Source of the DNA: a virus
Direction: 5' to 3' (one strand)
DNA length: 38,765 nucleotides
Virus record (IMG/VR): IMGVR_UViG_3300032893_000162
Location: 1 to 38,765 of that record
Each line of letters opens with the position of its first letter. The stretch's first letter is position 1. Shown here piece after piece: positions 1 through 38,765 of this stretch. The translations under genes were made by a program, and so were the position numbers. The notes below the pieces were generated by a model. It ran no database searches and was not told the DNA's origin. It was given only the letters and a program-made list of their open reading frames with translations.

Positions 1-68
1 AAAATATCCTTTAAATAAATTTTTTCATGCATTTCACAAATACTAGCTAAAATATAACCATTTTTCAT
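1..68 (-). CDS. Partial small ORF running off the left edge
   Basis: An open frame starts at ATG 68 (reading leftwards), preceded by AAGG at good spacing, and begins MKNGYILASICEMHEK. It has no stop before base 1. If the window is circular, the frame continues across the junction and stops at about 38727, overlapping the next gene's start. It follows the 148..318 gene on the same strand. No function recognised. An alternative ATG lies at 74 but sits too close to the ribosome site. Confidence 0.45.
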   Translation of the reverse strand, partial: MKNGYILASICEMHEKIYLKDI

Positions 69-147
69 AAGCATTTTCCTTGTTTATTAAATATATATTC
101 CACTTACTTTCCAACGCGAGGAAACTTCATCGTTATTTTACATTTCA

Positions 148-318
148 TCAATGTACATTTTCCGCATTTACTCCGAATAAAATAGCTATGTCATAGCCTG
201 TTGCAGTTTCTGATAAAAGAGCAATCTCAGCACCAGCCGCCATTGCCTCCAAATAGAGCCTCCTGTCATTTTTATTAATATCCAATTTTAATATTTCTTC
301 TTTACTAAGTTTTTTCAT
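148..318 (-). CDS. Small hypothetical protein, 56 aa
   Basis: ATG at 318 has a good AGGAAG ribosome site just upstream. The protein begins MKKLSKEEILKLD and is mostly charged and helical, with an alanine-rich stretch near residues 26-32. It lies downstream of the TGTCGCTA repeat array and on the same strand as the RepA-like gene, so it may be the next gene of that transcript after the array. No family recognised. Confidence 0.55.
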   Translation of the reverse strand: MKKLSKEEILKLDINKNDRRLYLEAMAAGAEIALLSETATGYDIAILFGVNAENVH

Positions 319-351
319 TTTATCTTCCTAATTAGGTTAATTAATAAACTA

Positions 352-703
352 TGTCGCTATTTGTCGCTACTTTTTCCTTTTTTTCTTGTGGTACGGAAAA
401 CTCCAGTGTCGCTGTCGCTATTCATAACATATTAATATATATAATAATAATAGAGACATTGTATATATTATTAGCGACATTAATGTCTCTATTATGTATA
501 ATATATAAACAATATAGCGACATTTATGTCGGTAATTTTTTGTACCAATGTCGCTATTATTCCTAGGTTTATTGCGGTCTAGAGGGATAATAATAGAGAC
601 AGCGACACGCCCCTCCCCCATCCCAGAAAAAGTTTACACTGTACAAAAATAAATCCGACATCATCAAAAAAATCCAATATTAATGTCGCTAAATGTCGCT
701 ATT
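352..703. repeat. Iteron-like TGTCGCTA array, candidate replication origin
   Basis: At least twelve copies of TGTCGCTA or one- to two-base variants occur in both orientations. Forward copies: 352, 362, 407, 413, 484 (variant), 527 (variant), 549, 684 and 694. Reverse copies (TAGCGACA or TAGAGACA): 451, 472, 515, 594 and 600. Two pairs (352/362 and 684/694) are exactly 10 bp apart. A near-palindrome spans 473-490. The DNA between copies is very AT-rich. The array abuts and enters the 3' end of the RepA-like ATPase gene. Repeats next to a replication helicase are typical of an origin. An operator array is the main alternative. Confidence 0.55.
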
Positions 704-1846
704 ATTTTGTACTGTTCCTATATACCAGATCATTTTTCGTTTATCTAGTTGGCCAGGCTCCATAATAATAGGTGTTCCTTCCCTTCCAAGCTGCTGTCGA
801 GCATTTTTGAGGGTGCGCGGATTTATTCCAGCCTCAATGGCGCGTCTATTCATTTCTTCAGCTGTTTTGCTACCAAAAGACAATTGATTTAAAATAAACT
901 CTTTTGCCACTTCGGTGTCTAATTTTTTCTCGTACATTTCTTGATGTACTGCCTCCTCAGCAGACATATCCATTTTTCCAGCTTGCCAATTAATTTTAGA
1001 AATACTAATTACTTCATCGTTATGTTTAAGCTCGGCTATTTCAATGCGATAAGATAATGTTTCAGCTTTTTTACAAATATTGTTTTTTGAATTAGCAAAT
1101 ACAATCAACTCATCATCATCATGATGCCTGGTAATAGAAAAGTTTTGTCGCGCAGTAGAAGTCCATGCGCTAGACCCCATCACTTCATCAGCAGCACTTC
1201 CAGAGCTATTTCCTTTTGTATCTTTCTTGCGAGTGTGGGCATTTAAAATATTTGCTAAGTCATATTCATTGGCAATTTTATTAAGCTTAAGCACAAAGTT
1301 TCTGACCTGGGGTGCCTTGTCATCACGAAGATTTCCGATATAAGCTGATATGGGATCAATAACAATAAGTTTTACATTTCCTATTTCTTTTACTTTGGCT
1401 TCTAGTAGATGCATATCAGTATCAAGCGCCACAAATCGTTCTATATTGCTTGCTTGAGAATCAGAAGTAGATTTAATTATTTCAATATTATCTAAATTAG
1501 CTCCATCAATAATCAACCTGGGAACAATGCTGCGCTCCACACTATCTTCCGCAGAAAGCAGGATGACATTACCTTGAGGGATGGTATATTCAATACCATT
1601 AACTTTAAAAGTTGAGCCATTTGTAACAGCAGAAATAATAAAAGAGAGCAATGTTGACTTTCCTATACCTCCAGCACCAGCAAAAAGTGTAGAAGTTTTC
1701 AGCGGAATATATCCATCCCACAACCAAGTTTGTTTTTTTATTTCAACTTTGGATGCCCGAATTGAATTAAAATGAGAAAAAGAAGCTATTGGAACAACTG
1801 GTGATAATTTCACAGTTCTATCATTTGGGTGCTTTTGCATATACAC
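689..1846 (-). CDS. RepA-like AAA ATPase / replicative helicase
   Basis: A 385-residue RecA-fold ATPase of the RepA/AAA_25 type that phages and plasmids use to unwind DNA at an origin. Walker A is GAGGIGKST at residues 57-65, Walker B LIVIDP at about 160-165, and a conserved NAHTRKK segment follows near residue 203. The last 70 residues look like a winged-helix DNA-binding domain. The start is GTG at 1846, overlapping the upstream stop as TAGTG, or ATG at 1840; AAGGA lies upstream of both. Its 3' end carries two copies of the TGTCGCTA repeat. No primase domain is seen in it or beside it. Confidence 0.85.
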   Translation of the reverse strand: MYMQKHPNDRTVKLSPVVPIASFSHFNSIRASKVEIKKQTWLWDGYIPLKTSTLFAGAGGIGKSTLLSFIISAVTNGSTFKVNGIEYTIPQGNVILLSAEDSVERSIVPRLIIDGANLDNIEIIKSTSDSQASNIERFVALDTDMHLLEAKVKEIGNVKLIVIDPISAYIGNLRDDKAPQVRNFVLKLNKIANEYDLANILNAHTRKKDTKGNSSGSAADEVMGSSAWTSTARQNFSITRHHDDDELIVFANSKNNICKKAETLSYRIEIAELKHNDEVISISKINWQAGKMDMSAEEAVHQEMYEKKLDTEVAKEFILNQLSFGSKTAEEMNRRAIEAGINPRTLKNARQQLGREGTPIIMEPGQLDKRKMIWYIGTVQNNSDI

Positions 1847-2187
1847 TATTCCTTGTGGTATTTAATAAGTTGATATTCAGTGGTTATAAGCCAAACTTCG
1901 CGGGCTTTATGTGAGTAAAGCTCGCAAATCAGCTCAGTAATATAATCCTCATTGGCATAGCCCGTATCTACAATCGTCATCTCACAGTCTTTAACTGGCC
2001 AATGGTAGTTGTAAGCAGGTAACCAAGCAGGTAGTACTAGCGTACGCTCAGGATAGGACAGATGGAAGTTTTCACCTTTTTTCCATGCACCTTCGCCAAT
2101 AAAAACATAAACATCATTCCTGGGGCGTAGACCTTGTGAAAGTAGTTGTGCTAGGGGTTTGCCATACGGCGGGAGTGGCTTTTGCAT
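1846..2187 (-). CDS. Hypothetical protein, 113 aa
   Basis: The frame overlaps the RepA-like start at its stop, so the two are probably translationally coupled. The protein has many aromatic residues, including AWLPAYNYHWP near residues 53-63 and a central DTGYANEDY. It has no signal peptide or membrane segment. It could be a replication accessory factor by position only. I do not recognise a family. Confidence 0.65.
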   Translation of the reverse strand: MQKPLPPYGKPLAQLLSQGLRPRNDVYVFIGEGAWKKGENFHLSYPERTLVLPAWLPAYNYHWPVKDCEMTIVDTGYANEDYITELICELYSHKAREVWLITTEYQLIKYHKE

Positions 2188-2319
2188 TTTATATCCTTAA
2201 ACGTCAAAAGGGTTGACTTATCTAGCAATCCCCTTAAAATTGACGTGTCTTTTAGTGATTTGGTGATTGCTAAATATCCTATGGGGAGAGCCCAAACTTT
2301 CCCCATGTAACTGCTAATA

Positions 2320-2448
2320 CTACGCTTCCTTATTGAAAAAATTAAGTAAATCTTCGAGTAAACAATTGTATTGTTCTTCAGATGGTGGCACAGCTCCATG
2401 CTTGCAGAGCAGATTCTTATAGCATAGATATAATTCCATACGTGACAT
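2320..2448 (-). CDS. Small hypothetical protein, 42 aa
   Basis: ATG at 2448 has AGGGATATGG upstream. The protein begins MSRMELYLCYKNLLCKHGA and has an acidic helical C-terminus. It fills the gap between its neighbours on the same strand. An internal ATG three codons in is an alternative start. The 132 bases between this gene and 2187 hold no gene that I can support. Confidence 0.45.
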   Translation of the reverse strand: MSRMELYLCYKNLLCKHGAVPPSEEQYNCLLEDLLNFFNKEA

Positions 2449-2499
2449 AAACCATATCCCTATAGTTAATATTCCTATATCCTATCGCACTATCCTATA

Positions 2500-2850
2500 T
2501 CAGTCATTTTCTAGCGTTATCTTGCCATCGAATGGCTCAAAGAGTTGTATCAACCAATGAATATTATGTTGCCCTGTTCTCCACTCTGAGAGTCCAGGTT
2601 TTAATACGGTTCCATGCTGTTTAGAAGTAAATAGCACTATTAGCTTATCCTTCGCATCTTCCTTATATTGCATTAAGCGTGGGAATTCTTCTTTTTCTTT
2701 TTGGTCTTCATTATTTATTATAACTTTCATTGTTGCTTTCTCCTTGGGTTGGTCTATCCATTTATAATGTGGATAATTGCATTCATCACAAAATACTTCT
2801 TTTAAAACCTGTCCTACGTTTCCAGTGTAGCATGATTTAGTTGTTATCAT
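2500..2850 (-). CDS. Hypothetical protein, 116 aa (or 76 aa from an internal start)
   Basis: The first ATG (2850) overlaps the upstream stop as ATGA. An internal ATG at 2730 has a much stronger ribosome site, AAGGAGAAAGCAACA, and would give a 76-residue protein beginning MKVIINNEDQ. The N-terminal extension holds a CDEC pair. The C-terminal half has SKQHGTVLKPG and FEPFDGKITLEN. No family recognised. Confidence 0.65.
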   Translation of the reverse strand: MITTKSCYTGNVGQVLKEVFCDECNYPHYKWIDQPKEKATMKVIINNEDQKEKEEFPRLMQYKEDAKDKLIVLFTSKQHGTVLKPGLSEWRTGQHNIHWLIQLFEPFDGKITLEND

Positions 2851-3047
2851 TCTGCCTCTCCTAATTCTCTTAATAGCTTCAATGCATCACAAGCAAGACA
2901 ATTATCTGGAATTACGTCACAGCCTTTTTTTGCTGCGCGTTTGGCTATATCTAGAAGACTATAACAATTTAACCGAAGCATTTCATAGACGCATATTATC
3001 TCCATAATATCATCCGATTGCGGTTCGAATCTTTTTGTAATGCTCAT
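2847..3047 (-). CDS. Small hypothetical protein, 66 aa, cysteine-rich
   Basis: Overlaps both neighbours by 4 bp (ATGA junctions), consistent with one polycistronic message. It begins MSITKRFEPQSDD and carries five cysteines, including CLAC near residue 50. The cysteines are too irregular to call a zinc finger. No function recognised. Confidence 0.65.
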   Translation of the reverse strand: MSITKRFEPQSDDIMEIICVYEMLRLNCYSLLDIAKRAAKKGCDVIPDNCLACDALKLLRELGEAE

Positions 3048-3460
3048 TCTTCACCTATTTGTTTTAATAAAATTTTAGCGTGATGGCAATAAAACTCTCT
3101 ATCTAAAATCGATAAGCCTTCGTTAGATATTGTTCTTACAAAATCCAAAAGCTTTAAATAACCTTCAGCCAATGGAATATTATGCATTCCAATATCATTT
3201 AGCATTTTTATTTTCATTGATTCAGATATGCCAGTCATCATAATTTTTTCATAAGCCTTCCTTGGTGGAACAGGCAATATTTGCCAATGAGTAGCATTAA
3301 AACTTTTATTATCATATCTAAGGAATCTATGCGAAGAAAATTTATCTCCTAAATAAAGCCCAAAGGTGGGAGCAACAAATATTTCATTAATAGAGCAAAA
3401 TAAAACTTCTTGGCCGGCGATGGGTTGTTGTTCGTTTATATCTATCCAATTGTCGCTCAT
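3044..3460 (-). CDS. DUF551-like phage protein, 138 aa
   Basis: The N-terminal half matches the DUF551 pattern known from many phages: WIDINEQQPIAGQEVL at residues 5-20, then ATHWQILPVPP at about 57-67. The function of that family is unknown. The C-terminal half is helical and lacks a recognisable domain. It overlaps the upstream zinc-type gene and the downstream gene by 4 bp each. Confidence 0.75.
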   Translation of the reverse strand: MSDNWIDINEQQPIAGQEVLFCSINEIFVAPTFGLYLGDKFSSHRFLRYDNKSFNATHWQILPVPPRKAYEKIMMTGISESMKIKMLNDIGMHNIPLAEGYLKLLDFVRTISNEGLSILDREFYCHHAKILLKQIGEE

Positions 3461-3585
3461 AACGCCACCATCTGATTAAATTGATCTTCGCATTCTTGGT
3501 TGCAAAACAAATATCGCCTAGGCACTTCTTCCCAACAGAACATGCATTTAAAATCTTCATTGGGGTCTTTATCTTTATCGCTCAT
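3457..3585 (-). CDS. Small zinc-finger-like protein, 42 aa
   Basis: ATG at 3585; the stop overlaps the DUF551-like start by 4 bp. The protein has C14-M-F-C17 and C28-N-Q-E-C32, an arrangement that could bind one zinc, in an otherwise acidic chain beginning MSDKDKDPNED. It overlaps the 3' end of the upstream gene by 11 bp. Confidence 0.6.
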   Translation of the reverse strand: MSDKDKDPNEDFKCMFCWEEVPRRYLFCNQECEDQFNQMVAL

Positions 3586-3901
3586 AAGCTATCCTTTTGA
3601 TTTTACTTTTTAGACTTATTATTTCTTTTTTTAATTGATCTATTAACTCTCTTTTTTCTTTAATTTCTTTATTTAATTCTTTTTCTTGAGAATGATATAT
3701 TTTCCAATTACGAGCAATATGACAAAGAGCCTCAAAAGAATCAAATTCAGATTTGCATTGCATGCAATTAACAGTTCTCATTTTCATATCAATTTCAAAT
3801 GTATGAAAACAATAACTTACTCTTTCTTGAGTAACATTTAATAGAAGTTTTTTATTATCATTCTTCACAAAATTTATAATATTATCGGCTTCTTCTGTCA
3901 T
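3575..3901 (-). CDS. Coiled-coil protein with CxxC, 108 aa
   Basis: Begins MTEEADNIINFVKND. CMQC lies near residue 47, and a Lys/Glu-rich coiled coil fills about residues 70-105. The junction sequence AGGGGAAGGTATG before the start is repeated exactly before the 3910..4068 gene. No family recognised. Confidence 0.65.
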   Translation of the reverse strand: MTEEADNIINFVKNDNKKLLLNVTQERVSYCFHTFEIDMKMRTVNCMQCKSEFDSFEALCHIARNWKIYHSQEKELNKEIKEKRELIDQLKKEIISLKSKIKRIAYER

Positions 3902-3909
3902 ACCTTCCC

Positions 3910-4068
3910 CTACTCAAATTCTTCTATTGATTCTCTGATATGTTTAATTTCTTCGAAAGCGCCTAAATCATAGGCATATCCAGTTGTTGTAGTGCTTTTA
4001 TGTTTTTTTAAATTAGTTTTGCATTCTTTATAGCGTTCTTCTATCAATAATAAAATATCTTTAATCAT
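3910..4068 (-). CDS. Small hypothetical protein, 52 aa
   Basis: ATG at 4068 follows the strong ribosome site GGGGAAGG and overlaps the upstream stop (ATGA). The chain is helical and charged, beginning MIKDILLLIEERYKE. Its start region repeats 13 bp of the upstream boundary of the next gene. Confidence 0.6.
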   Translation of the reverse strand: MIKDILLLIEERYKECKTNLKKHKSTTTTGYAYDLGAFEEIKHIRESIEEFE

Positions 4069-4265
4069 ACCTTCCCCTGCAATTCTGCGAGTTTATGGTC
4101 AATCAATGAAATTAGAGAATTACGTAACTCTATTTTTGCTTGTGCATATCCTACTTCATAACCATCTTTCCAATCTTTTGAAGGCGCACGATTCCACTCA
4201 ATTCCTGAATACTCACATACTTCAGTTTTAACTACGTTACCCTGATCGTTTATTTTGTATGTCAT
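4065..4265 (-). CDS. Small hypothetical protein, 66 aa
   Basis: Begins MTYKINDQGNVVKTEVCEY. The central segment KDWKDGYEVGYAQAK resembles a short motif seen in many small phage proteins, but I cannot assign a family. ATGA overlaps at both ends place it in the same operon. Confidence 0.65.
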   Translation of the reverse strand: MTYKINDQGNVVKTEVCEYSGIEWNRAPSKDWKDGYEVGYAQAKIELRNSLISLIDHKLAELQGKV

Positions 4266-4459
4266 TCGTCAAATTCTCCATCCATAATATAATCTCTGAT
4301 AACTTCACACATATAATCATTAAAGCCATAAATTAATCTTTTTTGAATATCTGCAGCTTGTTCATCAGTTATCTCAAAAGGTTTTCCATTATTATGTTTA
4401 TAAGTAGCCACTTCATCTTTGATTTCTTGTATTGTTAATGCTTTTATTATGTCGGTCAT
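4262..4459 (-). CDS. Small acidic hypothetical protein, 65 aa
   Basis: Begins MTDIIKALTIQEIKDEV and ends in the acidic IMDGEFDE. Predicted largely helical, with no cysteine pair or membrane segment. Overlaps the downstream gene by 4 bp, and its start directly follows the upstream stop. Confidence 0.65.
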   Translation of the reverse strand: MTDIIKALTIQEIKDEVATYKHNNGKPFEITDEQAADIQKRLIYGFNDYMCEVIRDYIMDGEFDE

Positions 4460-4618
4460 TTATTCTGTTCCTTGATGAAACATTATTTCCATTTTTCCGG
4501 TATTTACTGTCTTTAGAACTTGCTTTATTTTCATGACATCTTCTTTATCCATATTCCATTCATCTTCATAATGTGTTAAAAATCCTGAAAGCCAAAACAC
4601 AAAATCGTTGGGGGTCAT
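4460..4618 (-). CDS. Small phage protein, 52 aa
   Basis: ATG at 4618. The start MTPNDFVFWLSGFL, followed by an acidic stretch and a lysine-rich helix, is a pattern I know from small uncharacterised phage proteins. No function is known. The stop is directly adjacent to the next gene's start. Confidence 0.65.
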   Translation of the reverse strand: MTPNDFVFWLSGFLTHYEDEWNMDKEDVMKIKQVLKTVNTGKMEIMFHQGTE

Positions 4619-4783
4619 CTATTTTTTCCTTTCTAAAATTATCATTATTTTTTGACTCCATTTCTGTATAGCTCTAATTTCAGGCTCTAACGTATTCTTG
4701 TCTATTAAGGCAACTTCAACTTCTAATAATTTATTTTCAATCTTTTCTAATTCGGCTATTAACTTTTTTACTGTGATTGGCAT
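4619..4783 (-). CDS. Small coiled-coil protein, 54 aa
   Basis: ATG at 4783; the stop directly precedes the next gene, whose ribosome site GAAAGGAAA lies inside this frame. Begins MPITVKKLIAELEKIE with a heptad-like Leu/Ile pattern through the chain. No family recognised. Confidence 0.6.
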   Translation of the reverse strand: MPITVKKLIAELEKIENKLLEVEVALIDKNTLEPEIRAIQKWSQKIMIILERKK

Positions 4784-4786
4784 TAT

Positions 4787-5005
4787 TTAGTCCTCTCCTA
4801 AAATCGAATGTCGCCAACCTTCTGTTCCAAAATAATCATCCTCATCATATTCATCTAACCACATAATCATATTAGTAAGAATAGCAGCTACTGAATTATC
4901 ATCATATCTTGCATCATGGTCTTTAATGCCTTGAATAATTTTATCTAGTAATTCTTTTTGTGCTTCTAATGTTAGTTTATTAATTTTTTCAGCGGTTATT
5001 TTCAT
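4787..5005 (-). CDS. Small hypothetical protein, 72 aa
   Basis: ATG at 5005 is preceded by GGGGGA. The helical N-terminus begins MKITAEKINKLTLEAQ and the C-terminus is acidic and aromatic (WLDEYDEDDYFGTEGWRH). The sequence just upstream (TTTTGGGGGATGA) closely resembles the end of the 5166..5348 gene, suggesting a duplicated junction. Confidence 0.65.
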   Translation of the reverse strand: MKITAEKINKLTLEAQKELLDKIIQGIKDHDARYDDNSVAAILTNMIMWLDEYDEDDYFGTEGWRHSILGED

Positions 5006-5028
5006 TCATCCCCCAAAATCGCTGAAGT

Positions 5029-5166
5029 TTATTCTGTTAACTCATGTTCTTCTATTAAATGGCAAGGACTATCATCTATATACTCCACAGCATCTTTTTC
5101 ATATTTAAAAATTCTCTCGACATACTCATGATATGATTCTGTATTCATTACAATATAAACTTTCAT
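5029..5166 (-). CDS. Small acidic protein, 45 aa
   Basis: Start ATG 5166; a second in-frame ATG at 5169 lies too close to GGGGGA. Begins MKVYIVMNTESYHEYVER and is acidic, with a likely beta-alpha start. It overlaps the end of the upstream gene. The spacer 5006-5028 after its stop resembles that upstream gene's last codons. Confidence 0.6.
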   Translation of the reverse strand: MKVYIVMNTESYHEYVERIFKYEKDAVEYIDDSPCHLIEEHELTE

Positions 5167-5348
5167 CATTCCCCCAAAAGCAGTTGTTTTAGTTGCTGCA
5201 TTCGTGCTAATGCCTCATCTTCACTTTCGAATAATTCTTGCATGTCTGTATCATCAACACATCTATAAGTAATTACTCTATTACTAGAAGCAAAAGCAAT
5301 CACATGGTTAAAATTTAATATTGCACCTTCGTTCAATTCAATCCACAT
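5166..5348 (-). CDS. Small hypothetical protein, 60 aa; source of the MWIEL repeat
   Basis: I place the start at ATG 5348 (MWIELNEGAILNFNHV), although an in-frame ATG exists at 5366. The region around 5335-5348 recurs at four later junctions with the frame ATG TGG ATT GAA. That suggests this is the ancestral gene whose start was copied each time a gene was inserted upstream. Predicted beta strands are followed by a helical C-terminus ending QLLLGE. Confidence 0.65.
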   Translation of the reverse strand: MWIELNEGAILNFNHVIAFASSNRVITYRCVDDTDMQELFESEDEALARMQQLKQLLLGE

Positions 5349-5569
5349 TCTTTGTTTTCCTTCCATTTGTTATAATGTTCTCTATTACAAAAATAATCAC
5401 CCATTACTGTCCTAGCCAAATCATTATCATTATGTAAATCAAGCTTAGCATTGCAATAAGCACAATTTTCTTCTTTATGACAGAATTCACATAAGCCAAA
5501 AATAGCTATTTCCTCGCACATGTCGCATTCATCACATCCGCAGCCAATATTGCAGTTTTTGCATTTCAT
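5333..5569 (-). CDS. Cysteine-rich zinc-binding protein, 78 aa
   Basis: Begins MKCKNCNIGCGCDECDMCEE. Fourteen cysteines, mostly as CxxC pairs (for example CEFCHKEENCAYC near residues 31-43), plus FCNREHY near residue 62 point to two or three small zinc sites. The start overlaps a copy of the MWIEL direct repeat. It ends inside the next gene's start region. It might be a transcription modulator, but that is only a guess. Confidence 0.65.
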   Translation of the reverse strand: MKCKNCNIGCGCDECDMCEEIAIFGLCEFCHKEENCAYCNAKLDLHNDNDLARTVMGDYFCNREHYNKWKENKECGLN

Positions 5570-5595
5570 AATTCAATCCACATTGTTATTTGTCC

Positions 5596-5736
5596 TCATT
5601 TGCATTTTCCGCACTTTAAACATTGATGTGTATACCTAAAATAATGCCTTCCAAACCAATAAATATGAGACATGTCTTTCCAGTTATGTCCGCCAGATTT
5701 GTAGCATTTATACCGTCTAATCCAATATGCAATCAT
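5596..5736 (-). CDS. Small basic zinc-ribbon-like protein, 46 aa
   Basis: ATG at 5736 directly follows a variant direct repeat. The chain is basic and aromatic, begins MIAYWIRRYKCYKSGGHNW, and ends HQCLKCGKCK with CxxCxxC. It is short enough to be missed by gene callers. Confidence 0.5.
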   Translation of the reverse strand: MIAYWIRRYKCYKSGGHNWKDMSHIYWFGRHYFRYTHQCLKCGKCK

Positions 5737-5739
5737 GAT

Positions 5740-5808
5740 TCAACCCACATTCTTATTTTCACTATATGTTGTTTTATATAAATCACAAAAAATTATATAA
5801 TTTCGCAT
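5740..5808 (-). CDS. Possible 22-aa peptide between two repeats
   Basis: ATG at 5808 overlaps a direct repeat, and the frame ends inside the next repeat copy (TGA at 5740). Begins MRNYIIFCDLYK. Its bounds match the repeat-to-repeat unit seen for the real genes around it, but it could equally be decayed sequence. Confidence 0.3.
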   Translation of the reverse strand: MRNYIIFCDLYKTTYSENKNVG

Positions 5809-5822
5809 ATCAATCCACATTG

Positions 5823-5966
5823 TTAATTATCTTCACCCCATGATTCATAAATTTCATCTTGCCAAACTTCTTCTATTTTTTCTATTTCTTCCAATAAAGA
5901 CTTAGCTAGCGGATGGTCTTCTTCTTTAAGTAACTCTTGAATTCTTCTTAGTTCTTCTAAATTCAT
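5823..5966 (-). CDS. Small acidic helical protein, 47 aa
   Basis: ATG at 5966 lies inside a direct-repeat copy. Begins MNLEELRRIQELLKEEDH and is strongly acidic and helical, ending ESWGEDN. A direct repeat follows the stop. No family recognised. Confidence 0.55.
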   Translation of the reverse strand: MNLEELRRIQELLKEEDHPLAKSLLEEIEKIEEVWQDEIYESWGEDN

Positions 5967-5969
5967 AAT

Positions 5970-6236
5970 TCAATCCACATTGGTTTGTTCCTCTAGTAGT
6001 TCGTAGCTGGCTTTGAAAATGTCTGGTTTGCAAGCATAAAATTCATTGACTATTCCACGAATGACATAATCATTAATATCAGCAGTCGTAATGCCTTCTA
6101 ATGTTTTAATATCTAATTTTCCATCTACTCTTTCACCGCAAATTATTCCAACAAAGTTATAAACAATTTCATTAAAGTTATTGCCTTTCCATTGGATTGC
6201 TTCAATAACAACAGGTTTTTTACGGTATTTAGACAT
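5970..6236 (-). CDS. Phage protein of the MSKYRKKPVVIEA type, 88 aa
   Basis: I place the start at ATG 6236, after GAGGAACAAACC, because MSKYRKKPVVIEAIQWKG is the typical N-terminus of a widespread uncharacterised phage family. A longer frame reaches 6353, but that part overlaps another gene. The C-terminus EEQTNVD nearly repeats the EEQTNV end of the upstream gene, owing to a 17-bp direct repeat. Confidence 0.75.
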   Translation of the reverse strand: MSKYRKKPVVIEAIQWKGNNFNEIVYNFVGIICGERVDGKLDIKTLEGITTADINDYVIRGIVNEFYACKPDIFKASYELLEEQTNVD

Positions 6237-6366
6237 TGGTTTGTTCCTCAACTTTATATTTGTCTGGATAAACCCATCCATCTTCGCATTGATCGCATGG
6301 GTAACCCTCACCATAATAATCATCCGGATTACCCTGACAATTTGTGCATTCATGACGATTTAGCAT
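6229..6366 (-). CDS. Small zinc-finger-like protein, 45 aa
   Basis: ATG at 6366 overlaps the upstream stop (TGATG). It carries C7xxC10 and C24xxC27, a classic two-pair zinc site, in an acidic chain ending VEEQTNV. Its end lies in the next gene's start. Confidence 0.6.
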   Translation of the reverse strand: MLNRHECTNCQGNPDDYYGEGYPCDQCEDGWVYPDKYKVEEQTNV

Positions 6367-6731
6367 CACTTCTCCTCCGGCTTATAAAGCCCGTTTTCAA
6401 TCAGCTCAATTAACATACGCGCACGCGCATCTGCTTCATTTATGCCGCTAAAGCCATCTACAAGAGTATAGCTTTCAATATAAATTAATTTTTCTGATGT
6501 ATCTAAATACGATGTTTCTATTTCTCTAACAATGGGTAATACCAACTCCAACAACTCCTCAGAAGTAAAAGCCGAATAATACTGATGAGCGCAAGAAGTG
6601 GGTTTTGAATGATATATTTCAAAACTACCATCGCTGCGTAATTCATATTTAAAATAAGCATTCTGCGGAACATTAAGTTCTTTCAATCGCTTCGCCAAAT
6701 CCAGCGATACACACATTTGCTCAAGCTCCAC
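6366..6731 (-). CDS. Hypothetical protein, 121 aa
   Basis: Begins MELEQMCVSLDLAKRLKELN, with YFKYELRSDGSFEIYH near residue 27 and a C-terminal GFSGINEADARARMLIELIE. The layout (a start on an SLDLAKRLKELG-type helix, a later ADARAKMLI helix) matches small phage proteins of unknown function seen beside replication or recombination genes. Confidence 0.65.
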   Translation of the reverse strand: MELEQMCVSLDLAKRLKELNVPQNAYFKYELRSDGSFEIYHSKPTSCAHQYYSAFTSEELLELVLPIVREIETSYLDTSEKLIYIESYTLVDGFSGINEADARARMLIELIENGLYKPEEK

Positions 6732-6937
6732 TACAAATCCTCCGAAACATCATAAATGGTTTTAACTATTTTATTGTTCTTATCAAAAAATCTTTGCAAC
6801 CTCAAACGTTCATATTCTTCTTGTGCTTCCTTATAAGTTTTATAATCGTCATATGTATCTTCCCATGGACTAATACAAGTAGCTTTTCTTTGAACATTAA
6901 ACATACCTGATTTTTTCTCTACAATTCTGTAGCGCAT
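6731..6937 (-). CDS. Small hypothetical protein, 68 aa
   Basis: Begins MRYRIVEKKSGMFNVQRKA. A beta-rich N-terminal half is followed by the helix YKEAQEEYERLRLQRFF, a layout common in small phage proteins. AAGGAG lies upstream. Second gene of the leftward transcript after the helix-turn-helix gene. Confidence 0.65.
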   Translation of the reverse strand: MRYRIVEKKSGMFNVQRKATCISPWEDTYDDYKTYKEAQEEYERLRLQRFFDKNNKIVKTIYDVSEDL

Positions 6938-6943
6938 TTATCC

Positions 6944-7138
6944 CTACTCCTTGCTAACCCTATGTTCTTGCAGCCATCTATCAAAACCCTCTAGGTCAAT
7001 TAAATTCCTCGACCCAATTTTAATTAAACACTTTGACCTAAAGCCCTCTGTGTCCCTAGCGATAAAGTTTCTTATCGCCGATGAACTAAAAGGAAAATAA
7101 TTCCCGATGTCGCGTATTGTTGAGTATTTTTTTTCCAT
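6944..7138 (-). CDS. Excisionase-like helix-turn-helix protein, 64 aa
   Basis: The order is a helix (STIRDIGNYFP), a second helix (SSSAIRNFIARD), then CLIKIGSRNLIDLEGFDRWLQEH. This is the winged-helix layout of MerR/excisionase-type phage DNA-binding proteins, including the KIG-R-ID-hairpin. It is the first gene of the leftward array and faces the divergent control region, so it may bind the TTAATC repeats there. No integrase is present, so regulation is more likely than excision. Confidence 0.65.
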   Translation of the reverse strand: MEKKYSTIRDIGNYFPFSSSAIRNFIARDTEGFRSKCLIKIGSRNLIDLEGFDRWLQEHRVSKE

Positions 7139-7197
7139 TATATGCTCGCTATGGTTAGTTATCCTGTGATCATTCCAAATACAAAATAATACACCAG

Positions 7198-7303
7198 GAT
7201 TAACTGAGATGTAATTTAAACCTCTAGGGATTAAATAGCAATGATTTTTAATCTGGATGATTGACAGTTAATCTGGTTTAATCTATATTGATCTGAGTTA
7301 ATC
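7198..7303. promoter_or_regulatory. Phased TTAATC operator-like repeats
   Basis: TTAATC occurs at 7248, 7268, 7278 and 7298, so the copies are 20, 10 and 20 bp apart and lie on one face of the helix. The reverse form GATTAA occurs at 7198 and 7229. The 7268 and 7278 copies lie within the rightward promoter's spacer and just before its -10. This suggests cooperative control of the rightward genes and perhaps also the leftward ones. Confidence 0.55.
7261..7289 (+). promoter_or_regulatory. Rightward sigma70-type promoter
   Basis: A consensus -35 TTGACA (7261-7266), a 17-bp spacer and a near-consensus -10 TATATT (7284-7289) lie 33 bp before the first rightward gene. It overlaps the TTAATC repeats and is probably repressible. 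It would drive the recombination operon. Confidence 0.7.
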
Positions 7304-7321
7304 AACTCAAAGGATGGTATT

Positions 7322-7510
7322 ATGATGCTCGAAGATCGACATTTAATCGCTGAAGCACTGGAAAAAATTGGCAAGCCCATGCTGGCGAACGATGCGAGAC
7401 AGCAAGTGGATGTTAAGGTTTTGTCACAGTACGTGAGGGTGATACAGCATGTTGCTAATGATTGGTATATACTTGAGCCGCTATGGTCAGCGGGGTTGAT
7501 ATACGCATGA
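7322..7510 (+). CDS. Small hypothetical protein, 62 aa
   Basis: First gene of the rightward operon, with AAAGG upstream of two ATGs. Begins MMLEDRHLIAEALEKIGKPM. Mostly helical. The stop overlaps the next start as ATGA. Confidence 0.65.
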   Translation: MMLEDRHLIAEALEKIGKPMLANDARQQVDVKVLSQYVRVIQHVANDWYILEPLWSAGLIYA

Positions 7511-7668
7511 TAACGCATAAGACTTGTGGAACAAGATTGCAATATAAGACCAGTGATACGCCATTGGATTTTGGTTATGGTAGAGAATGTATTAGCTATA
7601 TGTGGTGCTGGGATTGTAAGCGTGAAGTACCATTTGAAGAACAAAAAATAGGGAACAACAATGAGTAA
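7507..7668 (+). CDS. Small zinc-type protein, 53 aa
   Basis: ATG at 7507 overlaps the previous stop. It has HKTCGTRLQ near residue 4 and CWDC at residues 34-37, and so could hold one zinc. The C-terminal bases carry the next gene's ribosome site (AGGGAACAACA). Confidence 0.6.
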   Translation: MITHKTCGTRLQYKTSDTPLDFGYGRECISYMWCWDCKREVPFEEQKIGNNNE

Positions 7669-8332
7669 TGCAATTTTAGTAATTGGAGAAAGTGGTTCTG
7701 GTAAATCAACTGCTATTCGTAATCTTCCACCAAAGGAAACATTTGTAATAAATGTGATTGGAAAGCCACTACCATTCAGGGGTTCAGGAAAGAATTATGT
7801 TCCTGTGACGGAAGGTGGAATGGTTGGAAACTACTACTGCTCTGATAAACCAGCACAGATCATAGCAATACTTAAATTCATTAATACTAAACGTCCTGAT
7901 ATTAAGTACATTGTTTTAGATGATCTTGGTTATACAATCATGAATGAATTTATGTCTAAAGCGTTGCTGAAGGGTTATGATAAATATTCCGAGATAGGTA
8001 AAAACTTTGCTGATATAATTGATACTGTAAAGTCTTTAAGACAGGATTTATTTTGTGTCCTTATGATGCACGTTGAAGCTGATAAACAAGGCAAAACCAA
8101 GCCTAAAACCGTCGGCAATATGATAGACCAGTATGTGTGTATAGAAGGTAACTTTACCTATGTGCTTCATACACTAGTATCTGATGGAAATTATAAGTTC
8201 CTGACTAATAATGATGGTCTGCACATGGCAAAGACCCCTATGGGATTATTCGATACCATGACCGTTGATAATGATCTTATGGCTGTTATTGAAAAAATTA
8301 ATAATTATTTGAATGAAGATATAACTTTATAA
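7661..8332 (+). CDS. Sak4-like RecA-fold ATPase (single-strand annealing/recombination)
   Basis: A 223-residue P-loop ATPase with Walker A GESGSGKST at residues 9-17 and Walker B YIVLDD at 83-88. A GNYYC segment precedes it and a conserved LMMHVEAD strand follows near residue 128. Size and layout fit AAA_24 phage proteins such as Sak4, which help anneal single strands. The next gene is SSB-like, and that pairing is typical of Sak4 loci. It could be described only as a phage nucleotide-binding protein. Confidence 0.75.
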   Translation: MSNAILVIGESGSGKSTAIRNLPPKETFVINVIGKPLPFRGSGKNYVPVTEGGMVGNYYCSDKPAQIIAILKFINTKRPDIKYIVLDDLGYTIMNEFMSKALLKGYDKYSEIGKNFADIIDTVKSLRQDLFCVLMMHVEADKQGKTKPKTVGNMIDQYVCIEGNFTYVLHTLVSDGNYKFLTNNDGLHMAKTPMGLFDTMTVDNDLMAVIEKINNYLNEDITL

Positions 8333-8344
8333 TGGAGATGCGGT

Positions 8345-8821
8345 ATGAGTTTTGTTTTTCCCCCAATGACAGAAGAAGAATTAACAGCAATTAACTTAGT
8401 TGATGAGGATGTTTATAACTTCAGGGTTGAGAAATCAACTAGGAAAGTATCAAAACAAGGGAATCCAATGTGTGAAATCGCTATTTCAATCTGGAATGAA
8501 AAGCTCCCAAACCACAAAGGATTGATATTTGATTATCTCGTATTTTCTAATGTTCCATTGAATATAAAAAAAATTAAACGTTTTTGCGATACAGCTGGAT
8601 TGCATGAAGAATATAAGCGCGGAGAGCTACCAGAAGATTTAACAGGTCTGCAAGGTAAGGCAGCTATTGGCATACAAGACCCCATGCCAAAACCCAATGG
8701 TGGTTACTACGATAGAAAAAATGTTGTCGTAGAATATGTCGTTACAGACAAAGGTGCTGTAAAATCTGAGTTAGGTGGAAAACCTGGAACACCAGAATTC
8801 AACGATGATATTCCCTTTTAG
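8345..8821 (+). CDS. SSB-like / DUF669 protein with acidic DDIPF tail
   Basis: 158 residues. A beta-rich core includes DVYNFRVEKSTRKVSKQGN at about 21-39 and GLIFDYLVFSN, consistent with the DUF669/OB-fold proteins that follow Sak4-like ATPases. It ends in EFNDDIPF, the acidic and phenylalanine tail that bacterial SSB proteins use to recruit partners. It probably binds single-stranded DNA. ATGGAGATGCGGT lies upstream. Confidence 0.75.
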   Translation: MSFVFPPMTEEELTAINLVDEDVYNFRVEKSTRKVSKQGNPMCEIAISIWNEKLPNHKGLIFDYLVFSNVPLNIKKIKRFCDTAGLHEEYKRGELPEDLTGLQGKAAIGIQDPMPKPNGGYYDRKNVVVEYVVTDKGAVKSELGGKPGTPEFNDDIPF

Positions 8822-8835
8822 CCTAGAGTATTTAT

Positions 8836-9159
8836 ATGACTAAAATCACTTACAAGGTAGTCAACAAGATCAAAAAGGCCAAGTACCCCATGGGTAGCCC
8901 TAAGTACAGAGAAGCGCATAACGAAGCTAATCGTGCTGAGAAAAAGGAATATCCCAAGGGTTATGAGAAAATGAAGTCCATTGATGACAGGCTACCCAAG
9001 GGTGAATATGCTGGCACGCATGACAAGGCAGGGAACATTAAAGTTTCCAAGCGGGTTCCTAAGAAGGAAAGACCAGAAGTTGCCAGACATGAGTTTGTAG
9101 AACATAAGAAAGACCCAGGAGCATGTAAGATATGCGGAAAAGGTAAAAGAGGACATTAG
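8836..9159 (+). CDS. Basic lysine-rich phage protein, 107 aa
   Basis: Lysine-rich. A middle segment, DDRLPKGEYAGTH, is followed by PEVARHEFVEHK near residues 81-92 and CKICGKGKRGH at the end. The HExxE and the CxxC could each bind metal. HExxE-like segments occur in small phage proteins of unclear function, and I do not claim protease activity. It follows the SSB-like gene by 14 bp. Confidence 0.6.
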   Translation: MTKITYKVVNKIKKAKYPMGSPKYREAHNEANRAEKKEYPKGYEKMKSIDDRLPKGEYAGTHDKAGNIKVSKRVPKKERPEVARHEFVEHKKDPGACKICGKGKRGH

Positions 9160-9164
9160 ATTTT

Positions 9165-9287
9165 ATGATCCACATACAAATAACAACGAACAGACTGTTA
9201 CTTGACTACGATATGTGGATCGCCAAAATTCTCCACCTGCCATCCATCAGGTGTCCTTCCTCGCGCCGTCCGAGTGGGAATAAATGA
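9165..9287 (+). CDS. Possible 40-aa ORF in a structured spacer
   Basis: ATG 9165 to TGA 9287, beginning MIHIQITTNRLLLD. The ribosome site is weak (GAGGA, 12 bp away). The frame covers both arms of a perfect 10-bp inverted repeat (9167-9176 and 9212-9221), so the sequence may be kept for RNA structure rather than protein. The second half is richer in G and C than its surroundings. Confidence 0.25.
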   Translation: MIHIQITTNRLLLDYDMWIAKILHLPSIRCPSSRRPSGNK

Positions 9288-9308
9288 CGGCAACTACCAA
9301 TTTGGTAG
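9167..9308. other. Structured intergenic region
   Basis: GATCCACATA (9167-9176) and TATGTGGATC (9212-9221) form a perfect 10-bp inverted repeat with a 35-nt loop. CTACCAA-T-TTGGTAG at 9294-9308 is a second one. Together they could form a small RNA, an attenuator or a protein-binding site. No known RNA family is recognised. Confidence 0.4.
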
Positions 9309-9352
9309 ATATTGATAGGTTATTGGTAATTACATTTTCATGGAGAGATTAA

Positions 9353-9493
9353 ATGGGAATAATACTTAAAGCAGTAGGGATATTCTTTGGTATAAGCCTG
9401 TCAGTACTCTTATTTGCATTTGCTTATGCCATTGTGAATGAAGAACTGCTTGCTAAAAAAAATAATGATGCACTCTATAGCGATTGTAAATAA
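9353..9493 (+). CDS. Small single-pass membrane protein, 46 aa
   Basis: ATG 9353 with GGAGAG upstream. Begins MGIILKAVGIFFGISLSV, followed by one long hydrophobic segment (about residues 4-26) and a charged C-terminus. It lies just before the lipoprotein gene. Size and topology would suit a small holin-like or accessory membrane protein, but a second holin candidate lies beside the lysozyme. Confidence 0.55.
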   Translation: MGIILKAVGIFFGISLSVLLFAFAYAIVNEELLAKKNNDALYSDCK

Positions 9494-9513
9494 TATGTGA
9501 TATAACGTTCTGG

Positions 9514-9532
9514 AATGTTATTTCATAACATT
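9514..9532 (+). terminator. Hairpin after the membrane-protein gene
   Basis: AATGTTAT, loop TTC, ATAACATT: a perfect 8-bp AT-rich stem 21 bp after the stop. It lacks a T-run, so it may be an RNA-stabilising hairpin or a weak terminator. Confidence 0.35.
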
Positions 9533-9557
9533 TCTCCTGTAAAAATAAATGATTGGC

Positions 9558-9582
9558 AAAGCAGTGCATTAGTGCTGCTTTT
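9558..9582 (+). terminator. Rho-independent-type terminator
   Basis: AAAGCAGTGC, loop ATTA, GTGCTGCTTT form a 10-bp stem ending in TTTT. It is positioned to end or attenuate the rightward operon just before the lipoprotein gene at 9597. Confidence 0.5.
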
Positions 9583-9596
9583 GTCAGGTATACACT

Positions 9597-9785
9597 ATGA
9601 AATATATCCTTACCATCGCATTAATCACCTTATTAACATCCTGTGCGGCCAAGCAACATGATTATATCTGCTATACAGTCCTGCCAATAGGTGAAGTGAA
9701 GCATGTGCCAAAGCCCAAGTTCCTCTGTCTGCGAGATGACATTGCAGAGCAAGTCCAGCAGAACCAGGCTTTTGCTGAGGATTAG
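9597..9785 (+). CDS. Small lipoprotein, 62 aa (possible spanin-like)
   Basis: The signal MKYILTIALITLLTSC has a lipobox LTSC, so the mature protein would be lipidated at Cys16. The remaining 46 residues include two more cysteines and KPKFLCLRDD. A small outer-membrane lipoprotein at the end of a phage operon can be the o-spanin (Rz1) component, but no inner-membrane partner with a coiled coil is obvious. Its stop overlaps, tail to tail, the end of the opposite-strand fibre gene. Confidence 0.6.
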   Translation: MKYILTIALITLLTSCAAKQHDYICYTVLPIGEVKHVPKPKFLCLRDDIAEQVQQNQAFAED

Positions 9786-12331
9786 CGTACCCTACGGGCA
9801 GAGAGGGTTCCGCACATAGTTATAGACCCAGTGCTATTATTAACATAACCAGACAAATAGACTGTTGTTGTGCTTGCAATACTTATCCTTATTGTTGGCG
9901 CATTCATCCCAATATTAATAAGTGTTCCTGCATTAGAATAAATTTCATTTAACAAGGATGTTTCTGGCTGCGTTGCGCTAGATGTACTTATCCAACATTG
10001 ATAAAAGGATGCCAAGGCCGCTGTGCCGCCTGTTGTAAAGAAAATATTTCCCCATACATCCCAGTCTCCAGCAGTCAAGCTAATGCTTGTCATATCGGTT
10101 GCTGTCGTATTAGAAATTGAAACTGCTGACGCCGTTGCAATATGACTTGTAACAAACTGACCAACATAGCCAGCGCCAGCGCTATCATTAGTAGTTGTTC
10201 CATTGATACCTTTAGTTGTATCTGACCATGTCAAAGACGTAATGGTAGGAGTAGCAGTAACCGATAAAACACCAGAACCATTATAGTTAGGAACTCCATA
10301 ATTAGCTAAAGTAAGTCCTGATACCGCCGTTCCAGATGCCGCATAATAAGCCAACTGTTGTATAGTTCCGCTATTAACCGTACCACTTCCAGAAGGCGAA
10401 GCCCATGTGCCGTCACCACGCCAGAACGTACTAGACGATGCACCTGTGCCGCTATTCAAGCTTCCTGTTGCAACCTGCACAGCAGACGGCAGTGTTTGCG
10501 TTAAGCTTGGCACACCACCAGCACTTGTCGCCAATACAGAACTATTAGCCGTTGCAAGTCCGGTCACCACATTGGCAGATGACGCATAGAGTATGGTGTT
10601 TACATTATAAGTGCTGGCAAAGGTTGCCGTAGACCAAGAGGGAGTTGTAGAGCTTCCTGATAGAAGAACCTGTCCAGCAGTAGCGGTGCCAGCGAGTATT
10701 GCAAGAGCAGAGCCAGTGCTATAAACAATGCCACCATTAGAAGCTGTAAGAGCCGCATTCGTACCTCCTAGTGCCAGCGATAACTGACTAGCCCATGTAG
10801 GAACACCAGAGGACGTTGTGAGAACCGCAGTTGTCGCAGTGGCTAAGCCAGCTATCACATTATTCGATGAGCTATATAACAACTGGTTAATAGTCGTAGT
10901 CGCTGGGTAAGTTGCTGTTGACCACGCTGGGGTTGTGCTAGACCCAGATAATAACACCTGATTGGCTGTTGCTGTGCCCGCCAATATAGCCAATGCCGAT
11001 GCAGTACTATAAACAATACCACCGTTGCTGGCAGTCAAATTAGCGTTTGTACCGCCACGAGCCAAGCTTAGTTGCCCAGACCATCCAGCCGCTATACCAG
11101 AAGCCTGTAACAATGCAGTCGCTGGTGTGCCAGACAAGGTCAGGGTGACGTTAGTATCGCTGGTGACAGTCAGTGCAGCAGGGGTTGGTAGCTGGCTGGT
11201 TGTTGCCAAAGTTCCCGATGTTGGGAATGTGACACCTGTGGTATTGGTGAAGGTAAATGTCACCCCAAATGCCCCAGAGGTGGTAATAGCTCCTGCTGTG
11301 GTTAGCGCTCCCCCTAGGGACAGTGCGTAACTACCCCAAGATGGACTAGAGGCATTCGCCGATAACAATGGCAGGTTGGCTGTTGCTGTACCAGAAAGGA
11401 TGTTTAACTTTGAGGCATCAGACCAAACAATGCCCCCAGCACTTGCTGTCAGGGAGTTGTTTGTGCCGCCATAGAGCAATCCTATATTTGAACCCTGCCA
11501 TACGCCAGAAGATATTGTGCCTAGCGCCGTAATATTATCCTGTACGGCAGACGGAATGGTTTGACTAAGACTTGGCACACCCAATGCAGAAGTGATCAAT
11601 ACACTTGAATTTGCCGTAGCCAACCCAGACACAGATGAGCCAGCAGAAGCATAATAGGCAAGCTGGTTTATCAAACCTGGGTTAACAGACCCAGAACCAG
11701 CAGGGGTTGCCCAGGTACCATCTCCACGCCAAAAGGTAGATGAAGATGCCGAAGTGCCATGGTTTAAGCTTCCAGGTGCAACCTGCACCGAAGTAGGCAT
11801 TGATCCACCAACAATAGAATCCAACACCGCAGACCATGCTTCTACATTGACGCCAATAGCCAAGCCAATATTAGCCTGAGCTGTGGTCACATTGGTGAGA
11901 TCAGAGAGGTTATTAGCAGACTGCAAGAACCGACTTAATGGCGTGACCGTTGGAACAGCGCTGCTACCTGTGGTATTTGCCCAGAGGGAATTCGCTGCAA
12001 TGGGCGCAAAGGACAAGGTACCAGCAGAGGTTATCGGCCCACCCGTCAAGCCTGTGCCAGACCCAACAGACGTCACTGTTCCGCTCCCACCCCCAGCAAT
12101 GGCTATCCACTGCGATGAAGTTGTGCTGTAGTATTCATACTGCGAGAGATTGGTATTAAATCCCAGTAAGCCGTTATAGGGCGAAGCTGGTCTCGTGGCC
12201 GTTGTCCAGCTTATGACATAAGGTGATTGAAAGTTGGAACCACCTAGCGCGGATGTGACACCGACAAGCATGTTAGTTGCCGAATTAAGATTAACGGCAG
12301 AAAATTGTGAAAATTTAATTGTCGAAGTCAT
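9782..12331 (-). CDS. Repetitive tail-fibre protein, 849 aa
   Basis: Low-complexity Ser/Thr/Ala/Gly-rich chain typical of trimeric tail fibres. The N-terminal segment (about 1-75) differs from the rest and probably attaches the fibre. Residues 80-700 hold imperfect repeats: GGTN-containing units at 288, 426 and 522, the last two a 96-residue tandem copy, and FWRGDGTWA near 200 and 636. The C-terminal 140 residues are non-repetitive and likely to bind the receptor. It ends the minus-strand virion operon. The ORFs on the opposite strand across it look like shadows of this composition. Confidence 0.7.
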   Translation of the reverse strand: MTSTIKFSQFSAVNLNSATNMLVGVTSALGGSNFQSPYVISWTTATRPASPYNGLLGFNTNLSQYEYYSTTSSQWIAIAGGGSGTVTSVGSGTGLTGGPITSAGTLSFAPIAANSLWANTTGSSAVPTVTPLSRFLQSANNLSDLTNVTTAQANIGLAIGVNVEAWSAVLDSIVGGSMPTSVQVAPGSLNHGTSASSSTFWRGDGTWATPAGSGSVNPGLINQLAYYASAGSSVSGLATANSSVLITSALGVPSLSQTIPSAVQDNITALGTISSGVWQGSNIGLLYGGTNNSLTASAGGIVWSDASKLNILSGTATANLPLLSANASSPSWGSYALSLGGALTTAGAITTSGAFGVTFTFTNTTGVTFPTSGTLATTSQLPTPAALTVTSDTNVTLTLSGTPATALLQASGIAAGWSGQLSLARGGTNANLTASNGGIVYSTASALAILAGTATANQVLLSGSSTTPAWSTATYPATTTINQLLYSSSNNVIAGLATATTAVLTTSSGVPTWASQLSLALGGTNAALTASNGGIVYSTGSALAILAGTATAGQVLLSGSSTTPSWSTATFASTYNVNTILYASSANVVTGLATANSSVLATSAGGVPSLTQTLPSAVQVATGSLNSGTGASSSTFWRGDGTWASPSGSGTVNSGTIQQLAYYAASGTAVSGLTLANYGVPNYNGSGVLSVTATPTITSLTWSDTTKGINGTTTNDSAGAGYVGQFVTSHIATASAVSISNTTATDMTSISLTAGDWDVWGNIFFTTGGTAALASFYQCWISTSSATQPETSLLNEIYSNAGTLINIGMNAPTIRISIASTTTVYLSGYVNNSTGSITMCGTLSARRVR
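10481..11056 (-). repeat. Tandem 288-bp duplication in the fibre gene
   Basis: Fibre residues 426-521 and 522 to about 610 share GGTN-LTASNGGIVYST and LSGSSTTP blocks in register, so the DNA repeats with a 288-bp period. The second copy diverges towards its end. Confidence 0.6.
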
Positions 12332-12373
12332 AGTGACATCCTTGTCTAGTTGCTTCCAATTACCGTAAACATT

Positions 12374-12730
12374 TTACTGGTTAGTATTATCTTCTACTAA
12401 TAAAAACTGTGCGCTTACCCTTGGTGTTCCTGTTGGTGCCAAAAAGCTCAAGGTAGTGCCACCAATGACAGTACGACAATCTTCCAAGGGGATTAATTCT
12501 TGGTTAGCAGTAGTCGTGGCTGTGTTGGATGTTGGATCGGTGGCAGCAGCGCCATAACATACCCAGATTTCAGCCGTATAACTGCAACGGAACCGCACTC
12601 TGAATTTCATTTTAGCGGTGCCAGGAACGGTATAGGACAAAGCTGTGCCGCTTGCTAATAACAAATTAGCATTAATGTTGCTGAATGGATAAGCATCTAA
12701 AAAATTCTTTGAATATCGTGTATAAGCCAT
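12374..12730 (-). CDS. Small structural protein, 118 aa
   Basis: Begins MAYTRYSKNFLDAYPFSN and is beta-rich (MKFRVRFRCSYTAEIWVCYG). It sits between two fibre-type genes on the virion strand. Likely a minor tail or fibre-associated protein, by position only. Confidence 0.55.
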   Translation of the reverse strand: MAYTRYSKNFLDAYPFSNINANLLLASGTALSYTVPGTAKMKFRVRFRCSYTAEIWVCYGAAATDPTSNTATTTANQELIPLEDCRTVIGGTTLSFLAPTGTPRVSAQFLLVEDNTNQ

Positions 12731-12746
12731 TTATAAAGCCCTCATG

Positions 12747-14879
12747 TTAAATTCTTGCATCAGCAACAAAGTGAAAATTAACTAATGTTGAAACAGCATC
12801 GCTAGCTGACATTTCTGCTACTTGATTTAAAGTAGCATTTCCAGCAGGAGCATAGCTCGCACGTTTTGTTCCAACATTCAATGCTACCCAGTTTCCAGCT
12901 AATGCCGTTGAAGCAGGTGTTCCTGCTGATCCATTCAAATAAATATTCACATCCAAATGAGCCGAAGTTCCAGCGCTAGGAGAATAGAATGTTATCGTTG
13001 GCACTACGCGCTTTATCGTATTGTAATCAAAATCAAAACAAGCAGAATAAGAAAGCCAGTTAGGACTTGAAAAAGTAGTTTCTTGCAATCTTACAAATTG
13101 TGACAACAAGCTAGTTGCTCCTGGCAACACGCCATTTGAATAAGACTTTTCATAATAATACTGGCATTCTTTCAATACTTGATCCCATGTTTTAGGATTA
13201 GATGGCAGAGCAAATTGGCTTGGCACTAATGAAATATCATTCACTACAATAGCATCGGCTGTTGCAGCTTGATTCATATTACTTATCGTATAGAACACAA
13301 TGCCCAGCGTCATAGTAGCAGCGGAAGCCGCTGGTAACTGAAAACCACTAAATGCAAATTCTTCTGCTGATGCACCCAAAGTATAAACTGGATCATTAAT
13401 AGGTGCTATTGCTGTCCATCCAGAAGCAAATACAGGGTCTTGTCCTGCTGCCCAAGAGGCAATCGGATAGCTTTGCGAAGTAGCAGAAGGCAACGAAGCA
13501 TTATAAATCAAGCGCATTTTAAACTGACAATTCGCAGTTGAATGCGAGGGGCTATTGATAAACGCATTCACGACTGATGACATTATACTTCCCCAGTATG
13601 GAGAGATACTCACCGGATCAACATACTGAATCATGGCAAATTGATTATTTGCAGTGACCGCCGTTACCTGAAAACCATTATTAGTTGCATAACCTGATTG
13701 TCCTACTGCTACATTGTTACCTGTTGCAGAAGTCACATAGGCTTGCTGACAAATAATAGTTTGATCAGCCGTATAGGTATTTGTCGCGACGTTCGTTGAG
13801 CTAGTAGTTCTAAATTGCCATGGGTTCAAGCCAAAGTTCCAGCCTACCAAAACAGTGTCTTTTGGCTGCATGATAATGGAATTTTTATAAAAGCTAAATT
13901 CCTGGTTAACAGTTGTCTCATAGGACACTTGCTGAAACAAAGGAACACTACCAGGCGTATTAGGATAAACCCCGGTATTAGGCAGAACAAATCCTGCTGA
14001 CAATGGTGTGCTTTGACCTACAAATTGAATATTGCTAAGAGAAATTGTCCCCAACACAGGTAAATTAAATACTAGCTGAACACTAGGAGAACTGCTGACA
14101 TTCACAGGTTCAGGTATATTGGCAGCACCGTAATAAGGTTCTAATGACCCTGTTTGTATTTGTCCTGAAAACAAGGTGGTTGGCGTATTTGTTCCAGAAG
14201 GCACATATACCACTGTAACAGGCTGTGCAGAGCTAGACATGTCTGCCAAAAACGTTACAGCAGCAGCACCGCCCGCAAATAGTGCGCCGTTGTTTTCAAA
14301 TGTTTGTATTAACTTTACAGATGTCCATCCAAGATTATTAAAACTCAAGTAATATGGTGGATTACCTGGAACACCGGAGTTATTAGGATTAACCACCTGT
14401 GTAATAATCGTTGTACCAGCACCAGTTAATACCAATGTCCAACCTGGCGCTATATTAAGCGTATAAGTACTGGCAGATGCTTGCGTATAAGTAAAAGGAC
14501 TTGAAAATAAAATATCTGAAAACTGTGGGTTCACAATAGAATTCGCAGCAACAGTCAAGGTATCTGTTATAACTGTTCCACCACCACCTTCAGGCACAAA
14601 GTTCTGTACGTCCCAGATTAAAGGTGATGTTTGCGTTGGCCCTTGTCGTACCTGTATGCGATAGGTCAGAGAAGGATCGAAGTATAAATTATTAGGTAAT
14701 CCTGCTGAGGGTTGAAATTCCACTGGATTAGACCAAGGAGTTCCGTTGGGTGACATATATACATTCTGGAAGTTATAAGGCAAGGTGTTTTCTAAAAAGA
14801 AAGCATAATAGGTGTCATCCACTGGTATTCCAGTCAGATTGTTCATGAACCAAATTGGATTAGCTGAGCGCACAAACAT
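12747..14879 (-). CDS. Putative tail fibre/tailspike-type protein, 710 aa
   Basis: Beta-rich, Ser/Thr/Asn/Pro-rich chain. The first 100 residues (PIWFMNNLTGIPVDDTYYAFF, then a glycine-rich linker near 98-101) look like a virion-attachment module. About 555-575 has KTWDQVLKECQYYYEKSY, a segment I associate with phage tail-fibre proteins that carry a carbohydrate-binding C-terminal region. No catalytic motif is visible. It sits between the ejection proteins and the repetitive fibre. Confidence 0.6.
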   Translation of the reverse strand: MFVRSANPIWFMNNLTGIPVDDTYYAFFLENTLPYNFQNVYMSPNGTPWSNPVEFQPSAGLPNNLYFDPSLTYRIQVRQGPTQTSPLIWDVQNFVPEGGGGTVITDTLTVAANSIVNPQFSDILFSSPFTYTQASASTYTLNIAPGWTLVLTGAGTTIITQVVNPNNSGVPGNPPYYLSFNNLGWTSVKLIQTFENNGALFAGGAAAVTFLADMSSSAQPVTVVYVPSGTNTPTTLFSGQIQTGSLEPYYGAANIPEPVNVSSSPSVQLVFNLPVLGTISLSNIQFVGQSTPLSAGFVLPNTGVYPNTPGSVPLFQQVSYETTVNQEFSFYKNSIIMQPKDTVLVGWNFGLNPWQFRTTSSTNVATNTYTADQTIICQQAYVTSATGNNVAVGQSGYATNNGFQVTAVTANNQFAMIQYVDPVSISPYWGSIMSSVVNAFINSPSHSTANCQFKMRLIYNASLPSATSQSYPIASWAAGQDPVFASGWTAIAPINDPVYTLGASAEEFAFSGFQLPAASAATMTLGIVFYTISNMNQAATADAIVVNDISLVPSQFALPSNPKTWDQVLKECQYYYEKSYSNGVLPGATSLLSQFVRLQETTFSSPNWLSYSACFDFDYNTIKRVVPTITFYSPSAGTSAHLDVNIYLNGSAGTPASTALAGNWVALNVGTKRASYAPAGNATLNQVAEMSASDAVSTLVNFHFVADARI

Positions 14880-14889
14880 TTAATTCTCC

Positions 14890-16968
14890 TTAATCACTCA
14901 ATAAATATCTTCCAGCTTTATAAGCTGCATAAGGAACACCTGTTAACAATGCACCTGCTATCACCATTCCCTTTAAACTCTTTTGCGACTTTTTCTTTAA
15001 ATTTATTGCATCGCGTAATTCTTTTTCTGCTTTCATTTTTTCAGGCAATGACATGTTCTTTCTATTTGCCGATTTTCTTAACTCTGCAATCCTACTATCA
15101 ATCTTTGCTATTTTATCATGTAGATCATGAATTTCTTTCAACTTGCCAGGTCTTTTTTCTGCTTCCTCAATCATAGCTTTATGTTCTTTTTCAACCACAC
15201 TATGTGACTTTTGTGCTTCTTCAAATTGCCTTTTTGCTTGAGGAACCATCTCTCTTGTTTGCTTGTGCTGTTCCAGTAAATTTTTTAATTCTGGCATTTG
15301 GTCAACATATTCCTGTTCTAGTTCTCCTATATCATGTAGTTTGCTAGGTGACTTAGCGAATTGCTGACCAACAACATTCTTTAGCAATTCAGGATCTTTT
15401 TTTATAATTTCACGCAGTTCTTTCCTACCAATAGCTGTGCCACGCAGGGTTTTCATAATATTATCTGGCAATGTGCCTTCAAATTTAATTCTGTTATATG
15501 TTTTATTTCTATAAATTGGCGCAATCTCAGATGACCAGCGTGCATTGGCTTTTTTTAATATATCTGTTGTTTCTTTTCCAATTCCTTCCTCAAGAATTGG
15601 CTTCATTCTTTCAACTTCATGCTCTAATTCTTCGGCACGTTTAAATGCTGCCTGTCTTGCTTCATCTGTAATACCAACACGATAAGCTTCTTTTCTTGCT
15701 TCATGAGCATAATCACGTGTCGTTCTAAATGCTGCAAGATAGTCTCTAGCAGGAATGACCTCGTCTTTTCCCACTTTATTAAGTCTTTCAAGTGTTGCTA
15801 ATGCTTCAGGAGACTTAACCTCTCCACTTCGTATTAATGCTATAATTTGGTCATTCAGCTCTTTAGCATTATCTGTATTAGGAATAGTAATATTTTTATT
15901 AGCTAAATCAGTTTCAACCTGATCATATAACTTTCCTATATCACCAGCTTTTTCTCTAACAACTTTATCTATCCCAGCAGCCACCCGAACATCATGAGAG
16001 GCACCTCTATTTAAATGCTCAGATATATTTCTAGCAGCCTGATCTTCGAGCATGATAGCTTGCTTATGTTTCTGTTCTGCATTAGCTAAATTAGCTTGAG
16101 ATTCTTCAATACTAGAAGGAATTTTAACTGGTTTTTCACCTAAGTTATGCTGTAACTCTTGCAACTTAGTTTGATTCTCTAATGATTTTGCCTGCAAAGC
16201 ATTAACATCAGATGGCAATCCTTCAGCTCTAGCCTGGGATTTAGCTTGATTTTCTGCTGCCAAATCAGCTTGATATTGCGCTGTTTTTTCTGATGCTGCT
16301 TTTTCTACTGCTGATAAATCTTTCCAAGCATTTTTTAAGCCAGCTACTTTTCCTATTCCTTTTTCCAACAATCCTGGAATTTCTGGTATTACTGGCAATG
16401 TAGCACCTAAAGCCGCACCTTTAATAACATTGGCAGTTGTATCTTCTCCAGGAGGAGTAAACTCCAAGCCTTTTGCTGCCCCCATAGCGCCAGCACCTTT
16501 TAACATCCTAGGCAATAAACTTGCCTCGCCAGCAAATGGCACACTGGCTGCTGCTAATTCTGGCCATGAGGCAGCAATTTTTCTAATATACTGTGACAAA
16601 GGATCAAATGTTTTTTGTCCTTCTTCAAATTGCCTACGTTGATCCATAACTCTTTGCGTGTATAAATTCTTTATTCCAAGTGGCGCATATCCTAATGCCT
16701 CTTTGCCACCAAGATATAACTGTCCTAATCCTTGACTACTTTCAAGCAGACCTTGTTTTGCTGCCGCCAATCTTTCTGGAATAGTTTTGCTTAATGGCTG
16801 GGCAGCACTTGCTCCTAATCCCAAACCAATATTCAAAGGAAAAGGTAGTTGAGACAAATCATGTGCCTTAGCATCTGGAATATCAGACAATAAATTACGC
16901 CGAGCAGCCATTTGTGCTTCTGGTTTTGCATCTGGAATATCTGGCAATAATTTTCTTCTATTTTGCAT
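14890..16968 (-). CDS. Large internal/ejection protein with coiled coils, 692 aa
   Basis: In the position of P22 gp16, after two other ejection-type genes. The N-terminus carries a duplicated motif, RR-LL-DIPDAK, at about residues 4-16 and 23-35. A glycine/alanine-rich hydrophobic stretch spans about 135-200. Long Lys/Glu/Gln-rich coiled coils fill about 210-330 and 560-660. The protein probably leaves the virion with the DNA and spans the envelope. No peptidase or lysozyme motif is seen. Confidence 0.6.
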   Translation of the reverse strand: MQNRRKLLPDIPDAKPEAQMAARRNLLSDIPDAKAHDLSQLPFPLNIGLGLGASAAQPLSKTIPERLAAAKQGLLESSQGLGQLYLGGKEALGYAPLGIKNLYTQRVMDQRRQFEEGQKTFDPLSQYIRKIAASWPELAAASVPFAGEASLLPRMLKGAGAMGAAKGLEFTPPGEDTTANVIKGAALGATLPVIPEIPGLLEKGIGKVAGLKNAWKDLSAVEKAASEKTAQYQADLAAENQAKSQARAEGLPSDVNALQAKSLENQTKLQELQHNLGEKPVKIPSSIEESQANLANAEQKHKQAIMLEDQAARNISEHLNRGASHDVRVAAGIDKVVREKAGDIGKLYDQVETDLANKNITIPNTDNAKELNDQIIALIRSGEVKSPEALATLERLNKVGKDEVIPARDYLAAFRTTRDYAHEARKEAYRVGITDEARQAAFKRAEELEHEVERMKPILEEGIGKETTDILKKANARWSSEIAPIYRNKTYNRIKFEGTLPDNIMKTLRGTAIGRKELREIIKKDPELLKNVVGQQFAKSPSKLHDIGELEQEYVDQMPELKNLLEQHKQTREMVPQAKRQFEEAQKSHSVVEKEHKAMIEEAEKRPGKLKEIHDLHDKIAKIDSRIAELRKSANRKNMSLPEKMKAEKELRDAINLKKKSQKSLKGMVIAGALLTGVPYAAYKAGRYLLSD

Positions 16969-17944
16969 TCATCACCTTTGGTATTTTATATCCAGCTTTT
17001 GCTAATAAAGAAATTGTCTCTGGAACAGATTTATGTATCCTTGCTGCCTCATCCTTTATTTCTTGAATTGTTAAAGGTGCTTCTTTATCAACTTCACCTT
17101 GTGCAGTTTGCTCTATTGGAGCTTGCATTGATTCTGCTGCCGGTTGTTGTGATGAAACAGCTTCTTGTTGTGGTATTGCATTTTCGCCAGTATCAAACTC
17201 TGGCAAATCCTTTCCAGTTTTTATTTTATATTCTTGTCTTATATTATTTATTTCATCATCAATATTTTGATTGCCAATATCAATCATACCCATGTTGAAT
17301 TTTGCATTATTCAATTCATTTGGCTTTATATTTTCAGCCCATTTCAAAACACCAATTCCACCACGAGAGCTTGCTAATTTGGCCAATTGTGTTTGTAATA
17401 ATCCCGCCGTAGAACGAAATCCAGCTAAGTTTGGATCATTTGAAAGCCTAAGTTTTGCTAACATTCCAGGGCCAAGGCCTGTTAAATTAGGATTTTTCTC
17501 TAATAATGATTGTAACTTCTTTAAGTAATTTTTTGACTGCATAGCAGCATAATAAGCATCTTGTAGTTTCTCTCCGGCAGCAATATTCTTTTTTCCTTGC
17601 TCAGTAGATATTGCTTGGCTAGTTTCCCTTTGGCTTTTTTCTTGAGGAGATTCGCCTATTTGAGTAGATTGACCCGTTAATGGATTATACATTTTTCCAT
17701 CAACTACATGAGTAGGAATTCCTAATAGTGCTGCTGCTGCATTGGCCGCATTTGCATTACCAGACATACCCGCTCCACCGCCAGTAATAGAACCTAATAA
17801 CTTAGCAATCATTTGAGACTTAGCCGCTTCAGCTTGTCGAAGTCTGTTTTGTTGTGCTGAATTTATAATGTTCTGAACAAAGTCAGCTCCGCTTGTAAAG
17901 GCATCTGCCCCTGATCCTGGTAATGGTATTTGCCCTGTAATCAT
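16958..17944 (-). CDS. Ejection-type protein, 328 aa
   Basis: Gly/Ala/Gln-rich N-terminal third (GADFVQNIINSAQQNRLRQA), then helical segments and a Gln/Glu-rich linker at about 250-290. In the position of P22 gp20. It ends with a short helical domain, ARIHKSVPETISLLAKAGY. The start overlaps no other gene and the stop overlaps the next gene by 11 bp. The role is inferred from synteny. Confidence 0.55.
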   Translation of the reverse strand: MITGQIPLPGSGADAFTSGADFVQNIINSAQQNRLRQAEAAKSQMIAKLLGSITGGGAGMSGNANAANAAAALLGIPTHVVDGKMYNPLTGQSTQIGESPQEKSQRETSQAISTEQGKKNIAAGEKLQDAYYAAMQSKNYLKKLQSLLEKNPNLTGLGPGMLAKLRLSNDPNLAGFRSTAGLLQTQLAKLASSRGGIGVLKWAENIKPNELNNAKFNMGMIDIGNQNIDDEINNIRQEYKIKTGKDLPEFDTGENAIPQQEAVSSQQPAAESMQAPIEQTAQGEVDKEAPLTIQEIKDEAARIHKSVPETISLLAKAGYKIPKVMNAK

Positions 17945-17957
17945 CTACTACTACCTC

Positions 17958-18599
17958 TTATTGATTATATTTGTTACCAGCATTAAAAATAGCATTCTGA
18001 GCATATTCAGGCATAGCACCATATGCTCCGCCTGTTGCATAATTAGCTGCCAAACCAGCACCAGCACCTAATAATCTCCCAAATAATTGTCCAGGCGCAG
18101 CCTGTCTGCCGTATTCCAATCCTGCCAATGCAGTTCCATGCCCAGTAGCCAAATTAGATAGGTTAGTTCCCGCCGCAGCGCCTTGACCGTAGATATTTTG
18201 TCCTAAACCAATTCCTGCTAAATACTTTTCCATAAGGTCTTTCATGAATTTCTCACGATCTTGAGAAACAATGTTCCCAGCTCCAGTCTGGATATTTCCC
18301 AGTGCCGCACTGCTGCCACCAAGTCCCATGGCACTTGCGGCTTCTTGACCTGCTTCTTGGTTTTGTCTTAGTAACTGCTGGGCATAAGGAGACTGCTCAT
18401 AGGACTGCGCCCATCGATTTTCTAGCTCAACAGGGTTTAACAATGCGCCAGTGGCATCATTCAGTCGTTGATACTGTGCCTGTCCTTGCTGAAAATAGGG
18501 GTCTTGATAGCCCTTAGCTTCATTGTAAGCCTGATTAACAGGTTCTTCGGCCTTTTTATAAGCCCTTTCAGGGTGAAAAAAACTATCAAACCATCCCAT
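17958..18599 (-). CDS. DNA-ejection protein, P22 gp7-like position, 213 aa
   Basis: Begins MGWFDSFFHPERAYKKAEEP and is rich in Gly, Ala, Gln and Tyr, with GLGGSSAAL near residue 94 and a hydrophobic Gly/Ala stretch at about 170-195. This composition and the MGWFDSFFHPE-type start are typical of podovirus internal virion proteins released with the DNA. Confidence 0.65.
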   Translation of the reverse strand: MGWFDSFFHPERAYKKAEEPVNQAYNEAKGYQDPYFQQGQAQYQRLNDATGALLNPVELENRWAQSYEQSPYAQQLLRQNQEAGQEAASAMGLGGSSAALGNIQTGAGNIVSQDREKFMKDLMEKYLAGIGLGQNIYGQGAAAGTNLSNLATGHGTALAGLEYGRQAAPGQLFGRLLGAGAGLAANYATGGAYGAMPEYAQNAIFNAGNKYNQ

Positions 18600-18622
18600 G
18601 TAAAACTCCTTTTTACTTATGG

Positions 18623-18988
18623 CTACTTAGCGAAAGCTTGATAATATATTACCGCAGAAGCGCCTGGGTCTGCACTAAAAGTTACCGTAAATGCCCCACT
18701 TCCAGGCACAACACTGATAATCGTCACTGGATTGCTTGAGCTGAGTAATTGCACATTCACAATATTGCTGCTTAGCAATCCGGTAACAGTTACACTTATT
18801 GGCCCAGCACCTCCGCCGCCTATGTCTTTCTGCCCAATAGCAATCAAGCTATTCAGCGCATTTTCAATTGTTACAAATCCCGCATTGACAATATCCACCA
18901 GATTACTCAGCCAGCGTTTCTGATCAGGGCCAAATTCCGTTTGTTCCAATATAGCCGCATCAAGAGGTTCAACATTAATTAGCGCCAC
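18623..18988 (-). CDS. Small tail protein, 121 aa
   Basis: A helical N-terminus (DQKRWLSNLVDIVNAGF at about 23-39), then a glycine linker GGGGAG and a beta-rich C-terminus. Small proteins with this layout follow the gp10-like gene in podovirus tails and may form a tail-needle or plug component. The start overlaps the gp10-like gene by 14 bp. Confidence 0.5.
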   Translation of the reverse strand: MALINVEPLDAAILEQTEFGPDQKRWLSNLVDIVNAGFVTIENALNSLIAIGQKDIGGGGAGPISVTVTGLLSSNIVNVQLLSSSNPVTIISVVPGSGAFTVTFSADPGASAVIYYQAFAK

Positions 18989-20870
18989 CGGAAATTCTCC
19001 TCATGTTCATAACCCCGCCAAGAACTACAATGGGAACACCGCTAACACAAATTAACTTGTAGACCCTATTACGTGATGGCCCTAATTGATACCAGCGCAT
19101 TCTCCATGTATAAACACCAATGTTTGAAAACTGCAATACGTCAGCAGAATTAAATGAAATTCCACCATCATCTGAATAATACAACTCAACATTTGGGTTA
19201 AATAAAGTATTGTAGGTATTATCCAGAAGCCCTGGTGTATCAGTGCCATCTGCTATAACAAATACTGGCTGACCATCGGAATCAGGTAATTCGTCAATGA
19301 TATACTGTGGAGATCCATCTGCTGCTGGTTGTTCTGCAATGATAAACTGCGTATTAGCAAATGGCGCTATTGAATAATTAATATTGCTATCACCAAAAAC
19401 AAAGTCTATCTGCACATAATCAGTTTCAAATTCTGAATAATCTGGTTCACTAATAATTGGTGTTACACGTTCATATCTAAATGGATAAGGTAAATATGCG
19501 TCAGAGGCTTGGGCATTAGCCTGATTAGGATTACGAAGTTCATTGAAATAAAACCTACCTGACATTTCATATATAGTGCCTTCATTCAAAACTGTCACCA
19601 GATGATAACTATTAAAATAGATATGGTCTTGGATTCTATTGCGCTGACCATTCAGCTCAATTAGTCTATGCCATGATTTGGTTGAAAACTTGTATTCAAT
19701 GGCATTTGCATTTTGTGTTTGATCTAAGATTTGTGCATTTGTGAAAGCACCACCAACCATTCGGTAGAATATGGAATTTTCATACTGATATAAAAATCCA
19801 TTAGCATCAGTTGATGTAAATGGATTCTCAGAACCAAAGGTATCAGTGTAGTTCTGCAAGAGAGCATCAATTGATTCATCCGATATTTTTTCAGGTTGAT
19901 CACCTTGGCTATACATGAATTGTAATAACCCATCACTGTTTTGCGCCAAGAAAGCCATATAACCGAAGTCAATATCCAAGGAATCCGATGTTGCTATACC
20001 AAAGTTCCAGTTATAAGTTGAGCTTTTCTTCCATGGAAAAGTAGCTCCTGTACCCGAAAATACAGCCTGAATATTAGACCAAACACCTGTAATGAAATCA
20101 CAGAATATATAAAGTGTATTATTCAACACACCCATTTGCCTGATGATGCCATCTTCTTGAGCAAACACCGATGGCCCTGATGGATTGCCAGTATTCGTGA
20201 AACATGTTGCTGGATTAAATACATTGCCACCAAGGTTAATCACAGACAAACAAAACTGTGATGATTCAGCAACCGATACGGTAATCCTATTTCCAAATGC
20301 CGCAATATAACCTGGAGTCCCACCAATGTTAGCACCACCTGGCGCATTAGGATCAGTTACTAAATAAAAAGCACCTGTATTTCCAGGTATAAATGTATCT
20401 TCTTGATAGATATAAATAGCCAGCTCATCTACAAAACACGCAAAAACTATTTTATTAACCACGAGATAGGTGAAGTACATCGCACCAGTTTGGGTTTTTA
20501 GTGATGTGTCTTTTGTATTAGCAAATGTTGCAGTAATAGGAACAAGATTAAAATTGTCATCCAATCTATATATTGTTCCGCCTTCAACAATGTAGGCATA
20601 GTTAATCGTTTTAAAAATTCGTCTTGGCTGAACAGGAAAAACTAATTGATTAGTGCCAGCATAGTTAATATGTGCGCGACCCATGGTTGGATACATAGCA
20701 TAAGGGCGCTTAGTGTTTTGTCCCTGCATTAGATAAAAATTAGCAGTATCTTCACTGCCAAATTGTATGAATCTCTGTACGCCATAAGGCCCAATAATGG
20801 GTAAGGGCTTTATTTCAAAAACACCATCTTTACTAGCAGCCCCCATCACACACCAGCCCGTAAACGCCAA
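18975..20870 (-). CDS. P22 gp10-like packaged-DNA stabilisation/tail protein, 631 aa
   Basis: Length and synteny (after the gp4-like gene, before ejection proteins) fit P22 gp10, the hub that closes the portal. It is beta-rich with propeller-like repeats, for example VNKIVFACFVDELAIY and SLDIDFGYMAFLAQN. It overlaps the gp4-like gene by 25 bp. Sequence similarity to gp10 cannot be confirmed here. Confidence 0.65.
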   Translation of the reverse strand: MAFTGWCVMGAASKDGVFEIKPLPIIGPYGVQRFIQFGSEDTANFYLMQGQNTKRPYAMYPTMGRAHINYAGTNQLVFPVQPRRIFKTINYAYIVEGGTIYRLDDNFNLVPITATFANTKDTSLKTQTGAMYFTYLVVNKIVFACFVDELAIYIYQEDTFIPGNTGAFYLVTDPNAPGGANIGGTPGYIAAFGNRITVSVAESSQFCLSVINLGGNVFNPATCFTNTGNPSGPSVFAQEDGIIRQMGVLNNTLYIFCDFITGVWSNIQAVFSGTGATFPWKKSSTYNWNFGIATSDSLDIDFGYMAFLAQNSDGLLQFMYSQGDQPEKISDESIDALLQNYTDTFGSENPFTSTDANGFLYQYENSIFYRMVGGAFTNAQILDQTQNANAIEYKFSTKSWHRLIELNGQRNRIQDHIYFNSYHLVTVLNEGTIYEMSGRFYFNELRNPNQANAQASDAYLPYPFRYERVTPIISEPDYSEFETDYVQIDFVFGDSNINYSIAPFANTQFIIAEQPAADGSPQYIIDELPDSDGQPVFVIADGTDTPGLLDNTYNTLFNPNVELYYSDDGGISFNSADVLQFSNIGVYTWRMRWYQLGPSRNRVYKLICVSGVPIVVLGGVMNMRRISGGAN

Positions 20871-21613
20871 GAACCATTTAGATAAGATTCGTTAGCAGAA
20901 TCAATAACCAAATCCATTGTAGATACCGATTCCATTTCGTCTTTGGCTTCTTGAAACATAGCTTCAAGCTTTTGATCCCATGCGGCACTTCTGCCCTTGT
21001 AAAAGGCCAAATCCCTAGCCAAAGCAAGCTTAAGAAAGCGCCTATAATAAAGCGGCAAAGTATTTAATATTCCACCTGCTGTGATGATGGGAAGTTCAAA
21101 TTTCCCATAGATATATACGTTATATTGTTGTGATGGGCCTGGATATAACTGCATAGTTGTATAATCTAGATTATTTGTGATAATCGCAAATCGTGGCAGC
21201 CCTAATTGCGGGAAGTACTTATACGATCCAAAGAAAACACCACGATCTTCGTCTATCAATGGATAATCCACGCCATCTAAATTAAGCCATGCTCGTTCTA
21301 AATTAGTTAACCTACCGCCAGAATAACTTGGTAACGTAGTGCCATAATTAGGATCGCCAGTCCAACTTGCAGGAGGAACAAACCCAGCATCAGCAAAAGT
21401 TAAAAATAACTGCCCAATCTGCGCTACCAACACAATTTCTTGTGAAATAGTCAGCATTAAAGAACTGGAACTGTAGTAACTCAGCAGCTCATTTAAAAAC
21501 TGCACGCCTTTTTGCAAATCATTGCCCTGCAAGGGAACAGTTGGCGTACTAGAGCTAATGAGCTGATAGGCATCTTGAACAAAGTCATTAACTGGTTGAT
21601 ACGGAAGTGCCAT
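20846..21613 (-). CDS. P22 gp4-like head-completion/adaptor protein, 255 aa
   Basis: Begins MALPYQPVNDFVQDAYQLI. Helical regions (GVQFLNELLSYYSSSSLM at about 36-53, LALARDLAFYKGRSAAWDQKL at about 197-217) flank a beta region, as in P22 gp4-type adaptors that sit below the portal. Synteny supports this. Overlaps the genes on both sides by about 25 bp. Confidence 0.65.
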   Translation of the reverse strand: MALPYQPVNDFVQDAYQLISSSTPTVPLQGNDLQKGVQFLNELLSYYSSSSLMLTISQEIVLVAQIGQLFLTFADAGFVPPASWTGDPNYGTTLPSYSGGRLTNLERAWLNLDGVDYPLIDEDRGVFFGSYKYFPQLGLPRFAIITNNLDYTTMQLYPGPSQQYNVYIYGKFELPIITAGGILNTLPLYYRRFLKLALARDLAFYKGRSAAWDQKLEAMFQEAKDEMESVSTMDLVIDSANESYLNGSWRLRAGV

Positions 21614-21875
21614 GTTTTTGCTTCCTTATCTTAAGTGGCGGCATAATATCTTCCTGTATTTCTCTTGCTTCTTTCTGTTCCGATGGCTTAACCGCAAACC
21701 ATAAACCGCTTGCCAGTAAAGACTGATATTCGTCATAGCTATTTGCTAACTTTTGCATGTCATCTTTATCATAAACAAAAGTTCTAAATGTTTTTTTATC
21801 TACCCACCTGCCAAGATATTCAAACTGTCCAGCATGAGGGTCTAATACATGTATACCTTTCTTAGATTGATCCAT
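21588..21875 (-). CDS. Small hypothetical protein, 95 aa
   Basis: Begins MDQSKKGIHVLDPHAGQFEYLG; ends basic (PLKIRKQKHGT). Lies between the terminator after the coat gene and the gp4-like gene. No family recognised. Its middle is helical with LWFAVKP near residue 58. Confidence 0.6.
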   Translation of the reverse strand: MDQSKKGIHVLDPHAGQFEYLGRWVDKKTFRTFVYDKDDMQKLANSYDEYQSLLASGLWFAVKPSEQKEAREIQEDIMPPLKIRKQKHGTSVSTS

Positions 21876-21888
21876 TCTTACCTCTTAT

Positions 21889-21928
21889 AAAAAAGGCGGC
21901 AACTATGGAGAGATAGCCACCGCCTTTT
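21889..21928 (-). terminator. Strong terminator after the coat gene
   Basis: On the minus strand, AAAGGCGGTGGCTAT pairs with ATAGTTGCCGCCTTT (15 bp with three wobbles) across a 6-nt loop and is followed by six T. It ends the coat transcript and would lower tail gene expression relative to coat. Confidence 0.8.
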
Positions 21929-21932
21929 CACC

Positions 21933-23452
21933 TTACGAGATTACCCGAACAGCAAACTCTGGGTTAATAGCCACACCAGCAATAATGTCAATACGATCTA
22001 ATTGAACATAGTTTCTGATGTCCGCACCTAAGCTGTAGGTCATTGCCATCTTGTACAGATCACTGTACGAGGTGACAGCTTCTACACCGCCTTTCAATTC
22101 CTTGATAGGGGGCGCAGCAAAGACAATTGCTTGGTTATGGAAAGCAACTGATACGTTATGACTAGAAGCAACATAAGCCTGCGCGCCATTTGGAATAGCA
22201 GCAGAGATATTTTGTCTAGCCCCAGAAACAACAATCGTAGGATTGACTGGAACGTTGTAGGTGGTAGCCGAGCCATTAGCCACAACTTGTTGGGTTACAA
22301 CAAATTGCGCTGTTTGTGGCAGAGGTTGATAGGTCAATGGATTAACCATATAAACATTCGCCGCAGCATCAAATGTAATCAAGTCACCAACATTGAATAA
22401 CACTTGATTTAAGGTACTAGCTAAACCAGATAATTGAATGGTATTACCACCAGAAATAGGGCCATTTGCTACTGTACCAGCAGCTACGAACCCACTTGGG
22501 GGTGAACCACCTGTTGCACCAGGAGTACCAGCAATTTGTCTTACCAAGAAGTTTGTCTTGAAGAAGTCAAAGCCAGATAAATGCCCGATGAAGCCATCTA
22601 ACAATGCGCCTCTGTTAACTGTCATATTGAATACAGTGTAGAGGTCATTGGTTAAGGTTGCGGACACAGCAGGTGGGTTTGCCCAATAGCGATTACCATC
22701 TTCAGGAATACCCAATTGAGTCATGTAAGCATCTGTCTGCAATACATGGTTAAAGTCAATCGCTGTACCTGGATTACCATAGTACTGATAAGTATCAACC
22801 TGGAAATTGGTGGTAGCAATGAACTGCTCAACCATGTTCGCCAAGCGCTTAGCACGAGGATTTAACATCATGTCTAAGTAAGGTTGGTCACGAGCGCGGT
22901 CAAAAGTTAATTCAAAACCAGAGAATTCAACCATGGTGTGGAACTGGGTGTCAATGGTTAAAGGTCTGACAACCTGTACGCGAGCTTCTGAGGTCGCAGT
23001 AGCACCATAACCGCCTAGGTATCTTTCTTCTAAACGATAGTTAATGGTTTGGCCAGTTGCGTATTTGAGACCTTTAAAGTCACCTTCAAGGTTTCTGTTC
23101 GCTATTTTTGCAAAGTTGAGATAATTGATGACTTATTGTTCAGTTAGGTTCGTTACTCCTAATCCGCCTTTCGGCTGCTTGTAGTCGCCTACAAGTTCAG
23201 ACTATATCTTCACCCTATTTCTAGGGGCTGGGCGCTTCGAGCCACTTGGCTCTACTCCCTTTCGGGATAGTCGTTGCACCTTCGGATTTCTCCGCTTGGC
23301 TCAGGATTGTCTACTAGAGAGTTTCCCTGAGTTCACCCAGTAACAATTGCAAATTACTTTGCAAAGAGGCTCATGAATATCTTAGTTAACCTAATAAATG
23401 TCTCATCTAATATATATTGTGTCGTCTGGAACGTATTACCTGAAAAACTCAT
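21933..23452 (-). CDS. Major coat protein, P22 gp5-like, split by a group I intron (420 aa)
   Basis: Join of exon 2 (21933-23131) and exon 1 (23389-23452). Exon 1 is 64 nt, from ATG 23452 (MSFSGNTFQTTQYILDETF) to AGGT. Splicing gives ILDETFIRFINYLNFAKIANR, which aligns in length with the ITREALRIL-LNF-INRQ start of P22-type coat proteins. The C-terminus is INPEFAVRVIS. P22 coat is 430 aa, so the size fits. Unspliced, exon 1 stops after 32 codons, and exon 2 alone would appear as a false start at 22934, losing 87 residues. A strong terminator follows. Confidence 0.8.
23132..23388 (-). ncRNA. Group I intron, class IA-like, in the coat gene
   Basis: 257 nt. P1: exon AGGU (23392-23389) pairs with GCCU (23370-23367), giving the U-G wobble at the 5' splice site. 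P2: UUGCAAA, loop GUAA, UUUGCAA (23347-23364). P4: CUCAGG (23326-23331) with CCUGAG (23300-23305), enclosing CUCUCUAGUAGACAAU as in T4-type introns. P7: GACUAU (23267-23272) with AUAGUC (23200-23205). P9: CUUGUAG with CUACAAG (23179-23196). The terminal G is 23132. It carries no ORF. Removing it restores the coat frame exactly. Confidence 0.9.
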
Positions 23453-23601
23453 ATAAGAATACTCCAACAAATTAATAATCCCCTTCCTGGGGTTCATTTT
23501 CTTTGTCAAAGCGGATTGACTATGTAGATAGCTATAACCATCTACTACACGCTGAATATTTACAGGGGGTGGCAGCCTGTCTTTCACTCACCAATGACTA
23601 C

Positions 23602-23631
23602 ATTATGCACTTATTTATTGGTTGTTGGCAA
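23602..23631 (-). promoter_or_regulatory. Putative coat-gene promoter
   Basis: On the minus strand, TTGCCA (23631-23626), an 18-bp spacer and CATAAT (23607-23602) lie about 150 bp before the coat ATG. The leader also contains a CCCC-AGGAA-GGGG hairpin shortly before the ribosome site TTGGAG. Confidence 0.45.
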
Positions 23632-23718
23632 TATCTGATGATGATATTATCGCGCCGCCAAGCTATCTTTAGCGGGAGAAAAAGAGGAGTCATTACCCTT
23701 TCTGCTTGGCAAAAAACC

Positions 23719-23724
23719 TATAAT
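23719..23724 (+). promoter_or_regulatory. Possible -10 for the plus-strand island
   Basis: A perfect TATAAT lies 25 bp before the endonuclease VII-like start at 23749. No good -35 is visible 16-18 bp upstream, so the assignment is weak. Confidence 0.3.
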
Positions 23725-23748
23725 GTTATTACTTTAATGGAGTAAGTC

Positions 23749-24306
23749 ATGAAAAGCCGCAATTGGTGTCAAGTTTCTAACTGCAAAAATAAAGTCTACA
23801 GTCATGGTCGAGTATGCGCTACTCATCGCTGGAGAATGAAAAATTACAACTCCTATGATCTTCCCAATTATGCGGGAAATCCTAATTATCTTCCCGATGA
23901 CAAACTCCCAGATGGAATTTTTAAACTTTGCTCTATTCATGGAGAATGTTCAAAAGATCAAGTTTATGTCCGTTACTATAAGGGAAAAGAAAATTCTTAT
24001 TATTGTAAGGAATGTCTTTTAGGAATTAATATAAAAAACAAATATGAAGGAATGAATGATCTTTCTGACTATGATACGATGCTGAAAAATCAGAACGGTC
24101 TTTGCGGAATGTGTAAAACCTCAAAAAATAATACTACTAGAAGTGGTAAAGTAAAGCGGTTCAATATAGATCACTGCCATAATTCAGGAAAAGTTAGAGG
24201 GTTGTTATGTAGCTTCTGCAATTCATTATTAGGTTATGCTAAAGATTCAATCGAAACTCTTGAATCTGCCATTCGCTATCTAAAACTTCATAAAGAACAA
24301 CATTAA
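23749..24306 (+). CDS. Endonuclease VII-like HNH nuclease, 185 aa
   Basis: The C-terminal half matches the recombination endonuclease VII fold: YDTMLKNQNGLCGMCKT (C119, C122), FNIDHCH at 138-144 with the catalytic DH, then VRGLLCSFCNSLLG (C154, C157, N158). An N-terminal cysteine/histidine region (C7, C12, C23, H26) adds another zinc-type site. It stands on the opposite strand to its neighbours, next to coat exon 1. It may be a homing nuclease for the coat intron, or a Holliday-junction resolvase for packaging. Confidence 0.8.
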   Translation: MKSRNWCQVSNCKNKVYSHGRVCATHRWRMKNYNSYDLPNYAGNPNYLPDDKLPDGIFKLCSIHGECSKDQVYVRYYKGKENSYYCKECLLGINIKNKYEGMNDLSDYDTMLKNQNGLCGMCKTSKNNTTRSGKVKRFNIDHCHNSGKVRGLLCSFCNSLLGYAKDSIETLESAIRYLKLHKEQH

Positions 24307-24317
24307 AGGAGAGATTA

Positions 24318-24635
24318 ATGTCGAGAATAGATGTACAAACCCTTGTACTTGCATTTGAAAACCGCATAGCTGCGCTAGAGAAGAACCCACCTGATAAAAT
24401 ACCCACTAGCGTGATAATGAATATGTTAGAGAAATCCATGGATGAGATAATCAGGGATCATTTTTTAGTTTTAGCTAAACGGGATATTAAAAACGTAATA
24501 AAAAAAGAATTTCTAGATATGAAACGTGAGTTTATTCATAAAACAGTCGAAAATATCCTAACAGATTCATCATTTAGAGAAGCAGTAGAGAAAAAAGTAA
24601 AGAAGTCTGTGCTAGATAATATTCTTAAGGACTGA
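24318..24635 (+). CDS. Helical hypothetical protein, 105 aa
   Basis: GGAGAG lies upstream. Begins MSRIDVQTLVLAFENRIAAL. The rest is amphipathic helix, ending with a lysine-rich segment. 11 bp after the nuclease gene and probably co-transcribed. No family recognised. Confidence 0.6.
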   Translation: MSRIDVQTLVLAFENRIAALEKNPPDKIPTSVIMNMLEKSMDEIIRDHFLVLAKRDIKNVIKKEFLDMKREFIHKTVENILTDSSFREAVEKKVKKSVLDNILKD

Positions 24636-24637
24636 TC

Positions 24638-24844
24638 ATGAGAAAGCTACTATTGTTAATAACGCTATTATTTTCCTTGCCTGTATTTGCTAACGTAAAG
24701 TGGATTTGCATTTCAAGAACCATAGGTTGCCATACTTGGGTAATGGATATTCCTTCTGGATGGATTGTTTCAGGAGATAATGGCTCGGGTGATTCATACG
24801 CTATGGTATTTATTCCTGATCCTGAACATAAATGGAAACTGTAA
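24638..24844 (+). CDS. Small exported protein, 68 aa
   Basis: A signal peptide, MRKLLLLITLLFSLPVFA, with a cleavage-like PVFA-N, leaves about 50 residues with two cysteines (CISRTIGCH) that could form a disulfide. Secretion suggests a periplasmic role such as superinfection exclusion, but that is a guess. A gene in the same operon follows 2 bp after the stop. Confidence 0.6.
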   Translation: MRKLLLLITLLFSLPVFANVKWICISRTIGCHTWVMDIPSGWIVSGDNGSGDSYAMVFIPDPEHKWKL

Positions 24845-24846
24845 TA

Positions 24847-25086
24847 ATGCCTGAAAATCCATTACACATCGAACCAAGCTATTACTATGCAGAACATATC
24901 CCTATTTACTTAAGAGAGAAAGGCTGGCTATGCGTAACAGATAGACAATGGTTTGACACTCACAAAGAAGGATTAGGACAATGCCATATTTATACTGCCT
25001 TAGCAGTTCAGCAACGGCGTGATATGGAAGAAAAAATAAAACAACTACCTTGGTACAAAAAACTCTGGAAAAAGTTATTTTCATAA
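24847..25086 (+). CDS. Hypothetical protein, 79 aa
   Basis: I use ATG 24847, which follows the upstream stop; an earlier in-frame ATG at 24832 lies inside the upstream gene. Begins MPENPLHIEPSYYYAEHIP and ends with a basic, aromatic WYKKLWKKLFS, a possible membrane-surface helix. Confidence 0.55.
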   Translation: MPENPLHIEPSYYYAEHIPIYLREKGWLCVTDRQWFDTHKEGLGQCHIYTALAVQQRRDMEEKIKQLPWYKKLWKKLFS

Positions 25087-25095
25087 AGGAAAAAT

Positions 25096-25419
25096 ATGGA
25101 AGAAAAGAAGAAAAGACCTAAAAAGTCATTGTCAGCGCAAATAAAATCATTAAGAAAGGAAAGGGATAATTTGAGAAAGTCATGGGATAGACTTTCAGAA
25201 ATACGATGGAAACTTCAGGACGAATTAGAAATATTAAAAGATATAGTTCCCTTAAAATATTTTAGGATAGAATTCAAAATTAAAGCCAATAACAATGAAA
25301 CTTTTAAATATACCGAAATAATTAGTTCATACACACCTGAACTAGCCATAAAAAAGCTATTAAAAAATAAAACTCATCCAACAACTTTTGAATTATTAGA
25401 TATAAAATTGTTAGCTTAA
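25096..25419 (+). CDS. Coiled-coil hypothetical protein, 107 aa
   Basis: AAAGGAAAA is the ribosome site. Residues 10-55 form a basic coiled coil. The C-terminal 50 residues (YFRIEFKIKANNNETFKYTE) look like a beta-rich domain. No family recognised. Confidence 0.6.
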   Translation: MEEKKKRPKKSLSAQIKSLRKERDNLRKSWDRLSEIRWKLQDELEILKDIVPLKYFRIEFKIKANNNETFKYTEIISSYTPELAIKKLLKNKTHPTTFELLDIKLLA

Positions 25420-25431
25420 AAGGAATATCCT

Positions 25432-25692
25432 ATGCTCTTAGAAATACATCCTAGACAATTCATAGAATCTAAAGATATTTATCTTATTGATAACAGCGAA
25501 TATGCTTCTAATGAGCTATTAGTTTATATTAACCAACATCCTAAAGTACCTGTCATAATTAGAGGCAACCAAGAAATTAAACGTTTCACAGATCAAATAC
25601 GATATTTACTAGAACAGGAGAGAAATAATGCAAAACATTCAACCCAAAATGAACAAGAAACAAGCCAAGATACTCTGGAACAGTTTGACTAA
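25432..25692 (+). CDS. Hypothetical protein, 86 aa
   Basis: Begins MLLEIHPRQFIESKDIYLI and has beta-alpha character. The C-terminal 25 residues are Gln/Glu-rich and overlap the start of the next gene by 65 bp. AAGGAATATCC lies upstream. Confidence 0.55.
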   Translation: MLLEIHPRQFIESKDIYLIDNSEYASNELLVYINQHPKVPVIIRGNQEIKRFTDQIRYLLEQERNNAKHSTQNEQETSQDTLEQFD

Positions 25693-25867
25693 TGAACAGA
25701 AGATGCAGTTTAATGACATGCTTCATCAAATGCAGCAGGGTAAGTTGTTAATGAAAAACGTCATGGTTGATGACAATGAACAAATACAGCGTATTATATT
25801 AGAACCTAAAGACAAACCTAGTCAGCCAACTGCGCCATTTGCTAAACACTTTCATTTAGAGAAATAA
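25628..25867 (+). CDS. Hypothetical protein, 79 aa
   Basis: ATG 25628 has an excellent GGAGAGAAATA site and overlaps the preceding gene's end. The helical middle (NSLTNEQKMQFNDMLHQMQQ) is followed by a basic end. Last gene of the plus-strand island before a convergent terminator. Confidence 0.6.
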   Translation: MQNIQPKMNKKQAKILWNSLTNEQKMQFNDMLHQMQQGKLLMKNVMVDDNEQIQRIILEPKDKPSQPTAPFAKHFHLEK

Positions 25868-25873
25868 AGCAGA

Positions 25874-25898
25874 TTCCCGCCAATGCGATTGACGGGAA
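25874..25898. terminator. Convergent hairpin between opposing operons
   Basis: TTCCCGCCAAT, loop GCG, ATTGACGGGAA: an 11-bp stem with one mismatch, 6 bp after the plus-strand gene stop and 5 bp beyond the minus-strand gene end. No T-run, so a transcription block on both strands is likely rather than certain. Confidence 0.45.
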
Positions 25899-25902
25899 GT
25901 GA

Positions 25903-25965
25903 CTAGCAACGTTTCTTGTCTTTCATTTTGCCTTTGTCTTTCTGATCTTTCTTTTTGTCTTTCAT
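25903..25965 (-). CDS. Tiny lysine-rich peptide, 20 aa
   Basis: ATG 25965 overlaps the upstream stop as TAATG. The 20 residues contain ten lysines and one cysteine (MKDKKKDQKDKGKMKDKKRC). Translational coupling suggests it is made, but a 20-residue frame can occur by chance. Confidence 0.35.
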   Translation of the reverse strand: MKDKKKDQKDKGKMKDKKRC

Positions 25966-26240
25966 TACCGATGCTCCTTATGACGATGGGTTGATGAATG
26001 AGAATTTTTTTTCTTGTGTTCACCTGCTTCACTATAGGCAATTGCTTGTGCTTGCTTAGCAGGTTTTCCAGCTTTAATTTCAGTAGCAATATTTTCTCCA
26101 AACTTTTCTGAACCTGGTTTAGCTCCTTTATGCAGAGGCATTTTCCTCTCCTTTTTACCCATAAGATAATTCGGTGCTCTGTCATTTTCTAACAGAGGCC
26201 TATCTGACGCAACACCTGGTGTTTGCGATTTAATAGACAT
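25965..26240 (-). CDS. DUF6496-like small protein, 91 aa
   Basis: The KMPLHKGAKPGSEKFGENIATEIKAGKPAKQAQAIAYS segment resembles small phage proteins with KAGRPQKQAVAIAYS-type motifs. The C-terminus is rich in His, Lys and Ser. Begins MSIKSQTPGVASDRP. Overlaps the upstream gene's stop. Confidence 0.6.
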   Translation of the reverse strand: MSIKSQTPGVASDRPLLENDRAPNYLMGKKERKMPLHKGAKPGSEKFGENIATEIKAGKPAKQAQAIAYSEAGEHKKKNSHSSTHRHKEHR

Positions 26241-26467
26241 TACAATAACGCCTTAATTAAATCAGTCAGGGACGGATGAGAATTATTTAAAACCGACTTC
26301 AAATGCTTAACCAAGTTCACTGCCAGCTCAATATCATTAATGATATTCAGTGGATTAGCAGGATTAGCAGCAGTCGCTATTGCTGCTTGTGCTACTTGAA
26401 CTATTGGCGCATTTGGAGCATCTTGCGCTACTGTATTCACAACATCTTGTACTATTTGGCTTGTCAT
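26240..26467 (-). CDS. Hydrophobic helical protein, 75 aa
   Basis: Begins MTSQIVQDVVNTVAQDAPNA, with an Ala-rich middle (VAQAAIATAANPANP) and a C-terminal amphipathic helix (LVKHLKSVLNNSHPSL). Could be a minor virion or membrane-active peptide. No family recognised. Confidence 0.55.
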   Translation of the reverse strand: MTSQIVQDVVNTVAQDAPNAPIVQVAQAAIATAANPANPLNIINDIELAVNLVKHLKSVLNNSHPSLTDLIKALL

Positions 26468-26652
26468 CGATATTCTCCACCACGCATTGTTGGATTTGCT
26501 GGATATGACTTTTGCTTATAACCCTTATTTTCCTGAGGCATCTTATTGCCCTTTCCCCATTGCTTGCTCGCTGGCATGCCACGCTCAGTATTCACTTCCT
26601 TTGGGCCATCTTCATAAGCAACCATGGATTGATTATAAGTATTGTCAGCCAT
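26464..26652 (-). CDS. Small hypothetical protein, 62 aa
   Basis: Begins MADNTYNQSMVAYEDGPKE, is rich in Gly, Lys, Asn and Pro and probably disordered. ATGA overlap with the next gene. It resembles other disordered proteins of this cluster (33242..33484 and 26815..26991) in composition. Confidence 0.55.
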   Translation of the reverse strand: MADNTYNQSMVAYEDGPKEVNTERGMPASKQWGKGNKMPQENKGYKQKSYPANPTMRGGEYR

Positions 26653-26654
26653 AA

Positions 26655-26813
26655 TTAACCACCTATGGATTTAATGGTTGATAAATCATAATTTACGCAG
26701 TCAGCAAGCTTTTCCCTTTCTGGACTTTCCATAAACTTTTTTAAGTTTTTTCTTACCTGTTCATTATGCAGTTCAATAGCAATAAATTCTTCCAACGCTT
26801 CTTTGTCAGCCAT
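26655..26813 (-). CDS. Small helical protein, 52 aa
   Basis: ATG 26813 is preceded by GGGAAAGTAGC. Begins MADKEALEEFIAIELHNEQ. Charged, helical. Lies 2 bp upstream of the next gene. Confidence 0.5.
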   Translation of the reverse strand: MADKEALEEFIAIELHNEQVRKNLKKFMESPEREKLADCVNYDLSTIKSIGG

Positions 26814-26814
26814 G

Positions 26815-26991
26815 CTACTTTCCCTTCATCCCAGACTGATCATAACCATTCGCATTCCAACCTTTACGGGATTGTTCATAGCCATTACGCAAGGGTTCTT
26901 TCCAATATTCAGATGGTTGACTTTGCCCACCAACGCCCTTGGTCATTTCTTCATAGCAACATTCGTCATAATCACCTTTGGCATTTTTCAT
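26815..26991 (-). CDS. Small disordered protein, 58 aa
   Basis: ATG 26991 overlaps the upstream stop (TAATG). Begins MKNAKGDYDECCYEEMTKG and is rich in Gly, Lys, Asn, Tyr. Composition like the other small proteins of this cluster, which may be minor virion proteins. Confidence 0.5.
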   Translation of the reverse strand: MKNAKGDYDECCYEEMTKGVGGQSQPSEYWKEPLRNGYEQSRKGWNANGYDQSGMKGK

Positions 26992-27194
26992 TAATATCTC
27001 CTATGCTGAAGCATATTTTCAATAAGAGTAATGCAGTTCGGATGAAGCTCACCTAATGACTTTCTAAAATCATAAAGAAGTTCAATTGCTTTCTTCATAT
27101 CTTCTTTCTCGCTCCGTTCGTAAAGATTCGGGGCATGAGCCATTAGTGGTTCTTGCGATGGCTGACAAACTGGCATTGATAACATTTGTAACAT
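26991..27194 (-). CDS. Small hypothetical protein, 67 aa
   Basis: ATG 27194 overlaps the upstream stop. A helical C-terminal half (DMKKAIELLYDFRKSLGEL) follows a proline-rich start. No family recognised. Confidence 0.5.
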   Translation of the reverse strand: MLQMLSMPVCQPSQEPLMAHAPNLYERSEKEDMKKAIELLYDFRKSLGELHPNCITLIENMLQHRRY

Positions 27195-27349
27195 TAAACT
27201 TCTCCGAAAATTGATTTTTCTTTAGGCGCTGGCGAATTAAATTTAACTTCTTTTTGAACACATGCGCCGGTGTTGGCAACATTATTAATTCGCTCCTCTT
27301 GCTGCTTTTTCTCTAACATTGGATTTCCATTATCACCAGGTATTGGCAT
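27194..27349 (-). CDS. Small hypothetical protein, 51 aa
   Basis: ATG 27349 has the strong site GGAGGCGTT. Begins MPIPGDNGNPMLEKKQQEE. Mostly disordered with one cysteine. The start is not ambiguous. Confidence 0.55.
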   Translation of the reverse strand: MPIPGDNGNPMLEKKQQEERINNVANTGACVQKEVKFNSPAPKEKSIFGEV

Positions 27350-27373
27350 AACGCCTCCGTTTAAAATTTAATC

Positions 27374-27526
27374 TTATCTCGATTGCTGTGGCTTTTCCAC
27401 AATAAACTTAACGTACTGACCATCCGGTGTTACCACATGCTTATGTGGCCGCATCACCGGAAAGTTATAATCACACTCTAATTTCTCGCATACTTCATTT
27501 TGTTTATCGGCGCTTCTGTTTTGCAT
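27374..27526 (-). CDS. Small hypothetical protein, 50 aa
   Basis: I place the start at ATG 27526, which overlaps the scaffold 3' end by 23 bp. An ATG at 27580 lies deeper inside the scaffold gene. Begins MQNRSADKQNEVCEKLE. The remainder is beta-rich with RPHKHVVTPDGQY. Confidence 0.5.
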   Translation of the reverse strand: MQNRSADKQNEVCEKLECDYNFPVMRPHKHVVTPDGQYVKFIVEKPQQSR

Positions 27527-28409
27527 ATTGGTGAATCCTATCTTCAAGGGATGGTTGATTGTGCTGCTTAACTGGTACATCCTGTTTAGATGGTTCTATA
27601 GGACGCGCAGCAGATGAATTTACATTCCTTGTTTTTACCATTTTTTCATGCAATCTACCCACCTCAGCAGCTTGAACATAAGGATCGGGAATTTTTGCGA
27701 TGCGCTCTAATTCTTGGGGGTGCAGTTTTGCAGCACCATATAGAAACGCTGCTGGGTTATCTAGCGCACGAGTCGCAAACATGATCGAATCTGGCAATGC
27801 ACCGCGATCTGCCAAGGGCTGCAATGTCGCATGAAAATCAGCATACTTACTCATGCCCTGGGTAAACTTGCTTTCAAACTCTGCTTGCTTGGCTATTTGC
27901 TGTTGTCGCCATTGTTCCTCAGCAGTCGCACGCTGTTTTTTCTCAATCGTACGATCAATGAATTGCTCTAGTTGCGTCTCCCACGATTCAGCGCTATCAG
28001 GATCAGCTTTAAAATCTTCTGCTGCTTTCTGCACCTGCTGCTGTTGCTGCGGAGTTTGTTCAGCATACTTACCACGCGAGAAGCGTTCGCGCATCATGCG
28101 ATTAACTTCTTCCTCAGTGTACATCTTAGGTTTTTCAACCGGATTGCCATACTCGTCAATCGGATTGTCTTTGTTCTCCGCCTTCTCAGACTTCTCTGTT
28201 TTTTCTACCTTCTCAACCTTCTCAGGTTCTTTAACTTCCGGTTCTTCGGTTTGTTCTGCAACCTCTGGCTGCACTTCCGGTTCTTGCGGAGTAGGGTTAG
28301 CTACCTCTGGCTCAGGTGTTACGCCGCTATTCATCGCTAGCTGATGATTCATGTCTTTCACTAGCGCATCATCAATACTGTGCATTTCTTTCTTTGCTGC
28401 TTCCGTCAT
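27504..28409 (-). CDS. Scaffolding protein, 301 aa
   Basis: Sits between portal and coat, as the scaffold does in P22 (gp8, 303 aa). It is highly charged, with a Glu/Pro/Lys/Val repeat region (about 30-80), then long helices. The C-terminus has a basic helix ending RIHQYAKQKRR, like the helix-turn-helix coat-binding end of scaffolds. ATGA overlap with the portal. Probably released after assembly. Confidence 0.7.
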   Translation of the reverse strand: MTEAAKKEMHSIDDALVKDMNHQLAMNSGVTPEPEVANPTPQEPEVQPEVAEQTEEPEVKEPEKVEKVEKTEKSEKAENKDNPIDEYGNPVEKPKMYTEEEVNRMMRERFSRGKYAEQTPQQQQQVQKAAEDFKADPDSAESWETQLEQFIDRTIEKKQRATAEEQWRQQQIAKQAEFESKFTQGMSKYADFHATLQPLADRGALPDSIMFATRALDNPAAFLYGAAKLHPQELERIAKIPDPYVQAAEVGRLHEKMVKTRNVNSSAARPIEPSKQDVPVKQHNQPSLEDRIHQYAKQKRR

Positions 28410-30592
28410 TCGCTTCTCTCCATTGCTTTCGGTTGTTTCTCTGCTTGTTTAACTTGGTGACTATGTTCTTTGTCTTGCATTTCTTTTTCATGAAATACCT
28501 GACTTCCATGCGTTAGCATCTTAATTAAATTCTGAGAATGGTTTATCTGCATATCTGCACTTACCCTCTGCATTTCAGCTTGATACCTTAACAGGCTTTC
28601 TTGTAACTGCGCTGCTGCTTCTTCTTTTTCAGCTTCGAGCTTAGCCCACTGAACCGACATATCTTGATGAGTTTCAATTGCTTTGCGCTGTAATTCTTGC
28701 TGTTTAACTTCAAGTTCTTTAGCTTTTTGCTGCGCTTCTTGTTGCGCTTGTTGCATCTTATGCTGCAATTCTTGCTGCTTTAACTGAACCATGATCATAT
28801 CAGGTGATGGCTCAGGTTGTTTTGGAGGCAATGGCTTGCCAGTCTTTCCAGCTTCGATAATTTCTTGAGGTACTAATGTACGCAAGCGATTACGCAACTC
28901 CAGATTGTTATCCAGTGGTAAGTTTTCAGCATAGAGATCAGCAATAAGCGGGAATATCTGTCCTTGTTTATCAGCTTGCAATACCAATTGCAGTGCGCGC
29001 AAACCTTCTTCTTTCTGCCCTTCATAACTTGGCCCAGGTTTTAAGCGTATCTTATATTCGCCTTTGGTCATGTCATTTTCAATTCGCAAACCATATTCAT
29101 CAGCCGGTTTATTAATCTCAACTGGTTTTGATTCCGATTCAGGCATTGCTAATACTAATTTACGCTGCGTATCATAAATATGTGGTATCAATTGATTTAT
29201 GATTTCTCCACCAGTCGCAATAGCAATGTTTAACGAATTATAGGGAACATAGGTGTTTTTAGTTCCCCGTTGAGTGCGCGCATCAATTGCTGTACCTGAT
29301 ACTTCATTACCAAGTTCACCGAGTTGCGTATTGTACATTCCTGTTCCGGATTGAATGTCCATAAGGGTTCTTTCATATTGCTGTGTGAGGGATGCAGACA
29401 ATTCGGGTGGTTTGAGCTGCTCGGGTTTAGCTCCACTAGGCGTTTCGTCATAATACAATGCTCCTCTGACAACCGAAGGATCGCGCCATTGCTGTTGTGC
29501 ATCTGGTGATGCCGCACATTTCCTTGGCATGATGAACTGATCATATCGGCTAATCTTCAAAAGATAAGCTGATTGTGTAGCAAGATAGTTTAAATACTTC
29601 TGAGCGTCTTTCACGTCTTTGAAGAATGAGCGCGTGATTTGCTGACCTTGTTTTGTGTAATAGGATTTTTGGTCTACAAAGATGATAGGCAATAACTCAG
29701 ACATAAAATCTGTTTCATCAAGCACAAAATCACCAGCAATCACCCTGTGCTTAATCTTATATTCCAATACATCACGCTGATCTAGTATTGTAACTGGCTG
29801 ACCATCTTTAATAATCATCTTAGACTTTTTGCCATCTATCTTGATCTTTTCTAATTGTTTAAACTCATCACCATCAACTATCGAACCATCAGAAAGTTTA
29901 TAGATTGTTGTATTAAAAGGTTCGCGTTCATAGTCATAGACCTCAGTTATTGAATCATCATCAGCAAAGGCCATAGTGGAATCTTCGGTAATAGATGATG
30001 TACCGATTTGTGACTCAATGTCCTTTCCCCATTTATCTCTAAATCCTCTGCGCGATACTCGCACCTTAAAACCTGCAAACATACCATCCACTTTGCATTT
30101 ATGCTTCGCTGATATATCCCAATAACACATATTAGGATCGTCAAAATCATATAACTTAATCTCTTGGTTAAATGCACGCTTACCCATGTATTCCGTACCA
30201 ATGCGATATGCGCCATAACCACCCACGATGGCTTGCCAGAATGCCTGTTGATAAACTGTTTTCGCATCTGAGTTTAAGCTAATGTTCTTTACCAATGCCG
30301 CGCGTATCTCTGCATCTTCAACTGATACGTCCTCACCTGGCATTACTTGCAGGTTAGGTGTATTTTGCATCTGATCACCAAGCAAGTGATTCATCAGCAC
30401 ACCGAGCTTGTTAAACATCAGGGGTATTTTGTTATAGCGTTCAAACAGTTTGGATTCATCCTCACGCCATTGATCACCCATGACAAAGTCAACCCATTCA
30501 TAGTATAGGGAACGGTTAATTGTCCAGTATTTTTCCCATTTATCGACTCTATCGCGTATTTTTGCACATAATTGCGGGTCTTTTCTAGGCAT
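28406..30592 (-). CDS. Portal protein, P22 gp1-like, 728 aa
   Basis: Size and start match P22-type portal proteins (about 725 aa): WEKYWTINRSLYYEWVDFVMGDQW at about 19-42, then NKLGVLMNHLLGDQMQN. The C-terminal region (about 590-700) is a Gln/Glu/Lys-rich coiled coil, similar to the barrel of that family. It forms the dodecameric DNA channel and anchors TerL and gp4. Overlaps the scaffold by 4 bp. Confidence 0.85.
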   Translation of the reverse strand: MPRKDPQLCAKIRDRVDKWEKYWTINRSLYYEWVDFVMGDQWREDESKLFERYNKIPLMFNKLGVLMNHLLGDQMQNTPNLQVMPGEDVSVEDAEIRAALVKNISLNSDAKTVYQQAFWQAIVGGYGAYRIGTEYMGKRAFNQEIKLYDFDDPNMCYWDISAKHKCKVDGMFAGFKVRVSRRGFRDKWGKDIESQIGTSSITEDSTMAFADDDSITEVYDYEREPFNTTIYKLSDGSIVDGDEFKQLEKIKIDGKKSKMIIKDGQPVTILDQRDVLEYKIKHRVIAGDFVLDETDFMSELLPIIFVDQKSYYTKQGQQITRSFFKDVKDAQKYLNYLATQSAYLLKISRYDQFIMPRKCAASPDAQQQWRDPSVVRGALYYDETPSGAKPEQLKPPELSASLTQQYERTLMDIQSGTGMYNTQLGELGNEVSGTAIDARTQRGTKNTYVPYNSLNIAIATGGEIINQLIPHIYDTQRKLVLAMPESESKPVEINKPADEYGLRIENDMTKGEYKIRLKPGPSYEGQKEEGLRALQLVLQADKQGQIFPLIADLYAENLPLDNNLELRNRLRTLVPQEIIEAGKTGKPLPPKQPEPSPDMIMVQLKQQELQHKMQQAQQEAQQKAKELEVKQQELQRKAIETHQDMSVQWAKLEAEKEEAAAQLQESLLRYQAEMQRVSADMQINHSQNLIKMLTHGSQVFHEKEMQDKEHSHQVKQAEKQPKAMERSE

Positions 30593-30651
30593 GATGTCAC
30601 ATCCAAATTGTGATCAAAGATTGCTTAATATAGTACTATTCTTTTGCTTCG

Positions 30652-31272
30652 TTAGCTATGAGTTGAAAATCTATGTTTATTACTGCATAACCTAGAACAA
30701 TAAGTAGTCGTTTTGTGCCTGTTAGCCATAAATTCCTTTTTACATAGTAAACAATGTCGTTTATCAGTAAAATAATTCTTAACATTACTCTTTTGTCTAC
30801 ATTGTGAAGAACAATATCTATTTTTTTGATAACCAGCAGAATGTTTTTTACATTGTTTTCCGCAAGTAGAACAAACAATATTTATCTTTTTTCTATCTTT
30901 CCAGCTATTCCTACCATGGTCACTATGCCATTTTAATCCTTCTTCAGTTGAATGCCAGGCATTACATAACTTCTGATTTAACCTAAGCGCATCTTTTACT
31001 TTTCGCGCATATTCAGGGTTTTTAAAGAGCTCTTTTGTATGCTCGCTTGCATGTTTTCTTTTTTCTAATAATTGCAAATTAGAAATATCGTTGTTTTTCC
31101 AGTTATGATCTATATGATGAATCACATAGCCTTTTGGAATTTCTCCATAATGATCAAACCAAATTCGTCTATGAAGCAGTCTATATTTAGATTTCTTGTC
31201 ACTACTTTGATAATAACGACCGCTTGTTTGAATCCAAAATCTTTCACCTTTGTAAACCACATATTCATGCAT
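30652..31272 (-). CDS. Free-standing HNH endonuclease, 206 aa
   Basis: Start ATG 31272 (MHEYVVYKGERFWIQ). The HNH_3-type motif YVIHHIDHNWKNNDISNL runs from about 49 to 66. The C-terminal half holds three zinc-type cysteine clusters, CSTCGKQC, CSSQC and CLLCKKEF-CSRLC. It lies between TerL and portal with its own gene and no visible intron around it. Likely a homing endonuclease. A longer frame to 31344 runs into TerL's end. Confidence 0.75.
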   Translation of the reverse strand: MHEYVVYKGERFWIQTSGRYYQSSDKKSKYRLLHRRIWFDHYGEIPKGYVIHHIDHNWKNNDISNLQLLEKRKHASEHTKELFKNPEYARKVKDALRLNQKLCNAWHSTEEGLKWHSDHGRNSWKDRKKINIVCSTCGKQCKKHSAGYQKNRYCSSQCRQKSNVKNYFTDKRHCLLCKKEFMANRHKTTTYCSRLCSNKHRFSTHS

Positions 31273-31319
31273 TATTACAACCTTAATAATTAAAAGGTAA
31301 TTATATAGCATTTGCGGTT

Positions 31320-32921
31320 CTAGCGAAACATTGACTGCTCCCATGGACTTAATCTATCTATTTCGATAGTGTCCTTTCTTATCCTAAAGCCACCGGTGAA
31401 TGTGAGAGAAAATGCATCAGCTATATCAGGGCTGTTCATTCCTCGTGCTCTTAGATCATCTTTAGATTCAATTTGTATTTGACCACTTGAGTTTTCTTTA
31501 AATCCTAAAGAACACAATTCACCATGCAACGTATCGTCATCTGGTATTTGAACAGGCAATTCACTCATTAACCAGTCACGCATGTCTGACCATAATTCGG
31601 CACGCAAGTTCTTAAACTTTTCTTTGTCATTAGCTGATCTAGCAACATTCACGCCTTCTACACATTCAAATCCCATTTCCTGCAATCGATCAACTACGCC
31701 CGCCCCAATGCCAATACAATCTATATACATTTTTTCTGGTTTTTCTTCTGTAATTATTCGTTTTAATCGCCCTACGATTTCCATTGTATTGTAGTTTGAC
31801 AATCTTTCTATATTATATGCACATCTGCCTTTTCGCCGAATAATAGCTGTCCTGTCCCTATCCGAAATAGCCACATCCACACCAATAATCAGTGAACCAT
31901 GTTGTTCTACATCCGCTTTTCTTGCTTTTTCAACATATTTTGAATTAATAAATACATTAGAAATAGGGTTTTTAAACGCTTCATTAGCATTAAATGGATA
32001 TTCTTGCTGGAAAAATTCCCTTCCTGCATCATAATCCTTGCTAAACTCCGCTATTTTCTTGCGCCTCCATGCCAAATGCTCGGCAGTTAGCCCATTTTGA
32101 TTATATAATCTAAATAAATGATCTTCTTCTTCGGATAAATTCATGCCTTCGGCATTTGCTGTATATTCATCCTGCCAGTACCAAGGTAAAAATATTGCTT
32201 GATACTCACTATCAGATGACATAGCTTTCATCCAGCGCTGATGATAATAGTTCCCTATACCATTGGCTGTGCTCTCAATAATTACCTCTGTTCCTCTTTC
32301 GTTACTAATTGCTTGAAGAATACCTTTTGCATGATCTTCAGCAAATGCCCAGAAACCGCATTCACTTCCATGAAACAATTGAATAGTCTGCGATCTACCG
32401 ACCGCACGATTTCCTGCTGTTCCTACTGCATAACCTGAATCAAACTCTTTGAAATACAACTCTCGCGCATTAGATGTTTCAGCCTTTGGAATAAATCCAG
32501 GTTCAATATTTTCATAAAACCTTTGAGCCATGCCAAATAAGTTTTTTGTAGCTTCTTTATCATGGGTAAGAATGAAAGCCTTTTTGCCCTTGGAAGTGAT
32601 AACTTGATGAAAGAACCTTGCTTGTATATAAGTTGAACAGCCTTGTTGTCTTCCTTTGCAAATTATGGCCCTCACTACACCATACTTTTCCTTTTGCGCT
32701 TGTAAACGCTGATGCAAATACCTCTGTGCACGATTGAAAGCAAACGGCGAAGGTTGCCCCGACTTCGCTCGTATGACAAGAAAGCGCGGGGCAAACTTTT
32801 CAAAGTCTCGCAGGGTATTTAACTGTTGTTCAGTGACCAAATTATAGTTTGCACTCAGGTGGTGTAAAACCTTCTGGAACGTCAACAACTTTGCCAGATT
32901 CCAGTATTTTCTTGGCATCAT
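31320..32921 (-). CDS. Terminase large subunit, 533 aa
   Basis: The packaging motor and nuclease. The deviant Walker A CKGRQQGCST is at 88-97. The HGSECGFW segment (184-191) is a likely Walker B and EVIIESTANG (212-221) the coupling motif. The nuclease domain carries GVDVAISDRDRTA near 347-359, YIDCIGIGAGVVDRL, and DIADAFSLTF near the C-terminus with late acidic residues. The start is unsure: ATG 32921 overlaps the upstream gene by 80 bp and lacks a ribosome site. TTG at about 32837 would give a protein beginning VTEQQLN. Confidence 0.85.
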   Translation of the reverse strand: MMPRKYWNLAKLLTFQKVLHHLSANYNLVTEQQLNTLRDFEKFAPRFLVIRAKSGQPSPFAFNRAQRYLHQRLQAQKEKYGVVRAIICKGRQQGCSTYIQARFFHQVITSKGKKAFILTHDKEATKNLFGMAQRFYENIEPGFIPKAETSNARELYFKEFDSGYAVGTAGNRAVGRSQTIQLFHGSECGFWAFAEDHAKGILQAISNERGTEVIIESTANGIGNYYHQRWMKAMSSDSEYQAIFLPWYWQDEYTANAEGMNLSEEEDHLFRLYNQNGLTAEHLAWRRKKIAEFSKDYDAGREFFQQEYPFNANEAFKNPISNVFINSKYVEKARKADVEQHGSLIIGVDVAISDRDRTAIIRRKGRCAYNIERLSNYNTMEIVGRLKRIITEEKPEKMYIDCIGIGAGVVDRLQEMGFECVEGVNVARSANDKEKFKNLRAELWSDMRDWLMSELPVQIPDDDTLHGELCSLGFKENSSGQIQIESKDDLRARGMNSPDIADAFSLTFTGGFRIRKDTIEIDRLSPWEQSMFR

Positions 32922-33165
32922 CTAAAGACAATGCTTTGCCTTGTTGCTGCTGCTTAACTTTTTCATGGTAATCTTGCAAAGTGAATCCTTCCCTAGCCCA
33001 TAGCCATGCATCATCTAAAGCTTTCAATACGATGTCGTTGATCTTTGGGTTAAAGTTCTGTGTGCGCACAAAGTGAGACAGGGTTTGATACTGATTGAAA
33101 AAGTGTTGCTGATTCATGTTTACTGCGGGTGTTTCTTCAATTGGAACTACGTTTTCTTGTGACAT
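32842..33165 (-). CDS. Hypothetical protein upstream of TerL, 107 aa
   Basis: Begins MSQENVVPIEETPAVNMNQQ. A helical middle and a Lys/Gln-rich segment (KVKQQQQGKALSL) are seen. It overlaps the TerL start. It could be a terminase accessory or small-subunit-like protein, but a helix-turn-helix gene upstream (34392..34742) is the better TerS. Confidence 0.6.
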   Translation of the reverse strand: MSQENVVPIEETPAVNMNQQHFFNQYQTLSHFVRTQNFNPKINDIVLKALDDAWLWAREGFTLQDYHEKVKQQQQGKALSLDDAKKILESGKVVDVPEGFTPPECKL

Positions 33166-33183
33166 TCTATACTCTCCATTATT

Positions 33184-33220
33184 TTAAACAAAACGAAAGC
33201 CATGAGGTTTAACTCATGGC
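33184..33220 (-). terminator. Minus-strand terminator before the TerL block
   Basis: GCCATGAG, loop TTAAAC, CTCATGGC (33199-33220) is followed on the minus strand by TTTCGTTTTGTTT. A perfect 8-bp stem 22 bp after the 33242..33484 gene. It may let the upstream genes be expressed more than TerL and portal. Confidence 0.65.
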
Positions 33221-33241
33221 CTCTTACACTTGATAATCTAA

Positions 33242-33484
33242 TTAACGATTTGCGTTGTAGTTGAAATCGTTTTCACCTGGCATATCTGGACCAAGCTGAC
33301 GGTTGTTCTTTGCGCCTTCCATTTTTGTTGGAGGGTGCGCTGAGTTCGCCAAGTCAGCCATATTTCCGTAGCCCATGCCTTTGTTCATGTCCATGTTATT
33401 GCGTGCTTGCCAGCTTTTATCCATGCAATACTGTCTATCTTTTACATTTTCTACTTGACCACTTGCACCGTCAAATTCGCTCAT
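33242..33484 (-). CDS. Small disordered protein, 80 aa
   Basis: Begins MSEFDGASGQVENVKDRQY. Rich in Asn, Met, Gly, Asp, without clear structure. Follows the 33500..34342 gene by 15 bp and ends at a terminator. GGAGATTGAACA lies upstream. Confidence 0.55.
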   Translation of the reverse strand: MSEFDGASGQVENVKDRQYCMDKSWQARNNMDMNKGMGYGNMADLANSAHPPTKMEGAKNNRQLGPDMPGENDFNYNANR

Positions 33485-33499
33485 TGTTCAATCTCCAAA

Positions 33500-34342
33500 T
33501 TAAGAGTTAGACGCAGCTAAAGGCAACCAATATGACGTGCCGTTTACGCTGATTTGCAGTACTTTAACCGCAGGTGGTACAGTCGCATGACCCCATGAAC
33601 TAGCACCTGTTCCCGCTGCCTGGAAGTAAGTTGCACCTACTAAGCCGTTGTTATCTTCTAGCAAGAAAAGGTTTGTCGCACCGCCGTATAAGTAAATCTG
33701 ACCCACTGCGATAGCTGCTGTGGTATTTGTCATTGCAATACCATACAAGCCTGAGTATGTGCCACTTGTTGCTGTAGCGCCCATATCACCCCAGAGGGTA
33801 GCTAACTGACCGGATGTGATTGTTGCAGCGTGAATATCAAATTGACCAAAAACCGCAGCATTCCATGATGAGGAAGCCAGTGTACCCGTTGGGATAATCT
33901 TACCTTGTACGCCATAAACAAAGCTTGATCCGCTTGCCCCGACATAATCAACTTCGCCACGTACGCCTACCATGTTGCCGGAAGTAACGCTTGCTTGGTT
34001 TACCATCTGCGCACGCAATGCACGTACTGTGCCAGGCGTTGCATTGTTGATTGTTACAACTTGATCAGTAGGTGCGAGTCCAGCATAAGCTGTGAGAGTC
34101 GTAAATGATGAGTTAATCGTACACCATGTATCACCATCTGAAGCGCATAACAAAATCATATCGTTAGCCAACCATTGAAACACAGGCGAGCCACCAACCG
34201 ATTGTTGTATTGCTGCAATGTTAGCTGCTTGTGCTGTGATGTAGTTTGCTGCGGTTGCTGTTGCTGTGTTATCTGACGTTACAAGCTGCACCAAGTTATT
34301 TGATGAGCCAGTCACACGTTGTAAATAAGTTATTCCTGACAT
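33500..34342 (-). CDS. Beta-rich structural-type protein, 280 aa
   Basis: I use ATG 34342, with GGAG 8 bp upstream; an ATG at 34357 gives five more residues. Ser/Thr/Ala/Gly-rich and beta-structured, with FVYGVQGKIIPTG and WNAAVFGQFDIHAA near the middle. These resemble Ig- or fibre-like proteins seen near coat genes. Its place between TerS and TerL is unusual. It could be a decoration or receptor-binding protein. Confidence 0.6.
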   Translation of the reverse strand: MSGITYLQRVTGSSNNLVQLVTSDNTATATAANYITAQAANIAAIQQSVGGSPVFQWLANDMILLCASDGDTWCTINSSFTTLTAYAGLAPTDQVVTINNATPGTVRALRAQMVNQASVTSGNMVGVRGEVDYVGASGSSFVYGVQGKIIPTGTLASSSWNAAVFGQFDIHAATITSGQLATLWGDMGATATSGTYSGLYGIAMTNTTAAIAVGQIYLYGGATNLFLLEDNNGLVGATYFQAAGTGASSWGHATVPPAVKVLQISVNGTSYWLPLAASNS

Positions 34343-34391
34343 CCTGTCGTACTCCATATGGGTGAATGTTAGACCAATTATGATTCAGCCA

Positions 34392-34742
34392 TCATAACTT
34401 ATCAATGAGTTTTTGCATTAGGGTTGTGTTCGCATCTTCCGCGCTAGTTTCTTGTTTATCACGCCAACCGAATCTGTTTTTCATGTTCATGTACCAAAGC
34501 GTAGAATTAAAGTCTTTGTTTGCAATATTTGTTCTACCTTGATTCATCCACCAACCTTGGCCAAAGTCTTTACCCGCTTTTATGGCGTCACCGAATTCTG
34601 GAAACTTTTCCATCCATTCATATACAACTTGCTTTCTTCTGCGCAAATGCCAGCACACTTCTTCAATCGAAGCGCCTTCAAGCATGAGTTCTTCTGCTAT
34701 TTGTGCATAACGTGGTTCGTAGTCTGACGGTCTGCCGGCCAT
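34392..34742 (-). CDS. Terminase small subunit-like protein, 116 aa
   Basis: Begins MAGRPSDYEPRYAQIAEELML. A helix-turn-helix (ASIEEVCWHLRRRKQVVYEWMEKFPEF, about 24-50) is followed by a basic helix and GWWMNQGRTNIANKDFN. This layout is that of small terminases that recognise pac DNA. It is first in the minus-strand virion operon and has its own promoter-like site. Confidence 0.7.
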   Translation of the reverse strand: MAGRPSDYEPRYAQIAEELMLEGASIEEVCWHLRRRKQVVYEWMEKFPEFGDAIKAGKDFGQGWWMNQGRTNIANKDFNSTLWYMNMKNRFGWRDKQETSAEDANTTLMQKLIDKL

Positions 34743-34770
34743 TTACCCATATCCTCTTGTTTGTTAACTA

Positions 34771-34776
34771 ATTATA
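34771..34776 (-). promoter_or_regulatory. Promoter -10 for the TerS operon
   Basis: A TATAAT on the minus strand lies 29 bp before the TerS ATG. The -35 is weak (TTTTAT). The 134-bp divergent gap to 34877 carries this and a rightward promoter. Confidence 0.4.
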
Positions 34777-34812
34777 CAACAACACTAAATTAAATAAAAG
34801 TATTAATTACTC

Positions 34813-34840
34813 TTGATAAGTATGTAAATAGTGTTACTAT
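34813..34840 (+). promoter_or_regulatory. Rightward promoter for the small-gene cluster
   Basis: TTGATA (34813-34818), 16-bp spacer, TACTAT (34835-34840), 37 bp before the 34877 gene. Moderate match; probably early. Confidence 0.45.
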
Positions 34841-34876
34841 ACGCACTCAGTTAACAACAATAGAGGCGGCGTAATC

Positions 34877-35047
34877 ATGAATCATTATCAAGGGCAAACA
34901 ATTAAATGTGGGATGAATGCATTACTAACACAAGGGCATTACATTTGCGAAGGTTGTGAGTATGAAGCAAGGGATTGTATTTGTATCGAATGGGGTTTAA
35001 TTGATGAAAGCGAAAACGAGGCATTGCATTATCATGAAAACTTATAA
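34877..35047 (+). CDS. Small zinc-type protein, 56 aa
   Basis: First gene after the rightward promoter, with AGGCGGCG upstream. Cysteines at C11, C24 and C27 and a further DCIC suggest a metal site. Begins MNHYQGQTIKCGMNALL. No family recognised. Confidence 0.55.
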   Translation: MNHYQGQTIKCGMNALLTQGHYICEGCEYEARDCICIEWGLIDESENEALHYHENL

Positions 35048-35059
35048 GGAAAATTATCA

Positions 35060-35239
35060 ATGAACAAAATCAGAGAATTTACCTTAAATGGTTATAAATA
35101 CAGACTTGAATATACTACTAGCTGGGAAAGATGGTCAGCTTATATAAATGGTCGTTTTCTTGATTGGGTTTTTTGTCCACTGGAATATACAACCTCACAA
35201 TTAAAAAAATTCATTAAAAGAAATATTCATCCATATTAA
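35060..35239 (+). CDS. Small hypothetical protein, 59 aa
   Basis: AAGGAAAATTATCA is the ribosome site. Begins MNKIREFTLNGYKYRLEYT. Beta-strand and aromatic rich (TSWERWSAYINGRFLDWVF). Its own structure is plausible as a compact domain, but no family is recognised. Confidence 0.55.
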   Translation: MNKIREFTLNGYKYRLEYTTSWERWSAYINGRFLDWVFCPLEYTTSQLKKFIKRNIHPY

Positions 35240-35276
35240 TACTTATCCATCAACTAATAACAAAGGAAATTTATCA

Positions 35277-35540
35277 ATGTCCAAATGTTCATTATGTCAT
35301 CGATCAATAGAAGAAGATTCTCAACATGGAATAACCTGCCGTGAATGTCTTTCTTATTCACTTGATAATTTCAAAGAATCTATGAAAAAACCTGAAACAT
35401 CCGCAGCATTTCACAGCATACAAAAACTCATGCCTGACTTATCCCACGCTGAAATCGTAGTATTGCGTGAAGCCATGCTTAAGATGCAATGGGCAATTGA
35501 AAACAAATTAAAAGAACAATTAATTAATAAAGAGCAATAA
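35277..35540 (+). CDS. Zinc-finger-start protein, 87 aa
   Basis: C4xxC7 and C21xxC24 in the first 25 residues form a likely zinc site (MSKCSLCHRSIEEDSQH then CRECLS). The remainder is helical. AAGGAAATTTATCA lies upstream. Confidence 0.65.
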   Translation: MSKCSLCHRSIEEDSQHGITCRECLSYSLDNFKESMKKPETSAAFHSIQKLMPDLSHAEIVVLREAMLKMQWAIENKLKEQLINKEQ

Positions 35541-35569
35541 TAATTAGCATAAACAAATAACCCAACAAC

Positions 35570-35588
35570 AAGCCCGCTAGTCGGGCTT
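35570..35588 (+). terminator. GC-rich hairpin between two small genes
   Basis: AAGCCCG, loop CTAGT, CGGGCTT, followed by only three T. It sits directly before the next ribosome site, so it may attenuate or process the transcript rather than end it. Confidence 0.5.
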
Positions 35589-35601
35589 TGGAGAAATGAA
35601 A

Positions 35602-35904
35602 ATGCAAGAGTACAAGCAAATAGATGAAAATTCATCGGGAGATGATAAGAAGATTTTTGATCTTTTACATATGACATGTATGACAACTTACGAAAATATG
35701 AGTAAAGAAATAATGGGTTTTGTAGAAGCTAACCAAGACTTGTTTGCTGTACCTCCCAAGGTAGCAAGCTTTGAATTAATTTTTACATGCTTCGTAAACT
35801 TGATAGCTAATTTCATACAAAAAGGCTTTGATAGTCACGAAGTGGGAATGGCTAGGACTTTTCAAAGAATTGAAGATACATTGAAATTAAGTGAGGAGAA
35901 ATAA
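35602..35904 (+). CDS. Hypothetical protein, 100 aa
   Basis: GGAG at 35590 gives good spacing to ATG 35602 (MQEYKQIDENS). ATG 35596 is too near. Helical and amphipathic, with a hydrophobic stretch FELIFTCFVNLIANFI at about 55-70. Confidence 0.6.
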   Translation: MQEYKQIDENSSGDDKKIFDLLHMTCMTTYENMSKEIMGFVEANQDLFAVPPKVASFELIFTCFVNLIANFIQKGFDSHEVGMARTFQRIEDTLKLSEEK

Positions 35905-35906
35905 AA

Positions 35907-36035
35907 ATGGAAACCCCAGAAGAAAAAGCAGAATTCACCTTACAATTTATGGGTGGTTTATTAATTATAATATTATGGTTATGTGCCATTGCTATTATAT
36001 GTAAATTCACATGGCATTATGTATTTGGAGGATGA
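35907..36035 (+). CDS. Small single-pass membrane protein, 42 aa
   Basis: Begins METPEEKAEFTLQFMGG and has a membrane helix (about 14-33). AGGAGAAATAAAA is its ribosome site. First of a run of tiny membrane proteins. Confidence 0.5.
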   Translation: METPEEKAEFTLQFMGGLLIIILWLCAIAIICKFTWHYVFGG

Positions 36036-36036
36036 T

Positions 36037-36114
36037 ATGGACTTACAACCTTTATGGATGTTGATAGGTGGATTTATTGGAATGATTATAAGTTATTATT
36101 TATTTCTGAGGTAA
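36037..36114 (+). CDS. Micro membrane protein, 25 aa
   Basis: ATG 36037 follows GGAGGATGAT. It consists largely of one hydrophobic helix (LWMLIGGFIGMIISYYLF). Spacing and ribosome site support translation. No homologue recognised. Confidence 0.45.
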   Translation: MDLQPLWMLIGGFIGMIISYYLFLR

Positions 36115-36116
36115 TA

Positions 36117-36203
36117 ATGCAACTACAATCCTACAGCAAGCGTGAAGAAATCCTATTCTGCATATTTGTGTTGGTATGCTTAGTAATAGCAATATCAGTT
36201 TAA
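36117..36203 (+). CDS. Micro membrane protein, 28 aa
   Basis: Begins MQLQSYSKREEILF, then a hydrophobic helix (ILFCIFVLVCLVIAIS). Ribosome site CTGAGGTAAT at short spacing. It is one of a series of four. Confidence 0.45.
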   Translation: MQLQSYSKREEILFCIFVLVCLVIAISV

Positions 36204-36224
36204 TAATAACGAGGAGAAATAACA

Positions 36225-36278
36225 ATGTTAACATTCTTAGTGTTTTTAATACTTCTAGTACTATTTTACAAGGATTAA
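36225..36278 (+). CDS. Micro membrane protein, 17 aa
   Basis: An excellent GAGGAGAAATAAC site precedes ATG 36225. The peptide (MLTFLVFLILLVLFYKD) is one hydrophobic helix. The next gene starts 1 bp after its stop, which suggests coupling. Confidence 0.45.
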   Translation: MLTFLVFLILLVLFYKD

Positions 36279-36279
36279 C

Positions 36280-36456
36280 ATGACAACAACCACAACGAAA
36301 AGGAAAACTTTTTGTTTTACCAAGAGGCATCAAGAGGAATTTAATGCGCTCTGCAAGGAGTTTGGCGAATCAGAAGCCGCAGTGATGCGGCGTGCGATTA
36401 CTTTTCTCTACAATACAATTTTTACTAACAACCCCAAGGTGAGAGATGACAAATAA
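36280..36456 (+). CDS. Ribbon-helix-helix-like protein, 58 aa
   Basis: A basic N-terminal strand (TTTTTKRKTFCFTK), then helix (HQEEFNALCKEFG) and helix (SEAAVMRRAITFLY): the layout of small ribbon-helix-helix repressors. It may regulate this operon, since no other repressor candidate is nearby. The last codons overlap the next gene. Confidence 0.55.
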   Translation: MTTTTTKRKTFCFTKRHQEEFNALCKEFGESEAAVMRRAITFLYNTIFTNNPKVRDDK

Positions 36457-36751
36457 ATACAATGAAATATGCAATGAAGTAATTAACTTTATCATTGACC
36501 GCACTATCGGCAAAGACCTGGCAGCCGTCACCATAGACAACATACAAGACTCGGTTAATGTTGTCGCTGCTGTATCAGCGTCCTGCGTCATGGCTGCCGC
36601 CACTGCAACCACTGCGAATAGTGATTCATGGCTGAGGCTTTTTCATGAAGCATTTGAATTAAATTTAAAAAACATTCAGGAATCGTTATTTAATGCCGCA
36701 GCTAGCCAGCAACAACAAACTAGACCATACATGAGAGAAAAACTAAACTAG
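36446..36751 (+). CDS. Alanine-rich helical protein, 101 aa
   Basis: Begins MTNKYNEICNEVINFIIDR. Hydrophobic Ala/Val segment about 35-58, possibly membrane-associated. ATG overlaps the RHH-like gene by 11 bp with AGGTGAGAG upstream. Convergent with the holin-like gene, 3 bp between stops. Confidence 0.6.
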   Translation: MTNKYNEICNEVINFIIDRTIGKDLAAVTIDNIQDSVNVVAAVSASCVMAAATATTANSDSWLRLFHEAFELNLKNIQESLFNAAASQQQQTRPYMREKLN

Positions 36752-36754
36752 TCA

Positions 36755-36952
36755 TTATTTGTTTTTACTTGAGCCAAAGTAATAAGAAATAACTAAGACA
36801 AAGCCAGCGGTTAACTGACCCATCAACATGTAGATAATATCATGGTCTGATGGGTCTAACCGGATTTTCAGCACTTCAAAACACATGATAAAGAACCCCA
36901 CAACAATAATCAGGGCTATAATATCCATGACATAATCGCGTTTGGTGTCCAT
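36755..36952 (-). CDS. Holin-like protein, 65 aa, two membrane segments
   Basis: ATG 36952 follows the lysozyme stop directly; a TTG at 37000 gives a longer frame overlapping lysozyme. Membrane helices at about 11-30 and 41-59 and a short charged tail ending GSSKNK match class II holins. Beside the lysozyme it would time lysis. It could also be an unrelated small membrane protein. Confidence 0.65.
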   Translation of the reverse strand: MDTKRDYVMDIIALIIVVGFFIMCFEVLKIRLDPSDHDIIYMLMGQLTAGFVLVISYYFGSSKNK

Positions 36953-36959
36953 CCCTAAA

Positions 36960-37388
36960 TTATAGCTGGCCTGTTTCCAGAATCCTAGCCAGTCTAGCAA
37001 TACGCAGGGGTTCTTGCTTAGCCACTTCAGTTTTTAGCAAATCTTCCGCTGCTTGCTGCCACTGACAACGCTGTACAAAGCCCAGGAAGGACTTAAAAGC
37101 CATGAACCCTACTATGCCGAGGTTAAACGCGAGATCGCAAAGCACCGCTTGTCTGGCTTCGTTTAACTGGCATATCCATGGAATATTTCTGAGGAGTTCT
37201 TGATACGTGTCTCGAATATCGTTTTGCAGGAGCCATTCGGCCTCGGCCTTGCTGATTCCCTTGTCGCGCAAATTTCTTCCAAATCCAATTGTCGGGATAC
37301 CTTTGGTATCTTTGTAGACAAATTGCTTAAAACCCTCGTCCAGCATGAGCAGGTTAGCTGCACTGTCCATCATTTGTCGCGTTATCAT
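36960..37388 (-). CDS. T4-type lysozyme (GH24 endolysin), 142 aa
   Basis: Cleaves peptidoglycan. From ATG 37388, after an AAGGAGAGG site, residues E18, D27 and T33 have exactly the E-8-D-5-T spacing of T4 lysozyme (LDEGF, YKDTKG, PTIGFG). Its size is close to small GH24 endolysins. No signal peptide is seen from this start, so export would need a holin. A longer frame to 37538 overlaps the zinc-type gene and is not used. Confidence 0.88.
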   Translation of the reverse strand: MITRQMMDSAANLLMLDEGFKQFVYKDTKGIPTIGFGRNLRDKGISKAEAEWLLQNDIRDTYQELLRNIPWICQLNEARQAVLCDLAFNLGIVGFMAFKSFLGFVQRCQWQQAAEDLLKTEVAKQEPLRIARLARILETGQL

Positions 37389-37521
37389 TATCTGCCTCTC
37401 CTTGCAAATCAAACACCGTCCTTGGATCACCAGGTTTCCCACAGCGATCACACGCATAGTATGCCGTACATCCCGCCGATACCACATGTACATTAGCACT
37501 ACAGCACTTACTGGACAACAT
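37354..37521 (-). CDS. Zinc-ribbon-like phage protein, 55 aa
   Basis: ATG 37521. MLSSKCCSANVHVVSAGCTAYY then CDRCGKP matches a widespread small phage pattern, KCC...G-T-YYxCxxCGKPxDP. Both cysteine pairs could hold zinc. Its 3' end overlaps the lysozyme start by 35 bp. First gene after the strong terminator on this strand. Confidence 0.7.
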   Translation of the reverse strand: MLSSKCCSANVHVVSAGCTAYYACDRCGKPGDPRTVFDLQGEADNDNATNDGQCS

Positions 37522-37535
37522 CCACACCCCCATAA

Positions 37536-37570
37536 CAAAAAAAACCCGCCTAACTGATGAGGAAGGCGGG
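37536..37570 (-). terminator. Strong rho-independent terminator
   Basis: Minus-strand CCCGCCT pairs with AGGCGGG across a 12-nt loop and is followed by a run of eight T or more. It ends the VRR-NUC operon and separates it from the lysis genes, which lie just downstream. A weak read-through or separate promoter must feed lysis. Confidence 0.85.
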
Positions 37571-37673
37571 AAAGCTTATCCGGTCATACTAACAAGGAAA
37601 TAACAGAAATTAATTAACCTAAAGGAACTTTCATGGTATCTTGATTATGTGTAGTTAGCAATCATAAATTGTT

Positions 37674-38141
37674 TCATGTGGAACCTTGAGTATATTCCTG
37701 GAAAATCCTTATTGCCTCCTCGCAGCCCCTTGCCACCTCCGCTTTATAACCAAGCTTCCGCAGGACTTCTATACATGCTTTCTGCTCCTTTGACACCACA
37801 CCCCCAGATTGTCTCTTAAGCTCCAAATAAAGACCGTGGTAAGGCGCAATTGGCAGGGGTATGCAGATATCACAAATTCCCTTTCGCAAGCCTAGGCGCT
37901 TTAATTTAACCGCCTCGCCCATGGTTCTAGCACCATTGTTAATCGCATAGAAAAACACCCCTTGCATCAGCAGCCAGTTTACAAATGCCATCTGTTCGCG
38001 TTCTTCACTTACCTCAGCGGCTGCTTTACAAGCTTCTGCAACGGTTATCCTGCCAACTTTAGGTGGCCGTCGTATCTTCCGTATCGCCTTTGGTTTCCGC
38101 CCCTGAAACGGCTCCCACTTCTGTCCTGCCATCCTTGGCAC
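37674..38141 (-). CDS. VRR-NUC nuclease, 155 aa
   Basis: EEREQMAFVNWL near residue 46, then GICDICIPLPIAPYHGLYLELKR (about 88-110), then SKEQKACIEVLRKLGYKAEVARGCEEAI form the VRR-NUC fold: the D of CDI, E-L-K and the QK helix are the expected catalytic elements. It may resolve recombination intermediates. The start is GTG 38141 or ATG 38132. Confidence 0.8.
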   Translation of the reverse strand: MPRMAGQKWEPFQGRKPKAIRKIRRPPKVGRITVAEACKAAAEVSEEREQMAFVNWLLMQGVFFYAINNGARTMGEAVKLKRLGLRKGICDICIPLPIAPYHGLYLELKRQSGGVVSKEQKACIEVLRKLGYKAEVARGCEEAIRIFQEYTQGST

Positions 38142-38211
38142 TCCCGTATAGTCCTTTTAGCCCTGCAAAGTAATTTACCCTATAGTTCTCGCTCTTGGCT
38201 TCCCAGCCCAT
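38059..38211 (-). CDS. Small hypothetical protein, 50 aa
   Basis: From ATG 38211 (MGWEAKSENYRVNYFAGLKG) it fits between its neighbours but overlaps the VRR-NUC start by about 80 bp. A longer frame from 38415 would overlap the 38252 gene. No clear ribosome site. The codon pattern is plausible. Confidence 0.4.
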   Translation of the reverse strand: MGWEAKSENYRVNYFAGLKGLYGSAKDGRTEVGAVSGAETKGDTEDTTAT

Positions 38212-38251
38212 GGGTTTACCAGTGAGGGGGTTTAATGCTCGTGGCGTGTCG

Positions 38252-38569
38252 TTACCACTTTGTTGCCAGTTCTTTCTTGGTCTCACTTGCGGATTCCTTC
38301 TTACAAAAACAGAATGTTGGCATATATTTACACAAACAGCAAACGTTAGAATTAAATGGAATTTTAAGCCTAACAACAGAGGTATTAATACCTGCAATCT
38401 TGGCAATATCTTCAAAGCACTGCAAAGCTGTTTTTAAATCATCTTTATAGGTATTTATTACTTCAGCGCAATAGCTTCTAAGAAAATCCAAATCATCTCC
38501 GCCATAATGATCAGAAATCATTTTTATTAAATTACAAAGCTTGTTCTTTTGCTCTTTCCAAGATCGCAT
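38252..38569 (-). CDS. Hypothetical protein, 105 aa
   Basis: Begins MRSWKEQKNKLCNLIKMIS. The C-terminal CCLCKYMPTFCFCKK is a cysteine cluster that could bind zinc. It overlaps the previous gene by 38 bp. Confidence 0.6.
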   Translation of the reverse strand: MRSWKEQKNKLCNLIKMISDHYGGDDLDFLRSYCAEVINTYKDDLKTALQCFEDIAKIAGINTSVVRLKIPFNSNVCCLCKYMPTFCFCKKESASETKKELATKW

Positions 38570-38744
38570 TATTTATTTTCCTTTGCTCTGGATGAGCTTT
38601 CCATACTTTGTTTAATCGTTTCTTTAGCGCTTCATAACGTATATTTCTTTTTTTCTCTGAATCATAAATTTCCTTTATCCAAAAAACAGGATTAGGGTCG
38701 TCTCGATAAAAATCTGATATGTAGTTTATTTCAATAAAAAACAT
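38532..38744 (-). CDS. Helical hypothetical protein, 70 aa
   Basis: Begins MFFIEINYISDFYRDDPNP and is basic, with a helical C-terminus (LKKRLNKVWKAHPEQRKINN). Its promoter may lie across the window edge. Confidence 0.55.
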   Translation of the reverse strand: MFFIEINYISDFYRDDPNPVFWIKEIYDSEKKRNIRYEALKKRLNKVWKAHPEQRKINNAILERAKEQAL

Positions 38745-38765
38745 ACAGCGATCAAGTGATGTTTT

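Follow-up and report, generated by a model that had tools for sequence, protein, structure and literature searches.

The window analysed here is the entire IMG/VR virus record IMGVR_UViG_3300032893_000162 (38,765 bp). It belongs to a tailed phage, and genes for the portal, the terminase subunits, the major head protein, a Sak4-like annealing protein, endonuclease VII and an endolysin have been identified in it. Between the replication genes and the lysis/packaging genes, which share one strand, lies an array of short repeats that adjoins the 3′ end of a repA-like gene. The features of this region are as follows.

148-318, minus strand: 56-aa open reading frame, read from the sequence, the far-side boundary of the array
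352-701, both orientations: iteron array and proposed replication origin, 14 sites at one mismatch or fewer to TGTCGCTA
352-369, plus strand: direct pair with 10-bp spacing, at the distal end
407-420, plus strand: overlapping direct pair at 6 bp, TGTCGCTGTCGCTA, left dyad arm; a matching pair closes the A/T tract of the related locus L271
424-452, no strand: A/T tract of 29 bp with at most one G/C, proposed unwinding element; a similar tract is present in related phages
451-458, minus strand: single site TGTCTCTA
472-491, no strand: inverted pair TAGCGACA-4-TGTCTCTA, with a partner pair in L271
515-534, no strand: inverted pair TAGCGACA-4-TGTCGGTA
549-556, plus strand: single site
594-607, minus strand: overlapping direct pair at 6 bp, right dyad arm, overlapping a weak terminator-like hairpin
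684-701, plus strand: direct pair with 10-bp spacing, overlapping the 3′ end of repA (its stop codon and the final codons)
689-1846, minus strand: repA-like gene, 385 aa, RecA-fold (AAA_25) helicase core and predicted C-terminal winged helix
692-961, minus strand: portion of repA that encodes residues 296-385, the predicted C-terminal winged-helix domain and candidate reader of the repeats
1846-2187, minus strand: gene for a 113-aa protein, directly upstream of repA in 10 of the 10 homologous loci compared

The contig, which is classed as linear, begins approximately 350 bp from the array; the gene order in related phages suggests that its two ends lie close together in the actual genome.

Repeat sites and duplex stability

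The initial annotation described a two-orientation array of a dozen or more copies in about 350 bases, and our count agrees with this description. At one mismatch or fewer, nine TGTCGCTA sites occur on the plus strand (352, 362, 407, 413, 484, 527, 549, 684 and 694) and five on the minus strand (451, 472, 515, 594 and 600). The two 10-bp-spaced pairs that had been reported are present at 352/362 and 684/694, and to these we add overlapping pairs at 407/413 and 594/600 and inverted pairs at 472/484 and 515/527. Twelve of the sites are paired, in two direct pairs with 10-bp spacing, two overlapping direct pairs at 6 bp and two inverted pairs separated by 4 bp, and the other two stand alone. All eight exact copies of TGTCGCTA in the whole window fall inside 352-701, compared with a mean of 0.007 copies expected from dinucleotide shuffles of 319-710, and in 2000 such shuffles a G/C-containing 8-mer never exceeded four copies. 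The repeats are beyond chance and confined to one place, as an iteron-type theta origin requires.

Ten of the 14 sites have a mirrored partner, which gives the array an imperfect dyad symmetry about a centre near 504. The sequence dyad score overstates this symmetry because the shuffling on which it is based destroys the repeats too; the fairer figure is that of the position test, in which 15 of 500 random placements reached 10 mirrored sites. It had also been noted that the array extends into the coding sequence at the 3′ end of repA, and strong selection for the sites had been suggested on that basis. The overlap is real, since repA ends at 689, its stop codon lies inside the site at 684-691 and the site at 694-701 lies in its last codons. 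However, only two of the 14 sites touch the coding sequence, and we give the argument for strong selection less weight because the matching pair of the related phages falls immediately after the stop codon.

At lengths of 50, 100 and 150 bp alike, the stretch with the lowest duplex stability in the 38.8-kb record begins at 418-424, within the array; for 50 bp, it begins at 424. An easily melted A/T-rich stretch, which is also required of an iteron-type theta origin, is therefore present. DnaA boxes are common, though not universal, at such origins; none was found in the array by a strict or a relaxed pattern, and no IHF site was found there by a simple pattern. GC-skew mapping, which had been proposed as a check on the origin, was uninformative; the skew tracks gene orientation.

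An array of binding sites could instead serve the control of transcription, with the MarR-like domain of RepA or another regulator governing the 56-aa open reading frame and the nuclease, lysis and packaging genes. Such a role would be in keeping with the location of the array, which has replication genes on one side and lysis/packaging genes on the other, on the same strand, with the transcription repressors that are the best fold matches of the RepA C-terminus and with the one promoter-like match inside the array (474-502). However, promoter-like matches are at the level of the shuffles (5 observed vs. 4.9), and 14 sites over 350 bp, together with the lowest duplex stability of the contig and a conserved A/T tract, suit an origin better. 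Moreover, sister phages swap other replication genes, with arrays, into the same place, as described below. We regard control of transcription as a very improbable function of the array.

Arrays and replication genes in related phages

A terminase search led to approximately 350 related viral contigs, and a RepA homologue was present in three of 46 whole records; further RepA loci were obtained by alignment-based searches. A query with RepA alone against viral contigs gave zero matches, and the Sak4 kin of the window contained no RepA homologue. The RepA clade comprises 13 distinct phages, including the window, and each of them carries a short-repeat array in the non-coding stretch right 3′ of repA. 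The repeats are lineage-specific: TAGCGACA in the window and TAGCGATA, TAGCGATC, TGGGCAA, ATGAGCA/CATGAGC, GGCAAAC, TGGGACTG, GTAGACTG and CGTGCCA in the others. Such repeats are absent from size-matched control stretches taken within repA and 800 bp beyond.

The strength of the arrays was expressed as the count of the best 8-mer at one mismatch or fewer against the maximum of 30 shuffles. By this measure, the arrays are clear in the window (14/8), L271 (13/7), L276 (11/8), L278 (12/6), L283 (13/7), L274 (10/8) and L277 (10/7). They are weaker in L281 (13/12), which is near an outlying shuffle, and in L270 (9/8) and L275 (7/7), where the signal is weak. Three out-of-sample loci (L302, L304 and L316), scanned after the pattern had been seen, all have arrays directly 3′ of repA, with repeat counts of 11 for GGCAAAC, 10 for CGTGCCA and 6 for ATCGCTA, compared with 2 in control windows. 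The C-terminus of the L302 protein is like those of L277 and L278, and its repeat is identical to theirs; the C-terminus of L316 is nearest to that of the window, and its repeat is TAGCGATC. Six distant members of the AAA_25 family (L285, L286 and L288-L291) have no array 3′ of the gene.

The arrays share a common layout, which consists of a repeat pair at the repA stop (most loci), a terminator-like or GC-rich patch (most loci), mixed repeats, an A/T tract and a closing pair (most loci). The A/T tract lies approximately 165-260 bp past the repA stop. Across the array, a base-by-base alignment is possible for the three closest sequences (window, L270 and L271). In L271 and L270, a strong terminator-like hairpin with a T run is located approximately 40-75 bp past the repA stop, right after the first repeats, and transcription of repA would therefore end ahead of the main array; terminator-like matches in the window are weak only. 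Just past the A/T tract, L270, L271 and L274 have two direct copies of CGTGAAACA (TTTCGTGAAACAATTTCGTGAAACA), which are shared even though the iterons differ and each of which matches half of the bacterial parS site. In the window, an extra TGTCGCTA pair occupies the position of these copies.

In related phages whose terminases are similar, the position of repA is taken by other replication genes, which precede those for the nuclease, the endolysin and the terminase. L296 encodes an AAA_25 protein and a Toprim protein and has nine copies of AGTACCC and an A/T tract, and L297 encodes a VapE-like SF3-type protein and has 13 copies of AGGGTAA and an A/T tract. Because sister phages carry other replication genes, some with arrays, at this position, the comparison points to a replication-origin module that is swapped as one unit at a fixed place. 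In this uncultivated phage group, a single locus would thus serve for the exchange of replication modules, some of which bring their own origin. Two further loci (L293:8246-8860 and L298:6522-7271) encode helix-turn-helix (HTH_36) initiators with repeats within the coding sequence, in a lambda-O-like arrangement. The AGACCTA repeats of L294 and the CGTAACC repeats of L295 were considered as origin arrays and rejected, as these tandem tracts look coding or simple.

Short repeats beside replication genes are also found at partition (parS) and packaging (pac) sites, and the packaging genes of the window are downstream on the same strand. However, no ParA- or ParB-like protein was detected among the scanned window proteins, which are a subset of the open reading frames, and in related phages the array is approximately 2.5 kb ahead of the gene taken for the small terminase. 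Furthermore, the array varies with the replication gene rather than the terminase; phages with different replication modules have terminases that are 72-80% identical. We give almost no credence to a partition or packaging site.

The initial proposal that the array is an origin is therefore supported comparatively: in 13 related phages, the sequence of the repeat differs and its position and layout are kept. It gains further support from the least stable DNA of the contig, which lies within the array, and from the sister phages that place other replication genes at this spot. We consider the array very probably to be the replication origin of the phage.

The RepA-like protein and its proposed recognition of the repeats

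The neighbouring gene had been annotated as RepA-like, and this identity holds. The protein matches Pfam AAA_25 (1.1e-26). Its best solved relative is RepA of plasmid RSF1010, a hexameric helicase, which is the best match of the sequence profile (1g8y, E 3.6e-6) and of the predicted fold (1nlf, E 7.9e-9) alike. The Walker residues G57, G59, K63 and S64 and the residues D164-P165 are invariant in 12 homologues. By sequence and by predicted structure, the core is an RSF1010 RepA-type RecA-fold helicase with intact Walker motifs. The C-terminal domain was modelled by AlphaFold2 with a pLDDT of 83, and residues 302-376 are predicted to form three helices and a beta hairpin, i.e., a winged helix. 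According to Foldseek, the best matches of this domain are mostly MarR-family winged helices, none of them below E 0.001.

The similarity of the repeats was compared with that of the candidate proteins. With seeds chosen by eye at 10 loci, repeat similarity correlates with the RepA C-terminal domain at r 0.82, with the ATPase core at r 0.57 and with the 113-aa protein at r 0.36. With machine-picked seeds at 13 loci, the lead of the C-terminal domain over the core is modest (0.73 vs. 0.67), and the C-terminal effect given the core has a partial correlation of 0.41 (permutation p 0.001); these are Mantel tests, which remove shared ancestry only in part. This co-variation supports the view that the winged helix of RepA binds the sites of the array.

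The 113-aa protein is a possible replication partner of the RepA-like protein. It has no family match in Pfam, PHROGs or NCBIfam, and it is absent upstream of repA in the distant locus L284. This protein, or another phage or host protein, could read the repeats of the origin and load RepA, in the manner of RSF1010 RepC. In favour of such an arrangement, the RSF1010 origin is melted by RepC before RepA is loaded (PMC8965321), and the 113-aa protein keeps its position as consistently as RepA does. However, its correlation with the repeats falls to a partial value of about 0 when the RepA C-terminus is allowed for, and RepA has a predicted winged helix of its own. A separate reader is, in our judgement, unlikely.

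We therefore favour, as the likely reading, a theta-type iteron origin at which the RepA-like protein acts as both initiator and helicase by means of its C-terminal winged helix. According to this model, the winged helix would bind the TGTCGCTA sites, which are paired around the A/T tract in a rough dyad, and the RepA subunits gathered there would help to melt the tract. The RecA core of the RSF1010 RepA type would then assemble on the exposed strand, presumably by the loading of a hexamer, and unwind the duplex, possibly in both directions. The host primase and polymerase may take over from that point.

Comparison with known systems

Rep of the Staphylococcus pathogenicity islands (SaPIs) and SCCmec Cch2 are AAA+ helicases. 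In both systems, short repeats directly downstream of the initiator-helicase gene are recognised by the C-terminal domain of its product; this recognition is stated for the SaPIs and biochemically shown for Cch2, which unwinds in the 3′-5′ direction (PMC7581432). The window resembles these systems in having its array directly 3′ of repA, and reading by the C-terminus is suggested here by co-variation. However, the core of the window protein is of the RecA-fold RepA/RadA/DnaB type, joined to a MarR-like winged helix, and not AAA+; because of this RecA-fold core, the window system falls outside the SaPI Rep/ori class.

Among solved proteins, RepA of RSF1010 (IncQ) is nearest to the helicase core, in sequence and in fold. 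RSF1010 divides iteron reading and unwinding between two proteins, RepC and the 279-aa helicase RepA (PMC8965321), whereas the helicase of the window carries a predicted C-terminal DNA-binding domain. Neither a RepC-like initiator nor a RepB primase was found in a scan of the early proteins at 689-8332 that covered those of 108 aa or longer and one of 82 aa. In the PLE satellites of Vibrio cholerae phages, the DNA-binding domain of the RepA_N initiator and the origin repeats change together (PMC8263062), and the repeats of the window clade likewise co-vary with the initiator domain. However, PLE RepA is unrelated to the window protein and is without a helicase, whereas the window protein has a helicase core, and the PLE repeats are three semi-palindromes of approximately 30 bp (PMC8263062, PMC7145576).

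As in the window, the iteron origins of lambda (O/ori) and of the Lactococcus phage replisome organisers are tied to the initiator gene. The iterons of those phages lie within that gene and the initiator is not a helicase (PMC8965321), whereas the array of the window is 3′ of repA and the candidate initiator is a helicase. GP46 of Lactococcus phage F13 is a RepA-cluster helicase that unwinds in the 5′-3′ direction and, like the window protein, is related to RSF1010 RepA and AAA_25; in contrast to our proposal for the window, neither a role in origin binding nor linked repeats are described for GP46 in the excerpted text of that source (PMC8965321).

Our search of the open-licence literature returned no description of a RepA-type helicase with a fused iteron reader. 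With more doubt than confidence, we propose that the clade represents a family of RepA/DnaB-fold phage helicases with an origin-reading domain of their own, in which one protein would recognise the origin, melt it and become the replicative helicase, with no separate initiator or loader. If this is true, SaPI Rep and SV40 T antigen would have their RecA-fold counterpart in this family, and the fusion, provided that it works as proposed, would yield a compact, self-loading DnaB-type helicase that acts at a defined sequence. The proposal would also give a likely function to AAA_25 proteins with a C-terminal winged helix, which are labelled in databases only as ‘AAA family ATPase’ or ‘DNA primase/helicase’. 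The approximately 10 natural pairs of DNA-binding domain and target offer material for the study of how origin specificity evolves.

A search of public DNA with the TGTCGCTA motif returned mostly coding or simple tandem repeats and gave no evidence of kinship. In an unrelated GC-rich phage (L004:2780-2880), three 10-bp-phased copies of TTAGCGACA and an inverted copy lie right after a P4/D5-type primase-helicase gene; this is perhaps a convergent use of the same word, or chance, as the locus was selected by the motif search. At L015:3434-3700, approximately 250 bp of tandem-like TTAGCGACACTGGATGACAC repeats occupy a non-coding stretch downstream of a terminase gene.
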